Assembly (NCBI GenBank): GCA_002731275.1
Contig: PCBK01000131.1
Span: 1-63,236, forward strand
Length of the DNA stretch: 63,236 nucleotides
DNA from: Deltaproteobacteria bacterium
GTDB taxonomy: Bacteria; Myxococcota_C; UBA6777
Direction: 5' to 3'
The notes beneath the pieces are model-generated. The model saw only the letters and a list, made by a program, of their open reading frames with translations. It was not told the origin of the DNA and searched no databases. The position numbers and the translations under genes are program-made. Shown piece after piece: positions 1 to 63,236 of the stretch (within the stretch, counting starts at the first letter, position 1; each line of letters starts with the position of its first letter).

Positions 1-810
1 ATGACCATTCTGGACGTGAAGGCCAAGGATGAAAAAGGTCATCTGTACAACATTGAAATGCAGATCGGACCAGAGACATCGTTCACATGGAGGATTTTGT
101 TTTACTGGTCGAGACTCTTTGGCAGCCAACTCGTTCGTGGTCGTGAATACGACGAACTACAAAAGACCATCTCGATCGCCATCACGGACTTCGAGTTGCT
201 CCAAGAGAGTGAGCATTATCACTCGACATTCCGGGTGATGGAAGAGCAGCAACACTTTTTGTTGTGCAAGGCACTTGAAATTCACGTCTTGGAGTTGCCA
301 AAATACAAAAAGGCGCTTGAGGATGCGCAAACACCAATCGAGCAATGGCTGAGTTTCTTGAAGGATGGAAAGGACATGCAACACGACCAAATCCAAAAGT
401 GGGACGAGGAATGCAAGAAAGCCCTCGAAGAGATCGAACACCTGAGCAGGGACGAGAAGTTCCGCTGGGTCTACGAAGACCGCCTCAAAGGCATCCTCGA
501 TTACTACAGCGGCCTCAAGAGCAAGTTCCGCGAAGGTCTCCAGAAAGGACTTCAAGAAGGTCGACAAGAGGGACTTCAAGAAGGCCGACAGGAGGGACTC
601 CAAGAAGGCGAACAGATTGGCCTTGAAAAAGGACTCCAAAAGGGTTTTTCACAGGGAGAACAAGCAGGCCTCGAAAAAGGAATGCAAACAGGCGAGCAAA
701 TCGGCTTGCTCAAGAGCGCAAAGAAAATGCTCGAAGCTGGCATGACACCTCAAGAAGTCGCTAACATCCTTGACGTCTCCATCCAAGACATCCAAAACCT
801 CAACGCATAA
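1..810 (+). CDS. Rpn family recombination-promoting nuclease / PD-(D/E)XK transposase-like protein, 5'-partial
   Basis: The visible part begins inside the PD-(D/E)XK core. D5-V-K-A followed by N17-I-E-M-Q21 is the Asp...Glu-X-Gln signature of Rpn/PDDEXK_2 proteins, metal-dependent DNA nucleases linked to recombination. About 50 residues that normally precede this signature are missing because the window starts here, so the ATG at base 1 is probably internal. Residues about 177-240 are Gly/Gln/Glu/Lys-rich repeats of the GLQEG type, which is usual for the family, and the tail (MTPQEVANILDVS) resembles the short helical end of these proteins. The gene is followed directly by a hairpin-rich repeat region (811-1441). 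The family is clear; what this copy does is not known. Confidence 0.85.
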   Translation: MTILDVKAKDEKGHLYNIEMQIGPETSFTWRILFYWSRLFGSQLVRGREYDELQKTISIAITDFELLQESEHYHSTFRVMEEQQHFLLCKALEIHVLELPKYKKALEDAQTPIEQWLSFLKDGKDMQHDQIQKWDEECKKALEEIEHLSRDEKFRWVYEDRLKGILDYYSGLKSKFREGLQKGLQEGRQEGLQEGRQEGLQEGEQIGLEKGLQKGFSQGEQAGLEKGMQTGEQIGLLKSAKKMLEAGMTPQEVANILDVSIQDIQNLNA

Positions 811-1441
811 CCACCAAACAACCCACGTACGCACGGATATTGGGATACGAATGGCCGTCCACCCGGGTTTCAACCCGGTGATACCAACCAAACAAATCCC
901 TCTATCCAATCATTCAACCCATGTTCCCGCTATCGAAAACCATCCACAAAGACACACCAAACAAATACAACCACATATGGACGGTGTTCAGGATACGAAC
1001 ACAACCACATATGGATGGTGATCAGGATACGGATGGCCGTCCACCCAGGTTAAAACCTGGGCCTATAGAGAGCGTACACGATGCCTTTGGCATCGCATCA
1101 TTCAGAATTGGGCAGGTCTAAAGACCCGCCCTAAAACCCCATGCAGATAACAACCATCCCTTTTCCTCGACGCAAACAACAATCATCCCAAAACCCCATG
1201 CAAACAGCAACCATCCCTTTTTCTTTTTGCAACCAACTCCCTCGGTGGCTCCGTGGAGAATGGCTGTCATCAGCCATTCTATCCAAGAAAACCGATAGGT
1301 TTTCAAGGAAGATCCAACGCTTGGCGTTGGTGACTGTGTTCCTTTCCATCTTGCGCTTTGTGTTGGAGATACAATATATATGTTCCATCGAACACAGGGG
1401 GAGCTTCCTCTGCGCCGTCCCACAGACACAAAGGAGTCACC
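811..1441. repeat. Hairpin-rich intergenic array with two copies of a GGCCGTCCACC stem-loop unit
   Basis: No convincing gene lies here. At least seven stem-loops follow one another: 863-878 (CCGGGTT/AACCCGG), 1044-1061 (CCCAGGTT/AACCTGGG), 1079-1095 (CGATGCC/GGCATCG), 1110-1131 (GGGC and GGTCT arms with one mismatch), 1257-1280 (10-bp arms, TCAT loop), 1287-1304 (GAAAACC/GGTTTTC, GATA loop) and 1314-1330 (CCAACGC/GCGTTGG). The first two sit in a repeated unit (about 842-884 and 1025-1066) that shares GGATACGR-ATGGCCGTCCACCC. Between them is a tandem direct repeat of period about 34 bp (968-999 and 1002-1033, CCACATATGGAYGGTG). A further direct repeat starts AAAACCCCATGCA at 1134 and 1192. Confidence 0.7.
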
Positions 1442-2341
1442 ATGAACTTTCCATCCATGACCAAGATATGGATTTATAGTCTTTCCTGCTTCATCACAAT
1501 GACCTTGCTCTCAGGCTGCAAAAAAGATATCAAACCAACCCCCCGTCCAATAAAGCGTTCAACCTCAAAGCCCACGAAGCCCAAAGTCAAAAAAGAACTG
1601 AAAAAGAAAGTCATCCCCCCCAAGAAAGTCGTCCGTAAAGCACCTCCCAAGCCACGCAAAATCGACTTCAATGATTATCTCAACAAGCCACCCAAAGGAT
1701 TTGTCGCGCTCAAAGAGTACATCCCAGGCATACGCTTGAGTATCCGCTACCACACACCACGCAACTTCACAGAAGCCCCACTCCCCGGCTATGGCGCACC
1801 TGGCGCGTGGATGGTTGAAAAAGCAGCCAAGGCCCTCAAACGTGTCCACATGTCCCTCAAGAAAAAAGGACTCGGCCTGCTCGTATACGACGCCTACAGA
1901 CCCATCCGTGGCACACTCGGCATGGTCGCTTGGGCCAAGCGTACACAAAAACTACACTTATTCAAACAAGGCTACATCGCGCGCTACTCCGGACACAACC
2001 ACGGACACACTGTTGACCTGACCATCGTCAACTTGAAGACTGGAAAACCCCTCGACATGGGAACCCCTTGGGACACACTGACCACCAAGTCACACACGCG
2101 AAATGCCAAAGGCAAAGCCCTCAAAAATCGCTATCTCCTGAAACGCGAGATGAGAAAACAAGGTTTTCGCCCATACTACAAAGAATGGTGGCACTTCCGA
2201 TACCCCATGAAAGGCACAAAAAGAAGAGATGTCCCCTACGGATGTTATGAAGCCCCAGAAGGGAAATGGCGACCCAAAAAAGGCTGGGATAAACCCGGCT
2301 ACAACATGCCTATGAAGTGGAAACCCAGCCCCTGCAAATGA
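1442..2341 (+). CDS. VanX-like D-alanyl-D-alanine dipeptidase (M15D), lipoprotein
   Basis: A zinc peptidase expected to hydrolyse D-Ala-D-Ala or related cell-wall dipeptides. S-G-H185-N-H-G-H-T-V-D192 matches the SxHxxGxxxD zinc motif, and E248-W-W-H251 supplies the catalytic Glu and third zinc His of the VanX/DdpX family. The N-terminus has a hydrophobic stretch ending in LLSGC, a lipobox, then a Lys/Pro-rich spacer to about residue 75, so the enzyme is probably anchored in the envelope. The ATG at 1442 is chosen because AAAGGAG lies just upstream; the frame stays open 28 codons further but without such a site. It ends one base before the convergent amidotransferase gene. No vanHA-like genes are nearby, so a role in wall recycling is more likely than resistance. 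Confidence 0.88.
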   Translation: MNFPSMTKIWIYSLSCFITMTLLSGCKKDIKPTPRPIKRSTSKPTKPKVKKELKKKVIPPKKVVRKAPPKPRKIDFNDYLNKPPKGFVALKEYIPGIRLSIRYHTPRNFTEAPLPGYGAPGAWMVEKAAKALKRVHMSLKKKGLGLLVYDAYRPIRGTLGMVAWAKRTQKLHLFKQGYIARYSGHNHGHTVDLTIVNLKTGKPLDMGTPWDTLTTKSHTRNAKGKALKNRYLLKREMRKQGFRPYYKEWWHFRYPMKGTKRRDVPYGCYEAPEGKWRPKKGWDKPGYNMPMKWKPSPCK

Positions 2342-3244
2342 TCACCGGATCTCACTCTGGGCGTCCGCAAAAGAGACAATGTTCTCGCCCATCGGAACCT
2401 CCGTCCCAAACCTCCCCACCTGCATCCTCCAATCCACACCAATGATCTGACCAGGCACCATCCTCACCCAGACATTCTCTCCTTGTAATGGCTCACTTGA
2501 AAAGATCATGTGGTTGATAAAGCCCTTCTCTGTCGGACTCTCACACTCCTTGCCATAACTCGGACACATGTGACTCACCGAACACTTGTGCTTGTATGTA
2601 CTGTAAAAGAGCTGCTGCCCCCCTTGATGAGCGAGCATCATCTGACCATTGCTCAAGATAAAGGAAAGATACGTCTCATACGGCCCACACGAGTCATCAT
2701 GAGAATAATCCCCCACAATCTCACACACCTCTTCAACCGTTTCCTGAATCGCCGCGACAGCATCCTCAATGCTCACACCCGCTCTGTGCAGTTCCACACG
2801 CCGTTCCAAGTGCGTCAAGATCAAATAAAATAACACCTCACTGTCTGTCCCGCCGAGAATAAAACGCTTCAACTTGGGCGCAATCTTGGCACGCAATTCG
2901 TCCCGATGTTCAGAGAAGTTACGCAAGTTCCCATTGTGAGCAAAGACCCAAGAGCCGTACTGAAAGGGGTGTGTGTTGATGATCGACAGCTCCCCTTGTG
3001 TCGCTTTACGAAGGTGCGCAATCACCGTCTCTGACGACACAACACCTGAAACGTGTTGGAACAATGAGTCCTGAATCGCTGTCGAAGCAGACTTGATCAA
3101 GTGAGGCGCACCTGCGACGTAATAGGCCACGCCCCAACCGTCAGGGTGGCGCTCGGATTGAACCATCAAAGCATTGTCAGCGCTCATGAGACTTGTGTGA
3201 ACCTGGCTGGGAATCACAGAACGAAAACCAAATAGTCGGCACAT
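2342..3244 (-). CDS. Class II glutamine amidotransferase (YafJ/EgtC-like)
   Basis: An Ntn-type glutamine amidotransferase domain that hydrolyses glutamine through an N-terminal cysteine. The protein must begin M-C-R-L-F-G-F so that Cys2 is exposed; this places the start at the ATG at 3244 rather than at the TTG one codon earlier, and AGAGGTG lies upstream. Further family signatures are RHPDGWG near residue 33, VIAHLRKATQG, and the oxyanion-hole FAHNGNL near residue 110. Length (300 residues) fits the stand-alone YafJ-like group rather than synthase fusions. The acceptor reaction is unknown; the neighbours (VanX-like gene with abutting 3' ends, HEAT gene divergent) give no pathway. Confidence 0.88.
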   Translation of the reverse strand: MCRLFGFRSVIPSQVHTSLMSADNALMVQSERHPDGWGVAYYVAGAPHLIKSASTAIQDSLFQHVSGVVSSETVIAHLRKATQGELSIINTHPFQYGSWVFAHNGNLRNFSEHRDELRAKIAPKLKRFILGGTDSEVLFYLILTHLERRVELHRAGVSIEDAVAAIQETVEEVCEIVGDYSHDDSCGPYETYLSFILSNGQMMLAHQGGQQLFYSTYKHKCSVSHMCPSYGKECESPTEKGFINHMIFSSEPLQGENVWVRMVPGQIIGVDWRMQVGRFGTEVPMGENIVSFADAQSEIR

Positions 3245-3426
3245 CAAACACCTCTCTTGCTAGAAACATGGCTGCATATCGAAACAAAAATCATACCACG
3301 AATCACAATGATGGAAAAGTTTACAGGAAAAATCCCCCAACAACCGAGAGGATTTGCTATATTTTGTGCTAGTATAAAGTGAACCCATGATTTGAACCGG
3401 TTTCATGAGACACGGAGCCCCGCTCG

Positions 3427-5178
3427 ATGGTAAACACAGCACAAAAACCCCCCATCTCAGATGAGATCATCGCAAAAACAAAGGAATTCCTACTAAGCTT
3501 TGGAAAGGCGAGCAAAAAACTGTCCCTTTATGGACACCAAAGCGAAGGATTCGAAGAGTTTTTCGAACCCACACACCAAACACTCACCACCATCCTCAAA
3601 GACACAAAAAGTGATCTGACCCTCTCCGTCAAACCATTCGACTTTGTACTCGAAGGGGACTCTGTCTATCACGACGATGGTCAGGAAAACAGCATCACCT
3701 ACAAACTCTACCGGGTGGGCATCCGTACCATCACTTTCGAACAAAAGATCAAGATTCCTAGCCTCGTACAAGTCGGTTCGCTCCTCGTCAAACCTCCGAT
3801 GGAGCTCGCACAGACCGACCTCGCATCCCTCCTCTGGGAAGCTGAAATTGAACACTTCTCCTACCTCCAACTCCAAAGCACAGGTGACGGAGCAGAGGTC
3901 GAAAGTGAAGACGATACAGAGGACTTCCAAAGACTCCTCAAAGCGATCAAACAAGACCTCGGATCACGCGATGAACGCCATAAGATCAACTTCAGAAGCC
4001 TCTCCACCGCAGACCTCGACGCCAGAAAGACGATCGACTCAGCCGCACACCAACGCGAGCTGACGCGGCACGCTTCCCCACTCTCCGATAACGAGCTCAA
4101 AGCCCTCCAAGACATCCTAGCCAAAGAACGCGAAACTCTCCCCGATATGGCCAGCGAGTTGATGTTCTTCCTCCTCAAACACGTCCACAAACGCAACGAA
4201 CTCGAACAGCTCTCTGAACACATCTTGCGCCTCGCAGAGACCCTCTTCAATAACCACAGCTTCTACCACCTGAGCCTCCTCATGGAAGAAGTCTTTTGGG
4301 CCATGGAGCTAGGCAGCAAAGAGTTATTCTCTGCCTACAAGACGATCTTCAACCAACTCCAAGACAAACTCGGGACGATCGAGCGGATCGAGCAACTTCT
4401 CGAATATATCGAAGAAGCCGCACGTCTCTCTGCAAATGATCGAAGTGATATCCGTATCTTCCTCACACTGTTTGGGACAAAGCTACACGATATCATCATG
4501 CAAAAGCTCCCCAAAGTCAGCTCCGGTACACGACGCATCCTCCTCGGTGCCATCGGTGAACACGCAAAGGGCGCAAAACTCTTCAAGCAATTGTACGCCA
4601 AACAAAAATCCAATAAAGACTTCCTGCTCGATATGGTGATCGTCGCAAGAGATGTCCCCGATCTGCTCGATATGGAGCTGATTCAGGAGTTCTTGTCGAC
4701 CAAACATATCCCCCTCCAAACAGAAGCGCTCGTCCTCCTCGCTCACCAAGCCCCCGAACAAATCGCCGAGGTCTCCAAATCCTTCCTCTCAAACGCCAAA
4801 CCAGAGCTGCAAAAAGCAACCCTTGAGGTCCTTTGCCGTATCGGTGAGACAGGTATCCAGATCATCTTTGACCACCTGCAATCCAAATCGTTTAAGCGAC
4901 TCTCTGCTGCAAAGAAGTCCGAGATTTACAAACTCCTCGGTCAAACACAAAATCCTAAGCTGATCGATTGGTGCTTTCAAATCCTCGAAACACCCAGCAC
5001 GATGTTCAGCTTTGGTCTCAACAAAGAGAAGGTGCTCGTCCTTGATGCGCTCGATACGACCGGTCTGTATGAGGTCAGAACGCGCATGGAAGAGCATCTC
5101 GAGAAGTTTGAGCAACCACCCAAAATCAAAAAAGAAATTGAACACGCTATCCAACGGTTCACAATCTCCAGACACTGA
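3427..5178 (+). CDS. HEAT-like helical repeat protein, partner of the HD-type gene downstream
   Basis: 583 residues without signal peptide or membrane segment, so presumably cytoplasmic. Residues about 20-130 form a compact alpha/beta-looking region that resembles the N-terminal region of the next gene (a KxSLY/RSLQMY start, a strand ending in LEGD or LNGT, then GI/GM-x-x-I/L-x-F/I). A charged linker (about 155-215) leads into roughly 350 residues of Leu-rich helical pairs typical of HEAT/ARM folds. The gene lies 15 bp upstream of the HD-type gene, on the same strand, so they are very likely co-transcribed. The ATG at 3427 has GGAG upstream. I do not recognise a named family; a scaffold working with the HD-type protein is an inference. 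Confidence 0.75.
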   Translation: MVNTAQKPPISDEIIAKTKEFLLSFGKASKKLSLYGHQSEGFEEFFEPTHQTLTTILKDTKSDLTLSVKPFDFVLEGDSVYHDDGQENSITYKLYRVGIRTITFEQKIKIPSLVQVGSLLVKPPMELAQTDLASLLWEAEIEHFSYLQLQSTGDGAEVESEDDTEDFQRLLKAIKQDLGSRDERHKINFRSLSTADLDARKTIDSAAHQRELTRHASPLSDNELKALQDILAKERETLPDMASELMFFLLKHVHKRNELEQLSEHILRLAETLFNNHSFYHLSLLMEEVFWAMELGSKELFSAYKTIFNQLQDKLGTIERIEQLLEYIEEAARLSANDRSDIRIFLTLFGTKLHDIIMQKLPKVSSGTRRILLGAIGEHAKGAKLFKQLYAKQKSNKDFLLDMVIVARDVPDLLDMELIQEFLSTKHIPLQTEALVLLAHQAPEQIAEVSKSFLSNAKPELQKATLEVLCRIGETGIQIIFDHLQSKSFKRLSAAKKSEIYKLLGQTQNPKLIDWCFQILETPSTMFSFGLNKEKVLVLDALDTTGLYEVRTRMEEHLEKFEQPPKIKKEIEHAIQRFTISRH

Positions 5179-5193
5179 TACAACGAGGGAATC

Positions 5194-6648
5194 ATGGCCA
5201 AAGCAAGATTATCTCACCTCGCAGAGCTTGACGAAGAACAAGATTCTGGAAAAGAGCAGAGCGGCAAGAAGCTCCAACAGCTCGGTCTACAGCTCGTCAA
5301 TAGCATCTATATGTACATCCGCTCTTTGCAAATGTACGACAAAAACAACAAGGTCTTTTTACGCCCCCTCCACACGATGGAGGAGATCATCAATGGTATC
5401 CTCGTAAGAGAGGAAAAAGTCGAACTCTACGGAAACATGTCGACCATGTATCTCAACGGGACGCTTTTGCCCTTTGCCGCGTCGGGCCTGGAGAATGTAA
5501 ACTTCCTACTTCAGGCATTTGAAGAGCGTGGGATGGGCGGGTTGATGATCGAACACCCTGTCACTGCGGGGATGTTGACGGAGTTCTTGCAGCAATTTGC
5601 CCCCAGCGAAGAAGAAGAATACGACGCTCCAATCAATGGAGAAGGTATCCAGGTCCAATCTCTCGCATCCATACGCGAACGACTCAAAGAGTTAGCGTTT
5701 CGCGAGATCCAGTCGGAGGTCGCGCTCAAGGCAGATGCCAACAAATACGCGGTCATCCTCTACTGTCGACTCGTACACTTTGTCCAACGCGAGTGGGACA
5801 CAAACTCACCCAAACCCAAGGCCAATATCGCAACACGTACGCTCCAAGAATTCATCGACTTGATCTTCAAACGAAAAGTCGAATTCCTGGGCTACTCAAA
5901 TGACCACGACAGCGAGACTTACGAAGCCTTTCATGTTTGCAACGTCACCGTCTGTGCGCTCCTCTTTGGTCAATACCTGGGACTCAAACGACTTCAACTG
6001 CTCCAGCTCGGTATGGCAGCCCTCAGCCATAACATCGGAAAAAAAGACATCCCACAACATATCCTCAATAAGGATGGCTCTCTTACAAAAGACGAACAAC
6101 AAGAGATCCGACGAATTACCGTCTACACCGTCCAACACATCCTCGAACAATCCTTTAACTGGAAGCGAATGCGTCAGGCCATCATCGCCTCAGGCATCAA
6201 CTCGCCCATCGAACCAGATGAAAACAAAGAGGCGCTGATCTCATCCAATGGCCCACCACTGTTTAGTCGGATTATCGGGCTGTGTGCGATCTTTGACTCC
6301 TTGTGTACCCAGCGCCCCTTCCGCCCAAAAATGCGACCAAGTGAAGCGCTCGCGTTTATGAAGCGACACTACTCCGATCTCTACGACTACTTCTTGTTAC
6401 GTAACTTCATGAAGTTCTTTGGCTCTATGATCGAAAAAGCCACCCATCGCCCCATCGATTGGTCCAAAGCAGCACCAGACACGAGGGTCTTCTCCAAACA
6501 AAAACTCAACCCCCTCGGCCAGGACCTCAAGAGCGAATTGCTCGAATATTGGGATCTTCGACGACTCCAAAAACGAACCGCCGAACAAGAACACCGCCTC
6601 CAATTCCTCAAACAATTCCTGACCTGGAAAACACAAAAAGCCAAGTGA
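5194..6648 (+). CDS. Degenerate HD-GYP-type (HD domain) protein
   Basis: Residues about 240-420 follow the HD-GYP layout: an early His (FHVCNVTV), AALSHNIGKKDIP in place of AALLHDIGKIGIP, ILNKDGSLTKDE, and later IFDSLCTQRPFRPKMRPSEAL corresponding to the DxFDALTSxRPYR region. The catalytic HD dyad reads H-N, the following IKxHP His is missing, and HHExxDGxGYP is replaced by IIASGINSPIEP, so cyclic-di-GMP hydrolysis looks unlikely. The N-terminal region (about 20-125) resembles that of the HEAT protein upstream. GAGGG precedes the ATG in the 15-bp gap. It is best read as a protein-interaction or nucleotide-sensing HD domain working with the HEAT protein. The fold is well supported; the function is not known. 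Confidence 0.82.
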   Translation: MAKARLSHLAELDEEQDSGKEQSGKKLQQLGLQLVNSIYMYIRSLQMYDKNNKVFLRPLHTMEEIINGILVREEKVELYGNMSTMYLNGTLLPFAASGLENVNFLLQAFEERGMGGLMIEHPVTAGMLTEFLQQFAPSEEEEYDAPINGEGIQVQSLASIRERLKELAFREIQSEVALKADANKYAVILYCRLVHFVQREWDTNSPKPKANIATRTLQEFIDLIFKRKVEFLGYSNDHDSETYEAFHVCNVTVCALLFGQYLGLKRLQLLQLGMAALSHNIGKKDIPQHILNKDGSLTKDEQQEIRRITVYTVQHILEQSFNWKRMRQAIIASGINSPIEPDENKEALISSNGPPLFSRIIGLCAIFDSLCTQRPFRPKMRPSEALAFMKRHYSDLYDYFLLRNFMKFFGSMIEKATHRPIDWSKAAPDTRVFSKQKLNPLGQDLKSELLEYWDLRRLQKRTAEQEHRLQFLKQFLTWKTQKAK

Positions 6649-6955
6649 ATCCCTCCCCTTCCCCTCAACTTCACCTTTGAAAACAGTTTCCCTGACAACC
6701 CAGAGAAAAACGAAGTGGTCCTCTCGCGGAGTAAGCGCATGAACACGATGTTGCATATCACATAGTAGAGTCGGACTTTGTGCCCAACCTTTATGTTGTA
6801 TGTCCTTTTGGCGAGAGGACCACTCAGATCATTGGATGCTCTCTTTCCTTATGGTATGCACCGTTCCCCTTATCGGACCGAATGCATGCATTGAGACTTG
6901 AGTGGGAAAAACAGGCGACCGCAGAGGAGCCTGGAGGGGTTTCACAACGTTCCTG
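6649..6955. repeat. Intergenic region with a 111-bp element bounded by perfect 14-bp inverted repeats
   Basis: Between two convergent genes, AGTGGTCCTCTCGC at 6714-6727 is repeated exactly in inverted form at 6811-6824. The 83 bases between contain no ORF of note. No target-site duplication is visible at the edges. A 12-bp palindrome AATGCATGCATT lies at 6881-6892. It could be a small MITE-like element or a long-range stem in the 3' ends of both transcripts; the sequence does not decide between these. Confidence 0.6.
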
Positions 6956-9214
6956 CTAAAACTTCAGATCAAGCGTCGCACGAGCGTTCAGACCAGCGGC
7001 GAACACACCAGATGCGTGGGGTTTGTACAACGTGTTGAACACGTTCTCCACACTCATCAACAATTGAACATGACGATGCAAACGGACCCCACCTCGAATA
7101 TTCAACGTAATCCAACCAGGCGTACCATCTACACATCCATCCTTGGCATTCTCCCCACAAACGGGAACACGTGGATCATCGCGGTCACGCTGTGAAAGCG
7201 CAGTTTGTTGGTCCGCAAACAATGTGTAGATCTCCAAGAAGCCACGTCTTTTGAAGTCATATCGCAAAGAGACCTTCCCAAACAGCGGAGGAATCCGCGA
7301 GAGAGGCGTCTCAATCCCACCATCGTCAATCGCCCGACCTTCTGTCCAGGTCGCATGTCCAGTCAGACGCAATGAGCGCCACAAACGAATCCCAGCCCCC
7401 ACTTCGACACCAAGAACACGTGCGTTCGCTTTGTTGACACGTTGCTTTACAGCCTTACCATCCACAGTGTCCTGTCCGTTGTACTGCGCAGAAGCCGACA
7501 CGATCAGGTCATTCCAGAAGCTGACATAGCCTGTCACCCAACCAAAAAACCGCTTATTTCGCGCACGCAATGTCAACTCAAGTGTCCGCGAAATCTCCGG
7601 ACGCAAATCGGGATTGGGGATCTCGAAGTTATTGCCCGCGTCACCAATAAAGGCAGACTCCTGGAGGTTTGGTGCCCTGAAACCCTCTGAATATGAGAAG
7701 CTCACGTTGAGATTGCGGTTCATCAAAAATTGCAACGAACCATAAAGAGCATTACCAAGCTGTGCAAATGAGACGGCTTCGAAGGAATCACGTGCAGGTG
7801 CGTTGGCCATAAAGCCATTCAAACGATCACCGACGTTGAGGTAGAGTCCCCATCCTTCCTTTCCACGCAAAAGACGGAATTTGGCCGAGATATGTCCACC
7901 CACTGTCATGTAATCGACACCTTCAGGATAGGTTGGTGTGCTTGTTTGATATGAACCCTCACCACGGCGTTGTTCGGCCTCGGACTCGACGACATCTCTG
8001 TAGACATCGACACCGTAGCTGAGCTTCAGCCAAGGTGTCGCCTTGGTGTAACCATCGATGGACGCGCCGATCACCATCGTCGCGTCTCGGTTGATGGACT
8101 CGCGACTTAGGGTGTAGGGTTCACCTGCGTCGAAGCGACGACGGTAGACTTTTTCGCGTTGTTCTTGCGCAGAGAGCGTCACGCGGAGGCGTGTCTTGGA
8201 GAACTTTGTCTTGAGGCGAAGATAACCAAAATGCATCCAGTTGTCGTAGTAGCGCATGCTACGTTTTGCGGCAAACTGGTCCGAACGTCCCTGATTGAGG
8301 AGCTGTGTGTGTCTGTAGAGCGCTTCCAACTTCCATCCAGGGGCGATACGCCACTTGGCTTTCACGCCGACATACAGATTCTCATATCCACTAAAAGCCT
8401 GCCCTCCCGTCGCCGGGTCGATCACCAGATCACCATACGTCGTAGGCTGGTAGAGGACATTCTCTTTGCCTCTCAGGAGGATCTTGTTTGTCGAGTCAAA
8501 GGTAGGCTGTCCAGGACGAAGATCCCCAAAGGAACCATAGGCGACGTTCGCCTGGATCGCGACGCCCATCACACTCCCTGTCAGCGCAAGATATCCAGAA
8601 CGCTCCTGATCAGAGCTTGCGTACTTACCGACCAAGCGAGCGCCAACTTTCCACTCCTTTGAATAGCTCATCTCGGGGTTTTGTGTCCGGATATTGAGCA
8701 CACCACCAAAAGCGTAGCTACCGTACATCAACGAGCCCGGTCCTTTTAGAACTTCAAGCGCACCGATAGACCAGGGGTCGAGTAGGTTCAAGTATTGGTT
8801 GGGACCGGAACGAAAGGTCGATGAATTGAGACGCACACCGTCGATCAAGATCAAGACTTGTGGACCCACTCCACCACGAATAATCGGCGCGCCGCCGCCG
8901 TGGTTGGTTTTTTGAAGGAAGACACCAGGCGTCTCTTGAAGAGCTTCAGGTGTGGTGCGTGGGCGGCGCTCTTCGATCGTCTTTCGATCCAGGACGCTGA
9001 TCGAGCGCGCGCTTCGAAATGGATCTTCGGGAGCCCTCTGACCAACCGTAACAGATTGAAACACAGGAGGTTTGTTCTTGCGTTTTTTTGCGCGCTTTTT
9101 CGCGCGTGTTTCTTTTTTGGTGGCTTTCGATTCCTTTGCAGCCTTCGCAAAGGACGCGGTGGGATAACACAAGATCAACGACAACATGAGATAGCGAAGT
9201 GCGTTCTCGTACAT
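6956..9214 (-). CDS. TonB-dependent outer membrane receptor
   Basis: 752 residues with a signal peptide (hydrophobic about 8-24, cut near SFA-KA). It has a plug domain (about 65-180) containing QETPGVFLQK, PIIRGG, LILIDGVRLN, LEVLKGPGS and YGSYAFGGVLNI, and then a long run of alternating beta-strands ending in the terminal Phe (DLKF) typical of a 22-strand barrel. Such receptors import siderophores, haem, cobalamin or other ligands using TonB energy. The substrate cannot be read from sequence; NPDLRPEISRTLEL is a generic motif of the family. AGGGA precedes the ATG. It lies 125 bp downstream of the DUF58/binding-protein/two-component operon on the same strand, so it may be regulated by or co-transcribed with it. 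Confidence 0.93.
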   Translation of the reverse strand: MYENALRYLMLSLILCYPTASFAKAAKESKATKKETRAKKRAKKRKNKPPVFQSVTVGQRAPEDPFRSARSISVLDRKTIEERRPRTTPEALQETPGVFLQKTNHGGGAPIIRGGVGPQVLILIDGVRLNSSTFRSGPNQYLNLLDPWSIGALEVLKGPGSLMYGSYAFGGVLNIRTQNPEMSYSKEWKVGARLVGKYASSDQERSGYLALTGSVMGVAIQANVAYGSFGDLRPGQPTFDSTNKILLRGKENVLYQPTTYGDLVIDPATGGQAFSGYENLYVGVKAKWRIAPGWKLEALYRHTQLLNQGRSDQFAAKRSMRYYDNWMHFGYLRLKTKFSKTRLRVTLSAQEQREKVYRRRFDAGEPYTLSRESINRDATMVIGASIDGYTKATPWLKLSYGVDVYRDVVESEAEQRRGEGSYQTSTPTYPEGVDYMTVGGHISAKFRLLRGKEGWGLYLNVGDRLNGFMANAPARDSFEAVSFAQLGNALYGSLQFLMNRNLNVSFSYSEGFRAPNLQESAFIGDAGNNFEIPNPDLRPEISRTLELTLRARNKRFFGWVTGYVSFWNDLIVSASAQYNGQDTVDGKAVKQRVNKANARVLGVEVGAGIRLWRSLRLTGHATWTEGRAIDDGGIETPLSRIPPLFGKVSLRYDFKRRGFLEIYTLFADQQTALSQRDRDDPRVPVCGENAKDGCVDGTPGWITLNIRGGVRLHRHVQLLMSVENVFNTLYKPHASGVFAAGLNARATLDLKF

Positions 9215-9339
9215 TTCAGATTCCCTTTTGTGAACAGTCTACTTGATACAATACGACGCATCACATATCACCACAAAAAGGCAAGAAACTCTATCAGGTG
9301 ATCCCCCTCATTTAGGATAGGAAATCCCCCCTATTTTAA

Positions 9340-10005
9340 CTACATATCAGAAGAGACCAAACCAATACGAATGGCGTAACGAACCAAACCGGCGAGATTG
9401 TGAATGTCGAGTTTCTTCATCATGCGACCGCGGTGAGACTCGACGGTCTTGCTGCTGATGTGAAGTGTTTCGGCGATCTGTGGCCCCGAATAGCCCTCTG
9501 CAAGGAGCTGTAAGATCTCCCGCTCCCGATGGGTCAACTCGCCCTTTTGCTTTTTGTGGGTGGTTTGTGTGCCAGACTGCGCATCTTTCAGCAGGATCTT
9601 CGCGACCGCTGGACTAAAAAACGCTTCCCCTTCTGCAATCGCACGAATCGCCTTCACCAGATCGGAGAGTCCCGAACCCTTCAACAAAAAACCACTCGCC
9701 CCCGCACGTAAGACAGGGCGAACGTACTCTTCTCCGGCATGCATCGACAAGATCAGGACCTTCGCGTCGGGATGTATTTTTAACAATTGCTTTGTCGCAT
9801 CGACACCATTCAGACGAGGCATCGCCAGATCCATCACCACAACGTCAGGCTTGTGCTCTTCGACTTTTTGAACGCCCTCAAAACCATCAGCCGCTTCAGC
9901 CACCACCTCGATATCTTCTTGTCCCTCCAACAAAGCCCGCAATCCCTGACGCACAATCATGTGATCTTCGACCAATAACACCCGCAGCGTGGATTTTTTT
10001 TGCAT
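9340..10005 (-). CDS. NarL/LuxR-family response regulator
   Basis: An N-terminal receiver domain (E13-D14, phospho-acceptor D59 in VVVMDLAMP, conserved Lys near 109 in GFLLKGSG) is followed by a C-terminal LuxR-type helix-turn-helix (LTHREREILQLLAEG, KTVESHRGRMMKKL). It is the DNA-binding output of the histidine kinase encoded 47 bp upstream. The start is placed at the ATG at 10005 because AGAGAGG stands just before it; a longer frame up to 10038 lacks a better site. Targets are unknown; the TonB receptor immediately downstream is an obvious candidate. Confidence 0.93.
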   Translation of the reverse strand: MQKKSTLRVLLVEDHMIVRQGLRALLEGQEDIEVVAEAADGFEGVQKVEEHKPDVVVMDLAMPRLNGVDATKQLLKIHPDAKVLILSMHAGEEYVRPVLRAGASGFLLKGSGLSDLVKAIRAIAEGEAFFSPAVAKILLKDAQSGTQTTHKKQKGELTHREREILQLLAEGYSGPQIAETLHISSKTVESHRGRMMKKLDIHNLAGLVRYAIRIGLVSSDM

Positions 10006-10052
10006 ACCAACCTCTCTTCTCATACACAACATCGCCAAGCAGTGTAACGCCT

Positions 10053-11354
10053 TCAGAAGGGAAAAAACAAGTGTATCTGTGTCCCACCCCCTCGCTTTGA
10101 TGTCAATGAAAACTCTCCACCGAGCAACGCAACGCGCTCCCTCATCCCTCGAACCCCTCGATGTCCTCTCTTGACCTGTGCGACATCAAATCCGACGCCA
10201 TCGTCCGTAATCTCGATGTGCAGTGTGTCCTCCACGTCGTAGACACGCAACGTCACCTCGGAGGCGTCTGCATGTCGACTGATATTGGTGAACGCCTCCT
10301 GTACCAAACGATAACAAGCGTTCTCTGCCCCTTGGGATAACACCTCAGGTAACGCCTCCAGCTCCGTGTATACGTCGAGCTTTGAGCGCTCCGAAAGATC
10401 CTCACAAGCCCGCTCGAGCGCGACCTTCAGGCCAAAGTCGTCGAGCACAGAAGAGCTCAACATCATCACCGCGTGACGGATCTCTTGCAGTGTCTGATCG
10501 GTCATTGTGATCGTCTGTTCGACGATCTCTTCGACCCTCTTTGGCTGCGCCAATTGTTGGGGGATCAGTTGTAGATGGATGCGAATCGCAGTCAACGCCT
10601 GCCCTGCTGAGTCGTGTAGTTCCCGCGCGATGCCTCTCCGCTCCTCCTCTTGAAGGGTCATCATCTGGGCGGATAACAAACGCAATGAACGCTCTTTCTC
10701 TTGTAGCTCGTCATACGCCGTACTCAACTCAAGAGAGCGCGTCTTCACCTTCTCTTCGAGATCCAAGTTCAACTCTTCGAGGTGGCGTTGTGTGCCACGG
10801 AGTTCACCAAGCAACGAATCGATCTGACATTGCGCCCCCAGCACGACTCTCATGGGGAGCATATAGAGCAAAGAGGCCAACACGCTGCCCAATCCAAAAA
10901 ACGCCAACAGTAGAAAAAGTGTGTACCTTCGGACTGTGGTCATTGAGATCGCGACCCAGACCTCTCCGTGCTTGTGTTGGTCGAGTTTAATATCCGCTTT
11001 CGCCCACAATCCTTCCCGCAACGCGAGCTTTAGCTCCTGTGATGTGGAGATCCCTTGAAACTGATTTCTCTGCCGCCGAAGCACCTCCACAGCGAGGATA
11101 TCCTGCTGTTGTTGGATCTTGCGAAAGTGCTCGACGAGCTTGAGCGTGTCGTACCACCAAAGCACCGGTTGTTGTGCGGCTTGCTTTTCCGCCTTTCGGG
11201 CAAATTGTTGCGCGATCTGCGCGGCCTGTTTGTGAAGCTCGCGTGTCTGCACAAGAAAGTAGGCACACGGCGCGCCAAGAGAGACGAGCACCAGCAACAA
11301 CAAAGACAACGGAAACAAGCGTCGCGAGAGAACGCGCCCAAGAGGTGGATTCAT
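10053..11354 (-). CDS. NarX/DegS-type sensor histidine kinase (HisKA_3)
   Basis: 433 residues: transmembrane segments at about 14-35 and 144-166 flank a periplasmic region of about 105 residues, followed by a coiled coil (about 180-230), the HisKA_3 box with phospho-acceptor H247 (IARELHDSAGQ), the N-box (EAFTNISRHA), the G1 box (DDGVGFD) and the RGVRGMRERV helix. This architecture pairs with LuxR-type regulators such as the one downstream. The start ATG overlaps the stop of the binding-protein gene by 4 bp (ATGA), with GAGGAGG upstream, so translation is coupled. This suggests that the binding protein is the ligand-sensing partner of the periplasmic loop, which is an inference. Confidence 0.93.
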   Translation of the reverse strand: MNPPLGRVLSRRLFPLSLLLLVLVSLGAPCAYFLVQTRELHKQAAQIAQQFARKAEKQAAQQPVLWWYDTLKLVEHFRKIQQQQDILAVEVLRRQRNQFQGISTSQELKLALREGLWAKADIKLDQHKHGEVWVAISMTTVRRYTLFLLLAFFGLGSVLASLLYMLPMRVVLGAQCQIDSLLGELRGTQRHLEELNLDLEEKVKTRSLELSTAYDELQEKERSLRLLSAQMMTLQEEERRGIARELHDSAGQALTAIRIHLQLIPQQLAQPKRVEEIVEQTITMTDQTLQEIRHAVMMLSSSVLDDFGLKVALERACEDLSERSKLDVYTELEALPEVLSQGAENACYRLVQEAFTNISRHADASEVTLRVYDVEDTLHIEITDDGVGFDVAQVKRGHRGVRGMRERVALLGGEFSLTSKRGGGTQIHLFFPF

Positions 11355-12292
11355 CGACAGCCCTCCTCTCCGTCTCGTGAGATCGCAATATATCCGGCCC
11401 GACAGATCAGCTTTTGCCCTTCAGGAGAGTAGGTAAAGTCCAAAAATTCTTTCGCCCTACCAGAAGGTTGTACGCGGCTGACAAAGGACAACGGTTTGTA
11501 TAAGGCGTTCTTTTTGTGCAGATGGGCAGAGACGTCCTTCGCCAACGGAAAGATCCGCAAGGGAAGTGATTGAGAGACGATCGCCCCTTTGTCAAAAACC
11601 CCAATCGCTCCAGGCGTATACATCAACGCCTCCTGCATGTCCTGATCGCGGTACATCACCCGCCACAGTCCACGTCGATATGCAGCTCGATTCACACGGG
11701 CAAAGCCGGGGATACCACGCTCCAAGAGTCGATGTCCTGAGTCCCCTTTCTCCCTCTGAAAGACCACAACAGGAAGTCCGTTGGACCAACGCTTTGTGCG
11801 GCCTCCATACAACGACAAAAGAGAAGCTCGATCCAGCGCCTTCAAAGGAACTGATGGATGTGCTGCGAAGACGACGGAGACTCGTGCATATAAGAACGTT
11901 TGGAGCCCAAGCGCTCGCTCATTGGCTCTCAGGGCACGTGAGATCAAGCCGAGCCCAACAGCGCCATCGTTCACGGCTCTGATTCCCCCCTTTGAGCCGA
12001 TACTTCGATGAACCTTGCACCCAACACAAGAAGTGTGTGTACGCAAAAACCTTCGAAACAAAAGACGCGTGAGGGGTAAATTGCTTCCAGAGCCCGCGAG
12101 GGTCAATGTTGTCGGAGTCTGGCTTATTTGAGAGGGGGCGTTCACAGACGTAAAGGGTTCTTGGGCGAAAGGCGGACGCCATCCAGGTGTGTAGGTATAA
12201 ATAGCAAGCGCGCCGAGCACAAGAACGACCCCAACAGCGATCATCCAGCGGACTCTCCACCACATCGAATCGTATCTTGCGTCATGGCTCAC
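11351..12292 (-). CDS. Membrane-anchored PstS-like substrate-binding protein
   Basis: 313 residues with one hydrophobic N-terminal helix (about 15-35, no clear cleavage site) and a periplasmic PstS/PBP-like domain: GSGSNLPLTRLL, SIGSKGGIRAVNDG, GLISRAL, LLSLYGG, KGDSGHRLLE (compare DxSGT in PstS), PGAIGVFDKG and a C-terminal LDFTYSPEGQKLI. These proteins bind phosphate or similar oxyanions. There are no ABC permease or ATPase genes beside it. It sits instead between a DUF58 gene (6-bp gap) and the histidine kinase (4-bp overlap), which points to sensing rather than transport. The GTG at 12292 is preceded by GGTGAG; an ATG at 12265 is an alternative start. Confidence 0.8.
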   Translation of the reverse strand: MSHDARYDSMWWRVRWMIAVGVVLVLGALAIYTYTPGWRPPFAQEPFTSVNAPSQISQTPTTLTLAGSGSNLPLTRLLFRRFLRTHTSCVGCKVHRSIGSKGGIRAVNDGAVGLGLISRALRANERALGLQTFLYARVSVVFAAHPSVPLKALDRASLLSLYGGRTKRWSNGLPVVVFQREKGDSGHRLLERGIPGFARVNRAAYRRGLWRVMYRDQDMQEALMYTPGAIGVFDKGAIVSQSLPLRIFPLAKDVSAHLHKKNALYKPLSFVSRVQPSGRAKEFLDFTYSPEGQKLICRAGYIAISRDGEEGCR

Positions 12293-12298
12293 AACAGC

Positions 12299-13501
12299 TC
12301 ACCCATGAGCGCGTTTGCGACGCGCGTGAAAAAAGGCAAGCAACGCAGGCATGACGTCTTCGCCTGTCGAGACGTCGATATGTTCCATCTGAAGTTGCTT
12401 ACACACATCGGAGAATGCTTCTCTTCTCGCTCGATTGCTCTCCAAGTAGGTGCGCGTAAAAGCTGTCGAACTCATATCCAACGAGCAGACCTCACCAGTC
12501 TCCAGATCTTCAAATGTCCACACACCACCAGGTCCCACGTTCATGAGATACGTACCCATCACAGCGACAAGAAGCGCAGAAGACACGCCCACCCAGAGAT
12601 ACATCCCGCCCCAAAGGACACCGACCAAGGCAAACACCACGGCGAGCAGCCAAGAGAACCACATCGCGTTTTGATACAACGAAGAAGGTGTGGTTTCAGA
12701 GGTGTCGATCAGTTCGAGTTCTGTCTCGTCAAGCAGGGAGTGGTCTGTGTGGGGTAAAAAGACTTCGAGTGGATCGTGAACAGTGACAGCGACGATATCG
12801 TGTTTTCGCGCGAGCAAGCGCAGATTGGTCGTGTCCAGAGTGTAAAGAAAGTCCGAGACGACGAAGCCAATCGTGTGACGAGGAGCGGTCTGTTGCATAA
12901 ATTGTAGCGCCAGAGACAACCCACGTTCCGAACCTGACGAGCTTGATGGTGAACGATAACGCAACATGTCTTTGATCAGCCGCATGACGTGATTGCGTCC
13001 CTTTTTGGGCACGACAAACTTCTCGACGTCATCTCCAAAGATGATCAGACCGATGCGATCGTTGTTCTGTACAGCACTCAACGCAAGCAACATACAGATC
13101 TCTGCGCTGACCTCTCGCTTACTGCGGCCTTGTGTACCGAGATCCATCGAAGAAGACGCATCCCACAACAACATCACCGTGCGCTCGCGTTCCTCCATGA
13201 ATTGCTTGACATATGTCTCTCCCATCCGGGCCGAGACCTTCCAATCGATCCAACGAACTTCATCCCCAGGCTGGTACTGACGGTGCTCCAAAAAGGCCAT
13301 ACCGCGACCCTTGAAGGCTGATTGGTACTCACCAGCGAACAGATCTTGCACCTGTTTTTTGGCGACAATCTCAAGCCGTCGGATGGTCTCAGCGACATCG
13401 AACTCCTCTTCATCAGAAGAAGCAGCATCGAGTAAGCCGGCCTGTCCACCTCCAGAGAGATGATCGGACAGGTCTTCTTTTTTGCGTTGAAAAAACGCCA
13501 T
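12299..13501 (-). CDS. DUF58 (VWA-like) protein with an inserted pair of membrane helices
   Basis: Residues 57-250 carry a classic DUF58 core: GEYQSAFKGRG, YQPGDEVRWIDW, then a MIDAS-like D114-A-S-S-S-M, IGFVVSDF and VHDPLEVFLP. In ordinary members a short segment leads to the D-x-ETGE strand. Here about 75 residues are inserted, with two hydrophobic helices at about 279-299 and 301-321, before EDLETGEV resumes. DUF58 proteins usually act with MoxR AAA+ ATPases, but none is present here. The gene heads the operon with the binding protein, kinase and regulator. GAGGAG precedes the ATG. The membrane hairpin could tether the protein next to the kinase. Confidence 0.85.
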   Translation of the reverse strand: MAFFQRKKEDLSDHLSGGGQAGLLDAASSDEEEFDVAETIRRLEIVAKKQVQDLFAGEYQSAFKGRGMAFLEHRQYQPGDEVRWIDWKVSARMGETYVKQFMEERERTVMLLWDASSSMDLGTQGRSKREVSAEICMLLALSAVQNNDRIGLIIFGDDVEKFVVPKKGRNHVMRLIKDMLRYRSPSSSSGSERGLSLALQFMQQTAPRHTIGFVVSDFLYTLDTTNLRLLARKHDIVAVTVHDPLEVFLPHTDHSLLDETELELIDTSETTPSSLYQNAMWFSWLLAVVFALVGVLWGGMYLWVGVSSALLVAVMGTYLMNVGPGGVWTFEDLETGEVCSLDMSSTAFTRTYLESNRARREAFSDVCKQLQMEHIDVSTGEDVMPALLAFFHARRKRAHG

Positions 13502-13652
13502 CTCAGTCTCCTCAGTTCGTCAAGTGTGGGAGCAATATCGCACACAGCCACCTTTTTTTCCAGGTTGATCTATACTCCAATCGCATTTTCCGATACCTTT
13601 TTTCTGGAGCAGGCTCCATCTCTCTGATACGGACGTGACAAAGGAGAATCGT

Positions 13653-15458
13653 GTGCGACAATCCCTTCGAGAAGATCTTGTAGCTGGTTTCGTATTGGCT
13701 TTGTGGTGTGTGGTGTACATCACAGGCGCCGCGACAACTTACCAACCGGCAGACAGCGCGGAATTTTTGTCCGTCGCGGCGCTCGGTGGTGTCGCACACC
13801 CTCCGGGCTATCCCCTCTACACACTTCTCGGAATACTCGCCAACACCCTCTTTCCAGGCCCCATCCCCTTTCGCCTCAGCCTGCTCGCGGCCTTCATCAC
13901 CCTTGGCACACTCATCGGTCTCTACAAGACCCTCAAGGCATGGACCAACAAGGCGAGCGTCGCGTTACTCGGCGCGTCTGTCGGCGCCACAACCCTGCAC
14001 CTTTGGAAACACGCGACACACCCAGAGGTCTTTGCCTTGCTCGGATTCTTCGCAGTGTGGATGATCTACTTCGCCACACAGACCTCTCGACAGGACATCT
14101 CTGACACACAGCGACGCAATGCGTGGTGGATGTATGCGCTCTTCACGGGCCTAGCGTCCGCACACCATCAGTCGATTATCCTCACAGCGCCCTTTGGTGT
14201 GTACGCCTTGTACTACACGTTTTTTCACGAAGACACCAAAACACAGCGCATACTGCCTCACTTTTTGGTCGGTTGTGGACTCTTCCTCGTCGGCTTTGCG
14301 CCTTACCTGCATATCGCCTTCCAAAAGACAACACCGCCTGGTTCATGGGGCGCCTTTCCACATCTCTCAGACGTCTGGGATCACTTTCTTCGCAAAGAGT
14401 TTGGGACGTTTAAGAGCGGAATCTACAAAGCCAAACGTCCTTTTTGGTTCCACTCTGTCGCGTATCTCAAACAAGCATTGTGGCCACTCGGGACGTTTAT
14501 GATGGGGCTCTCCGCCCTCTGGCTGCTCGGCATCTGGAAGACACTTCGCGCCCCAATCACCTGGACGCTTTTGGCGTCCTGGTGTCTTGCAGCCTTGCTC
14601 TTCCCTACACAGCTCATGATGGGGACGTCTCCTCTCGAACAATACGTCGCGGCGCGTTTCTTTTTGCTCCCTGACATCTTCCTGATTCTGTTTGCGGGCC
14701 TTGGCATCCACACACTCTACGAAGCGCTCACGGAACAACGACAGTGGTTGTTGGGTGGGTTGACGTTGCTATGTCTCGTCAGCGCGCTCCTTCAGTACCC
14801 CCACGGCAGCGCGAAGCAGCGCAATTGGCTGGAGACTTATGGTCGTGATCTTCTACAGGAGATGCCCAAGGGTGCGCTGCTCATTGAGGCCAAAGATGAA
14901 GCGACTTGTTACGGTATTGCCTACCTTCAATATACTCTGAAGCTCCGACAAGATGTACGCTTTATCTGCGCTCCTCACCTCTCGCGGCGTTGGTATGTCG
15001 AAAAGTTACGAAGACGCTGGCCTGAGTTCAAGTACCCCTGGCACCCCAAGCGGATCTCCACACTTCATCTGATCAAACACTACGGCGACCTCGGACGTGA
15101 CGTCCACGTCGCGACATTGTACAGCCATTCGATCAGACGATATTTTATGTGGGAACCCTATGGACTTAGCTGGAAAATGGTGAAACAACCCCGTCCCCCA
15201 AAGGCTGTCGAGAAGGGTTTACTCTCACGTTTCCGACGACTGCACACACAAACACCGCTCCCCAAAGAAGAAGATGCCCCCTGGCCTGCGAGTATCATCG
15301 AACGCTATCACTATGGGTGGAATGCCCTCGCACAGGTGTACAAGGCGATGGGGAAACCCAAAGACGCGAAGAGATGCCTTACACGAGGTCGTACCTGGTG
15401 GAAGCTGTCTCGTCCTGGGACACCAACTTCTCGGTCATCGCGTCGAGCAACGCGATAG
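13653..15458 (+). CDS. DUF2723 family multi-pass membrane protein
   Basis: 601 residues. The first half contains many hydrophobic helices and the DUF2723 signature: a PADSAEFLSVAALGGVAHPPGYPLY stretch, given here only by its DS...HPPGYP key residues, near the first loop. DUF2723 proteins have a GT-C glycosyltransferase-like membrane fold and are related to vertebrate TMEM260. The acceptor and sugar are unknown. A soluble C-terminal region of about 200 residues follows. The GTG at 13653 is chosen because AAAGGAG ends six bases before it; an earlier in-frame GTG at 13635 has no site. Its last 80 bases overlap the convergent LOG-family gene. It diverges from the DUF58 operon. Confidence 0.85.
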   Translation: MRQSLREDLVAGFVLALWCVVYITGAATTYQPADSAEFLSVAALGGVAHPPGYPLYTLLGILANTLFPGPIPFRLSLLAAFITLGTLIGLYKTLKAWTNKASVALLGASVGATTLHLWKHATHPEVFALLGFFAVWMIYFATQTSRQDISDTQRRNAWWMYALFTGLASAHHQSIILTAPFGVYALYYTFFHEDTKTQRILPHFLVGCGLFLVGFAPYLHIAFQKTTPPGSWGAFPHLSDVWDHFLRKEFGTFKSGIYKAKRPFWFHSVAYLKQALWPLGTFMMGLSALWLLGIWKTLRAPITWTLLASWCLAALLFPTQLMMGTSPLEQYVAARFFLLPDIFLILFAGLGIHTLYEALTEQRQWLLGGLTLLCLVSALLQYPHGSAKQRNWLETYGRDLLQEMPKGALLIEAKDEATCYGIAYLQYTLKLRQDVRFICAPHLSRRWYVEKLRRRWPEFKYPWHPKRISTLHLIKHYGDLGRDVHVATLYSHSIRRYFMWEPYGLSWKMVKQPRPPKAVEKGLLSRFRRLHTQTPLPKEEDAPWPASIIERYHYGWNALAQVYKAMGKPKDAKRCLTRGRTWWKLSRPGTPTSRSSRRATR

Positions 15459-15975
15459 GTTCATCTCGCACGACGAGCAGCTCACGATCTTTAGCGGACA
15501 CAAATCCTTCTTCGATAGTGTGATCGATCATCTGCAAGAATGGATCGTAGTAATGATCGACGTTCAAGATCCCGATGGGCTTGGTGTGAAAGCGCAATTG
15601 ACTCCACGTCATCACCTCAAACAACTCTTCGAGCGTGCCAAAGCCACCGGGCATCGCGATGAATCCCTCTGTAAGCTCGGCCATCATAGCTTTTCGTTCG
15701 TGCATATTTTTGACGACATGAAGCTCTTGCAGTCCCATGTGTGCGATCTCTTTTTTGTTGAGCGCCTCTGGGATCACGCCCTTTACGACACCACCATCAG
15801 CGAGAACAGCTTCGGCGATCGTCCCCATCAAGCCAATGCTTCCGCCTCCGTAAATCAGCTCGATCTTGCGCGCCGCCATCGCCTCTCCAAGCACACGCGC
15901 CTGTTCGATATACAGTGGCCGCGCGCCACTTCGAGAACCACAAAATACACATAGAGATTGAAACGACTTTTGCAT
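15379..15975 (-). CDS. LOG-family (TIGR00730) nucleoside-monophosphate phosphoribohydrolase
   Basis: 198 residues with the Rossmann-type LOG signatures: VFCGSRSG at the N-terminus, YGGGSIGLMG, and the catalytic PGGFGTLEELFE. Members cleave cytokinin riboside 5'-monophosphates or other nucleoside monophosphates to the free base. The physiological substrate in most bacteria is unclear, and older annotations call them lysine decarboxylases. The start is set at the ATG at 15975, with GAGG seven bases upstream, rather than the adjacent GTG. The 3' end overlaps the convergent DUF2723 gene by 80 bp. Confidence 0.93.
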   Translation of the reverse strand: MQKSFQSLCVFCGSRSGARPLYIEQARVLGEAMAARKIELIYGGGSIGLMGTIAEAVLADGGVVKGVIPEALNKKEIAHMGLQELHVVKNMHERKAMMAELTEGFIAMPGGFGTLEELFEVMTWSQLRFHTKPIGILNVDHYYDPFLQMIDHTIEEGFVSAKDRELLVVRDEPIALLDAMTEKLVSQDETASTRYDLV

Positions 15976-16097
15976 CACGATTCCTCACATGTTGGAGCCC
16001 AAAATAGAGTCGATACCCTAATCGACTTTGACACATTTGTCACTTGAGTATGTTGACAAAGCACGTCAATCTTCCCAAAACAGAAGAGATTACGCCC

Positions 16098-18086
16098 ATG
16101 ATATACTCAGAAAAATCATCTCCATCTCATACCACCGGAGGAGGTCTCTTGCACACATCACGTCTCCCATTACTCGCCCTCTTTTGCACGTGTTGTCTGC
16201 TTTGGACATCAGACACAATGGCATGGCAATGTCCGCCCAACTTCTACAGATTGCGCAATCAGCGAAGCAAAGCGGTCTACCTTGGGACCTTTCAGGATTT
16301 ACTCGGACACAAAGCCTCCTATTTTTGGGACACACGCCGCGCACAACTTATTGGTCCACTTGATCACCAGCGCTTCGCACAGCCACCGAACAGAGTGCGT
16401 CGCCCAGGACCAGCCCCCAAACACCTCAAAGCCGGCACAGTTGGCTTCCTCGACTATCTGTATCTCGGACACAAACGCATCAAAAAAGTCCCTACTTATG
16501 GGTTCTATGGACGTTTTCGCAGCCTCAAGCGTGTCCTGGACATCAAACCATTCATCAAGAATGTCCGCGATCCCTTTGTCATGGGCTTGTTCATTGGCCG
16601 GTATGGTTGGACCTCCTGGACCCAACATGCCCGCCTCAAACCTCACCAACGACGTGCCCAAAACCGTCAAACGCTCGGCATCCTTTACACCCTCACCACC
16701 GCCAAAGCGTGTAAGAGGGTCAAAGGCCACATGTACAGGGATATTGGAGGCGCATACTTGTACACGCTGTGTTTGATGAAGACCCTCTCGACGAAACAAC
16801 TCGGAAAACAAGCCACAAGCAGCTCATATCACTGGACAGATCTACTCCCACTCTACGCCCGATACGCGACGAAACCGAACGCCATTCAATTCTTCAACAA
16901 ATACTTTCTCCAGCACGGACTTCCTCATCGTCCCCCTCCACAAAAGGCCGTTCGTTATCCACAATGGAACAGCTGTCCTCCCTACAGATGGGAACGGCAT
17001 GGTCCCTTTCAGCAACGACAGGATCTTCACAACAGAGCGATGTGGCAGCTCCTCACAAAACATCACCCATCGCTCGCGCCTTTTATCCAAAAAGTCTACA
17101 CAAATGTCGACGCACAAAAAGATGCATATGTCGTCGATATAGCATCCAAAAACAGACGATATTACGTGCTGTTGCTCAATCCATCTAGTTGGTTTTACGC
17201 AGAGATCACCCCCAAACAACGCAAGAAACTGACGATTGGCCTGCGTATTCAGTACGTAAGTCGCGGTCCACACGCACAAACCTTCCCCTTCCAGCCTCGA
17301 CTTGCACAAGGTCGATTGTCCTTGAAAGGCAGGCGAGGAAGCTTCTCGTATCGCGCCAAAAAGCGGATGTTGAAGGCACTGCAAGCTCGACTTGTTCATA
17401 CATTTAAGACAGGGAACCTTCCGCATCAAGCGGGTATGGCGTTGCGCTCTCTATACAAAATCGCTCATACAAAGAGCGCGGTCAGTTGGGGTCCCAAAGA
17501 ATTCAAAAGGGTGCTCTTGTCATTCCCTGGTGTCGCTTACAGAGACAAGACAAAGACCGTCGAATATTGGTTACAGACATACCAACATGCGCTCACGATG
17601 AGCACACTTTCATCGTTCGCACAAGCGCTCTACCAGACGCTCCCATCGCTATATCAACATGCCTCGCGTGCTGGCACATTTGCCCATAAACGCCCCTCCA
17701 AACGACGCCCGAAACGAACCTGGAGAGCGCAGGATATGCACCGCGCGATCATTCGATACGTGGCCTCCACTGCGCTCTTCTATCTCGCCAACAACAAGCC
17801 CAAACAAGCGAAGACATGGATGCAGCAATTCCGAACGAAGAAGAAACGTTTTTATCCAGCCGGCTGGTCTACGCGCTTGCGCCCAAAGAGCAATGCAGCC
17901 GCCACACTCCGGGCGATCGAAGCGCTCGTGGCCCAGGCAAACAACACATCCTACGCCCTCCCACCACAGCCTTCAAGACATGATCTCTACTTGTTGAGGG
18001 GATTGTTCAGCCCGTACGCCTACGAGCTCCGAAAGCGCTTTGTCACACTCCTTCGCAAAGCCGGTTATCCACGTATCGACCCTTAA
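16098..18086 (+). CDS. Unrecognised secreted protein, strongly basic
   Basis: I do not recognise this protein. From the ATG at 16098 (preceded by AGAAGAGA) it has 662 residues. A hydrophobic stretch at about 24-44 ending DTMA-WQCP looks like a signal peptide, so export is likely. The rest is rich in Arg, Lys, His, Tyr and Pro, with no membrane segment and few Cys; there may be a middle beta-rich domain (about 325-415) and a helical C-terminal part. In-frame alternative starts exist at 16050 (ATG) and 16044 (TTG). The next two genes on the same strand also encode exported proteins (VWA/MopE, HEAT), but the gaps of over 100 bp do not prove an operon. Confidence 0.7.
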   Translation: MIYSEKSSPSHTTGGGLLHTSRLPLLALFCTCCLLWTSDTMAWQCPPNFYRLRNQRSKAVYLGTFQDLLGHKASYFWDTRRAQLIGPLDHQRFAQPPNRVRRPGPAPKHLKAGTVGFLDYLYLGHKRIKKVPTYGFYGRFRSLKRVLDIKPFIKNVRDPFVMGLFIGRYGWTSWTQHARLKPHQRRAQNRQTLGILYTLTTAKACKRVKGHMYRDIGGAYLYTLCLMKTLSTKQLGKQATSSSYHWTDLLPLYARYATKPNAIQFFNKYFLQHGLPHRPPPQKAVRYPQWNSCPPYRWERHGPFQQRQDLHNRAMWQLLTKHHPSLAPFIQKVYTNVDAQKDAYVVDIASKNRRYYVLLLNPSSWFYAEITPKQRKKLTIGLRIQYVSRGPHAQTFPFQPRLAQGRLSLKGRRGSFSYRAKKRMLKALQARLVHTFKTGNLPHQAGMALRSLYKIAHTKSAVSWGPKEFKRVLLSFPGVAYRDKTKTVEYWLQTYQHALTMSTLSSFAQALYQTLPSLYQHASRAGTFAHKRPSKRRPKRTWRAQDMHRAIIRYVASTALFYLANNKPKQAKTWMQQFRTKKKRFYPAGWSTRLRPKSNAAATLRAIEALVAQANNTSYALPPQPSRHDLYLLRGLFSPYAYELRKRFVTLLRKAGYPRIDP

Positions 18087-18203
18087 GGCCATCGGATGGA
18101 AAAAAGGGATATTTTGTTGATAAATTGCAACCAAAAACCAGACTAATATGTCAAAGACAAAAAAGAACGTTGGATTCCTTACATTTGGACCAAGGGGCGA
18201 TCA

Positions 18204-19511
18204 ATGACAAAACGAGAGACGACCACAGCAGTCGAAAAGATGTCAAACGCACACTCACCACATCCTCGAATATTTGCCTGGATGTGCATGCTCTTCGCTG
18301 TGTTCATAGGCCAACTCTTTGCCCCTTCTCCCACACACGCACAAACGATCTGTCGCCCTGTAAACGCCCTCTTTCTCGTTGATACATCGGGCAGTATGAA
18401 CGACAATGATAAGTTGCCAGCGCTCAAACGTGCGATGAACGTCGTCCTCGATCAATTCAAAGGTCGCTTGCGCATAGGACTCATGACATTCTCAGGAAAG
18501 AGCGCGATCTTGCAAGCCCCGTTGGGTCCACTGAATCCCGCCGATCAGGCTTCGAGTAACGCACACATCAACGCCATGAAAGCAAAACTAAACGCACTCA
18601 AAGCGAGCGGCGAGACCCCCCTCAATGTCGCGCTCAAAGAAGCCAAAGCCCACTTCAGCAAAATGCTCCATCAATTCCCCGAATACAACGACACAAACCC
18701 CGAATCCAAACGACGAACGTTCTTGTTTCTGTTGACTGATGGCTACGATAGCAGCGGAGGTTTCGACCCAGTTGTCGAAGTCCAACGTCTGAGAGGTTAC
18801 TATGCAGGTCTACAAAAGTACGATATCAAGACATTCGTGATTGGTCTTGGTAATCGCACCTCGATGGACACTTCAAAGCTGCAGGCAATGGCTGTTGTTG
18901 GCGGCACAGAACCTTTTTCGCTCATCGAAAAACTCGACACTCTGACCTCGACTCTTACAGATCTGACTCGCTCCCTCACAGCAGAGTCCTGTAACAACAT
19001 CGATGACAATTGTGACGGTCAAATCGACGAAGACGTCCGAAGTAGCTGCAGCAATGATTGTGGCAAAGGGACATCGACATGTTCACAGGGAGAATGGAGC
19101 GCCTGTAACATCTCCACCACAAACAAAGAAGTTTGCGACGGAAAAGACAACGATTGCAACGGAAAAATCGACGACGGAGAGCTTTGTCCAGGTGGGCAAT
19201 GTTTGAAGTCCAAGAGTGGACGATACCAGTGTGTCGTCGATTGTACGCCACAATCCTGCACCAACGGCACAGAATGTGATCCCAATACCAAACAATGTGT
19301 GCAAATCATCACACGTACAAACGGTTCATGTGGGAGTGATGGAGATTGTAAGGGAGCGCAAGAGATCTGTTTCGAGAACAAATGTGTCAATCCAGCGATT
19401 CCACCGGGATGTGGATGTAATCTTCAAGAGACATCGATGGGACACAGTCGTATATGGTTGTTGTTCTTGCTGCTCTTTGGGCTTCGATTTGTCAGACACC
19501 GCCGTCACTGA
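18204..19511 (+). CDS. VWA-domain protein with MopE motifs and MYXO-CTERM-like tail
   Basis: 435 residues: a signal peptide (about 25-47), a von Willebrand factor A domain (about 50-260) with an intact MIDAS D-T-S-G-S-M and later LLTDGYD, then two Asp/Cys-rich MopE-type motifs (CNNIDDNCDGQIDE and CDGKDNDCNGKIDD), further Cys-rich segments, and at the end a GCGC pair, a hydrophobic helix (IWLLFLLLFGL) and basic RHRRH. This tripartite tail matches MYXO-CTERM sorting signals, which anchor proteins to the myxobacterial outer surface after processing. The MIDAS and MopE motifs both bind divalent metals. AAGGGG precedes the ATG. It is probably a cell-surface adhesion or metal-binding protein. Confidence 0.85.
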   Translation: MTKRETTTAVEKMSNAHSPHPRIFAWMCMLFAVFIGQLFAPSPTHAQTICRPVNALFLVDTSGSMNDNDKLPALKRAMNVVLDQFKGRLRIGLMTFSGKSAILQAPLGPLNPADQASSNAHINAMKAKLNALKASGETPLNVALKEAKAHFSKMLHQFPEYNDTNPESKRRTFLFLLTDGYDSSGGFDPVVEVQRLRGYYAGLQKYDIKTFVIGLGNRTSMDTSKLQAMAVVGGTEPFSLIEKLDTLTSTLTDLTRSLTAESCNNIDDNCDGQIDEDVRSSCSNDCGKGTSTCSQGEWSACNISTTNKEVCDGKDNDCNGKIDDGELCPGGQCLKSKSGRYQCVVDCTPQSCTNGTECDPNTKQCVQIITRTNGSCGSDGDCKGAQEICFENKCVNPAIPPGCGCNLQETSMGHSRIWLLFLLLFGLRFVRHRRH

Positions 19512-19655
19512 TCCACCTCCCAACCCCGCTCTCCTTTCCTCCTGCACACAACTTTCACAATCAATTCATGCACATCACATTGGGGATTCATCGACACAGG
19601 ACATGATGGCATTGTCCCTCACAATCACCTACTGCTACGGCAAAGGAGCGAGACA

Positions 19656-20678
19656 ATGCAAACACACACGACGATCATCACCATCGCGTTCATGGGTACA
19701 CTCTCGATGATGCCCGCGAAGATGTCGACAACAATGCTCCCAGCACCCACCACAAAAGTCGTCCAGCAGCTCGAACAATCCTGTCGGCAGTGGAGAAAAC
19801 AGCACTGGAGCGAGCGGACATTTGCGCTCAAAAAACATCAACGTCCCAAAAGCATTCGTTTTTTGAAGCGCTGTGCGCTTCGAGACCCACAACCACAGAT
19901 CAGACGCGCTGCGATCAAACAACTCTCCCACATCTACCAGCACAGTCGGCAATTCAGACAGTTGATGAAGATGCTCAAGCACCACCTCTCGTACGACACA
20001 GACCTCTACATACGGTACATTGCAGCGCGCCAACTCGGAGCACTCGCGAAAGAGCACATCGAAGCCACCGACATTTTAAGTCGTGCTTTAACATCAAGTC
20101 CTCCAAAGATTCGCCCCAGTATCGCGTATGCCCTCGGGAACACTGCGTTTGTCAAAAGAGCTATGCCCGCAGTCAAACAGAGCCTGCTCTTTCACGACGC
20201 AGAGCTGCAGTACACATTGCTTTTTGTGATGAGCAAATGGAAAGGTAAGACAAAGCAAGCTCTTCAAGAGGTCAAAGAGTTGACCACACATCAGGACACA
20301 AACGTCCGCTACTGGTCCCTCGAAGTGCTCTCACATATCGCCCAAAAGGACGACACGATCACAGCCCTCCTCTCAAAAACATTGTACGATAAAGCCGCCC
20401 CTGTTCGTCGTCAGTCCCTCAAGCTCCTGAAGCAGATGGGCACACAAGCGCTCCCTGTCTTGTACGAAGCCAAAGAACACCCCTCGCTCGGTATACGTAG
20501 ACAGATCCACAACACCCTCGCACTGTGGACAGCCCAACATCGACAACGAGGGTGTGAACAAAACCATCCAAAACACAAGATGCTTCGATGGACACATCAC
20601 CAACGTCAGATCGCCCTTCAAGATGAAAGAAAACAGGACTGGTCGATCAACTACCCCGTTGAACAACAACAAGACTAG
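19656..20678 (+). CDS. HEAT-repeat protein, probably exported
   Basis: 340 residues. The N-terminus has a moderately hydrophobic stretch (about 5-27), possibly a signal peptide. Residues about 60-290 are a series of roughly 30-residue helical pairs of the PBS-lyase/HEAT type (for example DPQPQIRRAAIKQL, DTDLYIRYIAARQLG, DTNVRYWSLEVL, AAPVRRQSLKLL). Such solenoids bind partner proteins. AAAGGAG lies just upstream of the ATG. It follows the VWA/MopE gene by 144 bp and converges with the methyltransferase gene over a shared hairpin. No enzymatic motif is visible. Confidence 0.75.
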   Translation: MQTHTTIITIAFMGTLSMMPAKMSTTMLPAPTTKVVQQLEQSCRQWRKQHWSERTFALKKHQRPKSIRFLKRCALRDPQPQIRRAAIKQLSHIYQHSRQFRQLMKMLKHHLSYDTDLYIRYIAARQLGALAKEHIEATDILSRALTSSPPKIRPSIAYALGNTAFVKRAMPAVKQSLLFHDAELQYTLLFVMSKWKGKTKQALQEVKELTTHQDTNVRYWSLEVLSHIAQKDDTITALLSKTLYDKAAPVRRQSLKLLKQMGTQALPVLYEAKEHPSLGIRRQIHNTLALWTAQHRQRGCEQNHPKHKMLRWTHHQRQIALQDERKQDWSINYPVEQQQD

Positions 20679-20695
20679 CTCTTATGTGTGAGCTA
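20676..20695. terminator. Hairpin shared by two convergent stop codons
   Basis: TAGCTC (20676-20681) and GAGCTA (20690-20695) form a 6-bp stem with an 8-base loop. The TAG of the HEAT gene is in one arm and the reverse-strand TAG of the methyltransferase gene in the other. A short T-rich stretch follows on the plus strand. A bidirectional terminator is plausible but the stem is short. Confidence 0.4.
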
Positions 20696-21328
20696 TTCCT
20701 TTTGGAAGATGATCAACGTCTCATGTGCCGCACGTGCCGGATGTGAATCTTCCGACGGACCTCTCTGCTTCACTTGTAGACCGTGTCTCTTCGCCGCCTC
20801 CTCCCACTGATCAGGACACACAGCGTATGGTGGTCCCTCCTTGCGGTCCCAAATAGGGAAGACCAACGCCAACAAGTGCCCTCCCTTCCGCAAAGTCGAA
20901 GACAACACACCAACATACTCATCTCGCCTCGATGGATCGATCGCACAAAAACAGGTGTATTCGAGGATGATATCTTGTGTGTCCTTCAAGGTCTCAGGCA
21001 AAGAGAACACATCCAACACCCTCGCGTCGACGGACACACCCTCTTCCTCTGCGCGCGTTTTCAACTGCTCAATGGGCTCTTTTGCGAAGTCAATGGCAGT
21101 CACCGCAAAACCCTCTTTCGCAAAGTGAATGGCATCGTGTCCCAAACCACAACCGGGAATCATCAACGAGGGAGCGTAACTTTCACTCGGCATGATCGGG
21201 AATTGTTCTTTTGCGAGTAAGCCTGAGAAGACAGGATTGGAACCACCCAGATCCCAAGGATGATTCTCATCTTGGTAGTGAGAGGACCAAAATTCGGGGT
21301 CATTCACGGTGTATGTTTTCTTTTCCAT
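20693..21328 (-). CDS. TPMT/HOL-like SAM-dependent methyltransferase
   Basis: 211 residues with the thiopurine S-methyltransferase-like layout: FWSSHYQ, PWDLGGSNPVF, the SAM-binding loop MIPGCGLGHDAIHFA, the acidic end of strand 2 (AIDFAKEPI), and the EYTCFCAIDPSRR segment found in the plant HOL and bacterial TPMT-like group. These enzymes methylate small thiols, halides or related compounds. The native substrate here is unknown. It diverges from the thioredoxin-TPR gene across a region with a perfect 8-bp-arm palindrome (21399-21417). Confidence 0.88.
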   Translation of the reverse strand: MEKKTYTVNDPEFWSSHYQDENHPWDLGGSNPVFSGLLAKEQFPIMPSESYAPSLMIPGCGLGHDAIHFAKEGFAVTAIDFAKEPIEQLKTRAEEEGVSVDARVLDVFSLPETLKDTQDIILEYTCFCAIDPSRRDEYVGVLSSTLRKGGHLLALVFPIWDRKEGPPYAVCPDQWEEAAKRHGLQVKQRGPSEDSHPARAAHETLIIFQKE

Positions 21329-21398
21329 CGAACATCCTTTGTCGTTGATTGACGATTCGACAGGTCGAGGTTATTTTGTCCTGTCAGCGACGTGATCC

Positions 21399-21417
21399 GT
21401 TCATCACGTTGATGAAC
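21399..21417. promoter_or_regulatory. Palindromic candidate operator between divergent genes
   Basis: GTTCATCA (21399-21406) and TGATGAAC (21410-21417) form a perfect 8-bp inverted repeat around CGT. It lies in the 185-bp gap between the divergent methyltransferase and thioredoxin-TPR genes. A second, shorter inverted repeat, GACAGG (21359-21364) with CCTGTC (21380-21385), lies beside it. A repressor or activator site is possible; no known consensus is recognised. Confidence 0.4.
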
Positions 21418-21513
21418 AACATTGGCGGTTCAATCGAGGAAGTCAAGTCATAGACTGCCACACTTGCTTGGACGAGAAAAACCATTTTCATTCGATTTGT
21501 CAGGAGTCCGCAG

Positions 21514-22386
21514 ATGGGTACAAGTCAGTCATCAGTCAATGTCATCGAGCTTGGTGAGCAAAACTTTGAGAAGTTGGTGCTAGAGGAGAGTCACAATCGA
21601 CCTGTTGTTGTCGACTTTTGGGCTCCTTGGTGTGGCCCATGTCAGGCGCTTGGCCCGACGATGGAGAAGCTTGCAGAAGAAGGGCAAGGGAGTTGGCTGC
21701 TCGTCAAGATCAACGTCGACGATCGCCAAGACATCGGTATGCGTTACTCCGTGCAGGGGATCCCTGCGGTGAAGGCGTTCAAAAATGGGCACGTTTGTGA
21801 CGAATTTGTCGGTGCGATGCCTGAAGGTCAGATCGCCATGTGGCTCGATGGCTTCGTCGATGGTCCAGCAGATGATCTGATCAAACAAGCCGAAGCTCAC
21901 CTAAAGTCCGGTGATACACAAGCGGCCAGAGCGTCGCTCGACGAGGTTTTCTCACACAAGCCCAGACATCAGCGTGGTACGTTTGTCCTCGCCAAGCTCG
22001 AATTTGCAGAGGAAAAGCTCGAAGAAGCAGAGCGCCATCTGAACAGCCTCGCACATATCGAAGATGAAGCGCTCCAACAAGAGATCGCGGCGTTCAAACT
22101 CGTCATGCACGCAGGTGGCGGAGACGTTGCGTCGCTGCGTAAACAGACACAAGACAATCCAGACGATCTTCAAGCATACCTCTCGCTAGGACAAGCGCTC
22201 GCTGGAACACAACCAGAAGAGGCTTTACGGGCGCTGTTGACTGTCATCGAGAAGAGCCCCTCAGCGAGTGAACCACTTGCTGAAGCCGCGCGGAAATCGA
22301 TGGTCGAGATCTTTCAGGTCCTCGGAATGCAACACGAGATCACTGCGACTTACCGCTCCCTCCTCGCACAACAGCTCTACAAATAA
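21514..22386 (+). CDS. Thioredoxin-fold TPR co-chaperone (CnoX/YbbN-like)
   Basis: 290 residues: a thioredoxin domain (about 1-115) with the active site WCGPC (DFWAPWCGPCQAL) and the cis-Pro loop GIPAVKAF, then TPR-like helices (about 120-285). This combination and length match YbbN/CnoX, which holds oxidation-damaged clients and hands them to chaperones. E. coli YbbN has a non-canonical SxxC-type site, whereas here both cysteines are present, so reductase activity is possible. AGGAG precedes the ATG. There is no chaperone gene beside it. It is cytoplasmic, with no signal peptide. Confidence 0.9.
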   Translation: MGTSQSSVNVIELGEQNFEKLVLEESHNRPVVVDFWAPWCGPCQALGPTMEKLAEEGQGSWLLVKINVDDRQDIGMRYSVQGIPAVKAFKNGHVCDEFVGAMPEGQIAMWLDGFVDGPADDLIKQAEAHLKSGDTQAARASLDEVFSHKPRHQRGTFVLAKLEFAEEKLEEAERHLNSLAHIEDEALQQEIAAFKLVMHAGGGDVASLRKQTQDNPDDLQAYLSLGQALAGTQPEEALRALLTVIEKSPSASEPLAEAARKSMVEIFQVLGMQHEITATYRSLLAQQLYK

Positions 22387-22505
22387 GCCCACAACTCCCC
22401 CTTTTGCGAAAAAGAGGCTTTCCCAAAAAGACGCGAATTGGTTATGATAGGTGGCTCAAAACATAACGTAGCTCGGGATAGTCACCATCAGCACATGGAG
22501 TGTTT

Positions 22506-23357
22506 ATGATCAAAGTCGCAGTTCTGGCCGACATTCACGCAAACATACCGGCCCTCGAAGCTGTTATCGAGGATATCGAAGCACAACGTCCAGACGAAGT
22601 GCTCGTTGGGGGTGATCTTGTAGGCCGTGGACCACGAGGGACTGCGGTCGTCGATCGCATCGCGCAGCTTGGTTGGAAGAGTGCACGCGGCAACCACGAA
22701 GACTACATGATCAACTTTCGTAAACGGCGCGTCCCCGAAGAATGGCACACAAGCAAAGAGTGGGCCGCCGCGCGCTGGATGGCCAACGAGTTAACCTTAG
22801 ACGCGCTCGACTATATCGATCAACTCCCTTTCTCCGTCACCTCAACCCTCGCCCCACACCTGCGAGTCTTTCACGCAAGCCCTTCTGCCAATGACGACGG
22901 CATCGGGACATGGACCCCACCAGAGAAGAGACGAGAACACTTCGACAATATCGATGAATCCATCCTCGTCTGTAGCCACACACACCGACCCCTTCTCGAA
23001 CGATACGACGACGGTCTGATCGTGAATATTGGCTCGGTGGGCCTCCCCTTTAACAATGACCCAAGAGCCCAGTATGTGCTCTTTCACATAGAAGATGACG
23101 ATGTAGAGGTCGAGTTCCGGCAAGTTGCATACGATCGACAAGAGACCGTCACAGACTACGAGCGCACAGGTTTTCTGGAGGAAGCAGGGATCACAGCACA
23201 GCTCCTCTGTCTGGAGCTTGAGCACGCGAGCCCATTCCTCGTGCCATACATTCGATGGGCCCACCAAAATGAGCTTCCACCAGAAGACGATCATATGCAG
23301 CAATTCTTAGAGTACTTTGAAGCGTACAAACAAAACAGGCAACAACAGACATCATAG
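22506..23357 (+). CDS. YfcE/MJ0936-type metallophosphoesterase
   Basis: 283 residues with the calcineurin-like metal-binding set in order: D-I-H (VLADIHAN), GGDLVGRGP, the GNHE triad, an isolated His in VFHASPS and CSHTHRP. These coordinate two metals and cleave phosphodiesters or phosphomonoesters; the substrate is unknown. The start is put at the ATG at 22506, with GGAG five bases upstream, not at the GTG two codons earlier. Only 11 bp separate it from the sigma-54 activator gene, so the two are probably co-transcribed. Confidence 0.92.
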   Translation: MIKVAVLADIHANIPALEAVIEDIEAQRPDEVLVGGDLVGRGPRGTAVVDRIAQLGWKSARGNHEDYMINFRKRRVPEEWHTSKEWAAARWMANELTLDALDYIDQLPFSVTSTLAPHLRVFHASPSANDDGIGTWTPPEKRREHFDNIDESILVCSHTHRPLLERYDDGLIVNIGSVGLPFNNDPRAQYVLFHIEDDDVEVEFRQVAYDRQETVTDYERTGFLEEAGITAQLLCLELEHASPFLVPYIRWAHQNELPPEDDHMQQFLEYFEAYKQNRQQQTS

Positions 23358-23368
23358 GAGCAGCTCAC

Positions 23369-24793
23369 ATGGCCGCAGATCACAATCGTGGCAATCCATC
23401 CGATCCTCCCGCAACGATAGCCTTTGATGAGAGCCTCCTTGGTCATCTTCTGAAGTCGTCCAAACTCGCGGTCAATGATTACTCCCTCGTCGCGATCAGC
23501 GGTCCAGAGAAGGGACGTGTGTTCCAACTCGACAAAGAAATCCACTACATCGGCCGCGCAGAGTGGTGTGACATCGTCTTTGATGCCGATCTACGCGTCA
23601 GCAACCACCACTGTATGTTGCGCTTTGACACACGTGGCCTTCGTGTCCTCGACCAAGGAAGCCTCAACGGCGTCTTCCTCGAAGGCCAACGTGTCCTCGA
23701 CGCCTACATGTCCCCCGGCGCCAAACTGCAAATTGGTGAGTCGATCCTGCAGCTCCAATCCCACGAAACCAAGAAAGAGATCGACGTCAATTACTTCGAT
23801 GGAAGTGGTACACTCGTCGGTAAAAGCCACCAAATGAGGAAGATCTTCTCCCTCATCGAACGCGTCGCGCCACGAGACCTCCCAATCCTATTGACAGGCG
23901 AGACAGGTACAGGAAAATCCCACGTCGCGCAGGCCATCCATGCCCAAAGTGCGCGAACCAAAGGCCCCTTCATCTACGTCAACTGTGGCACTCTCTCCCC
24001 CTCCATGATCGAAGCGCTGCTGTTCGGTCACGAAAAAGGTGCCTTTACAGGAGCCGACCAGCAACGCCCAGGCTATTTCGAACAGGCCGACGGTGGCACA
24101 CTCTTTCTCGACGAGATCGGAGAATTACCCCTCGAACTCCAACCCAAACTGCTCGACACGATTGAGCGTCAAAAAGTACGGCGCATTGGTGGTACGCAAG
24201 AGATCAATGTAGACTTTCAGCTACTCGCCGCGACCAACAAACAGCTCTCCCAAGAGGTGAAAAAAGGAAGCTTTCGAGAGGATCTCTACTACAGAATATC
24301 CGTCGTCGAGATCGAGCTTCCACCACTCCGCACACGCCCCGAAGACATCCCATTGCTCGCGGATATGATCTTACACGACACACGTGGTACGTTGCCCAAC
24401 TCTCGATTCACAGAAGCTGCCCAAAGCATCCTCCAAAAACAGCTCTGGCCCGGTAATGTAAGACAACTCAAGCACGCGATTGAGAGCACTGTCGCCCTCG
24501 CGGATAACAATATCATCGATATTGACGACCTCTATCTCCCTGAAATGGAGATGTCCAACTTCGAAAACGCCTCCCCCACTCACCTTCGACCCACACACCC
24601 AACTGCGCTGCCAGAGCTGACAGATGAGCCACTCCCTCTCAAAGAAGTCCTCAACGATACAGAGGCCCGACTGATCGAACTGGCCCTACAAAAAAACGAG
24701 TGGAATGTGATCCAAACAGCCAAGTACTTGAAAATCTCGAAGGCATGGCTCTACGAACGGATGAAACGCTACGGCATCAAACGCCCCTCTTGA
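23369..24793 (+). CDS. Sigma-54-dependent activator with N-terminal FHA domain
   Basis: 474 residues: an FHA domain (about 45-130, with YIGRAEWCDI, VSNHHCMLRF, SLNGVFLEG), a AAA+ domain (about 145-375) with Walker A GETGTGKS, the sigma-54-contacting GAFTGA loop, Walker B GGTLFLDEIG and the arginine-finger region FREDLYYRIS, and a C-terminal Fis-type helix-turn-helix (about 430-474). FHA domains bind phosphothreonine, so activity is probably tuned by Ser/Thr kinases, an arrangement common in myxobacteria. AGGAG stands upstream of the ATG. It lies 11 bp after the phosphoesterase gene. Target promoters are unknown. Confidence 0.95.
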   Translation: MAADHNRGNPSDPPATIAFDESLLGHLLKSSKLAVNDYSLVAISGPEKGRVFQLDKEIHYIGRAEWCDIVFDADLRVSNHHCMLRFDTRGLRVLDQGSLNGVFLEGQRVLDAYMSPGAKLQIGESILQLQSHETKKEIDVNYFDGSGTLVGKSHQMRKIFSLIERVAPRDLPILLTGETGTGKSHVAQAIHAQSARTKGPFIYVNCGTLSPSMIEALLFGHEKGAFTGADQQRPGYFEQADGGTLFLDEIGELPLELQPKLLDTIERQKVRRIGGTQEINVDFQLLAATNKQLSQEVKKGSFREDLYYRISVVEIELPPLRTRPEDIPLLADMILHDTRGTLPNSRFTEAAQSILQKQLWPGNVRQLKHAIESTVALADNNIIDIDDLYLPEMEMSNFENASPTHLRPTHPTALPELTDEPLPLKEVLNDTEARLIELALQKNEWNVIQTAKYLKISKAWLYERMKRYGIKRPS

Positions 24794-24807
24794 TCTCCCT
24801 CTGTCAC

Positions 24808-25479
24808 TCACAGCCAGTTGGATGGCTCCGAACACTGCCCACAATGAAGTGCCATCGAGCTGCCCTTTTTCAACAAAAACGTCTCCACAGGCACTTGCAT
24901 GCTTCGAGGCTGCCCCAACAACATCACCTTTATCGTCAAGTTCCCCCTCTTTACGCTTCCTTCGACAGGCTGATCACCGCGACTTTTCAGCACCACAACG
25001 CGCTTCTCACGACAACCTCGGAAATCTCTTTTGATCGTGTCTTTACTCACTCTCTGCACACGCACCCTGATCCCATTGGGCGTAGGGCACTTTGGAAACG
25101 CTTTTGACTTCCCAAAGATGCTCCACAGATCGACTGCGAGCTTGTCCGCCCGAAACATCCTCTTGAGAGGCGGAAAAAGGATCGTCCCGCCCAAGTGAAA
25201 ATGCCCCCATTGCACCGAAAACATCTTCACCGGACCTTCATAGGCGAGTAGGTACATCCAGCCCCTCTCCCACAAGAGAACGCCCCGAAAGACAAACTCT
25301 TTGCCCCCCCTCTTCACGAGCATCTGAAGATTCCATTGCTTGACTTTTATCGGTTTCTTGGAGGTTTTCCCTTTGAGGCGGACATCTTGCTTCAGCACTT
25401 GGTAGGAAGGTCCACATCCACCTCCAACACAGGCGAACAGGAGTAGCGAAGCGAGCACAATAAGACGTGTAGGTGTCAT
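24808..25479 (-). CDS. LolB-like outer membrane lipoprotein (unassigned family)
   Basis: 223 residues with a lipoprotein signal (hydrophobic 5-16, lipobox LLFAC at about 17). The body is beta-rich with a VLLWERGWMYLLAYEGPVK stretch and a late Lys/Arg-rich region, and its size is near that of LolB. Its start overlaps the stop of the lolA-like gene by 4 bp (ATGA), so the two are translationally coupled. LolA carries lipoproteins across the periplasm and LolB receives them at the outer membrane. That this lipoprotein is the receiver is inferred from context and size, not from a clear motif; a DUF3261-type protein is an alternative. Confidence 0.65.
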   Translation of the reverse strand: MTPTRLIVLASLLLFACVGGGCGPSYQVLKQDVRLKGKTSKKPIKVKQWNLQMLVKRGGKEFVFRGVLLWERGWMYLLAYEGPVKMFSVQWGHFHLGGTILFPPLKRMFRADKLAVDLWSIFGKSKAFPKCPTPNGIRVRVQRVSKDTIKRDFRGCREKRVVVLKSRGDQPVEGSVKRGNLTIKVMLLGQPRSMQVPVETFLLKKGSSMALHCGQCSEPSNWL

Positions 25480-26096
25480 GATTTGCCGAAGTACTTTTTG
25501 GGAGCGGGGACGTTGAGTTGGACTTTGGAGAAGGAGACCTCCATCCGATCACCATCAGGGGCTTTCACCTCAACCCAGCGGGCGAAACCTTTCGGGTCGA
25601 GTTTCAAACGCAAAGAAGAGATCACTTTTTTGAGCGCGTTGATCTTCGGCGTCATCGTCCAGATCTCGGCCTGCTTTTTCACCACATAGAAGCGCTGCAA
25701 GCCCTTCAGATCAGCACGCGTCAGCATCGAGAGATTCTTTGCAACAGCCGACATCATCGGATTTTGTTTGGAGAGGACCTGTTGTTTTTTGAGCGCCGGA
25801 TAGAAGAGCTTTGTCGAGGCGCCGTCCATGACGATCCAACTCTCAGAAGGCTGCAATGTAATCCATGCCATGCGCTTTTTGGACAGGTAGATCTCGCCTG
25901 TACTGATCACAGGTGCGGTCATAAAGGAGAAGTACTGCTTTTGGGAGAAGTGAGCCTTCAAGCTCGCGAATGTGGCGAGTGGCTTCTTGGAGGGGCGCGT
26001 TGTATTGCGTAATGTTTTGGAATTTTTTGCGAAAGAGACACCTCCTCCGAGACAAAAGAGCCCACACAAGAGAGTCAACACAAGACATTTTCTCAT
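25476..26096 (-). CDS. lolA: LolA-like periplasmic lipoprotein carrier
   Basis: 206 residues: a signal peptide (hydrophobic 5-21, cut near SFA-KN), then the LolA pattern of FASLKAHFSQKQYF, a beta-strand GEIYLSKKRMAWITLQP followed by WIVMDG, the strand KLFYP, and a C-terminal KLDPKGFARWVEVKAPDGD region. LolA takes lipoproteins from LolCDE and delivers them to the outer membrane. The downstream gene overlaps by 4 bp and encodes a lipoprotein of LolB size. No lolCDE genes are present in the window. Confidence 0.78.
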   Translation of the reverse strand: MRKCLVLTLLCGLFCLGGGVSFAKNSKTLRNTTRPSKKPLATFASLKAHFSQKQYFSFMTAPVISTGEIYLSKKRMAWITLQPSESWIVMDGASTKLFYPALKKQQVLSKQNPMMSAVAKNLSMLTRADLKGLQRFYVVKKQAEIWTMTPKINALKKVISSLRLKLDPKGFARWVEVKAPDGDRMEVSFSKVQLNVPAPKKYFGKS

Positions 26097-26413
26097 AAAA
26101 AACTCCTACTTTACGAAACGACAAGGACATCTATGTATCTTAAATGTGAGACACCACTTGTCGACATGCAAGATCGCGCTCAAGCTTCCTATAGCACATG
26201 TCGTCTTATCATGTGGACGTCATCAGGGACTTGATAGATGTATCATCCTAGAACATGTTCACTTTTTTTCACGGAGAAGATGAGCTGGGATTTTTGGCTT
26301 TCCTATTCACGATGTCTTTGCTATCTTGGAAAGTCTGTGCAACGGAAGGCCGATATGCTACACAGCCGGGAATGATTCCACACGAACTGGGACGAACGGA
26401 GCGAGACCGCAAC

Positions 26414-27349
26414 ATGAACGTAATCGAACAGATTCCAGAGTTCAACGCCCCTAACACACAGCCTCTTCAAAAACACACAAACGATCTGAATCCCCGTTGG
26501 TGGGATAGGATGGTCGCACGTTTACCCAAAAAGGGGATCTTGTTGGTGTCGACAGATCTTCACGGAAACATGAGCGACTATCAAATGATGAAGGAGCTCT
26601 ATATCGCCGAAGAGCGTATGGGAAACGATCCATTTTTGCTTTTTTGTGGGGATATGGTCCATGGCCCCAACCCACTGCTCAACGAGCCGGGAGCCTGGCC
26701 AGAGTATCTAGGGACGGAGTACAGAGACGAATCTGCTGCGTTGATTCTCGACTACATGAAGTTCGCAAAAAAGGCTCGCACAACTTGCTTGATGGGCAAT
26801 CACGAACACGCCCATGCAGGCGGCCCCCGACTGAGTAAATTCCACGAAGACGAAGGGGGTGTACTGGAGCATCAGTTAGGTGACATGCGCCAACCATTCC
26901 GTGACTTCATTGCGCGTTACCCTTTGCTCGCCGTGACACACTGTGGTCTCGTCTTTACCCACGCCTCGCCAGCCGGCACAGAAGAAAGTCTCGACGCCTT
27001 TGAAGCGTTGACCTACGAGCCAACACTCCCCGAGCCATCGAGCATCTTCTATCACCCCAACACTGTCGGCTACCTCCTCTGGGCACGATACGCGAGCGAT
27101 GAACAAGCCAAGGCTCTCCTGAAAGCAACGGCTCCAGAAGGAGCGACGAACCACATGGTCCTTCACGGACATGAGATCGTCGAACATGGTTACGACGTCC
27201 GCACCCCTCACCAGATCTGCCTCTCGACATCTTACGGAATCCACAACGAAAACAAGTACTACCTGCGAGTTGATCTCTCCAAACAATACACCTGCCCACA
27301 AGATCTTCGAGAAGGAATCGAACTCAAACGGCTCTATCCAGGTATGTAA
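26414..27349 (+). CDS. Calcineurin-like metallophosphoesterase (Ser/Thr phosphatase-like)
   Basis: Contains the phosphoesterase metal motifs in order: STDLHGN, LFCGDMVHGP, CLMGNHEH, a VFTHASP His, and VLHGHEIVEHG. The spacing fits the PPP-like group rather than the YfcE type. The frame is open from an ATG at 26255, which would add a hydrophobic segment (about residues 10-28), but no good ribosome site precedes it. The ATG at 26414 (GGAG about 12 bases upstream) starts a cytoplasmic protein of 311 residues and is preferred with modest certainty. It is divergent from the lolA-like gene and followed by a hairpin terminator. The substrate is unknown. Confidence 0.82.
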   Translation: MNVIEQIPEFNAPNTQPLQKHTNDLNPRWWDRMVARLPKKGILLVSTDLHGNMSDYQMMKELYIAEERMGNDPFLLFCGDMVHGPNPLLNEPGAWPEYLGTEYRDESAALILDYMKFAKKARTTCLMGNHEHAHAGGPRLSKFHEDEGGVLEHQLGDMRQPFRDFIARYPLLAVTHCGLVFTHASPAGTEESLDAFEALTYEPTLPEPSSIFYHPNTVGYLLWARYASDEQAKALLKATAPEGATNHMVLHGHEIVEHGYDVRTPHQICLSTSYGIHNENKYYLRVDLSKQYTCPQDLREGIELKRLYPGM

Positions 27350-27358
27350 TCCACATAC

Positions 27359-27377
27359 AGCACAAAAAGTGCTTTTT
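27359..27377 (+). terminator. Rho-independent terminator after the phosphoesterase gene
   Basis: AGCAC (27359-27363), AAAAA loop and GTGCT (27369-27373) run into a short T tract to 27377. The stem is short (5 bp) but it stands just downstream of the stop at 27349 and before the next start at 27401. Confidence 0.5.
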
Positions 27378-27400
27378 GGATCACCTACACTGGAGCCAAG

Positions 27401-27727
27401 ATGAAACAACCTCGTCACCCCGCCGAACGCCAACAAACCATCCGTCGAAAGATCCTGCAATTACTGGAAGAAGAAAGTGCCGCACTAAGCGCAAAGGCCA
27501 TCTCCAAACGCAGCCACGTCTCTGAAAAAGAAGTGTACACCCACCTCGAACATATCCAGCGCACTCTCGAAAAGAGCAAGACACACACGTTTAAAGTTGA
27601 AGCCGCAGAGTGCCGACAGTGTGACTATATCTTCGAGACGAGAAAGAAGTTGAAGAAGCCAAGTCGATGTCCTGCGTGTAAATGTCAATCGATCGAAGAA
27701 CCACTCTTCGCGATCTCTCGGCGTTGA
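27401..27727 (+). CDS. Small HTH plus zinc-ribbon transcriptional regulator (COG3357-like)
   Basis: 108 residues: an N-terminal winged-helix-like region (about 10-60, with IRRKILQLLEEE, AISKRSHVSEKEVYTHLEHI) joined to a C-terminal zinc ribbon with two Cys pairs (ECRQCDYIF and SRCPACKC). This matches COG3357-type predicted regulators, which are best known from archaea and occur sporadically in bacteria. A DNA-binding role is likely; the target is unknown. It stands alone, between the phosphoesterase terminator and the kelch lipoprotein gene. Confidence 0.85.
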   Translation: MKQPRHPAERQQTIRRKILQLLEEESAALSAKAISKRSHVSEKEVYTHLEHIQRTLEKSKTHTFKVEAAECRQCDYIFETRKKLKKPSRCPACKCQSIEEPLFAISRR

Positions 27728-27817
27728 CAAGTCCAAGTTGACTCGATACGTTACACAATGGTTACAAGCCAACTGAATATTGCCCAAATGATTGTGTGAG
27801 CGTGGAGTTTTCAACAG

Positions 27818-29281
27818 ATGGAACGCCTATTCGTAAGTCTTTTGTTGTGCGCATTTGTGTTGTTTCACTGTGTCTCGGGACACCAGACAAAGCAGATCGA
27901 GATCACAGAGGGACCTCGACTCAACAAAGGTCGAATGTCCGCGACACTTGCCTCGATCAAGCGACCCAATGGCAACATTTACGTCATCGGCGGCGCACCC
28001 TCCGAGCAAAACTTCGTCCCACACACAGGCACCAATGCTATCGAAGTCCTCCGTCCTCCCTACACCAAATGGGAATTCAGCAACATCTCCGTCCCCTACC
28101 CACTCGCAGGTAACGCATATATCCTCCCTGACGGTCGTGTCCTCGTCTATGCCTCGATCTTTGCGTTCAATCCAAAGAGCACACGCACAGAAGTAGGACA
28201 AGACCCAAATAACCCGAACGCACCGGACGCAGGTCCTGTTTCAGCCGTCATCATCGATCTCGACGCAGGCAGCGTCACTCCCATTTACAGACCCAAAGAC
28301 AACACGCCGTGTGGCGCACCTCTGAAAGGGAGCCTTGGTCTCGTCCAACGTGCTTTTGCCAAGAGCATCCAATTAAAAGACGGGACCATCTTGAGACTGG
28401 GCTCATTTGGATACTATGTCGACCCAAACCCCACAGCGAAGTGCGAAGAGAGCAAGTGTGTGTATTGTCTGGACGGAACGTGTAAGGCTGACGAAAATTT
28501 CCAGTACGGTTGTCATGAGGTCAAAGATTGTCCCAACAAAGAAGGAACATGGCACTTACAAGTGGGGGATATGATCGAGATATACACTCCCCCGACAAAC
28601 AAACAATCGTTGGGCACGGTAAAATGTATCAAAATGGACGCAGGCAGAACGAGCCTTGATGCGATCCAGCTCCAAGACGGCAGAGTCTTGATCACCGGGG
28701 GTTGGGGACCAGAGGGAGATGGTGTGAATCAGTCGTATGGCACGACATATTTTCTCGACTCAAAGACGGCCACACTCACCCCAGGCCCACGCATGCTCGA
28801 ACCCAGAGAAGACCACTCGACAGCGATGCTTGAGGACGGGCGTATCCTCGTCACAGGTGGCACAGTAGGAAGTGGAAAGACTGTCAAGAGTACAGAAATC
28901 TTCTCACCACAGAAAGGGATCTTCGAGTACGGAGACGATATGCAATTTTCACGCGAAGACCACTTCAGTATGTATCTCGGTCCGTTGATCATGTTTGTGG
29001 GAGGCGAAGTCGCGGACAAGGCCGATCAGATCAGGAACACTGCGGCGTTCTTTAACCGCAAAACAGGCGCGTACATCAGTCCACAGTTTTTGTATTCGCG
29101 GCCTGAAAATGGTGCACTTGAGGCAGGTTTGGCTGGTATCTCAGATGGAGCCGGTGTCCATCTCGATGACAACACGATCTTGCTATTCGGTGGCCAACAA
29201 GGTTACCAGGATCGAGATGGTGAATATATCAGCGCGGGGATCGGTACAATCAGGACATTACTCGTCAAATACAATCCATAA
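27818..29281 (+). CDS. Kelch-type beta-propeller lipoprotein
   Basis: 487 residues: a hydrophobic N-terminus ending in LFHC (lipobox, about residue 18), then repeated blades with paired glycines and a following strand of the kelch/galactose-oxidase type: NIYVIGGAP, DGRVLVYAS, DGRVLITGGWG, DGRILVTGGT, IMFVGGEV, TILLFGGQQG. Four Cys in a loop (KCEESKCVYCLDGTC) could form disulphides. No galactose-oxidase copper ligand set is evident. Probably an outer-membrane lipoprotein with a binding role. GGAG lies about ten bases before the ATG. Confidence 0.82.
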   Translation: MERLFVSLLLCAFVLFHCVSGHQTKQIEITEGPRLNKGRMSATLASIKRPNGNIYVIGGAPSEQNFVPHTGTNAIEVLRPPYTKWEFSNISVPYPLAGNAYILPDGRVLVYASIFAFNPKSTRTEVGQDPNNPNAPDAGPVSAVIIDLDAGSVTPIYRPKDNTPCGAPLKGSLGLVQRAFAKSIQLKDGTILRLGSFGYYVDPNPTAKCEESKCVYCLDGTCKADENFQYGCHEVKDCPNKEGTWHLQVGDMIEIYTPPTNKQSLGTVKCIKMDAGRTSLDAIQLQDGRVLITGGWGPEGDGVNQSYGTTYFLDSKTATLTPGPRMLEPREDHSTAMLEDGRILVTGGTVGSGKTVKSTEIFSPQKGIFEYGDDMQFSREDHFSMYLGPLIMFVGGEVADKADQIRNTAAFFNRKTGAYISPQFLYSRPENGALEAGLAGISDGAGVHLDDNTILLFGGQQGYQDRDGEYISAGIGTIRTLLVKYNP

Positions 29282-29309
29282 GCTCCTCCTTCAAGAAACC
29301 TCGGAAAGA

Positions 29310-30272
29310 TCACATTGCGTCGAGATAGGCTTGCATCTGTGCAGGTAGAGGGGACGAGAAAGTCATCTCTTCGTCAGTATGGGGGTGGACCAACGTCAAC
29401 TCTTTTGCGTGCAAGAATAGCCTCTTGGCCTTTGGACATTCTGCGGCTTTTTCCTTTGGGCAATACAGCCAGTCTCCCACGATGGGGTGTCCGAGATGCG
29501 CCATGTGTACGCGGATTTGATGTGTACGTCCAGTCTCGATTTGCACGCGGAGATGGCTGACATCTTTATACCTTTGCAACACCTCGTAGTGTGTGATTGC
29601 GAGCTTTCCACGAGAGGATGAGACGATACCTCTTTGTAACCCCTTCCCAACGCTGCCCATATAATCGCGTAAAATATCCTTATCTTTTTCGACACTTCCA
29701 ACGACGATCACTTCATATGTCCTTTTTGCGGTCCGCTCCTGAAATTGTCGCCCCAGTGAGCTCGCGGCAGATTTGGAGGTCGCGAACGCGACAACACCAG
29801 AGGCGCCGGCGTCGAGGCGGTGTGCCGCGGTCACGTACCGCTTTTTGGCATGCACACCCTCTTCCTTGAGCAGCAACTCAAGCTGCCGAAGACAGACGCG
29901 TTTGTCTTCTTTGGGAGTCGGTTCGACAGGGATATCGGAGGGTTTATCAAGGATAGCAAGGTGCCGATCTCGGAAGAGCAGATTGGGTCGCCCTCCCACG
30001 TGATCCCAATGTAACTCTTGCTTGGGAGTCTCTGGGGTCACGAGTGGACGAAATGTCGTCCAAGCGATCCGCTCACCTTGGCGGACAGGCCGAGAGAATT
30101 CTCGTATCGAGCGCTGATCAACGCGAATGTTTCGGATCCGAAGCTCGCGACGTGCTTGCTTGATGGTCAATCCAGAGAAATGGATGACACACCAGCGATC
30201 AAGGGGTGTACCCGCCTCCTCAGCTTTGACAGTAAATTGATATGTGCGTTTCTTTTGTTGGCTTTTTGACAA
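29310..30272 (-). CDS. RluA-family pseudouridine synthase
   Basis: 320 residues: an S4 RNA-binding domain (about 20-75, LTIKQARRELRIRNIRVD) and a pseudouridine synthase domain with the catalytic Asp in AAHRLDAGASGV (family HRLDxxTSG), LLFRDRHLAILDKPSD, and the late motif IETGRTHQIRVHMAHLGHPIVGD. It converts specific uridines in rRNA or tRNA to pseudouridine; the exact target cannot be read. The start is a TTG at 30272, supported by GGAAGGA eight bases upstream. Confidence 0.93.
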   Translation of the reverse strand: MSKSQQKKRTYQFTVKAEEAGTPLDRWCVIHFSGLTIKQARRELRIRNIRVDQRSIREFSRPVRQGERIAWTTFRPLVTPETPKQELHWDHVGGRPNLLFRDRHLAILDKPSDIPVEPTPKEDKRVCLRQLELLLKEEGVHAKKRYVTAAHRLDAGASGVVAFATSKSAASSLGRQFQERTAKRTYEVIVVGSVEKDKDILRDYMGSVGKGLQRGIVSSSRGKLAITHYEVLQRYKDVSHLRVQIETGRTHQIRVHMAHLGHPIVGDWLYCPKEKAAECPKAKRLFLHAKELTLVHPHTDEEMTFSSPLPAQMQAYLDAM

Positions 30273-30490
30273 GGTCGTGTTCCTTCCATTCCTCCCATTT
30301 ATAAGGGAGAAAAAAAGACTTTCTCTCTGTGTTTGCTAGAGGAGGTGTTCTGTGCTACACTAGGCAACTACAAATTAGCCTCTTCATCTTGAATTGTCGT
30401 AAATGCAATGACCAGTGCAGTAGATGTGAGATTCGCGACAGCTCACACTTTGCAATGAAGAAAAGCGCAACATCCTATAGGAGAGCGAGG

Positions 30491-32752
30491 GTGAGTGAAG
30501 AACGCATCTCTATCAAAATTCGACTGAAATACTCCGATGTGAGCTTGTTTCAACGCCGATTTTCGCCATACATGAGTCAATACGGGATGTTTTTGCCAAC
30601 AAGGCATCTCAAGAACAAAGGAACTCCACTGTTCTTCGAATTCTTTTTGGCAAACAATCAGCGAGTCTTTTACGGGGAAGGGACGGTGGTACAATTATAC
30701 CCACCAGACCGCTATCCCACTGCAGGTCTAGGCATACGTTTTACAGCACTGGATCAACGCAGTCAACAACTCCTGATGGAGATTCTCGCCCAACAGACAC
30801 AACGCTCGGACCTTGTTCCCAAACTTTCTCCAGGCGTCATCCAAGACCTCTCAGACGCAGCACCAGCCACCCAGGCGCCTCCCCCAACAGCCACGGGGCG
30901 ACAACCTGCGCGTGCAACGGCTGGAACATCCAAGGTCCCCACTCAGCAGCCGGTAGCATCGAGCAACACAGCACAGCCTTGGAATGTCGGAAAACCCAAC
31001 GCTCCAGAGACCCCTGCGACGCCTCCCCCTGCAGCCAAAGAGCTCCCACTCTTCTACGGAAAAGAATCCGAGATCGAAGAAACGGGTCCCATCATCGGGA
31101 TCGACTTGGGGACGACCAACAGCTGCTGCGCGATCGTTGAGGGGAACAAACCTCACGTGATCCCATCACGCTATGGTTACAACACAATCCCCTCTATCGT
31201 CGCATACGATGAGCGCGGGAACCTCCTCATCGGACACCCTGCCAAAAGCCAAATGATGCTCAACCCACATAACACTGTGTACGGCTCAAAACGGCTCGTA
31301 GGGCGCAAGTACCACTCCCCCATTGTCCAGATCATCAAAAACCGTTTCCTCTACGAAATTATCGAGACGGAAAAAGGCGACTCTGGTGTCCGCATCGACC
31401 AATCGAACTTTACACTGCAAGAGGTCTCAGCGCTCATCCTCACGGAGATCAAAGAGATCGCCCAGAGCTACCTTGAGCAGCCGATCAATCGCGCCGTCAT
31501 CAGTGTCCCCGCCTACTACAACGACAACCAAAGACAAGCCGTTAGAGAAGCCGGCCTGCTCGCGGGCTTGAAAGTAGAACGGATCGTCAACGAGCCGACT
31601 GCAGCCGCACTCGCGTACGGCTTCGGACGCTCACTCAACCAAAAACTGCTCGTCTACGATCTCGGTGGAGGCACCTTCGACGCCTCAGTCCTCCAGATCC
31701 ACAAAGACGTCTACGAGGTTATCTCCACAGGTGGGAACACCTTCCTTGGTGGGGTCGACTTTGACAGTCGTCTGATCGACTATGTGCTCGATCGTTTCTA
31801 CGAAGAACACCAAATCAACCTTCGCCACGACGCGGTGAAGATGCAGCGCATCAAAGACGCCGTAGAAAAGGCAAAGTGTGATCTCTCACACGAAGTCAAA
31901 ACGGACCTGATCATCCCCTACATCGACTTGAAGGATGGTGTCCCACTCGATATCAACTTGACGCTGGATCGAGAGGTCCTCAACTCTCTCGTACAAGACC
32001 TCGTAGAAGAGACCGTCCGCGTTTGTGATGCTGTCCTCAGCGCACAAAATCTCAAACCACAAGAGATCGATGAGGTGATCCTCGTCGGTGGACAAACCCG
32101 TATGCCACTCATCCACCAACGCCTGACGGATCACTTTGGGAAACCACCCCACCGCAACGTCCACCCCGATGAAGCCGTCGCGCTTGGGACCGCGATCCTC
32201 GCATACTCATTTGGTCAAAGTGGTCTGATCAAACTCGTTGATGTTCTCGCGATGTCCATCGGTATCGGTCTCCCAGGTGGACGATTCAAGGTGATCGCGC
32301 CACGCAACCACAAACTCCCCTTCGAGAAAAGCTACACCATCTCCACCACACGAGATGATCAAACAGAGCTCGAAATCGTCGTGTTCCAGGGAGAAAGCTC
32401 AAATGTCGCGGACAATGAATACCTCGGCACGATGAAGTTGCAGAATATCCAAAAAGCACCTCGTGGTAAGGCAAAGTTCGATATCACCTTCCACCTCAAC
32501 AACGAATGTATCCTCAAAATTACCGCAAAAGATCTCCAAACAGGGTTGGTCAAAGAGTTGGTCCTCTCCACCAGAGACACCCCCGAAGATCTTCGCCAAA
32601 AATTGGAGATGCCAGCCCCCGCACCAGCGGAAGCTGTCCCCCCTCCAATACCAACACAACCCACATCACACATCCCCCCCATCGAAGACACACCAGCCCC
32701 TAGTGGCGGCGGTGTCCTCGGATGGATCAAGAAACTGTTGGGTCGACGTTAA
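30491..32752 (+). CDS. PilZ-Hsp70 (DnaK-like) fusion protein
   Basis: 753 residues. Residues 1-105 resemble the myxobacterial type of PilZ domain (RISIKIRLKY, YGMFLPTRHL, PLFFEFFL, TAGLGIRFTAL). A Pro/Ala/Thr-rich linker (about 106-195) leads to a complete Hsp70 nucleotide-binding domain from 201 (IGIDLGTTNSC, PAYYNDNQRQA, NEPTAAALAYG, VYDLGGGTFD, VGGQTRMP) and a substrate-binding beta domain (about 580-690). The helical lid is missing; a Pro-rich stretch and a short tail GVLGWIKKLLGRR replace it. The GTG at 30491 follows TAGGAG with a 7-base spacer and is preferred over an open frame back to 30329. A 13-bp-arm terminator follows. No DnaJ or GrpE gene is nearby. Confidence 0.9.
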   Translation: MSEERISIKIRLKYSDVSLFQRRFSPYMSQYGMFLPTRHLKNKGTPLFFEFFLANNQRVFYGEGTVVQLYPPDRYPTAGLGIRFTALDQRSQQLLMEILAQQTQRSDLVPKLSPGVIQDLSDAAPATQAPPPTATGRQPARATAGTSKVPTQQPVASSNTAQPWNVGKPNAPETPATPPPAAKELPLFYGKESEIEETGPIIGIDLGTTNSCCAIVEGNKPHVIPSRYGYNTIPSIVAYDERGNLLIGHPAKSQMMLNPHNTVYGSKRLVGRKYHSPIVQIIKNRFLYEIIETEKGDSGVRIDQSNFTLQEVSALILTEIKEIAQSYLEQPINRAVISVPAYYNDNQRQAVREAGLLAGLKVERIVNEPTAAALAYGFGRSLNQKLLVYDLGGGTFDASVLQIHKDVYEVISTGGNTFLGGVDFDSRLIDYVLDRFYEEHQINLRHDAVKMQRIKDAVEKAKCDLSHEVKTDLIIPYIDLKDGVPLDINLTLDREVLNSLVQDLVEETVRVCDAVLSAQNLKPQEIDEVILVGGQTRMPLIHQRLTDHFGKPPHRNVHPDEAVALGTAILAYSFGQSGLIKLVDVLAMSIGIGLPGGRFKVIAPRNHKLPFEKSYTISTTRDDQTELEIVVFQGESSNVADNEYLGTMKLQNIQKAPRGKAKFDITFHLNNECILKITAKDLQTGLVKELVLSTRDTPEDLRQKLEMPAPAPAEAVPPPIPTQPTSHIPPIEDTPAPSGGGVLGWIKKLLGRR

Positions 32753-32758
32753 CTCCCC

Positions 32759-32791
32759 AAACCAACAAACACTTGCATTGTTTGTTGGTTT
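32759..32791 (+). terminator. Strong hairpin after the PilZ-Hsp70 gene
   Basis: AAACCAACAAACA (32759-32771) pairs perfectly with TGTTTGTTGGTTT (32779-32791) around a 7-base loop, seven bases after the stop codon. The T-rich right arm and following GCGTTTATC make a terminator likely, although no long T tract follows. Confidence 0.6.
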
Positions 32792-32879
32792 GCGTTTATC
32801 TCTATGCGAATCGTATGACTGATTATCTCGACGTTAATACCGGTCACAAAACCGCGCCCCACATCGTCTCGGAGTGAAC

Positions 32880-33833
32880 ATGAGCAATACCATCGCCTTT
32901 GTCACAGATCCACTGGATCAAATTGACCCCCAAAAAGATTCGACCTTCGCGTTGATGCATGCAGCACAAACACGGGGCTACCAAGTCTTCTGGATGGAAG
33001 CCGCAGATGTGCATATCCAACACGGTAATCCTGTTGGATACATGTCTTCTATTACAGTTGATCCACAAGCAAGCGAGCCGTTCACCATTGGCGCGTCCTT
33101 TCTCGCCTCACTCAACGAGCTCGCCGCGATCTGGTGGCGAAAAACGCCCCCATATAACCTCGACCTGCTCTTTGCACTCGACGCGCTGCAACTCGTCAAA
33201 CCCTCGACCCTCGTTCTCAACGATCCCCGCACTTTGCGTAACATGAATGAGAACTTGTTTGCGCTCAAACTCCCCCAACTGTCCCCCCAAACACTCGTCA
33301 CCAAAAACCCCATCGCAATCCAGGGATTTATGGACGAAGTGAAAGGCAAAACAGTTGTCCGCCAACTCGACGCGCCTGTCTCCAGAAACAGCTTCATCTT
33401 GCGCAAGGGTGATCCCAACCTCAAAATCCTGACAGAGGTGCTCACACAAAACGCATCTCAATACGTGATCGCACAAAAACTCGTCACAGAGTCAGGACTT
33501 GATGGCGACAAACGTATCTACTTTGTCGACGGAACATACCTCGGAATTGCACTTCAGATCCCATCGATCGGTGAGCTGAAAGGTTCTTTTGAGAGAGGTT
33601 CTGAGGCCGCAACCTGTGACCTCACAGCACAAGATCAACAGCTGATCAACACCCTCGGCCCCGTACTCAAAGAGAATGGCATCTTCTTCGCAACTGCGGA
33701 TGTCGCAGACGGCTTGATCACACAGCTCAACTTCTCTTGTCCAGGTGGACTCGTCGAACTTCAAAGCATCAGCGACTCAGACGTCTTCGAGAGCATCTTT
33801 GCAGGTCTGGAGCAAAAACTCGTCGCGTTGTAA
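32880..33833 (+). CDS. Glutathione-synthetase-like ATP-grasp protein with altered active site
   Basis: 317 residues that align along their whole length with bacterial GshB: FVTDPLDQIDPQKDSTFALM, MEAADVHI, RKTPPYNLDLLFA, LNDPRTLRNMNENLFALKL, GDPNLKILTEVL and DGDKRIYFVDG. However, the ATP-binding K-P-L-D-G-x-G-G loop reads R-Q-L-D-A-P-V-S, ARIPxGGExRGN reads LQIPSIGELKGS, and the metal-binding TEINVTSP reads TQLNFSCP. The fold seems kept while catalysis may be lost or changed. The ATG at 32880 has GGAG five bases upstream. No gshA is nearby, and the convergent neighbour is the mlaC-like gene. Confidence 0.8.
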   Translation: MSNTIAFVTDPLDQIDPQKDSTFALMHAAQTRGYQVFWMEAADVHIQHGNPVGYMSSITVDPQASEPFTIGASFLASLNELAAIWWRKTPPYNLDLLFALDALQLVKPSTLVLNDPRTLRNMNENLFALKLPQLSPQTLVTKNPIAIQGFMDEVKGKTVVRQLDAPVSRNSFILRKGDPNLKILTEVLTQNASQYVIAQKLVTESGLDGDKRIYFVDGTYLGIALQIPSIGELKGSFERGSEAATCDLTAQDQQLINTLGPVLKENGIFFATADVADGLITQLNFSCPGGLVELQSISDSDVFESIFAGLEQKLVAL

Positions 33834-33903
33834 AGAGTGTGAATGTGCTTGGTAAATGATGAATGATTGAGGGTGGGAAGCGAGACAGGAGAGAGAAGAA
33901 TGA

Positions 33904-34596
33904 CTACTTCTTTGCGACTGGATCGATGAGGGGTTTGAGACCTTCCTTTTTACGAATCTCGTTGACCTTGGTTTGGATTCGCTTGATCAACTCTTTGAAC
34001 GATTTTTTGCGGATGATCTTGTCGAATTGTTCCTCATAGGTCTCGACGAGGCTGTTGTCGTTAGTCACGATGTCACCGACAAGCCATGACTTACCTTTCT
34101 TGAGAAAAATCCACTCCACGCGGACCTTACGAATCTTCTTGCTGCGAGGATCTTTGTAGCGAACACGTGTGAAGACAGTCGCCTTGGACTTCTTGATCTT
34201 TTGCTTTTTGTAGCGCACCCCAACGTCTTTGTCTTGCTTCTTTTGGATGCCTGCGCTCAAGCTACGAAAGTAGGCGTTCTTGATCAGCGCTTTGACCCAA
34301 AACTGATAAGAGGTCCGCTCATCCTTCGTGCGTTTCTCCCAGTGATCACCAAGTGCTCTTTTCGCGAGCTGATCGAAGTCAAAGAACGGCTCGATCAACT
34401 TTTGAATCTCTTTGGCTTTCTTTCGTCTGGCCTTTTTGCTTTTGCCTTCGTTTTGTTCGATGATCGACTGGACCTTCTTTTGGGTCTCTTTCAACAAAGA
34501 CATCGGATCCTTTTCAGCAGCAAAAGAGGAGGCACTTGCCGCCATACAAAACACCGCAGTCACGACAAAACACAAAGAAAATTGAATCCTTTTCAT
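33904..34596 (-). CDS. MlaC/Ttg2D-like periplasmic phospholipid-binding protein
   Basis: 230 residues: a signal peptide (hydrophobic 8-27, cut near SFA-AE), then the MlaC pattern LLKETQKKVQSII, LIEPFFDFDQLAKRALGDHW, FRSLSA, VEWIFLKKGKSWLVGDIVTNDNSLVETYEEQFDKII. MlaC moves phospholipids between the inner-membrane MlaFEDB complex and the outer membrane. It is unusually Lys-rich. It lies 41 bp after a TolC-family gene on the same strand, an unusual pairing; mlaBDEF are absent from the window. ATG 34596 with GGAG eight bases upstream is preferred to the adjacent GTG. Confidence 0.88.
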   Translation of the reverse strand: MKRIQFSLCFVVTAVFCMAASASSFAAEKDPMSLLKETQKKVQSIIEQNEGKSKKARRKKAKEIQKLIEPFFDFDQLAKRALGDHWEKRTKDERTSYQFWVKALIKNAYFRSLSAGIQKKQDKDVGVRYKKQKIKKSKATVFTRVRYKDPRSKKIRKVRVEWIFLKKGKSWLVGDIVTNDNSLVETYEEQFDKIIRKKSFKELIKRIQTKVNEIRKKEGLKPLIDPVAKK

Positions 34597-34637
34597 CACT
34601 TTATCTCCTTTCGGCAGACCTCAACGGGAACCGTAGC

Positions 34638-36047
34638 TCACTTCTTGGTCTTGTTTTTCTCTGGTATGTTAGTGATATCGATCCCCACAGAGCGAGACAG
34701 TCGCGCAATGGAGAGGTTAAATTGATAAAGAGAGTCGAGATATCCAAAGCGCGCCTTGGCCACCGCCAAAAGGGCCTCTGTCACCTCCTTTAACTCTACC
34801 AACCCGGAAGAATAAGAAATCATCGTACGAGAAATCCATTGGTTTGCGGCTTTTCGCCCTTTTCTTTGGATACTCACGAGACTTTCAGCGGCTCTGAGTT
34901 CGCGATAGCGCCGCTCAATATCCATACGAATGCCGATCAAAGCCATCTTTCTCTGGCTCCTCAAGGACGCAAGCTCAGACGCAGCGCGCCGTGCCCTCGC
35001 CATCTGGATGGGGAAATCGAGAGAAAATCTCATCCCCAACCCAACACCACCATCAAAGTAATGAAAGTCATCGCGAACAAATGGGTTGAGCTGATCATCT
35101 GCGGCACTGCTGTAGCTAAATCGCGCGAACCCACCGAGAAAAAAGTCCGGCGCCCAAGCCCTCTGTTGCGCCATCGTCAAGTATTGCTTGGCTTTGACAA
35201 CACGCGCCAACAACAACACCTCTGGACGGTGTTTTTCTGCGAGCTTGTAGTACATGGCAAGCGACTTCATTTTCACTTCGGGCTCGTCAATCTCTTCGTC
35301 GACAAGTTTGAGCTTCTGTGAGAGAGGTAACCCTGTCAGCCTTGAGATACCTGAACGAGCGAGACGACGAGCAACTTCACCTTTGAGTTTGCGTGTCTTC
35401 AGCTCAGCCTCAATCACCGCGAGTTTCAGCTTTGCGGTCTTGTCTTTGCGCTTGAGCTTTTTGCGAGCATCTGCGAGATATCCCTCGGCCTCTTCGAGCA
35501 AAAGTAGACTGCTCTCGGCAAACTGTAACCCATAATACGCCTGCTTGAGCAACATGGTCAGCTTGTCTTTCTCCATCCTGACCTGCGCAAGACCGAGCTT
35601 GACGCCTTCTTTGGCTGCTTGTTGGATCAAAGAGAGTTTTCCAAATGTGTACAACGGCCAGATCAAGTTGAGATCAAACTTTGTCCACACGCCATATTTT
35701 GCGAAGTTAAGATAGGATTGAGGGATAGGTGTGCTGGAAGAGACGGCGTTTCCCCGAGCTTCTGGTGCAGGTGCAACGAGCGCAACCAATGTCCCTTGTA
35801 CACCCCACGCAAGCCAAAACGCCTCTTGTTGGCGGGCCTTCATAGCCTCTAGTTTGTGGAATGCTGATCGGATCATTGGACTTCTCTTCCATGCCAGTTG
35901 GAGCAATTGTTTCAATGTGTACTTTTTGACCTTCTGGCTCGATGTCGCCGACTTGTCACTGGCCTCTGCTCGCCCTACAGACGGAAACACAAACCACAAA
36001 GCACACAGAACAACCAAATATCTCGTACGTGAATAATGGGACAACAA
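34638..36047 (-). CDS. TolC-family outer membrane protein
   Basis: 469 residues: a signal peptide (about 8-28, ending SVGRAE), then the long alpha-helical and beta-strand pattern of OEP/TolC proteins with two OEP repeats (about 40-230 and 245-460), including YTLKQLLQLAWKRSP near the start and repeated coiled-coil segments of the periplasmic tunnel. Such proteins form trimeric outer membrane channels for efflux or secretion. The TTG at 36047 is chosen because AAAGGAG stands six bases before it and it gives a proper signal peptide; the frame is open further upstream without support. It precedes the mlaC-like gene in a probable operon. No pump genes are adjacent. Confidence 0.85.
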   Translation of the reverse strand: MLSHYSRTRYLVVLCALWFVFPSVGRAEASDKSATSSQKVKKYTLKQLLQLAWKRSPMIRSAFHKLEAMKARQQEAFWLAWGVQGTLVALVAPAPEARGNAVSSSTPIPQSYLNFAKYGVWTKFDLNLIWPLYTFGKLSLIQQAAKEGVKLGLAQVRMEKDKLTMLLKQAYYGLQFAESSLLLLEEAEGYLADARKKLKRKDKTAKLKLAVIEAELKTRKLKGEVARRLARSGISRLTGLPLSQKLKLVDEEIDEPEVKMKSLAMYYKLAEKHRPEVLLLARVVKAKQYLTMAQQRAWAPDFFLGGFARFSYSSAADDQLNPFVRDDFHYFDGGVGLGMRFSLDFPIQMARARRAASELASLRSQRKMALIGIRMDIERRYRELRAAESLVSIQRKGRKAANQWISRTMISYSSGLVELKEVTEALLAVAKARFGYLDSLYQFNLSIARLSRSVGIDITNIPEKNKTKK

Positions 36048-36461
36048 CTGCGTCTCCTTTACTCTACGACAGCCCACGCTGCCGAGAAATTCAAAAAGCA
36101 AATTTGATGCCAACCTAACCAGGCACTCCAGAAAAACAACATTTCCACTTAAGAATAAGGGACATAGAGGTGCACAAACGACACAACTTTGTACAAACAC
36201 CGTTCAGAATCCTGGATTGTTTTGTGAGGATAGGGATATAGAGGAGGAAATGACGCGCTCAGGAGACGATCACCTGGAATACGACTACTCCAATTATCCA
36301 TGGTGTGAGATAACACCACATCCCGAAGAAAAGGGCAACCTTTCATCCAAGACAACCTGTAAACAGCCAATCAGAAGGGAAAGACAAAAGGCATTCGACG
36401 GAAGTGGACAGAGAAGGAAGGGATCGTGGAATGGAGTGGGATTGTGGAAGAAAAAGAGGGA
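36048..36461. other. Intergenic region without a convincing gene
   Basis: This 414-bp gap separates two minus-strand genes, tolC-like and the annealing protein. An open frame from an ATG at 36250 follows GAGGAGG almost directly but soon runs antisense into the neighbouring gene with poor protein character, so it is not called. The AT-rich part at 36080-36200 probably holds the promoter of the tolC-like operon. No clear terminator is seen. Confidence 0.5.
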
Positions 36462-37751
36462 TCAGGCAGCTTTACCAGACAACATGACTTTGCGCTCGTT
36501 TTTGGCCTTACAGATGCGGTCGATCAACTCCGCAGAGAGAAGGTGCCGAACAGACTGGAAATCTTCCCACTCATCGCGAAGCACTTGGAGAGAGTCCGCG
36601 TCTTCCATTCGCTGAACACATTCATCAGTGAGGCGAATTTGTTCGAGACGAGAGGGTTTTGGGATCATCCTGCGTGGATCATTTGTTTTACGCGCACGAA
36701 GCGTTGTGTCAGCTTGTTGCTTCATCAAAGTGGGGACGTGATTCTCAATCGCCTCTTTGGTCTCGGCGCGCTCCGTGGCCTCTGCTTTTGTAGGCTCATC
36801 ATCGTGCGGTGTGTTGTCGTTGTCGGCCTGATCGTTTTGGGGGACAGGTGTGTTTTGTTTGTCAGAGAGATGTTGTTGTACTCTGTCTTTAAGCAGCTCC
36901 AACAAGAGCTGGGCTTGCATGTTCGACAGCTTGTCCCAAGAAGGCACACCGTATTGCTGCATGAGATCGTCAGCGAGCTCTTTTGCTGTCATGTCGAGCT
37001 TTTCAGCATATGCGAGCAACTCTTTTTGTTGTTCAGAGGTCGCCAGCTCGATCAAACTGTCCTCAACAGCCTTTTTGGGGGCTGGGACGACTTCGGCTTT
37101 GGGTTCGCTTTTCTCGACGGCCTTGGGCTTGGGTGCCTCTTGTGTTTGCTTGGGAGCGTCAGCAAGCGAGAGCTGCGCCGGCTCCTTCTTGTCGGCCCAT
37201 TGTCTGGGACGACGATTGGACGTGGAGTTGTTTTTTTGTTGGCGTTGTGTTTTTCGCCAACGCACTTCATCATCGAGCTCTTCGAGTGAGCAGAAGGGAA
37301 TCGCGAAGGCCGAACGCATCGCTCTTGCACGAGCGCGGGTGATCGCATGGCGAAACAGAGCGTGTCCAGTCAGGCTCGATGTCGATGGGTCAGCATCTCC
37401 ATAGTCCTCAAAGGGGTGGGAACAATTCTTTTTCCAGACGCGAGCTTTGATCACGAAGAAGTTATTGCTCCAGTCAGCCTGGACAACTTCGATCTCGCAC
37501 CCATCGTAATCAGGGTCACGAACAGCGAGCTTTTGCAACCCACTTGCGGTGACGTAGATGTTTCCTTTGAGGAGCATGACTTCGCGGGTGAGAGGATCAA
37601 GACCATACTGGAGCGCGACAGCTTTGAGGGTCTCGCGCTCTTTATCATTATATCTTGCATCCCACAGATCCGGACGAAGTTCAAAAGCGGAATGAGTGGT
37701 TTGAGAAGTAGACGAAGTGTTTGTTTTTTGTGGTGTATTGTGTTGGCTCAT
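36462..37751 (-). CDS. RecT/Bet-like single-strand annealing protein with long charged C-terminus
   Basis: 429 residues. Residues about 25-170 match the RecT/Bet-like pattern: LKAVALQYGLDPLTREV, a strand NIYVTASGLQKLA, VIKARVWKK, and the A-I-T-R-A-R-A-R-A-M-R helix followed by SLEEL. Such proteins anneal complementary single strands in phage-type recombination. The remaining 260 residues are hydrophilic, rich in Lys, Glu, Pro and Gln, with a second helical part (about 230-310). No phage exonuclease, SSB or structural genes surround it. The ATG at 37751 follows AAAGGAG. The upstream region has two TGTGACA repeats 10 bp apart. The family call is by pattern and moderately sure. Confidence 0.7.
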   Translation of the reverse strand: MSQHNTPQKTNTSSTSQTTHSAFELRPDLWDARYNDKERETLKAVALQYGLDPLTREVMLLKGNIYVTASGLQKLAVRDPDYDGCEIEVVQADWSNNFFVIKARVWKKNCSHPFEDYGDADPSTSSLTGHALFRHAITRARARAMRSAFAIPFCSLEELDDEVRWRKTQRQQKNNSTSNRRPRQWADKKEPAQLSLADAPKQTQEAPKPKAVEKSEPKAEVVPAPKKAVEDSLIELATSEQQKELLAYAEKLDMTAKELADDLMQQYGVPSWDKLSNMQAQLLLELLKDRVQQHLSDKQNTPVPQNDQADNDNTPHDDEPTKAEATERAETKEAIENHVPTLMKQQADTTLRARKTNDPRRMIPKPSRLEQIRLTDECVQRMEDADSLQVLRDEWEDFQSVRHLLSAELIDRICKAKNERKVMLSGKAA

Positions 37752-37811
37752 GGAATTCTCCTTTGGTTTGATTTCCATCTCCTTGACAATCACCAGCATA
37801 TCCCCTCTTGG

Positions 37812-37828
37812 TGTCACAACCTGTCACA
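37812..37828 (-). promoter_or_regulatory. Direct repeat TGTGACA x2 at 10-bp spacing, candidate operator
   Basis: On the minus strand, TGTGACA occurs at 37828-37822 and again at 37818-37812, exactly one helical turn apart, about 60 bp upstream of the annealing-protein start at 37751. Such phased direct repeats are typical of binding sites for a regulator that stacks on one face of the DNA. Confidence 0.4.
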
Positions 37829-37852
37829 TGAGTACAAAAAAGCACTGCATAC

Positions 37853-37876
37853 AAAAAAAGGAGGTTAAACCTCCTT
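37853..37876 (-). terminator. Rho-independent terminator after the lipoprotein gene
   Basis: AAGGAGGTT (37858-37866) and AACCTCCTT (37868-37876) form a perfect 9-bp-arm palindrome. Read on the minus strand, it is followed by a run of T (A tract at 37853-37859 on plus). It lies 24 bp beyond the stop of the minus-strand lipoprotein gene. Confidence 0.8.
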
Positions 37877-37899
37877 ACAGACAAGCGCGAAATGTGGCC

Positions 37900-38436
37900 T
37901 CAGATGCCACGTCGAATCAACCAGCCTCTTCCTGAATACTCCAGGACAAGAACAGTCCTCAAAGGACCTGTATCAAACCCTGGGTGATATTTTCCACGAG
38001 GATACCGATAGGTATACCAAGTGCGAAGATAGACCTTCGCTTCACCAGGGCGTGGATAGTCGATCTTGTCGACCGAAAAGTTAAATCGATAGACTTTGAT
38101 CTTGCGAAATGTTGCGGATTTGAGACTGCGTTGCAGTTCGCTGTACCCGTAGTCATCGCCAGGGTCAGCGGTCCCACGCGTCTCATGGAAGCGGGGAGAA
38201 ACGAGCGACAACAATCGATCCCATTGTCCTTTGGTCGTGTATTGGCGGTACTTTTGAATAAACGCATACACATCTTTGTTGCGCTTTGTGGCTTTCACCT
38301 TTGTGCCCTTGATCATACCAGGACCACAGCCAGTCGCCATGATCAACACAACAAGCGCTCCCAACATCCCAAACAGCGATCGCACACGCCCAATCAAGGA
38401 CCCCTTTTTGTCGTCCTCATGGTATGTGTTGTACAT
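37900..38436 (-). CDS. Hypothetical lipoprotein
   Basis: 178 residues. A hydrophobic segment (about 20-36) ends in IMATGC, a lipobox, after a rather long, charged N-terminus. The mature part begins with a helical stretch (VYAFIQKYRQYTTKGQWDRLLSLVSPRF) and continues with beta-strands (KVYRFNFSVDKIDYP, AKVYLRTWYTYRYP, VLVLEYSGRGWLI), which suggests an NTF2-like fold. Function unknown. AGAGGTG lies upstream of the ATG at 38436; a GTG three codons earlier is possible. A strong terminator follows. Confidence 0.75.
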   Translation of the reverse strand: MYNTYHEDDKKGSLIGRVRSLFGMLGALVVLIMATGCGPGMIKGTKVKATKRNKDVYAFIQKYRQYTTKGQWDRLLSLVSPRFHETRGTADPGDDYGYSELQRSLKSATFRKIKVYRFNFSVDKIDYPRPGEAKVYLRTWYTYRYPRGKYHPGFDTGPLRTVLVLEYSGRGWLIRRGI

Positions 38437-38521
38437 ATTCTTCACCTCTTCTATCTACCATTCTATATCCATGGGCACTTTTTTGAGTGCACACAAGTAC
38501 CACTCCATCCATACAAACACA

Positions 38522-38546
38522 ACCCCCTTTCTCTTCGAAAGGAGGT
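38522..38546 (-). terminator. Hairpin after the DUF429 gene
   Basis: ACCCCCTTTC (38522-38531) and GAAAGGAGGT (38537-38546) form a 10-bp stem with one wobble pair and a 5-base loop, just past the stop of the minus-strand DUF429 gene at 38558. No strong T tract follows. A second weak hairpin (GCACT and AGTGC, with T-rich loop) lies near 38471-38486. Confidence 0.45.
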
Positions 38547-38557
38547 CTATGATGGAC

Positions 38558-39496
38558 TCATTCGCTTTTGTCACATTTCTCTTTTGCATGATCCATACCG
38601 GGCATGTCCATTTTTTGCGCGTTTTTGTTTTCATTCGCCTTTTCCAAGTTATCTCCCACACAACCCCCAACCAGATCAGGCAAAAATGACCATTGCTTCT
38701 TTGACAAAAATTGCACCATCGCCTCCTTCTCGCCACAAACCTTCCCCCAAAACCCCTTTTCTTTCAGAAACTTATTCTCCGAAGACAAAAGCATGTCAGG
38801 TGTGTATGACCTGTCATGGAAGGTGTGCCAACTTGTCAACGCAACAAACAAAGCATCGAACGCATCCTCGTTCTCACAAAGCTCAGCACGAAAAACCGAT
38901 GTCAGCTCCAACACCCCCTCCTCACATACATGCTCTAGCAACATCCTTCTGTTATGTTCGGAAGCCCGGTAGTGGTAGATCCTCTCAGCGGCCAACTGGA
39001 AATATTGCGCATAGAGCTGAATCGCACCGCTCCCGTACACTTCGATGATCCGCTGAAGCGGCACACCTGCCGCGACGAGCTGTCTCGTGATCCGTAACCA
39101 CCTCATCGTCAAAGGTGTGATATCGACAGGCCCACCGTTGCTTAGTGGTGGCTTAGGAGCGACGAAGGGGAGACTTCTCCTCAACACAAGATCACTGATC
39201 CGATAGTGATATGCCATCTCTGGAGCAAACCCCAACAGCTCAGTCCATCGGCCAAAGGGACACGGGCACGGAAAATGTGTACACAACACACACGGCGGAA
39301 GGCTCAGGGGCGCATCCACACCACAGATCACAAATGGACATGTCTTCAACAAAGACACTAACTCCCGATCATCCCGCAAGGAAAACAAGGACAAGAGCCG
39401 CAAAGAGGTCCCTGTTTCACCTAACACAGCGACCATTGTCTTGCCTTTTTCCGCGAGCCGTACGCTACTTAAATCAATCCCTAGAATCATCTTCAT
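38558..39496 (-). CDS. DUF429 domain protein
   Basis: 312 residues from the ATG at 39496 (GGAG upstream). The N-terminus MILGIDLSS and the later VICGVDAPLSLP fit DUF429, a predicted RNase H-like/nuclease-fold family; further matches are a PFGRWTELLG Cys/Arg region, MRWLRITRQLVAAGVP and RIIEVYGSGAIQ. Residues after about 260 are charged and probably disordered. Function is not established for the family. Longer in-frame starts exist up to 39643. It diverges from the MBL hydrolase gene. Confidence 0.75.
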   Translation of the reverse strand: MKMILGIDLSSVRLAEKGKTMVAVLGETGTSLRLLSLFSLRDDRELVSLLKTCPFVICGVDAPLSLPPCVLCTHFPCPCPFGRWTELLGFAPEMAYHYRISDLVLRRSLPFVAPKPPLSNGGPVDITPLTMRWLRITRQLVAAGVPLQRIIEVYGSGAIQLYAQYFQLAAERIYHYRASEHNRRMLLEHVCEEGVLELTSVFRAELCENEDAFDALFVALTSWHTFHDRSYTPDMLLSSENKFLKEKGFWGKVCGEKEAMVQFLSKKQWSFLPDLVGGCVGDNLEKANENKNAQKMDMPGMDHAKEKCDKSE

Positions 39497-39666
39497 CGAT
39501 CCCCACTCCCTCAGACCGCCAAACAAAAAAGAATACGGCCTCATCCCCAAAACATCATCTACAACAAAGCTAAAGCTGAACACGATCAGACAAAAATCAA
39601 GTCCAGCCTGAGTAAATTGGTGTATACCATCCAAACACAACACCAGATGTCCAAAGGAACAGAGAC

Positions 39667-40509
39667 ATGCAAATCACAGTTTTAGGTTCAGGCTCTATCA
39701 TCCCAGTCCCCGAACGACATCCTTCGGGGTATCTCCTCTCCACACAAACATCCCGTGTGATCTTCGACCTCGGTCCCGGAAACCTTCGTCGTCTCGCACA
39801 AGCAGGTGTTGGACCACAAGACATCGATCACATCTTTCTGTCTCACTATCATCTCGATCACATCGGTGACATTCAACATCTGCTCTTTGGGTTACGGGTT
39901 CCAGGCTATCACAGAGAGCGCCCCCTCTTCCTTTACGGTCCTCCCGGATTACACGATTTGTACAAGGGTATGCAGCAACTTTGGGGAAAATGGGTGCAAG
40001 CTGAGCACTTTGCGCTGCAACTCTTTGAGTTCTCACCTGGCACAGAGATCAACATCGACACCTTGACGATCACCCCCTTCAAAGCCGCACATGGTGGAGA
40101 CTCGACGGCTGCCGTCTCATACAGGGTGCGCGATGAACAAACAGGCGCTGTGTTTGCCTACTCAGGTGACACAGATTACTCCGAAGAGATCATCGCCTGT
40201 TGTGACCAAGCCGATCTCGCAATCCTGGAATGCTCAACACCAGATAGCCACAAATCAAAAGGACACCTTTCCCCCTCGTGGTGCGGCAAGATCGCAAAAG
40301 AAGCAGGCATCAAACAAACAGCGCTCACTCATTTTTACCCTGAATGCTTTCAACCCTCAGCCGATCAGCAAGGCGACGATATACCAGAAGGGCTCACACC
40401 CACGGACTCGATTATCTGGCGATTTGAACAACAAGCAAAAAGACGCCCTCTCCTCTGCCGGGATCTCCAATCATTCACCATCCACCCCTCCAAAGACACA
40501 ACGTCTTAA
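39667..40509 (+). CDS. RNase Z-like MBL-fold hydrolase
   Basis: 280 residues with the metallo-beta-lactamase layout of the RNase Z/ElaC branch: VLGSGSIIPVPERHPSGYLL, IFDLGPGNLRRL, the metal motif SHYHLDHIGD, a middle AAHGG His, the YSGDTDYSEE Asp and a late TALTHFYPE His. It could process tRNA 3' ends or hydrolyse another phosphodiester. It lacks the long exosite arm of true RNase Z, so the tRNA role is uncertain. AAAGGA precedes the ATG. It is cytoplasmic. Confidence 0.9.
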   Translation: MQITVLGSGSIIPVPERHPSGYLLSTQTSRVIFDLGPGNLRRLAQAGVGPQDIDHIFLSHYHLDHIGDIQHLLFGLRVPGYHRERPLFLYGPPGLHDLYKGMQQLWGKWVQAEHFALQLFEFSPGTEINIDTLTITPFKAAHGGDSTAAVSYRVRDEQTGAVFAYSGDTDYSEEIIACCDQADLAILECSTPDSHKSKGHLSPSWCGKIAKEAGIKQTALTHFYPECFQPSADQQGDDIPEGLTPTDSIIWRFEQQAKRRPLLCRDLQSFTIHPSKDTTS

Positions 40510-40570
40510 AAACAACCTCAATCGACAGACAACTCGTACACAGCGACCTTGTACTCGATCACCTCTCGTG

Positions 40571-40744
40571 TCAGAGAAGCTGCCGTCTCTTGGCCAAAGT
40601 AAAATCCGAACCTTTGGGTAGGTGCTCTTGAAGATAAGAAGTCACGACACCATCTCGATCCATACAGCGTCGTTCAATTTCGAACATTTCGGGCTGCTTT
40701 CCGCCATAGAAGGGAATGGGACTTGGTGAGCCTGTCGAATCCAT
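40571..40744 (-). CDS. Small unrecognised protein, 57 residues
   Basis: From the ATG at 40744, which is preceded by an excellent AGGAG six bases upstream, a 57-residue protein is encoded: Pro/Gly-rich start (STGSPSPIPFYGG), then FEIERRCMDRDG, VTSYLQEHLPKGSDF and a basic end. The single Cys and the regular codon pattern look genuine. I do not recognise it. It diverges from the uracil-DNA glycosylase gene (start 40912). Confidence 0.6.
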   Translation of the reverse strand: MDSTGSPSPIPFYGGKQPEMFEIERRCMDRDGVVTSYLQEHLPKGSDFTLAKRRQLL

Positions 40745-40911
40745 GGGAGTCTCCTGTTGCGTTTGTAAATAAGAACAATTTCCCCAACAGAGACGTCCTT
40801 TCAAAGGAAAAGTTCGCCAGAGGATGCTTGTCTTCACATATCAGGGAATGGTAAGAAACCTTCTGGTGTTTGGAGTCAGTACAAGAGAAAACGCACACAA
40901 AAGAGGTCTGG

Positions 40912-41949
40912 ATGTTGACGGAACAGAGCGATATTCGACAACAATTGAATCAACTCATCGGTGATGTCAAACAGCGGTTGTTGTGGCAAAAGTCCCAAGG
41001 CTGGGATGGTGTGCCGTTCGATCCATCAAGAGGACGCTATTTCCTACGCACAGAACAATCGCACAACCAAGAAGCCCGGCAAAAAAGCCCCTCATCCCAC
41101 CACGCCGAGCCAACGCCTGCACCCATATCACGGAAGGAAGGGCTTCAACAGTTGCGCTCCGCGATGCAGATCTTCGATGGTTCACCACCGAAGGCGACGC
41201 CTCCACCTCAGTCAGCTCCAACACAGGCACCTCCGGGGACACAGCCACAAGCACCGACCACACCGCCTCCTGCTTCGGAAGCCCCAGCCCCCCAGCCGAT
41301 CAAAGTCGACTCATCGGGGCCCTTGGGTTGGCGTAAAATCGATGTACGTCCATCCCTGACCGAAAAAGCGCTGCTCGACGCAGAGACTTCATTAAAACAA
41401 GTGCGCGAAGAAATGGGCGACTGCCAACGCTGTCAGCTCAGCAAACAGCGTCAACACCTCGTCTTCGGCGCAGGCAAAGCCCGCACACGCCTCATGCTTG
41501 TTGGAGAAGCTCCCGAAGCCAAAGCCGACGAAACAGGCTCTATGTTCGTCGGAAAAGAAGATCTCCTGATCGAAAACATGTTGCGTGCAATTGGCGTGCA
41601 AAAAGAGGACGTCTACGTCACACATATCGTCAAATGTCGACCGCCACAGAATCGACACCCTTTACCCGGCGATGTCAATTGCTGTGTGCCTTTCTTATGG
41701 AAACAAATCGACGCTGTACAGCCTGAGATCATCTTGACGATGGGAACAGCTGCTTCACAGACAGTTCTTGGGAGCAACAAGCCTTTTGGTCGGCTCCGCA
41801 GCAAGTGGGTACAGGTGAAACATATTTGGGTGTTGCCGATCTTCCACCCTGCCTATCTCTTGCGTAACCCCAAAGAAAAAGCCAAAGCGTGGAGCGACTT
41901 ACAGATGGTCATGCATCGTCTCAGCTCCTCTGATGAGGCAAAGGAGTGA
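40912..41949 (+). CDS. Family-4/5-type uracil-DNA glycosylase-like protein with long N-terminal extension
   Basis: 345 residues. The first about 165 are Pro/Gln/Ala-rich and probably disordered. The C-terminal domain follows [4Fe-4S] uracil-DNA glycosylases: CQRCQLSKQRQHLVFGAG with two cluster Cys, LMLVGEAPEAKADETGSMFVGK, YVTHIVKCRPPQNRHP with a further Cys and CC soon after, and FHPAYLLRNP. The usual GEAPGxxED motif is altered (PEAKAD) and TNIVKCRPP reads THIVKCRPP, so activity or specificity may differ. AGAGG is upstream of the ATG at 40912. The nfeD-like gene begins 2 bp after the stop. Confidence 0.82.
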   Translation: MLTEQSDIRQQLNQLIGDVKQRLLWQKSQGWDGVPFDPSRGRYFLRTEQSHNQEARQKSPSSHHAEPTPAPISRKEGLQQLRSAMQIFDGSPPKATPPPQSAPTQAPPGTQPQAPTTPPPASEAPAPQPIKVDSSGPLGWRKIDVRPSLTEKALLDAETSLKQVREEMGDCQRCQLSKQRQHLVFGAGKARTRLMLVGEAPEAKADETGSMFVGKEDLLIENMLRAIGVQKEDVYVTHIVKCRPPQNRHPLPGDVNCCVPFLWKQIDAVQPEIILTMGTAASQTVLGSNKPFGRLRSKWVQVKHIWVLPIFHPAYLLRNPKEKAKAWSDLQMVMHRLSSSDEAKE

Positions 41950-41951
41950 TC

Positions 41952-43331
41952 ATGTTCTTGCAACGATACAAGACACAAAGCCTCGTATGGATGCGACGAA
42001 TGTTCGCATATTTTATGATCCTGAGCGGAGTACAATTGCTGATGGGAGCGGCACCATCCACCCCCAGCTCACTCCCCCCCTCGACGAAGGCACGTGTTGG
42101 GTATGTCCTCACCCTCAACGACGGCATCATCAACAACGCTGCAGCCGACTACCTGAAGAAAGGTATCGCATACGCAGAAGAACGCAAAGCCGATCTCGTG
42201 ATCCTCGAATTGGACACCCCTGGTGGCGCACTCAACGCGACACGTAGCATGGTCAAGTCCATTTTGAATGCGCGCGTCCCTGTCGTTGTCTTTGTCACAC
42301 CTTCAGGCTCACGCGCCGGCAGCGCTGGCGTCTTTATCACCCTCGCAGGGCATATCGCGGCGATGAGTCCAGGCACAAATATCGGCGCAGCCCACCCTGT
42401 CGTTGGCGGCGGAAAAGATCCCGAGAAGCTGGGAAAACACATCGCCAAAAAAATAGAGAACGACACTGTCGCCTTTATCGAAGCCATCGCAAAACAGCGC
42501 AAACGAAACATCAAGTGGGCCCGCAACGCCGTTCTCAAAAGTGTCTCCGTGACGTCAGATGAAGCCCTCAAACTCAAAGTCATCGACATCATCGCCAACA
42601 ACAAGATGGATCTGCTCAATAAACTCGATGGTAGAACAGTTCGTTGTGACAACAAGGACATGAAGCTCCACACCAAGGGGATGCGTCTCGCACCTATCAA
42701 GATGAACATGAAACAGAAGATCATCGATTTTCTGGCGCACCCATCGGTCTTTTACTACCTGTTGATGTTTGGTGTCCTTGGGATCACGTTGGAGCTGTAT
42801 CACCCAGGCTCTTTCTTTCCAGGTGTTGTCGGTGTCGTGTGCTTGTTCTTGTGCTTTTTGGCGATGCAAGTGATCCCCATCAACTACGGTGGGCTTGCGA
42901 TGATCTTGCTCGGCGCGGTTTTGTTCTTCGCTGAGTTGATGACACCGACCTTTGGTGTATTATTCGTTGGAGGACTGATCAGCCTGACTGTTGGCTCACT
43001 GTTTTTGATCGACTCAAGTGATCCTTCAATGCAATTGTCTCTGGGCACAATACTGCCCGTGATCATAGGCATCGGCACATTGATGGGGATCGCGTTGTTC
43101 GCGGCCTTACGTGCGCTGGCCAAACCAAAAGTCTCAGGGCAAGAAGCCATGATCGGAAAAGTTGCGACGGTCAATATGCCCCTCGCTCCCCTCGGAAATG
43201 TCCGTTTACTTGGCGAACAATGGAATGCTGAGAGTGTCGATGGAGCAGAGATCCAAAAAGGTCAACAAGTCAAAATCGTACGCATCGAAGGCCTGAAACT
43301 CTTTGTCGAACCAACCACACCGAAGCAATAA
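41952..43331 (+). CDS. NfeD family membrane serine protease (ClpP-like plus NfeD domains)
   Basis: 459 residues: signal or anchor helix (about 12-28), a ClpP/SppA-like protease domain (about 40-230) with [10 protein letters not shown], the nucleophile in SGSRAGSAG, and a catalytic Lys expected near AVLKSVSV, then several membrane helices (about 250-390) and a C-terminal OB-type NfeD domain ([13 protein letters not shown]...). Such proteins partner with slipin/stomatin-type proteins and cleave them or control their membrane assembly; the slipin gene follows directly. AAGGAG overlaps the stop of the glycosylase gene, so translation is coupled. Confidence 0.92.
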
Positions 43332-43447
43332 CCCACACAATCTTTTGCCCCGAAGGGACGACACTGCCGCTTCTCTTTCTTGCCGCTGTGTCATCCCTCG
43401 CTCACCCCTACATGCATCGAACATGTAGCCCAAAGGAGAGAAACCAC

Positions 43448-44296
43448 ATGTCACATTTACTCTTCGCTGCACAAGGCAGCTCGCTCAATATGACGGCGAT
43501 CATCATCGTCCTCGTCTCTGTCATTGTCATCTTTCCCATGTTCATCAAGGTTCTTCGCGAATATGAGCGCGGTGTCGTCTTTCGGCTTGGTCGCTTCCTC
43601 TCTGTCAAAGGTCCGGGGCTTATCCTGCTGATCCCTGGTGTCGATCAAATGGTACGCGTTGATCTGCGGACATTGACATACGACGTCCCCTCACAGGACA
43701 TCATCACCCGTGACAACGTCTCCGTCAAAGTGAACGCTGTCATCTACTTCCGCGTTGTTGAACCCATGAAGGCTATCGTCGAAGTCGAGAGCTACCAATA
43801 CGCGACGAGCCAAATGGCACAGACCAAACTGCGAGATGTCCTCGGCCAAGTCGAACTTGATGACCTGCTCGCCAATCGTGAAGAGATCAACAACCGACTT
43901 CAGTTGATCCTCGACGACCAAACAGACCCATGGGGGATCAAGGTCAGCGCGGTGGAGCTGAAGCACGTCGACCTTGCACCTGAAATGGTCCGCGCAATGG
44001 CACGTCAAGCGGAAGCAGAACGTGAACGTCGTGCGAAGATCATCAGCGCTGAAGGTGAATTCCAAGCCTCAGCACGCCTCGCAGAAGCAGCTGACACACT
44101 CTCAAAACATCCTGCGTCTTTGTCCTTGCGTTACCTCCAAACGCTCGTCGAGATCTCAGGCGAAAACAACACGACGACGATGGCCTTCCCCATCCCCCTC
44201 GACTTGATCGAGCCTTTTATGGAAGCCAAAGCCAAAGCCGCTGTCCTCGCGCAGCAAGGAAGCGACCCCGTCGCTGCTCCCGAAAGCAAAGGCTAG
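43448..44296 (+). CDS. Slipin/stomatin (SPFH) membrane protein
   Basis: 282 residues: an N-terminal membrane helix (about 12-35) followed by the SPFH/PHB domain ([51 protein letters not shown] split over several strands, [43 protein letters not shown]) and a C-terminal oligomerisation helix. It is expected to form large ring or cage-like assemblies at membranes with the NfeD protein encoded 116 bp upstream. AAAGGAG selects the ATG at 43448. Confidence 0.93.
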
Positions 44297-44465
44297 CGCG
44301 TCAAAGTGGCATAACATACCTTTTCAAAAAATCTTCTGCCAAATCACTGTGCGGCTCGGCTATTTTGTGATACAACTCTCACAGTGGCACTTCCTCCTCA
44401 GAGATACACATCAAGCACAATCCCCATTATTTCCAACACATGCACAAAATACCTGCCATATTTTG

Positions 44466-44494
44466 TTGACGCCTTAAAGGGGATAGACTATGCT
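44466..44494 (+). promoter_or_regulatory. Sigma-70-type promoter of the MXAN_5187-like gene
   Basis: TTGACG (44466-44471) and TATGCT (44489-44494) are separated by exactly 17 bases. Transcription from here would give a leader of about 80 bases that contains two hairpins (44509-44523 and 44524-44542) before the start at 44579. Confidence 0.55.
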
Positions 44495-44508
44495 GAAGCC
44501 TCCGTAGC

Positions 44509-44542
44509 GTAGAGGTATTCTACATTTGATACCTCATCAAAT
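44509..44542 (+). promoter_or_regulatory. Two adjacent stem-loops in a 5' leader
   Basis: GTAGA/TCTAC (44509-44523, GGTAT loop) is followed without gap by ATTTGAT/ATCAAAT (44524-44542, ACCTC loop). They lie between a likely promoter and the coding start. The loops GGTAT and ACCTC share GGT/ACC complementarity, so they could interact. The region superficially resembles a tRNA 5' half but has no T-arm. Confidence 0.4.
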
Positions 44543-44578
44543 CACCACATAACGGCAGAATTACGATGGAGTGGAGCG

Positions 44579-46348
44579 ATGTCTCGAACCAAGATCTTTT
44601 TGATGCTCTTTCTGGCCGTACTGATAGGATCCGCTGGCGCGGTTTTCCTGTTTCAGAACTGGATCACAACGTACCACCAACAAGTCACCCAACCCGCCCT
44701 CAGCCGTGATCTGCGCGCTGCACGGCAAACCACACAGCTGCTCGCGCTGCAAAAACTCCAGGTAGTTTCTCAGCAAGCCCACACGACAGAGCTCACAAAA
44801 GCAGTCGGCGAACAAAACAAAACCAACACCCAAGAAGTTCTCAATGGCCTCAAAGACAAAGCCAAGGCAACTTTCGCAGCGGTCGTTGATAACGATGGAA
44901 AACTCCTCGCAGCACAAGGCCTAAAAGGCATGGAAGCTGGCGCAGAGTGGCCCAACAAAGATCTGCTTGAGAGCACAAAGAAGGGAAAAGCGGACAAAGC
45001 ATTTGCCGATATGAACGGTAAATCCTACATTCTCGTCGCAGCCCCCCTTGTTGGCATCGCAAAGGCCCCAGCCAAGACCAAAGAAGGTGGCGATGATGAT
45101 AAGGACGACGCGAAAGACGAAGATAAACCCGCTCCCAAGCGCAAGGCGCCTGCCAAATCAAAGGCAAAAAAGAAAAAGTGTAAGTCTGGCTTTATCTTCG
45201 CCTGCCTCAAGATTTGTGTCAAAAGAGTCAAGCGCAAGTGTGTAAAGCGCAAACGTAAATGCGACTGCTACCGCAAACGCAAACCCAAAAAACGCTCTTC
45301 GCTCCAGCTCACCAACAAAACACGTTACGCACAAGATGCACCTGACGGGGATGAAGAGAAAAAAGCCGATCCCAAGCCCGGTCCTATCGGCACACTCGTG
45401 TACGGATACGCACTTGACAAAGATCTCGCTGCAGGTCTCAAAGAGACTATCCAAACGGACATTGCCTTCTTTAATGCAGATGGAAAATTCTTCGGAAGTA
45501 GTGTGAGTGGCGGAACTTTAAGCGCACTCAATAGCAACATCTCCGAGAAAAAGTCAGGCTTCGCCAACCTCCTCAAATTCGATGGACAACTCATCAAAGT
45601 CGACATCGATGGCAAACCCTTTGCCTTGATGAGCGGCTCCATCAAAAAGCTCAAGGCAGGCATGGCGGTCATCAGACCTTTGCAACCTGTGAGCAAGCTC
45701 TGGCAACAACAAATTATCTATCTCGGCGGACTCGCGCTTGGTGTTGTCCTGCTGGCGCTTATCTTGTTGCTCCCTGGCGCAAGTGGTGCAGGCAAATACG
45801 TCGAAGAGATCGAGGAGCGCGTGCTTGAGCTTTACCAATCAGGTAACCTCAGTGCGGTCTTCAACGAGAGCGCTCCCCAACCTGTAGGGTCACTCGCGAC
45901 AAGCCTCAATAAATTCGTCGTACAGCTCAATCAGCTCCGCGAAGCAGACGCCGCAAACTGGTCAGACGCAGCGACCAGACAGCTCGAAGAAGCACTCGCC
46001 AACTATTCGCAGCCTGTTGCTGTCCAAACAACGCCAGCGCCAGAGGCTCCCGCAGCAGAAGCACCAGAGGCACCCGCAGCACCAGAAGCACCAGCTGCTC
46101 CCACTGCTGAAGACCTGATCCTCCAAGACCCGGCAGCTCACTACGCCGAAGTCTTCGCTCGTTATCTCGCCGCCAAAGAAGAAGTCGGTGAGGACACGTC
46201 CCGACTCAAAGAGGACCGCTTTGTCGAAAAGTTGAAGAAAAATGCCGCGACCTATATCGAACGATACGATTGTCGTGGTGTGATCTTCGATGTCACAGTC
46301 AAAGACAACAAGGTCATCTTGAAACCACAGTTGATCCCCAAAGAGTAG
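44579..46348 (+). CDS. MXAN_5187-like two-helix membrane protein with Cys/Lys-rich insertion
   Basis: 589 residues: membrane helices at about 6-27 and 381-401 flank a large periplasmic region that looks like a cache-type sensor (FAAVVDNDGKLLA, SYILVAAPLVG, then IAFFNADGKFFGSS, PFALMSGSI). Inserted in it (about 160-245) is an acidic run followed by a very basic segment with six Cys. The cytoplasmic part has a coiled region, an Ala/Pro/Glu linker, and a C-terminal domain (DPAAHYAEVFARYLAAKE, FVEKLKKNAATYIERYDCRGVIF) that I take to be the MXAN_5187 C-terminal domain of myxobacteria. The role is unknown; a signalling receptor is plausible. Confidence 0.78.
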   Translation: MSRTKIFLMLFLAVLIGSAGAVFLFQNWITTYHQQVTQPALSRDLRAARQTTQLLALQKLQVVSQQAHTTELTKAVGEQNKTNTQEVLNGLKDKAKATFAAVVDNDGKLLAAQGLKGMEAGAEWPNKDLLESTKKGKADKAFADMNGKSYILVAAPLVGIAKAPAKTKEGGDDDKDDAKDEDKPAPKRKAPAKSKAKKKKCKSGFIFACLKICVKRVKRKCVKRKRKCDCYRKRKPKKRSSLQLTNKTRYAQDAPDGDEEKKADPKPGPIGTLVYGYALDKDLAAGLKETIQTDIAFFNADGKFFGSSVSGGTLSALNSNISEKKSGFANLLKFDGQLIKVDIDGKPFALMSGSIKKLKAGMAVIRPLQPVSKLWQQQIIYLGGLALGVVLLALILLLPGASGAGKYVEEIEERVLELYQSGNLSAVFNESAPQPVGSLATSLNKFVVQLNQLREADAANWSDAATRQLEEALANYSQPVAVQTTPAPEAPAAEAPEAPAAPEAPAAPTAEDLILQDPAAHYAEVFARYLAAKEEVGEDTSRLKEDRFVEKLKKNAATYIERYDCRGVIFDVTVKDNKVILKPQLIPKE

Positions 46349-46440
46349 GTTCTCATCACCACTCCTCAAACTCCCCTTGTTCCATCCCTCTCCTCGACCT
46401 ATCTTATCCAGACATCAACCCCCACCTTCAGGAGTGACCG

Positions 46441-47073
46441 ATGACGTCACAGATGCTTAATCTCGCCACATGGATCCATTGCACAACAGCAGAAGGACCG
46501 GGAAAACGCTTCGCCTTATGGGTACAAGGTTGCGCCATCAGGTGTCCAGGCTGTTGTAATCCTGAGATGTTTTCCAATGCTCCCAAACATCTCAAGCCAA
46601 TCGACGAAGTACTCAACATGATCCTCACAGCCAAAGACGAACGCGATATCGAGGGGGTCACCATTCTTGGTGGAGAACCATTCTCACAAGCCCGTCCTCT
46701 CGTAGCACTCACAACACAGCTCAAACAACACGATCTGTCTGTCATGGTCTTTACTGGCTTCCAGCGTGAAGAGCTCGAAATGCGCACAGATGGAGAACCA
46801 GAGCTGATTGAACAATGTGACATCCTCGTCGATGGTCCGTACATCCAGGAACAACACACCCAATCACGTCGGTGGATCGGCTCGGAGAATCAGCGCGTTC
46901 ACTTTCTGACATCGCGATACCAAGACACTGAGGATTGGGAGAAACCCAACACAGTTGAGATCACATTTGATGGGAAAGAGTTGGAGATCAGCGGATTCCC
47001 GATGTGGCAAAAACAAATCGAGGCCTGGAAACGTGTCTTGCAAAAACGCGAAGAGAGTCAAAAGAAATCATAG
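46441..47073 (+). CDS. NrdG-like radical SAM activating enzyme
   Basis: 210 residues with the radical SAM cluster motif C-A-I-R-C-P-G-C (CxxxCxxC) followed by CNPEMF, the GGEPF motif (TILGGEPFSQ) and a DILVDGPYI strand, as in anaerobic ribonucleotide reductase activating proteins. These use S-adenosylmethionine to make a glycyl radical on a partner enzyme. No NrdD or other glycyl-radical enzyme gene is in the window, so the target may be elsewhere. TCAGGAG precedes the ATG. It is cytoplasmic. Confidence 0.88.
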   Translation: MTSQMLNLATWIHCTTAEGPGKRFALWVQGCAIRCPGCCNPEMFSNAPKHLKPIDEVLNMILTAKDERDIEGVTILGGEPFSQARPLVALTTQLKQHDLSVMVFTGFQREELEMRTDGEPELIEQCDILVDGPYIQEQHTQSRRWIGSENQRVHFLTSRYQDTEDWEKPNTVEITFDGKELEISGFPMWQKQIEAWKRVLQKREESQKKS

Positions 47074-47335
47074 GGTGTGTGACGCAAAAGCCTGACAAGA
47101 GCGAACAACCCATATATCCCTTCGAACGTGCCTGCCTCGACAAAAGAATCCCCCACATACATGATCGCAAATAAATAGATTTCCGCCCCTCTGAAAAGTG
47201 CAAACGTTCCTCTCCGACAAAAACACACACCGATCTATCCTTTGTAGATTCCCCCTCAAAAAAAGATTCGTGGGTTGATTCTTGGTGTGTTCCCCAAAGT
47301 GGGTAACGGAGATCTGGCGTATCTTTTTGGGTTTT

Positions 47336-49618
47336 TCACGGCGCCAAACAGATTTTTTGATTGTTCTCTTTCTTGCAGGTGAAGCCACAGTTGCACTTGA
47401 GATCACATGTGCAAAAACCAAACAAACAAAAACCAGGTGATGGTTGCGAACAAGTTTGACACGCACCGACTTTACACTCCGAACCGGCTGCACACTTGGC
47501 CTCATCGACCTGACCATCACAATCATTATCCAGGCCATCACAAGGCTTCTCTGTCGTGGGTGTCACTGCCACAACAGAGCACTTCACACCGCTCCCTGCG
47601 CTATTACAGATCATCTTCCCTGTTTGTCTGCAACCACCGGTCCCGGCGTAGCATGTTTGACCTTTTTTGGCGTACGTTTCGTCGACCTGACCGTCGCAGT
47701 CATTATCGAGATCATCACACGTCTCCGTTTGCCCACCAAGCTGCCCTACACATGAGGTTGACCACTGTCCATTATTACAAGAGAGTGTACCTGCACGGCA
47801 TGTCCCTTTACATGAGTGTGTACCATCTGATCGTACAACGCACCCGGCACCTTTTGTGTAACAACTCTTGGTCACATTTTCATCAACTTGTCCATCACAA
47901 TCGTCATCAAGATTGTTGCATTTTTCGTCGCTCGCGGCGGTTATTTCTTTACATCTGAGCTTTCCAGCTGAACAAACAGTCCGCCCATTCTTGCACACAC
48001 CGGGTAAACTCGTAGTGCATGTCTTCCCACCCCCTGGATTTCCTTCGTCTGTCTGCCCGTCACAATCGTTGTCCAAGCCATCACACAGCTCAGGAACAGA
48101 GGTCGTCGAAGCGATACACACCAACGCCCCTCCCTTACACTGATAGCTCCCCGTTTTACAAGATGAAGATGAATTTGTTGTGCAAGATGTCCTGAGTTTG
48201 GGATCAGCTTCGTCTGTCTGGCCATTGCAGTCGTTGTCTTTTCCATCACAAACTTCGGCTGTGGGTTTGATCTCGCCAAGACAAGCTCCCCACTTTCCGC
48301 CCTGACAGATGACAGTTCCCTCCTTACAAGAGCCTATATTCCTGGTCCCTTGTGGGCCGTTGTAACATTTAACCTCCAGCAGATTTGGTTTACCTGGAAG
48401 ATTATCCACGTTACCGTCACAGTCATTATCTTTGCCGTCACAGATCTCCGTTTTTGGCTCGCCATAATCCAGACATGCTGTCCACTGACCTTGTTCGCAA
48501 AGATTTTTACCGTGTACACATTCTCCAATCCCTGCAAATTTCGTCTGCCCTCCATAACACTTCTTGAACAGCTTCTCATCTTTGCCGGAGACATTATCGA
48601 CTTTGCCATCACAATCGTCATCGAGAGCGTTACAGGTCTCGGTCTTTGGTACGACCTCCCCCTCGCAACTCCCCCATTTGCCTGCGCGACACGTTTTTTT
48701 CCCTGCGACACAATCCCCTTTTCCGTCTGTTCCAGCAGGACCTGAGTAACACGATACGAAGAGTGGGGTTGGGCTATCTTTTTGATTGTCTACACGACCA
48801 TCACAATCATCGTCAACCCCGTTGCACTCCTCATCCTTTGGAATGACCTCGCCAACGCAGCTCCCCCACTGACCGGCCTGACAGACTTGCTCGCCCACTT
48901 TGCAAACACCTTTGCCTTGTGTCCCATCTACACCACTGTAACAAACTTGCTTGAGGGGATCATCTGTTCCCTTCAGGTTATCGACCTTCCCATCACAATC
49001 ATCGTCGGCCCCATTGCAGACCTCATCGCTAGGGTCAACCCCGCCAGAACAAAGAGACCACTTGCCGTTTTCACATGTTTGCTGACCCGCTTTACAGGCA
49101 CCTTTATCTACACCACAGGGCTGTGTCTGTCCATTTTCGCAGCAATTTTCGACCTCTTCATCGACAGTTCCGTCACAGTCGTTGTCTTTTTGATCACAGA
49201 TCTCAGGTTGTGGTTCAACGCCGCCCTGACAAGCCGACCAATCACCACCAACACAAGTTTGCTTTCCCTTTTGACAGGCACCTCGCTCAATCCCACACAG
49301 ACGAAGTGTACCAACCAAACAGCCACATGGTGTTTCATCAGTCGTCCCATCGCAGTTATCATCAATGTTGTTGCCACACACCTCTTTGATGCCAGGGTTA
49401 ACATTTGGGTTATCGTCGTCGCAGTCGGTGCTTTTGGGGTGACCATCTCGATCGTTGTCCAAGTCACCCGCGACACACTTTCCTTGGTCACAAGCCTGTC
49501 CACCGCCACAATCGACGTTTGTTTGACAGACCCCACCACTACAACCAGGAAACGAAAGTCCCAAAACAAGCAGGAGACAGACGACCTGCACCAAAGCGAA
49601 AGAACGAATCCACATCAT
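47336..49618 (-). CDS. MopE-type Asp/Cys-rich repeat lipoprotein
   Basis: 760 residues: a hydrophobic N-terminus ending in SFPGC (lipobox), then about eleven repeats of a C-(N/D)-x-x-D-(D/N)-D-C-(D/N)-G-x-x-D-(E/N) motif spaced some 45-75 residues apart, each followed by a Cys-rich loop (C..G....GxxxCxxGxWxxC). This is the putative metal-binding motif found in MopE-related surface proteins, in which the acidic loop resembles an EF-hand and probably binds Ca or Cu. The C-terminal 40 residues are a separate Cys-rich domain. The ATG at 49618 follows GAGGA; an ATG at 49630 is possible. It is very probably exported and disulphide-bonded. Confidence 0.85.
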   Translation of the reverse strand: MMWIRSFALVQVVCLLLVLGLSFPGCSGGVCQTNVDCGGGQACDQGKCVAGDLDNDRDGHPKSTDCDDDNPNVNPGIKEVCGNNIDDNCDGTTDETPCGCLVGTLRLCGIERGACQKGKQTCVGGDWSACQGGVEPQPEICDQKDNDCDGTVDEEVENCCENGQTQPCGVDKGACKAGQQTCENGKWSLCSGGVDPSDEVCNGADDDCDGKVDNLKGTDDPLKQVCYSGVDGTQGKGVCKVGEQVCQAGQWGSCVGEVIPKDEECNGVDDDCDGRVDNQKDSPTPLFVSCYSGPAGTDGKGDCVAGKKTCRAGKWGSCEGEVVPKTETCNALDDDCDGKVDNVSGKDEKLFKKCYGGQTKFAGIGECVHGKNLCEQGQWTACLDYGEPKTEICDGKDNDCDGNVDNLPGKPNLLEVKCYNGPQGTRNIGSCKEGTVICQGGKWGACLGEIKPTAEVCDGKDNDCNGQTDEADPKLRTSCTTNSSSSCKTGSYQCKGGALVCIASTTSVPELCDGLDNDCDGQTDEGNPGGGKTCTTSLPGVCKNGRTVCSAGKLRCKEITAASDEKCNNLDDDCDGQVDENVTKSCYTKGAGCVVRSDGTHSCKGTCRAGTLSCNNGQWSTSCVGQLGGQTETCDDLDNDCDGQVDETYAKKGQTCYAGTGGCRQTGKMICNSAGSGVKCSVVAVTPTTEKPCDGLDNDCDGQVDEAKCAAGSECKVGACQTCSQPSPGFCLFGFCTCDLKCNCGFTCKKENNQKICLAP

Positions 49619-49988
49619 ACATTTCCTCATTGTGATCAGAGAACAAAGACCTACATTCTACAATAGCACATAGTCATCCCACATGTTGAGCCCGCGAAAG
49701 ACAACAAGGCCCCGTCATGGTGGCATTGAAAGTATCGTACATAACCTCTTCAATGTTGTGGACAAATTGGCTGAACGTCGTAGCACAAAACGATAAACAG
49801 GGTCGAAAATGGAAACGTTTTGGATTCACAAGAAAAAACAAGTGGTCACAGAGGTTGTCCTAGACAAATGGTTCAAATCAGGATACAACAAGGTCTTTCA
49901 TCACCCCACATATGGGTCAACAAGCAAAGTTCGGGGTGCGCGCATACAATGAATCATCAACCCACACATACAGAAGAAGGGACCAGAG
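49619..49988. other. Intergenic region with a possible 47-residue ORF
   Basis: This 370-bp gap lies between divergent mopE-like and WYL-regulator genes and should contain both promoters. No repeat or strong hairpin was seen. A short ORF at 49809-49952 on the plus strand is listed separately. Confidence 0.4.
49809..49952 (+). CDS. Possible small protein, 47 residues
   Basis: An ATG at 49809 opens a 47-codon frame (METFWIHKKKQVVTEVVLDK..., ending GARIQ) that is rich in aromatic and basic residues and has a protein-like composition. The upstream CAGGGTC is a weak ribosome site. It could be a true small gene, a remnant of a larger one, or chance. I do not recognise it. Confidence 0.3.
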   Translation: METFWIHKKKQVVTEVVLDKWFKSGYNKVFHHPTYGSTSKVRGARIQ

Positions 49989-50969
49989 ATGTCGAGAGCT
50001 GAGCAGATCCCCCGTCAGTGGAGAATCCTCAAACGTCTGGAAGCCCACCACTTTGGCCTTTCAGCTTCGGATCTTGCAGAGGTAGAAGGCTGTCCGGTGC
50101 GTACTATCTACAGGGACATCGCAGACCTCGAAGAAGCAGGTTTCCCGCTGATTCAGGAAAAACGCGGCAAGCGATCTTTGTGGAAACTGGCCTTTCACAG
50201 AGGCTCCCCTCAAGTTCCGTTCACTTACTCCGAGATTTACGCCCTCTGCTTGGGACGAGGCCTGATGCGTCTTCTCGAAGGCACGGACTTCTATGACTCG
50301 ATTTGTTCAGCCTTTGAAAAGATCCGTTCGACACTCCCTCCCGGCGTCCTTGAACACCTCGAAGCCTTCGAATCCAATGTGATCGTCCGCACGGGCACAT
50401 CACAAAACTTCTCGCTATTCTCCGACTTAATCCACCAAATTAACGGTGCGATCGACGAGAACTCACGTATTGAGATCCTCTACTTTAGCCCTGGAAACAA
50501 CGCCGAGATCAAGAGGAAGGTTGACCCTTACAGACTGTGGATCCAAGACGGCGCGATGTACTTGACCGGCTATTGCCATTTACGCGATGGTATTCGTACA
50601 TTTAACCTCGCGCGGATCAGACGACTCGACAAACTCGAAGAGAGCTTCGAAGAAGTCCCAGACTTCGATATAGACGCTTACTTAGCCGACGGATTCAGGA
50701 CGATGACAGGTGAGGTGATGGAGATCGAGTTGCTATTCGACCCACAGGTCAAACACGTCGCCTCCGAAAAGATCTGGCACCCAACACAAGAAGTGATCGA
50801 AAATGAAGATGGTTCAGTTGTCCTGAGATTTCAGGCTGGTGGGATGAAAGAGATCAAAACATGGATTCTGGGTTTTGGTCCAAAGATACAAGTCCTCAAA
50901 CCAGAAAAGCTACGCGAAGCAGTCGCAAACGACATCAAAAAGACATACGAGCGATACTTCCCCTCCTGA
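49989..50969 (+). CDS. WYL-domain transcriptional regulator (DeoR/PafC-like)
   Basis: 326 residues: an N-terminal winged helix (about 8-65, with RQWRILKRLEAH, SASDLAEVEGCPVRTIYRDIADLEEAGFPL) and a WYL domain (about 135-230, IEILYFSPGNNAEIKRKVDPYRLWIQDGAMYLTGYCH...RTFNLARI), then a WCX-type C-terminal extension (ELLFDPQVKHVASEK). WYL regulators sense single-stranded or damaged nucleic acid or other ligands and often control defence or DNA-repair genes. AGAAGAAGGGA precedes the ATG. It converges with the TPR membrane protein gene with an 8-bp gap. Confidence 0.92.
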   Translation: MSRAEQIPRQWRILKRLEAHHFGLSASDLAEVEGCPVRTIYRDIADLEEAGFPLIQEKRGKRSLWKLAFHRGSPQVPFTYSEIYALCLGRGLMRLLEGTDFYDSICSAFEKIRSTLPPGVLEHLEAFESNVIVRTGTSQNFSLFSDLIHQINGAIDENSRIEILYFSPGNNAEIKRKVDPYRLWIQDGAMYLTGYCHLRDGIRTFNLARIRRLDKLEESFEEVPDFDIDAYLADGFRTMTGEVMEIELLFDPQVKHVASEKIWHPTQEVIENEDGSVVLRFQAGGMKEIKTWILGFGPKIQVLKPEKLREAVANDIKKTYERYFPS

Positions 50970-50977
50970 GACCCGCA

Positions 50978-51709
50978 TTACTCTTGGTCATCGACCAGCG
51001 AGTCAAAATCATCAAACCGACCGAACATCGCGCTGATAATCGGCGGTGTATCTTCTCCTGTCATCATCTGTCCCACCCAGTTAAAGACCCGACTTAAAAA
51101 TAACGAGACGAGAAACACGTCGAGAAAAATCGCGAGGATTTTGACCCACGGCCCGAAACGAATCAATAAGTTTGCCGGGATCACAAGCACACCGGCCAGT
51201 CCGATAAATGAGCGAGAGAAATGGACAAGACGTCCCTTGCTCTCCTGATCAAATGCCAGGTGCCCCATCACGTACGCGATGATGAAAAACACCCAAACGA
51301 AGAACAGTGGTAGCAATCCGTAGATGGAGACTTGACCAAACCACCGTGAGATCTCTTCAAATCCCATTGAGACCAGGATCAACGCCATACCATAACCAAT
51401 CCCAGCAGCAAACAACACATACCGAAGGGGTGGTGCCAGGATGAGATGCTTTAAAAATCCATTGTACATGATGGTTCGCAGCTGCAACTTCGCAGTCTCA
51501 CGAACGATATCGTCTCCATGCTCAGCTGCAGAGCGAAACTCCTTGCGCGCTTTATCGAGATCACCCTCGAGCGCAAGACATTTCCCAAGCCACAAGTGAG
51601 CTGGTGCGTTTTTTGGTTCTTTGCCAATCAGCCTGTCAAAGACAGCCCGGGCTTCTTCTAAATTCCCTGTTTTTAGCAGAGAAATACCTTCTTGAAGCAT
51701 ATCTGCCAT
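50978..51709 (-). CDS. TPR-containing membrane protein
   Basis: 243 residues from the ATG at 51709 (GGAGG upstream): two TPR-like repeats at the N-terminus (about 5-75, EGISLLKTGNLEEARAVFDRL, APAHLWLGKCLALEGDLDKARKEF), a short helical linker, then four or five hydrophobic helices (about 95-220) and an acidic cytoplasmic tail. The TPR part probably binds a partner at the membrane. I do not recognise the family. It diverges from the AgmX-like gene. Confidence 0.75.
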   Translation of the reverse strand: MADMLQEGISLLKTGNLEEARAVFDRLIGKEPKNAPAHLWLGKCLALEGDLDKARKEFRSAAEHGDDIVRETAKLQLRTIMYNGFLKHLILAPPLRYVLFAAGIGYGMALILVSMGFEEISRWFGQVSIYGLLPLFFVWVFFIIAYVMGHLAFDQESKGRLVHFSRSFIGLAGVLVIPANLLIRFGPWVKILAIFLDVFLVSLFLSRVFNWVGQMMTGEDTPPIISAMFGRFDDFDSLVDDQE

Positions 51710-51861
51710 GGTGAATTTTCCTCCCCGCAGAGTCACAAATAATCCCCAACAATATATATCATCTCCCACGACAAAAACACCCCCCTACAGCATACAAACC
51801 TATAAAGCCCGAAGAATGCACTGCATAACACGTCCTCTAGTCTTGACAAAATGTCATTTCT

Positions 51862-52788
51862 GTGGAACTTTTTATCAATGAAGACCGTTTCGACTCTTTG
51901 ATTCACTTGTTGGAACACCCTATTGCGCATGTTGTCTCTTCAAAGAGTCGAGATGAGCGGACATCTTCCTGGTATTTTCAACAGTCAATGAGTCGTCCAA
52001 TGCATGAAACAACACTTCAATCACAAGAACTTGACACCTTCGATCAATCCGAATTATTCGATGACGAAGCTTGGTTCGCGACCCCCGATTTGACAGAACC
52101 CTCCAAATCCCTCCTCGAAGTTCACGTCTCTTGGGAGGGTGGCTTACTCGACATCTGCCATTACGCAACGCCTCGAAAATTAACCTTCGGCTCCGGTACC
52201 CACACGGACTTTTGCTACCCCCTCGAAGACGCATCAGACACCAAACAAGCCATCTCATTTCCATTGATACAACCGGGCAAAGGGGGATTTCTACTTTGCT
52301 TTGAGCCAGAGATGGAGGGCATCGTCGAACAAAATGGCGAACGTCTGACGCTCCTTGATCTAGTCAACGAAGGACGCGCACACTTTCTCACCCGAAGTGG
52401 TCTATGTTATTACCCGCTGCTTCCGGGAACGCAGGTGCAATTACACTTTGGGGGACTGGATATCCAACTCAGGTTCGTCCCAACAGCACCTTTTCACATG
52501 TCTGTCCTGCGTAGATTGGATACAAGCGCTCCGATCATGTCCTTTGCGGTGATCGCGCACTTGCTCTTCGCTTTACTCGCGATATCCGCAACACATGCTC
52601 CCCCAAGCAAACAAATCACCACTGACAAACACATCAAACGCAACGCTCCTCCCCTCAAAAAGAAACACAACACGTACACACAAATCCGTTCAAGCAAACA
52701 GGATTGTTTACGCCTTGCATTGCAAAATCACGAACTTCCAAAACGTTGTTTAAAGAAGCTGCGCGATTTGGCAAACAAGAAGCCGTAA
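51862..52788 (+). CDS. AgmX/PglI-like N-terminal domain protein with one membrane helix
   Basis: Up to 308 residues. The middle part (about 85-215: LLEVHVSWEGGLLDICHYATPRKLTFGS, CFEPEMEGIVEQNGERLTLLDLV, PGTQVQLHFGGLDIQLRFVP) resembles the FHA-like input part of myxobacterial AgmX/PglI family proteins, followed by a membrane helix (about 230-247) and a basic tail. The TonB-like C-terminal part of that family is missing. The GTG at 51862 has no clear ribosome site; an ATG at 51988 is the next good start, so the N-terminus is uncertain. A TTGACA stands at 51844. Function unknown. Confidence 0.65.
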   Translation: MELFINEDRFDSLIHLLEHPIAHVVSSKSRDERTSSWYFQQSMSRPMHETTLQSQELDTFDQSELFDDEAWFATPDLTEPSKSLLEVHVSWEGGLLDICHYATPRKLTFGSGTHTDFCYPLEDASDTKQAISFPLIQPGKGGFLLCFEPEMEGIVEQNGERLTLLDLVNEGRAHFLTRSGLCYYPLLPGTQVQLHFGGLDIQLRFVPTAPFHMSVLRRLDTSAPIMSFAVIAHLLFALLAISATHAPPSKQITTDKHIKRNAPPLKKKHNTYTQIRSSKQDCLRLALQNHELPKRCLKKLRDLANKKP

Positions 52789-52830
52789 GCCTCCTGTTCA
52801 TCCTTGCATACATTTCTTTTGTGGAAGGTG

Positions 52831-53331
52831 TTAGTAGGAGGATTCGAGGATAGGTAGTCTTGCGGGCTCAGACATCGCCGTCGCGAGTTCCCACGCCTTG
52901 TCCATTCGCAGATTGGAGCCAATGACGACAGGAGCGCGTTTTTTGACGATGATTGAGACTTGATAGAGAGGGAAAGTGCTGTCTTCAGGGGAGATGAGGA
53001 TGTGTTTGATCCATGCACTTTTGTAGTAGATAGACCAACGAACAAAGCGCCACTTGAAGCTGCTGATTGTCACGCCCTGTCCGGTAAAATGAAACCATTC
53101 ACCGTGACGTGTCAAACCAACCCCTAAAAAGGAACTGATCACACCCAAGACAAAAGACCAGGCAGCTGTCGCGAGAGGAGACATATGAGGGAAATGTTCT
53201 CCATTGATGACGAAGAGAAATCCCAGCAAGAGAAATCCAACGCCAGCGATAGAGAACAACAATCCCCAACCCCATCCACGTCGACGAATGACGGTAAGCT
53301 CCCCACCATCTTGCAACAATCGAAGGGTCAT
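52831..53331 (-). CDS. PH-like membrane protein of unknown function
   Basis: 166 residues: two hydrophobic helices (about 24-43 and 53-75) following a short basic N-terminus, then a beta-rich cytoplasmic region (GVTISSFKWRFVRWSIYYKSAWIKHILIS, FPLYQVSIIV) that looks like the PH-like domains of bacterial membrane proteins. No enzymatic motif is visible. The ATG lacks a clear ribosome site. The gene lies downstream of the FHA gene on the same strand, with a run of three hairpins in between. Confidence 0.7.
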   Translation of the reverse strand: MTLRLLQDGGELTVIRRRGWGWGLLFSIAGVGFLLLGFLFVINGEHFPHMSPLATAAWSFVLGVISSFLGVGLTRHGEWFHFTGQGVTISSFKWRFVRWSIYYKSAWIKHILISPEDSTFPLYQVSIIVKKRAPVVIGSNLRMDKAWELATAMSEPARLPILESSY

Positions 53332-53373
53332 GGATATTGACTCAACTCCTGAGGATCAAACCAACCCAAACGT

Positions 53374-53450
53374 CACCTCTCCCCTTTTGGAGGAGAGGTG
53401 GAGAGAACAAGAGTCTTGTTCTCTGTTGGGTGTGACTTTCGGTTTACACC
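53374..53450. repeat. Three consecutive stem-loops
   Basis: CACCTCTCC/GGAGAGGTG (53374-53400), AGAGAACAAGA/TCTTGTTCTCT (53402-53424, 11-bp arms around one base) and GGTGT/ACACC (53429-53450) follow one another with only one to four bases between. They lie just beyond the 3' end of the FHA gene and before the PH-like gene. No T tract follows, so ordinary Rho-independent termination is not evident; mRNA stabilisation or attenuation is possible. Confidence 0.6.
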
Positions 53451-53462
53451 GAGAGGATTTGT

Positions 53463-54245
53463 TTATTGGGGGGTGGGGGGATACTGGTGGCTTGGATCCG
53501 AAATAAAGAGGAGTCCGTTGGGGGAGGAGACGATCCAACCGCCTTGGACGGACAGATAGTGGTATGAAGGACCATTTTGCATGGAGACTTCATTCCAGGA
53601 TCCTGAAGCATTGCCACCTGCAGACATCGGTCCACTGGGTCCACCCATTGGGCGACTCATGGCGGGTGGTGGGCCACCGGGTCCACCTGGGCCACCGGGT
53701 CCACCTGGGCCGCCGGGTCCGCCTGGGCCACGTCCACCGAGAGGTGGTGGTCCTGGAGGAGGTCCACCCATTGGGCGATTCATTGGGGGCTGACCACCTG
53801 ATGGAGGTCCTGGAGGTCCTCCCATGGGGCCACCCATGCGAGGCGATGCAGAAGCTGGAGGTCCTGGAGGTCCTGGAGGAGGTCCACCTGGGCCACCGGG
53901 CATTGGTGGTGGGACAGGGCCTCCCATGCCCGGTCCACCCATGGGATCGCCACCGGCGCCCTCTTCTATTTCGAGTACAAAGTCACCAATAAACACCTTG
54001 TCGGTGTTTTTGATCACTTGAGGCGACGCGATTTTGTGACCGTTGACATAAGTACCGTTGGTACTTTTGAGGTCAACGACAATGAATTTGCCTTCTTTGA
54101 AGACAACTTTTGAGTGTCTCTTCGAGACGTTACCTTTTGGTAAGACGATGTCATTCCCCTGGACACGACCCACAGTAATTTCGTTTTTGTTGAACTGTAG
54201 TCGTTGGGTTTTACCGCCCTTTTCTTGGACCACTACCGTAAACAT
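53463..54245 (-). CDS. FHA-domain protein with collagen-like Gly/Pro region
   Basis: 260 residues: an FHA domain (about 1-95) with ITVGRVQGNDIVLP, VSKRHSKVVF and STNGTYVNG, the residues that bind phosphothreonine; a Gly/Pro/Met-rich region (about 98-215) with collagen-like GGPGGP tandem triplets; and a short C-terminal domain (WNEVSMQNGPSYHYLSVQGGWIVSSPNGLLF). It is cytoplasmic, with no signal peptide. The DNA of the repeats is a GC-rich tandem array prone to length change. The last residues are read through runs of C and G, so the exact end could vary between strains. Probably an adaptor in Ser/Thr kinase signalling. Confidence 0.85.
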   Translation of the reverse strand: MFTVVVQEKGGKTQRLQFNKNEITVGRVQGNDIVLPKGNVSKRHSKVVFKEGKFIVVDLKSTNGTYVNGHKIASPQVIKNTDKVFIGDFVLEIEEGAGGDPMGGPGMGGPVPPPMPGGPGGPPPGPPGPPASASPRMGGPMGGPPGPPSGGQPPMNRPMGGPPPGPPPLGGRGPGGPGGPGGPGGPGGPGGPPPAMSRPMGGPSGPMSAGGNASGSWNEVSMQNGPSYHYLSVQGGWIVSSPNGLLFISDPSHQYPPTPQ

Positions 54246-54435
54246 GGAAGGGTTCCCTCACTACATTGAGATGAAGAAGAAGTATCTACTTTGCCCAGAT
54301 AACCGGAAATGGTATCGACACAAAGGTACGAAACGATGTGTTCTTATGGACTTGAGGAGTGTAGCAGAAAAGACAACCCAACGCAAGAGACTTATTTCAC
54401 CAATAAAATCATAAAGATACAAACAAACACTGTTT

Positions 54436-56493
54436 TTATTCTGTGGACTCTTCAATCACGCCATCCAGCGCAAATGGAGCTCTCCCTCCATCGAAGAGCA
54501 GACTTTGGGCTTGCTTGAGAGATTTGAGCCGATCACGCAATCTCGCAGCGTCTTCAAAGAGGAGTTTTTCTGCGGCCGCGAGCATATCTTTTTCGATCTG
54601 ATCAATCTGTTCTTGCAGCGCTTGTGGGGACTCATAAATCGACTCCGGCTCCGCCGCTTGGAGCTCTGTATCGCCCTGCTCTTGAGCATCTTCTGCGTCG
54701 AGCTCCTGGATCCAAGTGGGCAGCTCTCGCTTCGCACTTTGTGGTGTAATCCCGTGCTCATCGTTGTATGCGATCTGCATCGCGCGCTGTTTTTTCGTGA
54801 CCTCGACACAGGTGTTGATCGCATCAGTGATCCGATCAGCATACAAGATCACCTGCCCGTTGACGTGTCGGGCCGCTCGACCAATTGTCTGCAACAAAGC
54901 CCGAGCAGAGCGCAAAAAGCCTTGCTGATCAGCGTCGAGGATAGCGACAAGAGAGACCTCAGGAAGATCAAGCCCTTCTCGTAACAAGTTGATCCCAACG
55001 ATGACATCGATCATTCCCCGCCTCAACTCCTGCAACAGTTGAACCCGCTCAATGGTGTCAATGTCTGAGTGGAGGTATCGAATGTTGATCCCAAGCTCCT
55101 GATAGTACTCGGTCAGTTTCTCGGACATGCGCTTTGTGAGGGTCGTGATCAGGACACGCTCACCAACAGCGACACGTTGACGTATCTCTTCGAGCAGATC
55201 ATCGACCTGATTTTTCACTGGGCGGATGTCGATTTCGGGATCGAGGAGGCCAGTAGGACGAATGATCTGCTCGGCGATACGAGAAGAATTTTCGACCTCG
55301 TAGGCTGCGGGAGTCGCAGAAACAAAGACGGTTTGGCCGATCGTCTCCTCGAATTCCTCAAATTTGAGTGGACGGTTATCGAGGGCAGAGGGCAAGCGAA
55401 ACCCATACTCAACAAGGTTGGATTTGCGCGCCCTATCACCGCGGTACATCGCCCGCACTTGTGGGATCGTGACGTGACTTTCATCGACGAAACAGAGCAT
55501 ATCGTCAGGGAAGTAATCGAGCAAACAGGGAGGGGCTTCCCCCTCTTTGCGACCGGACATCTGACGAGAATAGTTCTCGACACCATTACAATATCCGAGC
55601 TGTTCAAGCATCTCGATATCACAAAGTGTGCGCTCTTTGATGCGTTGCGCCTCGATCAATTTTTGTTCGGACTCAAAGTATTGGATGCGCTCGACGAGTT
55701 CGTCTTGGATCATCTTGATGGCGTGTTTGAGTGTGTCTTGGGTCGTGACATAGTGGCTGTTTGGATAGATCCCGATACCGTCCAATTCACCGATGACCTC
55801 ACCACGGAAGGGATCCACAGCTTTGATCGCGTCGATCTCATCATCCCAGAACTCGATGCGGATTGCGCGTTCTTCTTCGTGGGCGGGGAAAATCTCAACG
55901 ACATCACCACGAACCCGAAATGTCCCACGGTGAAAATCCAGATCGTTTCGGGTGTACTGGATGTCCACGAGTTGCCTCAATAGATCACGTCTCTTGATCG
56001 TTTGCCCTCTCTGTAAACGCACGAGCATACCGTGATATGCCTCGGCAGAACCGATACCATAGATACACGAGACAGACGCAACGATCAGGACATCTCGGCG
56101 TTCGAGCAGCGCGCGGGTCGCAGCGTGCCTCATACGGTCGATTTGATCGTTAATCCGTGCATCTTTATCGATATATGTATCAGATGAAGGGACATAGGCT
56201 TCGGGCTGGTAGTAGTCATAGTAGGAGACGAAGTACGAGACAGCGTTGTTGGGGAAGAGCTCCCGAAACTCACCATACAGCTGTGCTGCGAGTGTCTTGT
56301 TGTGTGCGATCACCAGGGTTGGACGTTGCATCTCCTGGACAATCGAAGCCATTGTGAAGGTCTTTCCCGAACCCGTCACACCGTAAAGAGTTTGGTATTG
56401 ATCCTGTTGTCGGAGTCCCTCGACGAGAGTCTCGATCGCTTTTGGTTGATCGCCGCGTGGCTCGTATGCAGATTTGAGTTGAAAACCAGCCAT
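54436..56493 (-). CDS. uvrB: UvrB, excinuclease ABC subunit B
   Basis: 685 residues with the complete UvrB architecture: Walker [11 protein letters not shown] near residue 40, the damage-inserting beta-hairpin ([12 protein letters not shown]), [12 protein letters not shown], helicase motifs in the C-terminal half ([42 protein letters not shown]) and a C-terminal UVR motif that binds UvrC (about 640-675). UvrB verifies lesions with UvrA and loads UvrC in nucleotide excision repair. The ATG at 56493 follows GAGGAGG. A nested dyad lies upstream at 56557-56587. uvrA and uvrC are not in the window. Confidence 0.97.
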
Positions 56494-56865
56494 CCAATGC
56501 CTCCTCAAAAGAAAAAATCAATGTCACGTCCATCCATCTATCAAAAGAAGGTGCAGACAGGAAGGATCACAACATGTGAGGTCCTGTTCTTTTGTGCAAG
56601 GGAGTGAATGTCAGGAGAGGCAAAGGATGAACAGAAAAAGCCTATGTGCAGGCGTTTTCAGCATTTCATGAGAGCGTGGAAAAGTCTGTGGAGAAAAAAA
56701 GAAAGGTGAAAGCGAGACGTTTTTCAAATGAGACATCCAAACAAGAGCACGACTCAGGCCGGGGAAGTCCGATGGAAACACCCTAGCCATCCGGGACCAA
56801 ATTACCCTTGACAGTGCTTCATCTTTTGTGCTAAATGAGCGCGAACTTTCAAGGAGCGGTATACG
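56494..56865. promoter_or_regulatory. Divergent promoter region of uvrB and the ATP synthase operon
   Basis: The 372-bp gap holds a TTGACA at 56808-56813 with CTAAAT 17 bases further on (56831-56836), a likely promoter for the ATP synthase operon, although the -10 box is weak. Nearer uvrB lies a nested dyad: ACAGGA (56557-56562) and TCCTGT (56582-56587) enclose TCACA (56567-56571) and TGTGA (56575-56579). It may be a regulator site for uvrB; it does not match a known LexA box. No gene is seen. Confidence 0.5.
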
Positions 56866-57300
56866 ATGACAATTGATCTGAACATTACGATGCTCTTCCA
56901 GTTGGCTTTCTTTGTAGCGAGCTACTGGGTGATGAAAACGATGCTTTTCCCCCCCGTTTTGACGTTGATCAAACGCAGAGAGCTGATGATCGCGAAAGCA
57001 AACGAAGAACTCCGACGCCGGGACGCAGAAGGCAAACAAATGCGGGAAGATTACAATCGCAAAATGCGCGATGCCCGTATTCAGGCACAAGAGATTCACA
57101 ACAAGAATCGCCAAGTCTCTGCAGAGCGTGAGCGAGAGATCCTCGAAGCAGCGAGAAAGAAAGCTGCACAATACCTCTACGAGGGTGAGGTGAAGCTCGA
57201 AGAGCAACGCACACAAGCAAGAAAAGAACTTGACGAGAAGGCGGACGAATTGTCCAACCAAATCGTCGAAAAGATTTTAGGTAGACCTATTTCTTCCTGA
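56866..57300 (+). CDS. atpF': ATP synthase F0 subunit b'
   Basis: 144 residues: one N-terminal membrane helix (about 8-26) followed by MLFPPVLTLIKRRELMI and a long charged coiled coil (about 40-140) rich in Glu, Arg and Lys, which is the peripheral stalk pattern. It begins the operon; AAGGAG precedes the ATG. A second, longer b-type gene follows 28 bp later, so the stalk is probably a b/b' heterodimer. Confidence 0.9.
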   Translation: MTIDLNITMLFQLAFFVASYWVMKTMLFPPVLTLIKRRELMIAKANEELRRRDAEGKQMREDYNRKMRDARIQAQEIHNKNRQVSAEREREILEAARKKAAQYLYEGEVKLEEQRTQARKELDEKADELSNQIVEKILGRPISS

Positions 57301-57328
57301 TCACACGTAAGCCAAACAAGGATTGAGA

Positions 57329-57970
57329 ATGAGCCAACCAACAGCCTCTCAAGCCTCACGCCCTTCAGGTGGGATGGCACAATGGATCGCAAAATATCAC
57401 GATATGTTGCCGGTCTTCTGCGTCGCACTCATGGCCGTAGGCTTTTTGATGTACTGGAGCAACAGCGGGCACCCCGAAAGTTGGCAGTATGTCCTCGGAC
57501 GAAAGATTTTGGTCCCCTATGCCAACCTTTTTATCTTGTTGTACCTCGTCTTCTCCAACGTCCTGCCAGGGCTTGTCCAAAGCCTGAGTAAGCGACACGA
57601 CGACATTAAAGAAGGTATCCGTACCTTTGAAGAGCGCAACGATGTTCTCTCACAGCAATACAGAGAGACACGCGAAAAACTCGAAAATGTCGATGGAGAG
57701 ATTGAAGAGTTGTTGCAACGAGCTGAGAAGCTTGCTGAGGAAGAAAAAACCAAAACCATCGAGCAAGCCGAGAAGCAAGCAGTGCGCATCGAAAAAGATT
57801 GCGCCAATATCCTCGATCAAGAGACCCGAAAGCTTCAGCAAAACATCAAACGTGACATGATTGAGGAAGCCTTCGACAAAGCGCAAGCGATCTTGAAAAC
57901 GTCATTCGGAAATGATGACCAAAATCGTCATCAGACTGAATACCTTCAACAGTTGGAGAATCGCTCGTGA
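57329..57970 (+). CDS. atpF: ATP synthase F0 subunit b, extended N-terminus
   Basis: 213 residues. Unlike ordinary b subunits, the N-terminus has a Ser/Gln-rich leader and two hydrophobic helices (about 27-45 and 65-85, MLPVFCVALMAVGFLMYW and NLFILLYLVFSNVLPGLV) before the long coiled coil of the stalk (about 90-205). AAGGA selects the ATG at 57329, two codons after a TTG. Its stop overlaps the GTG start of the delta gene by 4 bp. Confidence 0.88.
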   Translation: MSQPTASQASRPSGGMAQWIAKYHDMLPVFCVALMAVGFLMYWSNSGHPESWQYVLGRKILVPYANLFILLYLVFSNVLPGLVQSLSKRHDDIKEGIRTFEERNDVLSQQYRETREKLENVDGEIEELLQRAEKLAEEEKTKTIEQAEKQAVRIEKDCANILDQETRKLQQNIKRDMIEEAFDKAQAILKTSFGNDDQNRHQTEYLQQLENRS

Positions 57971-58515
57971 AACATAAAAACCTCGCGCAACGTTACGCCA
58001 AAGCACTCCTGTCACTGACTGAAGATGCAAGCAAAAGCACAAAAGTCGCCGAAGAGCTCCTCGCTCTCCGCGAACTCTTAGAATCCAATGAAGAGTTCAA
58101 GACCGTCTTTACAGTGCCCGGCTTTGAGCACAATCAACGTCACCAGACCGTTAAGTTGGTCCTGGAAAAATTGGGAGTGGAGACACTCACCAAGAACTTC
58201 GTCTTGTTGTTGCTCGATAAGAAACGTGCTCAGTTGTTCCAAAGCATCCAGGAGACATTCCAACAACTCCTGAATGAAAAACGCAAACAGCTGCATATTC
58301 GTGTGGTCTCTGCCAAAGAGTTGTCTGAGGATTATCTCAAACAGCTCGAAGAGCACTTCCACAAGAAGACACAGCAAGATATCATTATGCATAAAGAGAT
58401 CGACCCTGCGCTAATCGGCGGAGTCAAGGTTTGGGTGGGCAATACAGTCTATGACGGAAGTGTAGAAAACCGTCTCGCTCAGCTCAAAGAAAACCTCGTC
58501 CAGCAGCTTGCTTAA
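57967..58515 (+). CDS. atpH: ATP synthase F1 subunit delta
   Basis: 182 residues with the OSCP/delta pattern: the N-terminal helical domain (LAQRYAKALLSL...LLALRELLESNEEF), FVLLLLDKKRAQLF, and the C-terminal DPALIGGVKVWVGNTVYDGSVENRLAQLKENL. Delta joins the peripheral stalk to the alpha/beta hexamer. The GTG start overlaps the stop of the b gene (GTGA), so translation is coupled. Confidence 0.95.
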   Translation: MKHKNLAQRYAKALLSLTEDASKSTKVAEELLALRELLESNEEFKTVFTVPGFEHNQRHQTVKLVLEKLGVETLTKNFVLLLLDKKRAQLFQSIQETFQQLLNEKRKQLHIRVVSAKELSEDYLKQLEEHFHKKTQQDIIMHKEIDPALIGGVKVWVGNTVYDGSVENRLAQLKENLVQQLA

Positions 58516-58561
58516 AGGTCATTCCATTTACCCTGTATATAACAGTTGAGGAAGTATAGAT

Positions 58562-60142
58562 ATGGAGCTTCGCGCCGAAGAGATCAGCCAGATCATTCGT
58601 CAACAAATCGATAATTACGATCAACACATCGAAACCGCCGAGACAGGAACTGTTTTGTCTATTGGTGATGGTATCGCACGGATCTACGGCCTCGAATCTG
58701 CGATGGCCGGAGAACTTTTGCAATTCCCTCACGACGTCACAGGGATGGTCCTCAACCTCGAAGAAGACAACGTCGGTGTTGCCCTCTTCGGTGATGACAC
58801 AATGATCCAAGAAGGTGACACTGTTAAGCGTACCGGAAAGATCGTTGAGATTCCCGTCGGTCCCGCGATGGCAGGACGTGTTGTCAACGCACTCGGTCAA
58901 CCCATCGACGGAAAAGGCCCCATCGAAGCCGAAGGAACCCGTCGCCTTGAGTTGAAAGCACCTGGTATCGTCGAACGTACATCTGTTCACGAACCGATGC
59001 AAACAGGACTCATCAGCATCGACGCCATGATCCCCATCGGTCGTGGTCAACGCGAGCTGATCATTGGTGACCGTCAGACTGGTAAAACAGCTGTCGCACT
59101 CGACACCATCATCAACCAACGTACAAACTTCGAAAACGGTGAGCCCCTCTGGTGCGTGTATGTCGCTATCGGACAAAAGCAATCCACCGTTGCACAGGTT
59201 GTCTCCAAGCTCGAAGAACACGGAGCAATGGAATACACAACTGTCGTCGCGGCGACAGCTTCCTCCCCCGCTCCCCTTCAGTTTATGGCCCCCTACACAG
59301 GCGTCACCCTCGGAGAGTACTTCCGTGACTCAGGGCAGCACGCACTCTGTGTTTACGACGACCTCTCCAAGCACGCTGTCGCTTACCGTCAGTTGTCCTT
59401 GCTCCTTCGTCGTCCTCCCGGACGTGAAGCGTATCCTGGTGACGTCTTCTACCTCCACAGCCGCCTCCTCGAGCGCGCTGCGAAGATCACCAACGATGAG
59501 AAAGTCTGGAAGAAAAAAGGCTTCACCGCTGGTGGTGGTTCCTTGACTGCGCTGCCCATCATCGAAACACAAGCTGGTGACGTCTCGGCTTATATCCCCA
59601 CAAACGTCATCTCCATCACCGATGGTCAGATCTACCTGGAAACGGATCTCTTCAACCAAGGTTTCCGTCCCGCGATTAACGTTGGTATCAGCGTCTCTCG
59701 TGTTGGTGGTTCAGCACAGACCAAGGCGATTCGTAAACTCGCTGGTTCACTTCGCCTCGACCTCGCTCAGTACCGCGAAGTCAAGGCCTTCGCGAAGTTT
59801 GGTTCGGACCTCGACAAAGCGACACAACGTCAGCTGACACAAGGTGACCGCCTCTCCGAGCTCCTGAAGCAAGATCAGTACGAGCCACAACCCGTCGAAA
59901 GACAAGTTGTCTCCCTCTACGCAGGGACCAAAGGCTTCCTCAACGATCTTCCCCTTGATCACGTCAAAACATTCGAGAAAGCTCTCCTCGGGTATATCGC
60001 AGATAACCACCCAGAGATCTTCAAAGAGATCGCAGAGAAAAAGATTCTCAACGATGACCTCAACGCGTCCATCGAGAAGGCGATCATCGCTTACAAAGAC
60101 ATCTACAAGCAAGATCAAGGTCTCTCCGAAGACAAGAAGTAA
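58562..60142 (+). CDS. atpA: ATP synthase F1 subunit alpha
   Basis: 526 residues with the full alpha-subunit series: [28 protein letters not shown], the Walker A loop [63 protein letters not shown] (read in parts), [10 protein letters not shown], and [11 protein letters not shown]. It is the non-catalytic nucleotide-binding subunit of F1. GAGGAA stands upstream of the ATG. It is highly conserved and shows stronger codon bias than most neighbours, as expected for an abundant protein. Confidence 0.98.
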
Positions 60143-60180
60143 GCAACCAATAACCTCGAATTGACCAGAGGAAGAGCAAC

Positions 60181-61062
60181 ATGGCGAACCTCAAAGCCAT
60201 CCGCACCCGGATTGGTTCAGTCAAAAGTACCCAGCAGATCACCAAAGCGATGAAAATGGTCGCGGCTGCAAAATTGCGCCGCGCCCAGGATGCCCTGTTC
60301 CAGGGTCGTCCCTACGCAAGAGGGATCGCTGATATGGTCAAGCGACTTGCCAGCATCACTGATAGCGACACGCACCCACTCCTCCAAGAGCGCACAGGGA
60401 CCAAAACTCTCGTCCTCGTGATCACCTCTGACCGAGGATTGTGTGGTGCATTTAACTCCAATATCCAACGAGCCGCAGAAGGTTACATCAAAGAAAATAT
60501 CGGCGAATGTGAGTCCATTAAACTCGCATTCATCGGTCGTAAAGGACGTGATTACTTCCGCCTTCGTAGCCAGCGCCTCGGCACTCCTATCGCTCACTAC
60601 TTCGAAGAGGTCTTCACCAATCTCCACGCAGACACCGTCCGTGAGATCAGTGACACCATCATCGACGAATTTGTCGAAGGCGAATATGACCGCGTCATGC
60701 TCCTCTTCAACGAATTTAAGTCCACCATCTCACAAAAAGTTGTCCTCGAACAATTCCTCCCCATCACAGCTCCTGAGCTCGATGGCGACGAAGAAAACGA
60801 AGGCAACAGCGAGTACATCTTCGAGCCGAGCCAGGATAAATTGTTTGAGCTGCTCTTACCATTGTACGTCAGCGAGCACCTTCAACGTGCCCTGCGTGAA
60901 TCATTCGCTTCCGAAATGGGAGCTCGAATGGCCGCAATGGACGCAGCAACAAACAACGCGCGCGACTTGATCGAACAACTCACACTGTTGTTTAACCGCG
61001 CTCGACAAGCTGCAATTACTACTGAAATTATCGAAATTGTCAGCGGCGCAGAAGCTCTCTAA
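60181..61062 (+). CDS. atpG: ATP synthase F1 subunit gamma
   Basis: 293 residues with the two terminal helices that form the rotor axis: N-terminal IRTRIGSVKSTQQITKAMKMVAAAKLRRAQ and C-terminal RMAAMDAATNNARDLIEQLTLLFNRARQAAITTEIIEIVSGAEAL (both read in parts), and the central ITSDRGLCGAFNSN. It couples proton flow to ATP synthesis. GAGGAAGAG precedes the ATG. Confidence 0.97.
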   Translation: MANLKAIRTRIGSVKSTQQITKAMKMVAAAKLRRAQDALFQGRPYARGIADMVKRLASITDSDTHPLLQERTGTKTLVLVITSDRGLCGAFNSNIQRAAEGYIKENIGECESIKLAFIGRKGRDYFRLRSQRLGTPIAHYFEEVFTNLHADTVREISDTIIDEFVEGEYDRVMLLFNEFKSTISQKVVLEQFLPITAPELDGDEENEGNSEYIFEPSQDKLFELLLPLYVSEHLQRALRESFASEMGARMAAMDAATNNARDLIEQLTLLFNRARQAAITTEIIEIVSGAEAL

Positions 61063-61126
61063 CTGCTCGCTGTTGCATTTTACATGGTCTGGCTTCTGAC
61101 GAAGTCGTGACGAGGAGAATCCGTAA

Positions 61127-62578
<1,452 letters not shown>

Positions 62579-62601
62579 TCAACCCGCAGGAGTCCTCCCT
62601 C

Positions 62602-63036
62602 ATGAGCTTACAACTGCGCATTGTTACACCTGATGGCGAAGTCGTCTCAACGCAAGTTGATACAGTTCGCATCACTGGCGTAGAAGGTGAATTTGGTATC
62701 CTCCCCGGACACCTCCCCTTCCTGTCCGGACTCGAAGTCGGCCCCGCCGCCTTCGAAGTTGGAAAGATCACCCGATACTTTGCTCTCGGGCAAGGATACG
62801 CGGAAGTGTTCCAAGACAACGTCAATGTCTTTGTTGAAACAGCCGACGAAGCGACTGACATCGACGAAGACAGCGCCAAAAAAATGCTCGCTGAAGCCGA
62901 AGAGACACTCAAGTCCCTTGAAGATGATATCGATTCTCAGGAATACAAAAGCGCACATCTTCTTCAAAAGCGAGCCCTCACCCAACTCGACATCGCCAAA
63001 CTCGCCGTAGAATACGACCGTCCTGGCGAAAAATAA
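62602..63036 (+). CDS. atpC: ATP synthase F1 subunit epsilon
   Basis: 144 residues: an N-terminal beta-sandwich (LQLRIVTPDGEVVSTQVDTVRI, GEFGILPGHLPFLSGL, YFALGQGYAEVFQDNVNVFVE) and a C-terminal helical hairpin (about 85-140), here lengthened by an extra charged segment. Epsilon regulates and couples the rotor. GCAGGAG precedes the ATG. It is the last gene of the operon; the a and c subunit genes are not in the window. Confidence 0.95.
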   Translation: MSLQLRIVTPDGEVVSTQVDTVRITGVEGEFGILPGHLPFLSGLEVGPAAFEVGKITRYFALGQGYAEVFQDNVNVFVETADEATDIDEDSAKKMLAEAEETLKSLEDDIDSQEYKSAHLLQKRALTQLDIAKLAVEYDRPGEK

Positions 63037-63236
63037 TCCCCCCCACTCATTTGCTCCAAGCGCAACTGCACTTTTATCTTCACAAACTCCCCTGATTTCA
63101 TGAAGTCATCCACAACGATATGTACGAGCTTTACTTGATTTCTGATCCAGGGGCAGTTGCACTTGTGTCTTCGCAAAATGCACCCGAACATACGACACAA
63201 TCCCTCATGATCATACGTATGTCGCAAGCGACATCC
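63037..63236. other. Region after atpC with a short imperfect repeat
   Basis: No gene is visible before the window ends. GCAACTGC (63062-63069) and GCAGTTGC (63153-63160) form an inverted pair, and each is followed by a related string (TGCACTT, then TCTTC and CAAA), which gives an imperfect direct repeat about 91 bp apart. No clear terminator follows atpC. Confidence 0.4.

Follow-up and report, generated by a model that had tools for sequence, protein, structure and literature searches.

A run of genes on the minus strand of a 63,236-nucleotide stretch of DNA from a deltaproteobacterium (contig PCBK01000131.1; the whole stretch is termed 'the window' below) encodes a PstS-like binding protein (PBP), a sensor histidine kinase (HK) and a response regulator (RR). 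These three proteins probably form a three-component sensory system, in which the tethered binding protein senses an anion and the regulator governs the gene for an adjoining TonB-dependent receptor, and of which the DUF58 gene that heads the run is not a part.

In such a system, an uncleaved N-terminal helix would tether the PBP to the outer side of the inner membrane, and the protein would bind a small anionic ligand in a cleft of the PstS type (as its predicted fold suggests). The loaded or closed form of the protein would then touch the periplasmic, PAS/Cache-like domain of the kinase and alter its activity, a step to which the conserved pairing of the two proteins and the exchange of output domains both point. 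By the standard chemistry of such domains, the kinase would phosphorylate the NarL-type regulator, which, judging from the gene neighbourhood, would control transcription of the adjacent TonB receptor gene; by the same token, the receptor probably imports either the sensed compound or something that is scarce at the same time. Taken as a whole, the system looks like a nutrient sensor that has been made from a transport protein.

Organization of the gene run

The features of the run are collected in Table 1. An earlier, sequence-only reading of this DNA had described four minus-strand genes followed by a TonB receptor gene, and its coordinates match those found here: a gap of 6 bp between the DUF58 and PBP genes, a 4-bp ATGA overlap between the PBP and HK genes, and distances of 47 bp from HK to RR and 125 bp from RR to the receptor. 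Annotation with Pfam and NCBIfam agrees with the names of all five genes. The same reading held that the PBP is membrane-anchored with no ABC transporter genes nearby, and that the DUF58 gene is without a MoxR partner. Both statements stand: the protein has a single hydrophobic helix, at its N terminus, and lacks a lipobox; the neighbouring open reading frames of the run include neither ABC transporter nor MoxR genes, and the window region gave no MoxR match.

Table 1. Positions in the window of the gene run, its protein features and the adjoining receptor gene
Feature	Positions	Strand	Domain matches and remarks
DUF58 protein, 400 aa	12299-13501	-	PF01882, 1.1e-61
PstS-like binding protein (PBP), 313 aa, GTG start	11351-12292	-	PBP_like_2 (PF12849), 3.1e-13
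PBP anchor helix, residues ~5-34	12191-12280	-	PBP domain, residues 60-310
PBP altered anion loop R-E-K-G-D-S-G-H, residues 180-187	11732-11755	-	acid at 184
Sensor histidine kinase (HK), 433 aa	10053-11354	-	HisKA_3 238-301, HATPase_c 344-432
HK TM helices, ~17-35 and ~145-163	within 10053-11354	-	
HK extracytoplasmic sensor domain, residues 33-138, PAS/Cache-like, W66-x-Y68...K72 and W117 motifs	10941-11258	-	
NarL/LuxR-type response regulator (RR), 221 aa from ATG	9340-10005 (start 10038 if TTG)	-	PF00072, 3.4e-29; PF00196, 1.9e-20
RR-receptor intergenic region, likely site of regulated promoter	9215-9339	-	
TonB-dependent outer-membrane receptor, 752 aa	6956-9214	-	Plug and barrel, PF07715/PF00593

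A scan for sigma-70 promoters returned no minus-strand sites, with fewer matches overall than in shuffled sequence. Terminator-like sites exceeded those in shuffles; most of them are intragenic, and none falls in the gap between the RR and receptor genes.

Recurrence of the gene order

The genome that contains the window (10.75 Mb in 200 contigs) belongs to a phylum represented in the search set by only five genomes, all of one family. The PBP is present in two of its four family relatives (the 'sister genomes') and absent from the other two. Both sister genomes carry the PBP and HK genes with the same ATGA overlap, followed by the RR gene (whose product is approximately 55% identical to that of the window) and then by an orthologous TonB receptor gene; neither has a DUF58 gene at that place.

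A contig scan with the single window PBP as query recovered no relatives, whereas a profile built from an alignment of the three PBPs did so, yielding 30 loci in named genomes, chiefly Myxococcota (Nannocystis, Enhygromyxa, Plesiocystis, Paraliomyxa and Sandaracinus), plus a single locus each in Geobacter, Thermincola, Nitrospirota, a gammaproteobacterium and Solidesulfovibrio. A further profile, of 26 PBP sequences, found matches at E <= 1e-30 in 47 of 377 Myxococcota genomes. In the resulting deduplicated set of 55 loci, all with a PBP scoring 150 bits or more, the gene directly after the PBP encodes a partner with the same sensor region in 52 cases, and an RR gene comes next after the partner in 32; at two Enhygromyxa loci, the PBP is found without an adjoining kinase. 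The order PBP-HK-RR is therefore beyond chance, and the adjacency of DUF58 is not. Recurrence of the full four-gene order had been proposed as a test of the module: the PBP-HK-RR portion does recur outside this genome, but the complete order with DUF58 was found only within it.

None of the 55 sensor-clade PBPs is followed by ABC transporter genes, and none adjoins a pst-type transporter, an arrangement in relatives that had been named beforehand as evidence against a sensory role. By comparison, seven lower-scoring PBPs include none with such a partner, and ABC genes lie beside three of them. These counts speak against the view that the PBP is still a transport subunit, serving a permease whose genes lie at another locus, with its adjacency to the kinase reflecting co-regulation only. 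Binding proteins are able to serve unlinked permeases, and the fold is that of transport PstS; however, the conservation of an anchored form and of an altered ligand loop, and the lack of a PstB above cut-off in the family (both described below), also run counter to that view, which we regard as highly improbable.

A binding protein of PstS descent

An AlphaFold2 model of the window PBP (pLDDT 90) most closely resembles phosphate-bound PstS structures; against one of these (4gd5), it superimposes with a Z score of 24.2 and an rmsd of 3.3 over 232 residues. At the level of sequence models, the protein falls well short of canonical PstS (46.2 bits with TIGR02136, for which the cut-off is 206.6); meaningful matches are limited to PF12849, TIGR02136 and TIGR00975, and the PhnD model does not match. 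In a maximum-likelihood tree of 54 sensor PBPs with 20 ABC-linked or generic PstS and outgroup binding proteins, the sensor PBPs split from the transport-type PstS with support of 100/97.

The members of this clade retain the GSGSN, IGS, SR and RE elements, and differ from transport PstS in one anion-binding loop, in which the 'SGT' motif has become (D/E)S, with an acidic residue at position 184 in 26 of 26 aligned members. The altered loop reads GDS(S/G); a transport-linked PBP (L166) retains SGT. Most kinase-linked PBPs share a single N-terminal helix, a linker of approximately 30 residues and the lack of a lipobox, and those linked to GGDEF proteins resemble secreted or lipoprotein forms. 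The window protein is like the PstS of PstSCAB systems (4gd5, 4q8r, 1twy) in its fold and shares three of that protein's four elements for anion binding (GSxS, GS and SR/R), but differs in having neither permease nor ATPase, an uncleaved anchor, and (D/E)S in place of SGT. This branch of PstS, the best-known of all binding proteins, seems to have given up transport for a dedicated sensory role. Given the fold, phosphate-like or other small anions are favoured as the ligand, and the changed loop favours an altered specificity.

One candidate ligand would be inorganic phosphate itself, with the system standing in for PhoR and PstSCAB and the kinase reporting phosphate starvation. The likeness to phosphate-bound PstS agrees with this, as does the phosphate-uptake inventory of the family: none of the five genomes gave a PstB match above cut-off (as compared to 13 of 14 controls), all five encode Na/Pi cotransporters instead (with Pit present in the genome of the window alone), and in that genome no further PF12849 protein scores above cut-off. 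Nevertheless, the SGT loop is replaced in the sensor clade, the adjoining TonB receptor is not a phosphate porin, and the two relatives that lack the PBP system lack Pst as well. Furthermore, PstB is matched at E <= 1e-80 in 13 of 30 Myxococcota genomes that have a sensor PBP, so that mere substitution for Pst does not account for the system. The signalling pair is of a different type from PhoR-PhoB, combining a HisKA_3 kinase with a LuxR/NarL regulator where the latter combines a HisKA kinase with an OmpR-type regulator. On balance, a phosphate sensor of this kind is unlikely.

A conserved sensor domain with exchangeable outputs

In the model of the window kinase, the first TM helix continues into a long helix that leads to a single PAS/Cache-like domain, after which the chain returns through the second TM helix. 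The sensor domain comprises a helix (66-81) and strands at 86-93, 99-101, 115-124 and 127-137; its invariant or nearly invariant residues include W66, Y68, K72 and W117, and no Pfam family scored above cut-off over this region.

An HMM constructed from the kinase N-termini alone matched proteins encoded directly downstream of sister-clade PBPs, with E values of 4e-35 to 7e-33, at loci in Geobacter (L083, GGDEF) and Thermincola (L085, GGDEF-EAL) and at L084. Among the 52 partners, four (L081, L083, L084 and L085) match through the sensor part only, and the two that were checked (L083 and L085) are c-di-GMP enzymes. Because the same PBP and sensor domain are joined either to a kinase or to GGDEF and GGDEF-EAL modules, the input pair has been conserved while the output has been swapped. 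This pairing with a changing output is the best available support for the PBP acting upon the sensor domain, and, together with the conserved adjacency of the two genes, it supports the earlier suggestion that the binding protein presents a ligand to the kinase. Across 19 pairs, PBP distances correlate with those of the sensor part of the kinase (0.85) and of its catalytic part (0.80), values that may reflect co-evolution, although the signal is weak.

A broader proposal, which we advance tentatively and rate as possible rather than probable, is that a non-transporting, PstS-derived PBP and its unnamed periplasmic partner domain constitute a transferable sensing 'cassette', coupled to a HisKA_3/NarL pathway that governs a matched TonB receptor (and often a new lipoprotein family) in Myxococcota-type bacteria and to c-di-GMP enzymes in Geobacter and Thermincola, and responding to a ligand other than inorganic phosphate. 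Pfam yields no meaningful match to this lipoprotein family, and a search of the bacterial family of the window, run without a positive control, found no member of it.

The TonB receptor as a putative output

A receptor of the same TonB-dependent family lies near the PBP in 20 of the 55 loci, in 19 of them within 4 kb, as compared to a single such open reading frame in 453 kb of more distant flanking sequence. The HMM behind these counts was trained on nine of the 20 positive loci, so that eleven are independent. The window receptor is 47-51% identical to those of the sister genomes; between the group that includes the window and the Polyangia group, identity falls to 26-32%, versus 44-67% within the Polyangia. 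The recurrence of the family at 20 of 55 loci makes it likely that the receptor is an output of the system, as had been suggested from its position alone. At the remaining 35 loci (some on short contigs), no receptor of this family is nearby, and the target may therefore differ between lineages.

In both sister genomes, a perfect palindrome (CTACGTA-N4-TACGTA, expected 0.01-0.02 times per locus) is found between the RR and receptor genes and may be regarded as a candidate RR site. It is absent from the window and not convincing in other regions upstream of TonB receptor genes, and a shared operator was rejected on these grounds.

The best-scoring models for the window receptor are of TonB-hemin types, and among PDB chains the haem receptor PhuR is nearest to it. 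In addition, several loci (L067, L068, L088/L138 and L143) have hemF, the gene for the oxygen-dependent coproporphyrinogen oxidase, immediately upstream of the receptor gene, and another (L076) has it immediately upstream of the PBP gene. These observations raise the prospect that the system senses iron, haem or a tetrapyrrole-related compound imported by the receptor. The haem models, however, are far from their cut-off (179.3 versus 316.85 bits for TIGR01785). TonB-dependent haem receptors contain a conserved histidine between their FRAP and NPNL boxes, and no histidine occurs between the FRAP and NPNL-like boxes of the window receptor (FRAPNLQESAFIGDAGNNFEIPNPDL) or of the relatives compared with it; on the basis of the score and this motif, identification as a haem receptor was rejected. 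Moreover, hemF was not found beside the operons of the window, L066 and L069, and the PstS-type cleft is small and anion-specific. Sensing of haem or iron is accordingly judged improbable, and an anionic ligand remains the preferred assignment for the PBP.

The DUF58 gene as a local neighbour

The DUF58 protein had been proposed to link to, or modulate, the complex of PBP and kinase. Its gene is on the same strand as that of the PBP and only 6 bp away, and the protein bears a hydrophobic hairpin at its C terminus as well as a DxSxS motif resembling MIDAS, all of which would suit a working member of the module. The neighbourhood data point the other way. The place is empty of DUF58 in both sister genomes, and no other sensor-PBP locus has the gene adjacent: besides the window, the only surveyed locus with a DUF58 gene is L165, where it is MoxR-linked, on the opposite strand and 6.4 kb from the PBP. 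Orthologues exist in all four relatives (two of which have no PBP) at unrelated places: at L058 and L059 they accompany Ser/Thr kinase genes and TonB genes of no relation, at L060 a deacetylase-like gene, and at L061 other genes.

The window protein belongs to PF01882, as do the DUF58 proteins of MoxR-DUF58-Bat operons, but adjoins neither MoxR nor Bat genes; a complete operon of that type is found on another contig of the same genome (L062), and the window copy is thus a MoxR-less paralogue. The scattered orthologues, the absence from other PBP loci and the separate MoxR operon together mark the gene as a local neighbour. It is probably co-transcribed with the PBP here, and would have been added to the transcription unit in this particular lineage, without being a working part of the system. 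Membership of DUF58 in the module was consequently rejected on neighbourhood grounds, and a role in coupling to or modulating the PBP-kinase complex is very unlikely.

Relation to known binding-protein-dependent sensors

Stimulation of kinases and c-di-GMP enzymes by binding proteins is an accepted general mechanism, with approximately ten characterised cases in which a binding protein acts on a sensor kinase (PMC9602780). The present system resembles the AioXS, TorTS and BctCE type in that the PBP gene adjoins that of its receptor (52/55 loci) and the receptor carries an extracytoplasmic domain between two TM helices. The designation 'undescribed sensory module' in the sequence-only reading is correct in part: binding-protein-stimulated kinases are already a known kind, but a PstS-derived sensor clade and its partner domain were not described in the papers searched. 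The novelty lies in this clade, in the unnamed domain that partners it and in the TonB receptor that recurs beside it. The recurrence of the domain with swapped outputs offers a natural experiment for mapping the interface between a binding protein and its receptor, and the PBP-HK-RR system provides a practical way of finding the substrate of an unassigned TonB-receptor family that is widespread in Myxococcota.

The closest three-gene analogue of PBP-HK-RR is AioXSR, which, like the related ArxXSR and ArrXSR operons for arsenic oxyanion sensing, is without a transporter (PMC5908839). AioX is PhnD-like, in contrast to the PF12849/PstS-type PBP of the window, whose kinase is of the HisKA_3 type and whose regulator is of the NarL/LuxR type; the putative neighbouring target is a TonB receptor and not an arsenic oxidoreductase. 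In BctC-BctE (PMC9602780), a binding protein reports to the periplasmic domain of a kinase, with greater uptake of the sensed compound as the output, as may also be the case here. BctC, however, also serves the transporter BctCBA, whereas the window PBP has no linked inner-membrane transporter and the uptake gene encodes an outer-membrane receptor. Finally, the GGDEF-EAL receptor system NspS-MbaA (PMC9993111, PMC8967002) resembles the sister loci of Geobacter (L083, GGDEF) and Thermincola (L085, GGDEF-EAL), although NspS binds polyamines and belongs to a different protein family, and the output in the window is a histidine kinase.

Binding proteins and their partners

Downstream of PstS-like binding proteins of the sister clade lies a GGDEF protein in a Geobacter locus (L083) and a GGDEF-EAL protein in a Thermincola locus (L085), and both partners carry the periplasmic sensor domain that is also found on the window kinase. 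Among binding proteins of the sensor clade, which is split from transport-type PstS in the tree, two from Enhygromyxa have no kinase adjoining them, one of them (L076) on a contig that stops 2.3 kb downstream of the gene.

Phosphate transport and DUF58 genes within the family

The window's phylum was represented in the search set by only five genomes; its members are titled Myxococcales or Deltaproteobacteria at NCBI. No PstB above the curated cut-off was found in the window genome or the four others of its family, all five of which encode Na/Pi cotransporters, and Pit is confined within the family to the window genome. The latter also harbors a complete MoxR-DUF58-Bat operon away from the window. 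BatD/BatE-like genes lie convergent to the TonB-dependent receptor gene in the relative G001.

Recurrent neighboring genes

The gene hemF (coproporphyrinogen oxidase) is found directly 5' of the TonB receptor (L067, L068, L088 and L143) or of the binding protein (L076). A Cys-rich lipoprotein family (cluster 4; alignment A6), with the motifs RREDxHYP and KEAxTC...DCDSxxAYYTG and no meaningful Pfam match, recurs adjoining the receptor, the response regulator or the binding protein. At loci without the receptor, a gene immediately following the response regulator or close to it codes for a small protein that is predicted to form an outer-membrane barrel and whose N-terminus resembles a TonB box (cluster 14).

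Both sister genomes harbor a perfect 16-bp palindrome, TACGTA-N4-TACGTA, 5' of the receptor gene. At L027, in-frame short repeats are present at two N-termini, as MSxKxG-type units preceding the kinase and as KQAKKAS units ahead of the receptor plug.

Loci and coordinates of the features described
Feature	Locus
Sister-clade pairing of binding protein and sensor-domain partner	L083:4999-7116; L084:10753-12918; L085:10740-12590; L100
Enhygromyxa sensor-clade binding protein	L071:9386-10981; L076:9962-10984
MoxR-DUF58-Bat operon	L062 (G000:C174:28000-45455)
BatD/BatE-like genes	L027:3-4084
Cys-rich lipoprotein family	L072; L089; L090; L141; L143; L152; L157; L159; L160; L163
Small predicted outer-membrane barrel	L070:12946-13926; L149; L156
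Palindrome	L026:6354-6370; L027:6728-6744
Kinase gene with repeats	L027:7472-8929
Receptor gene with repeats	L027:4210-6519
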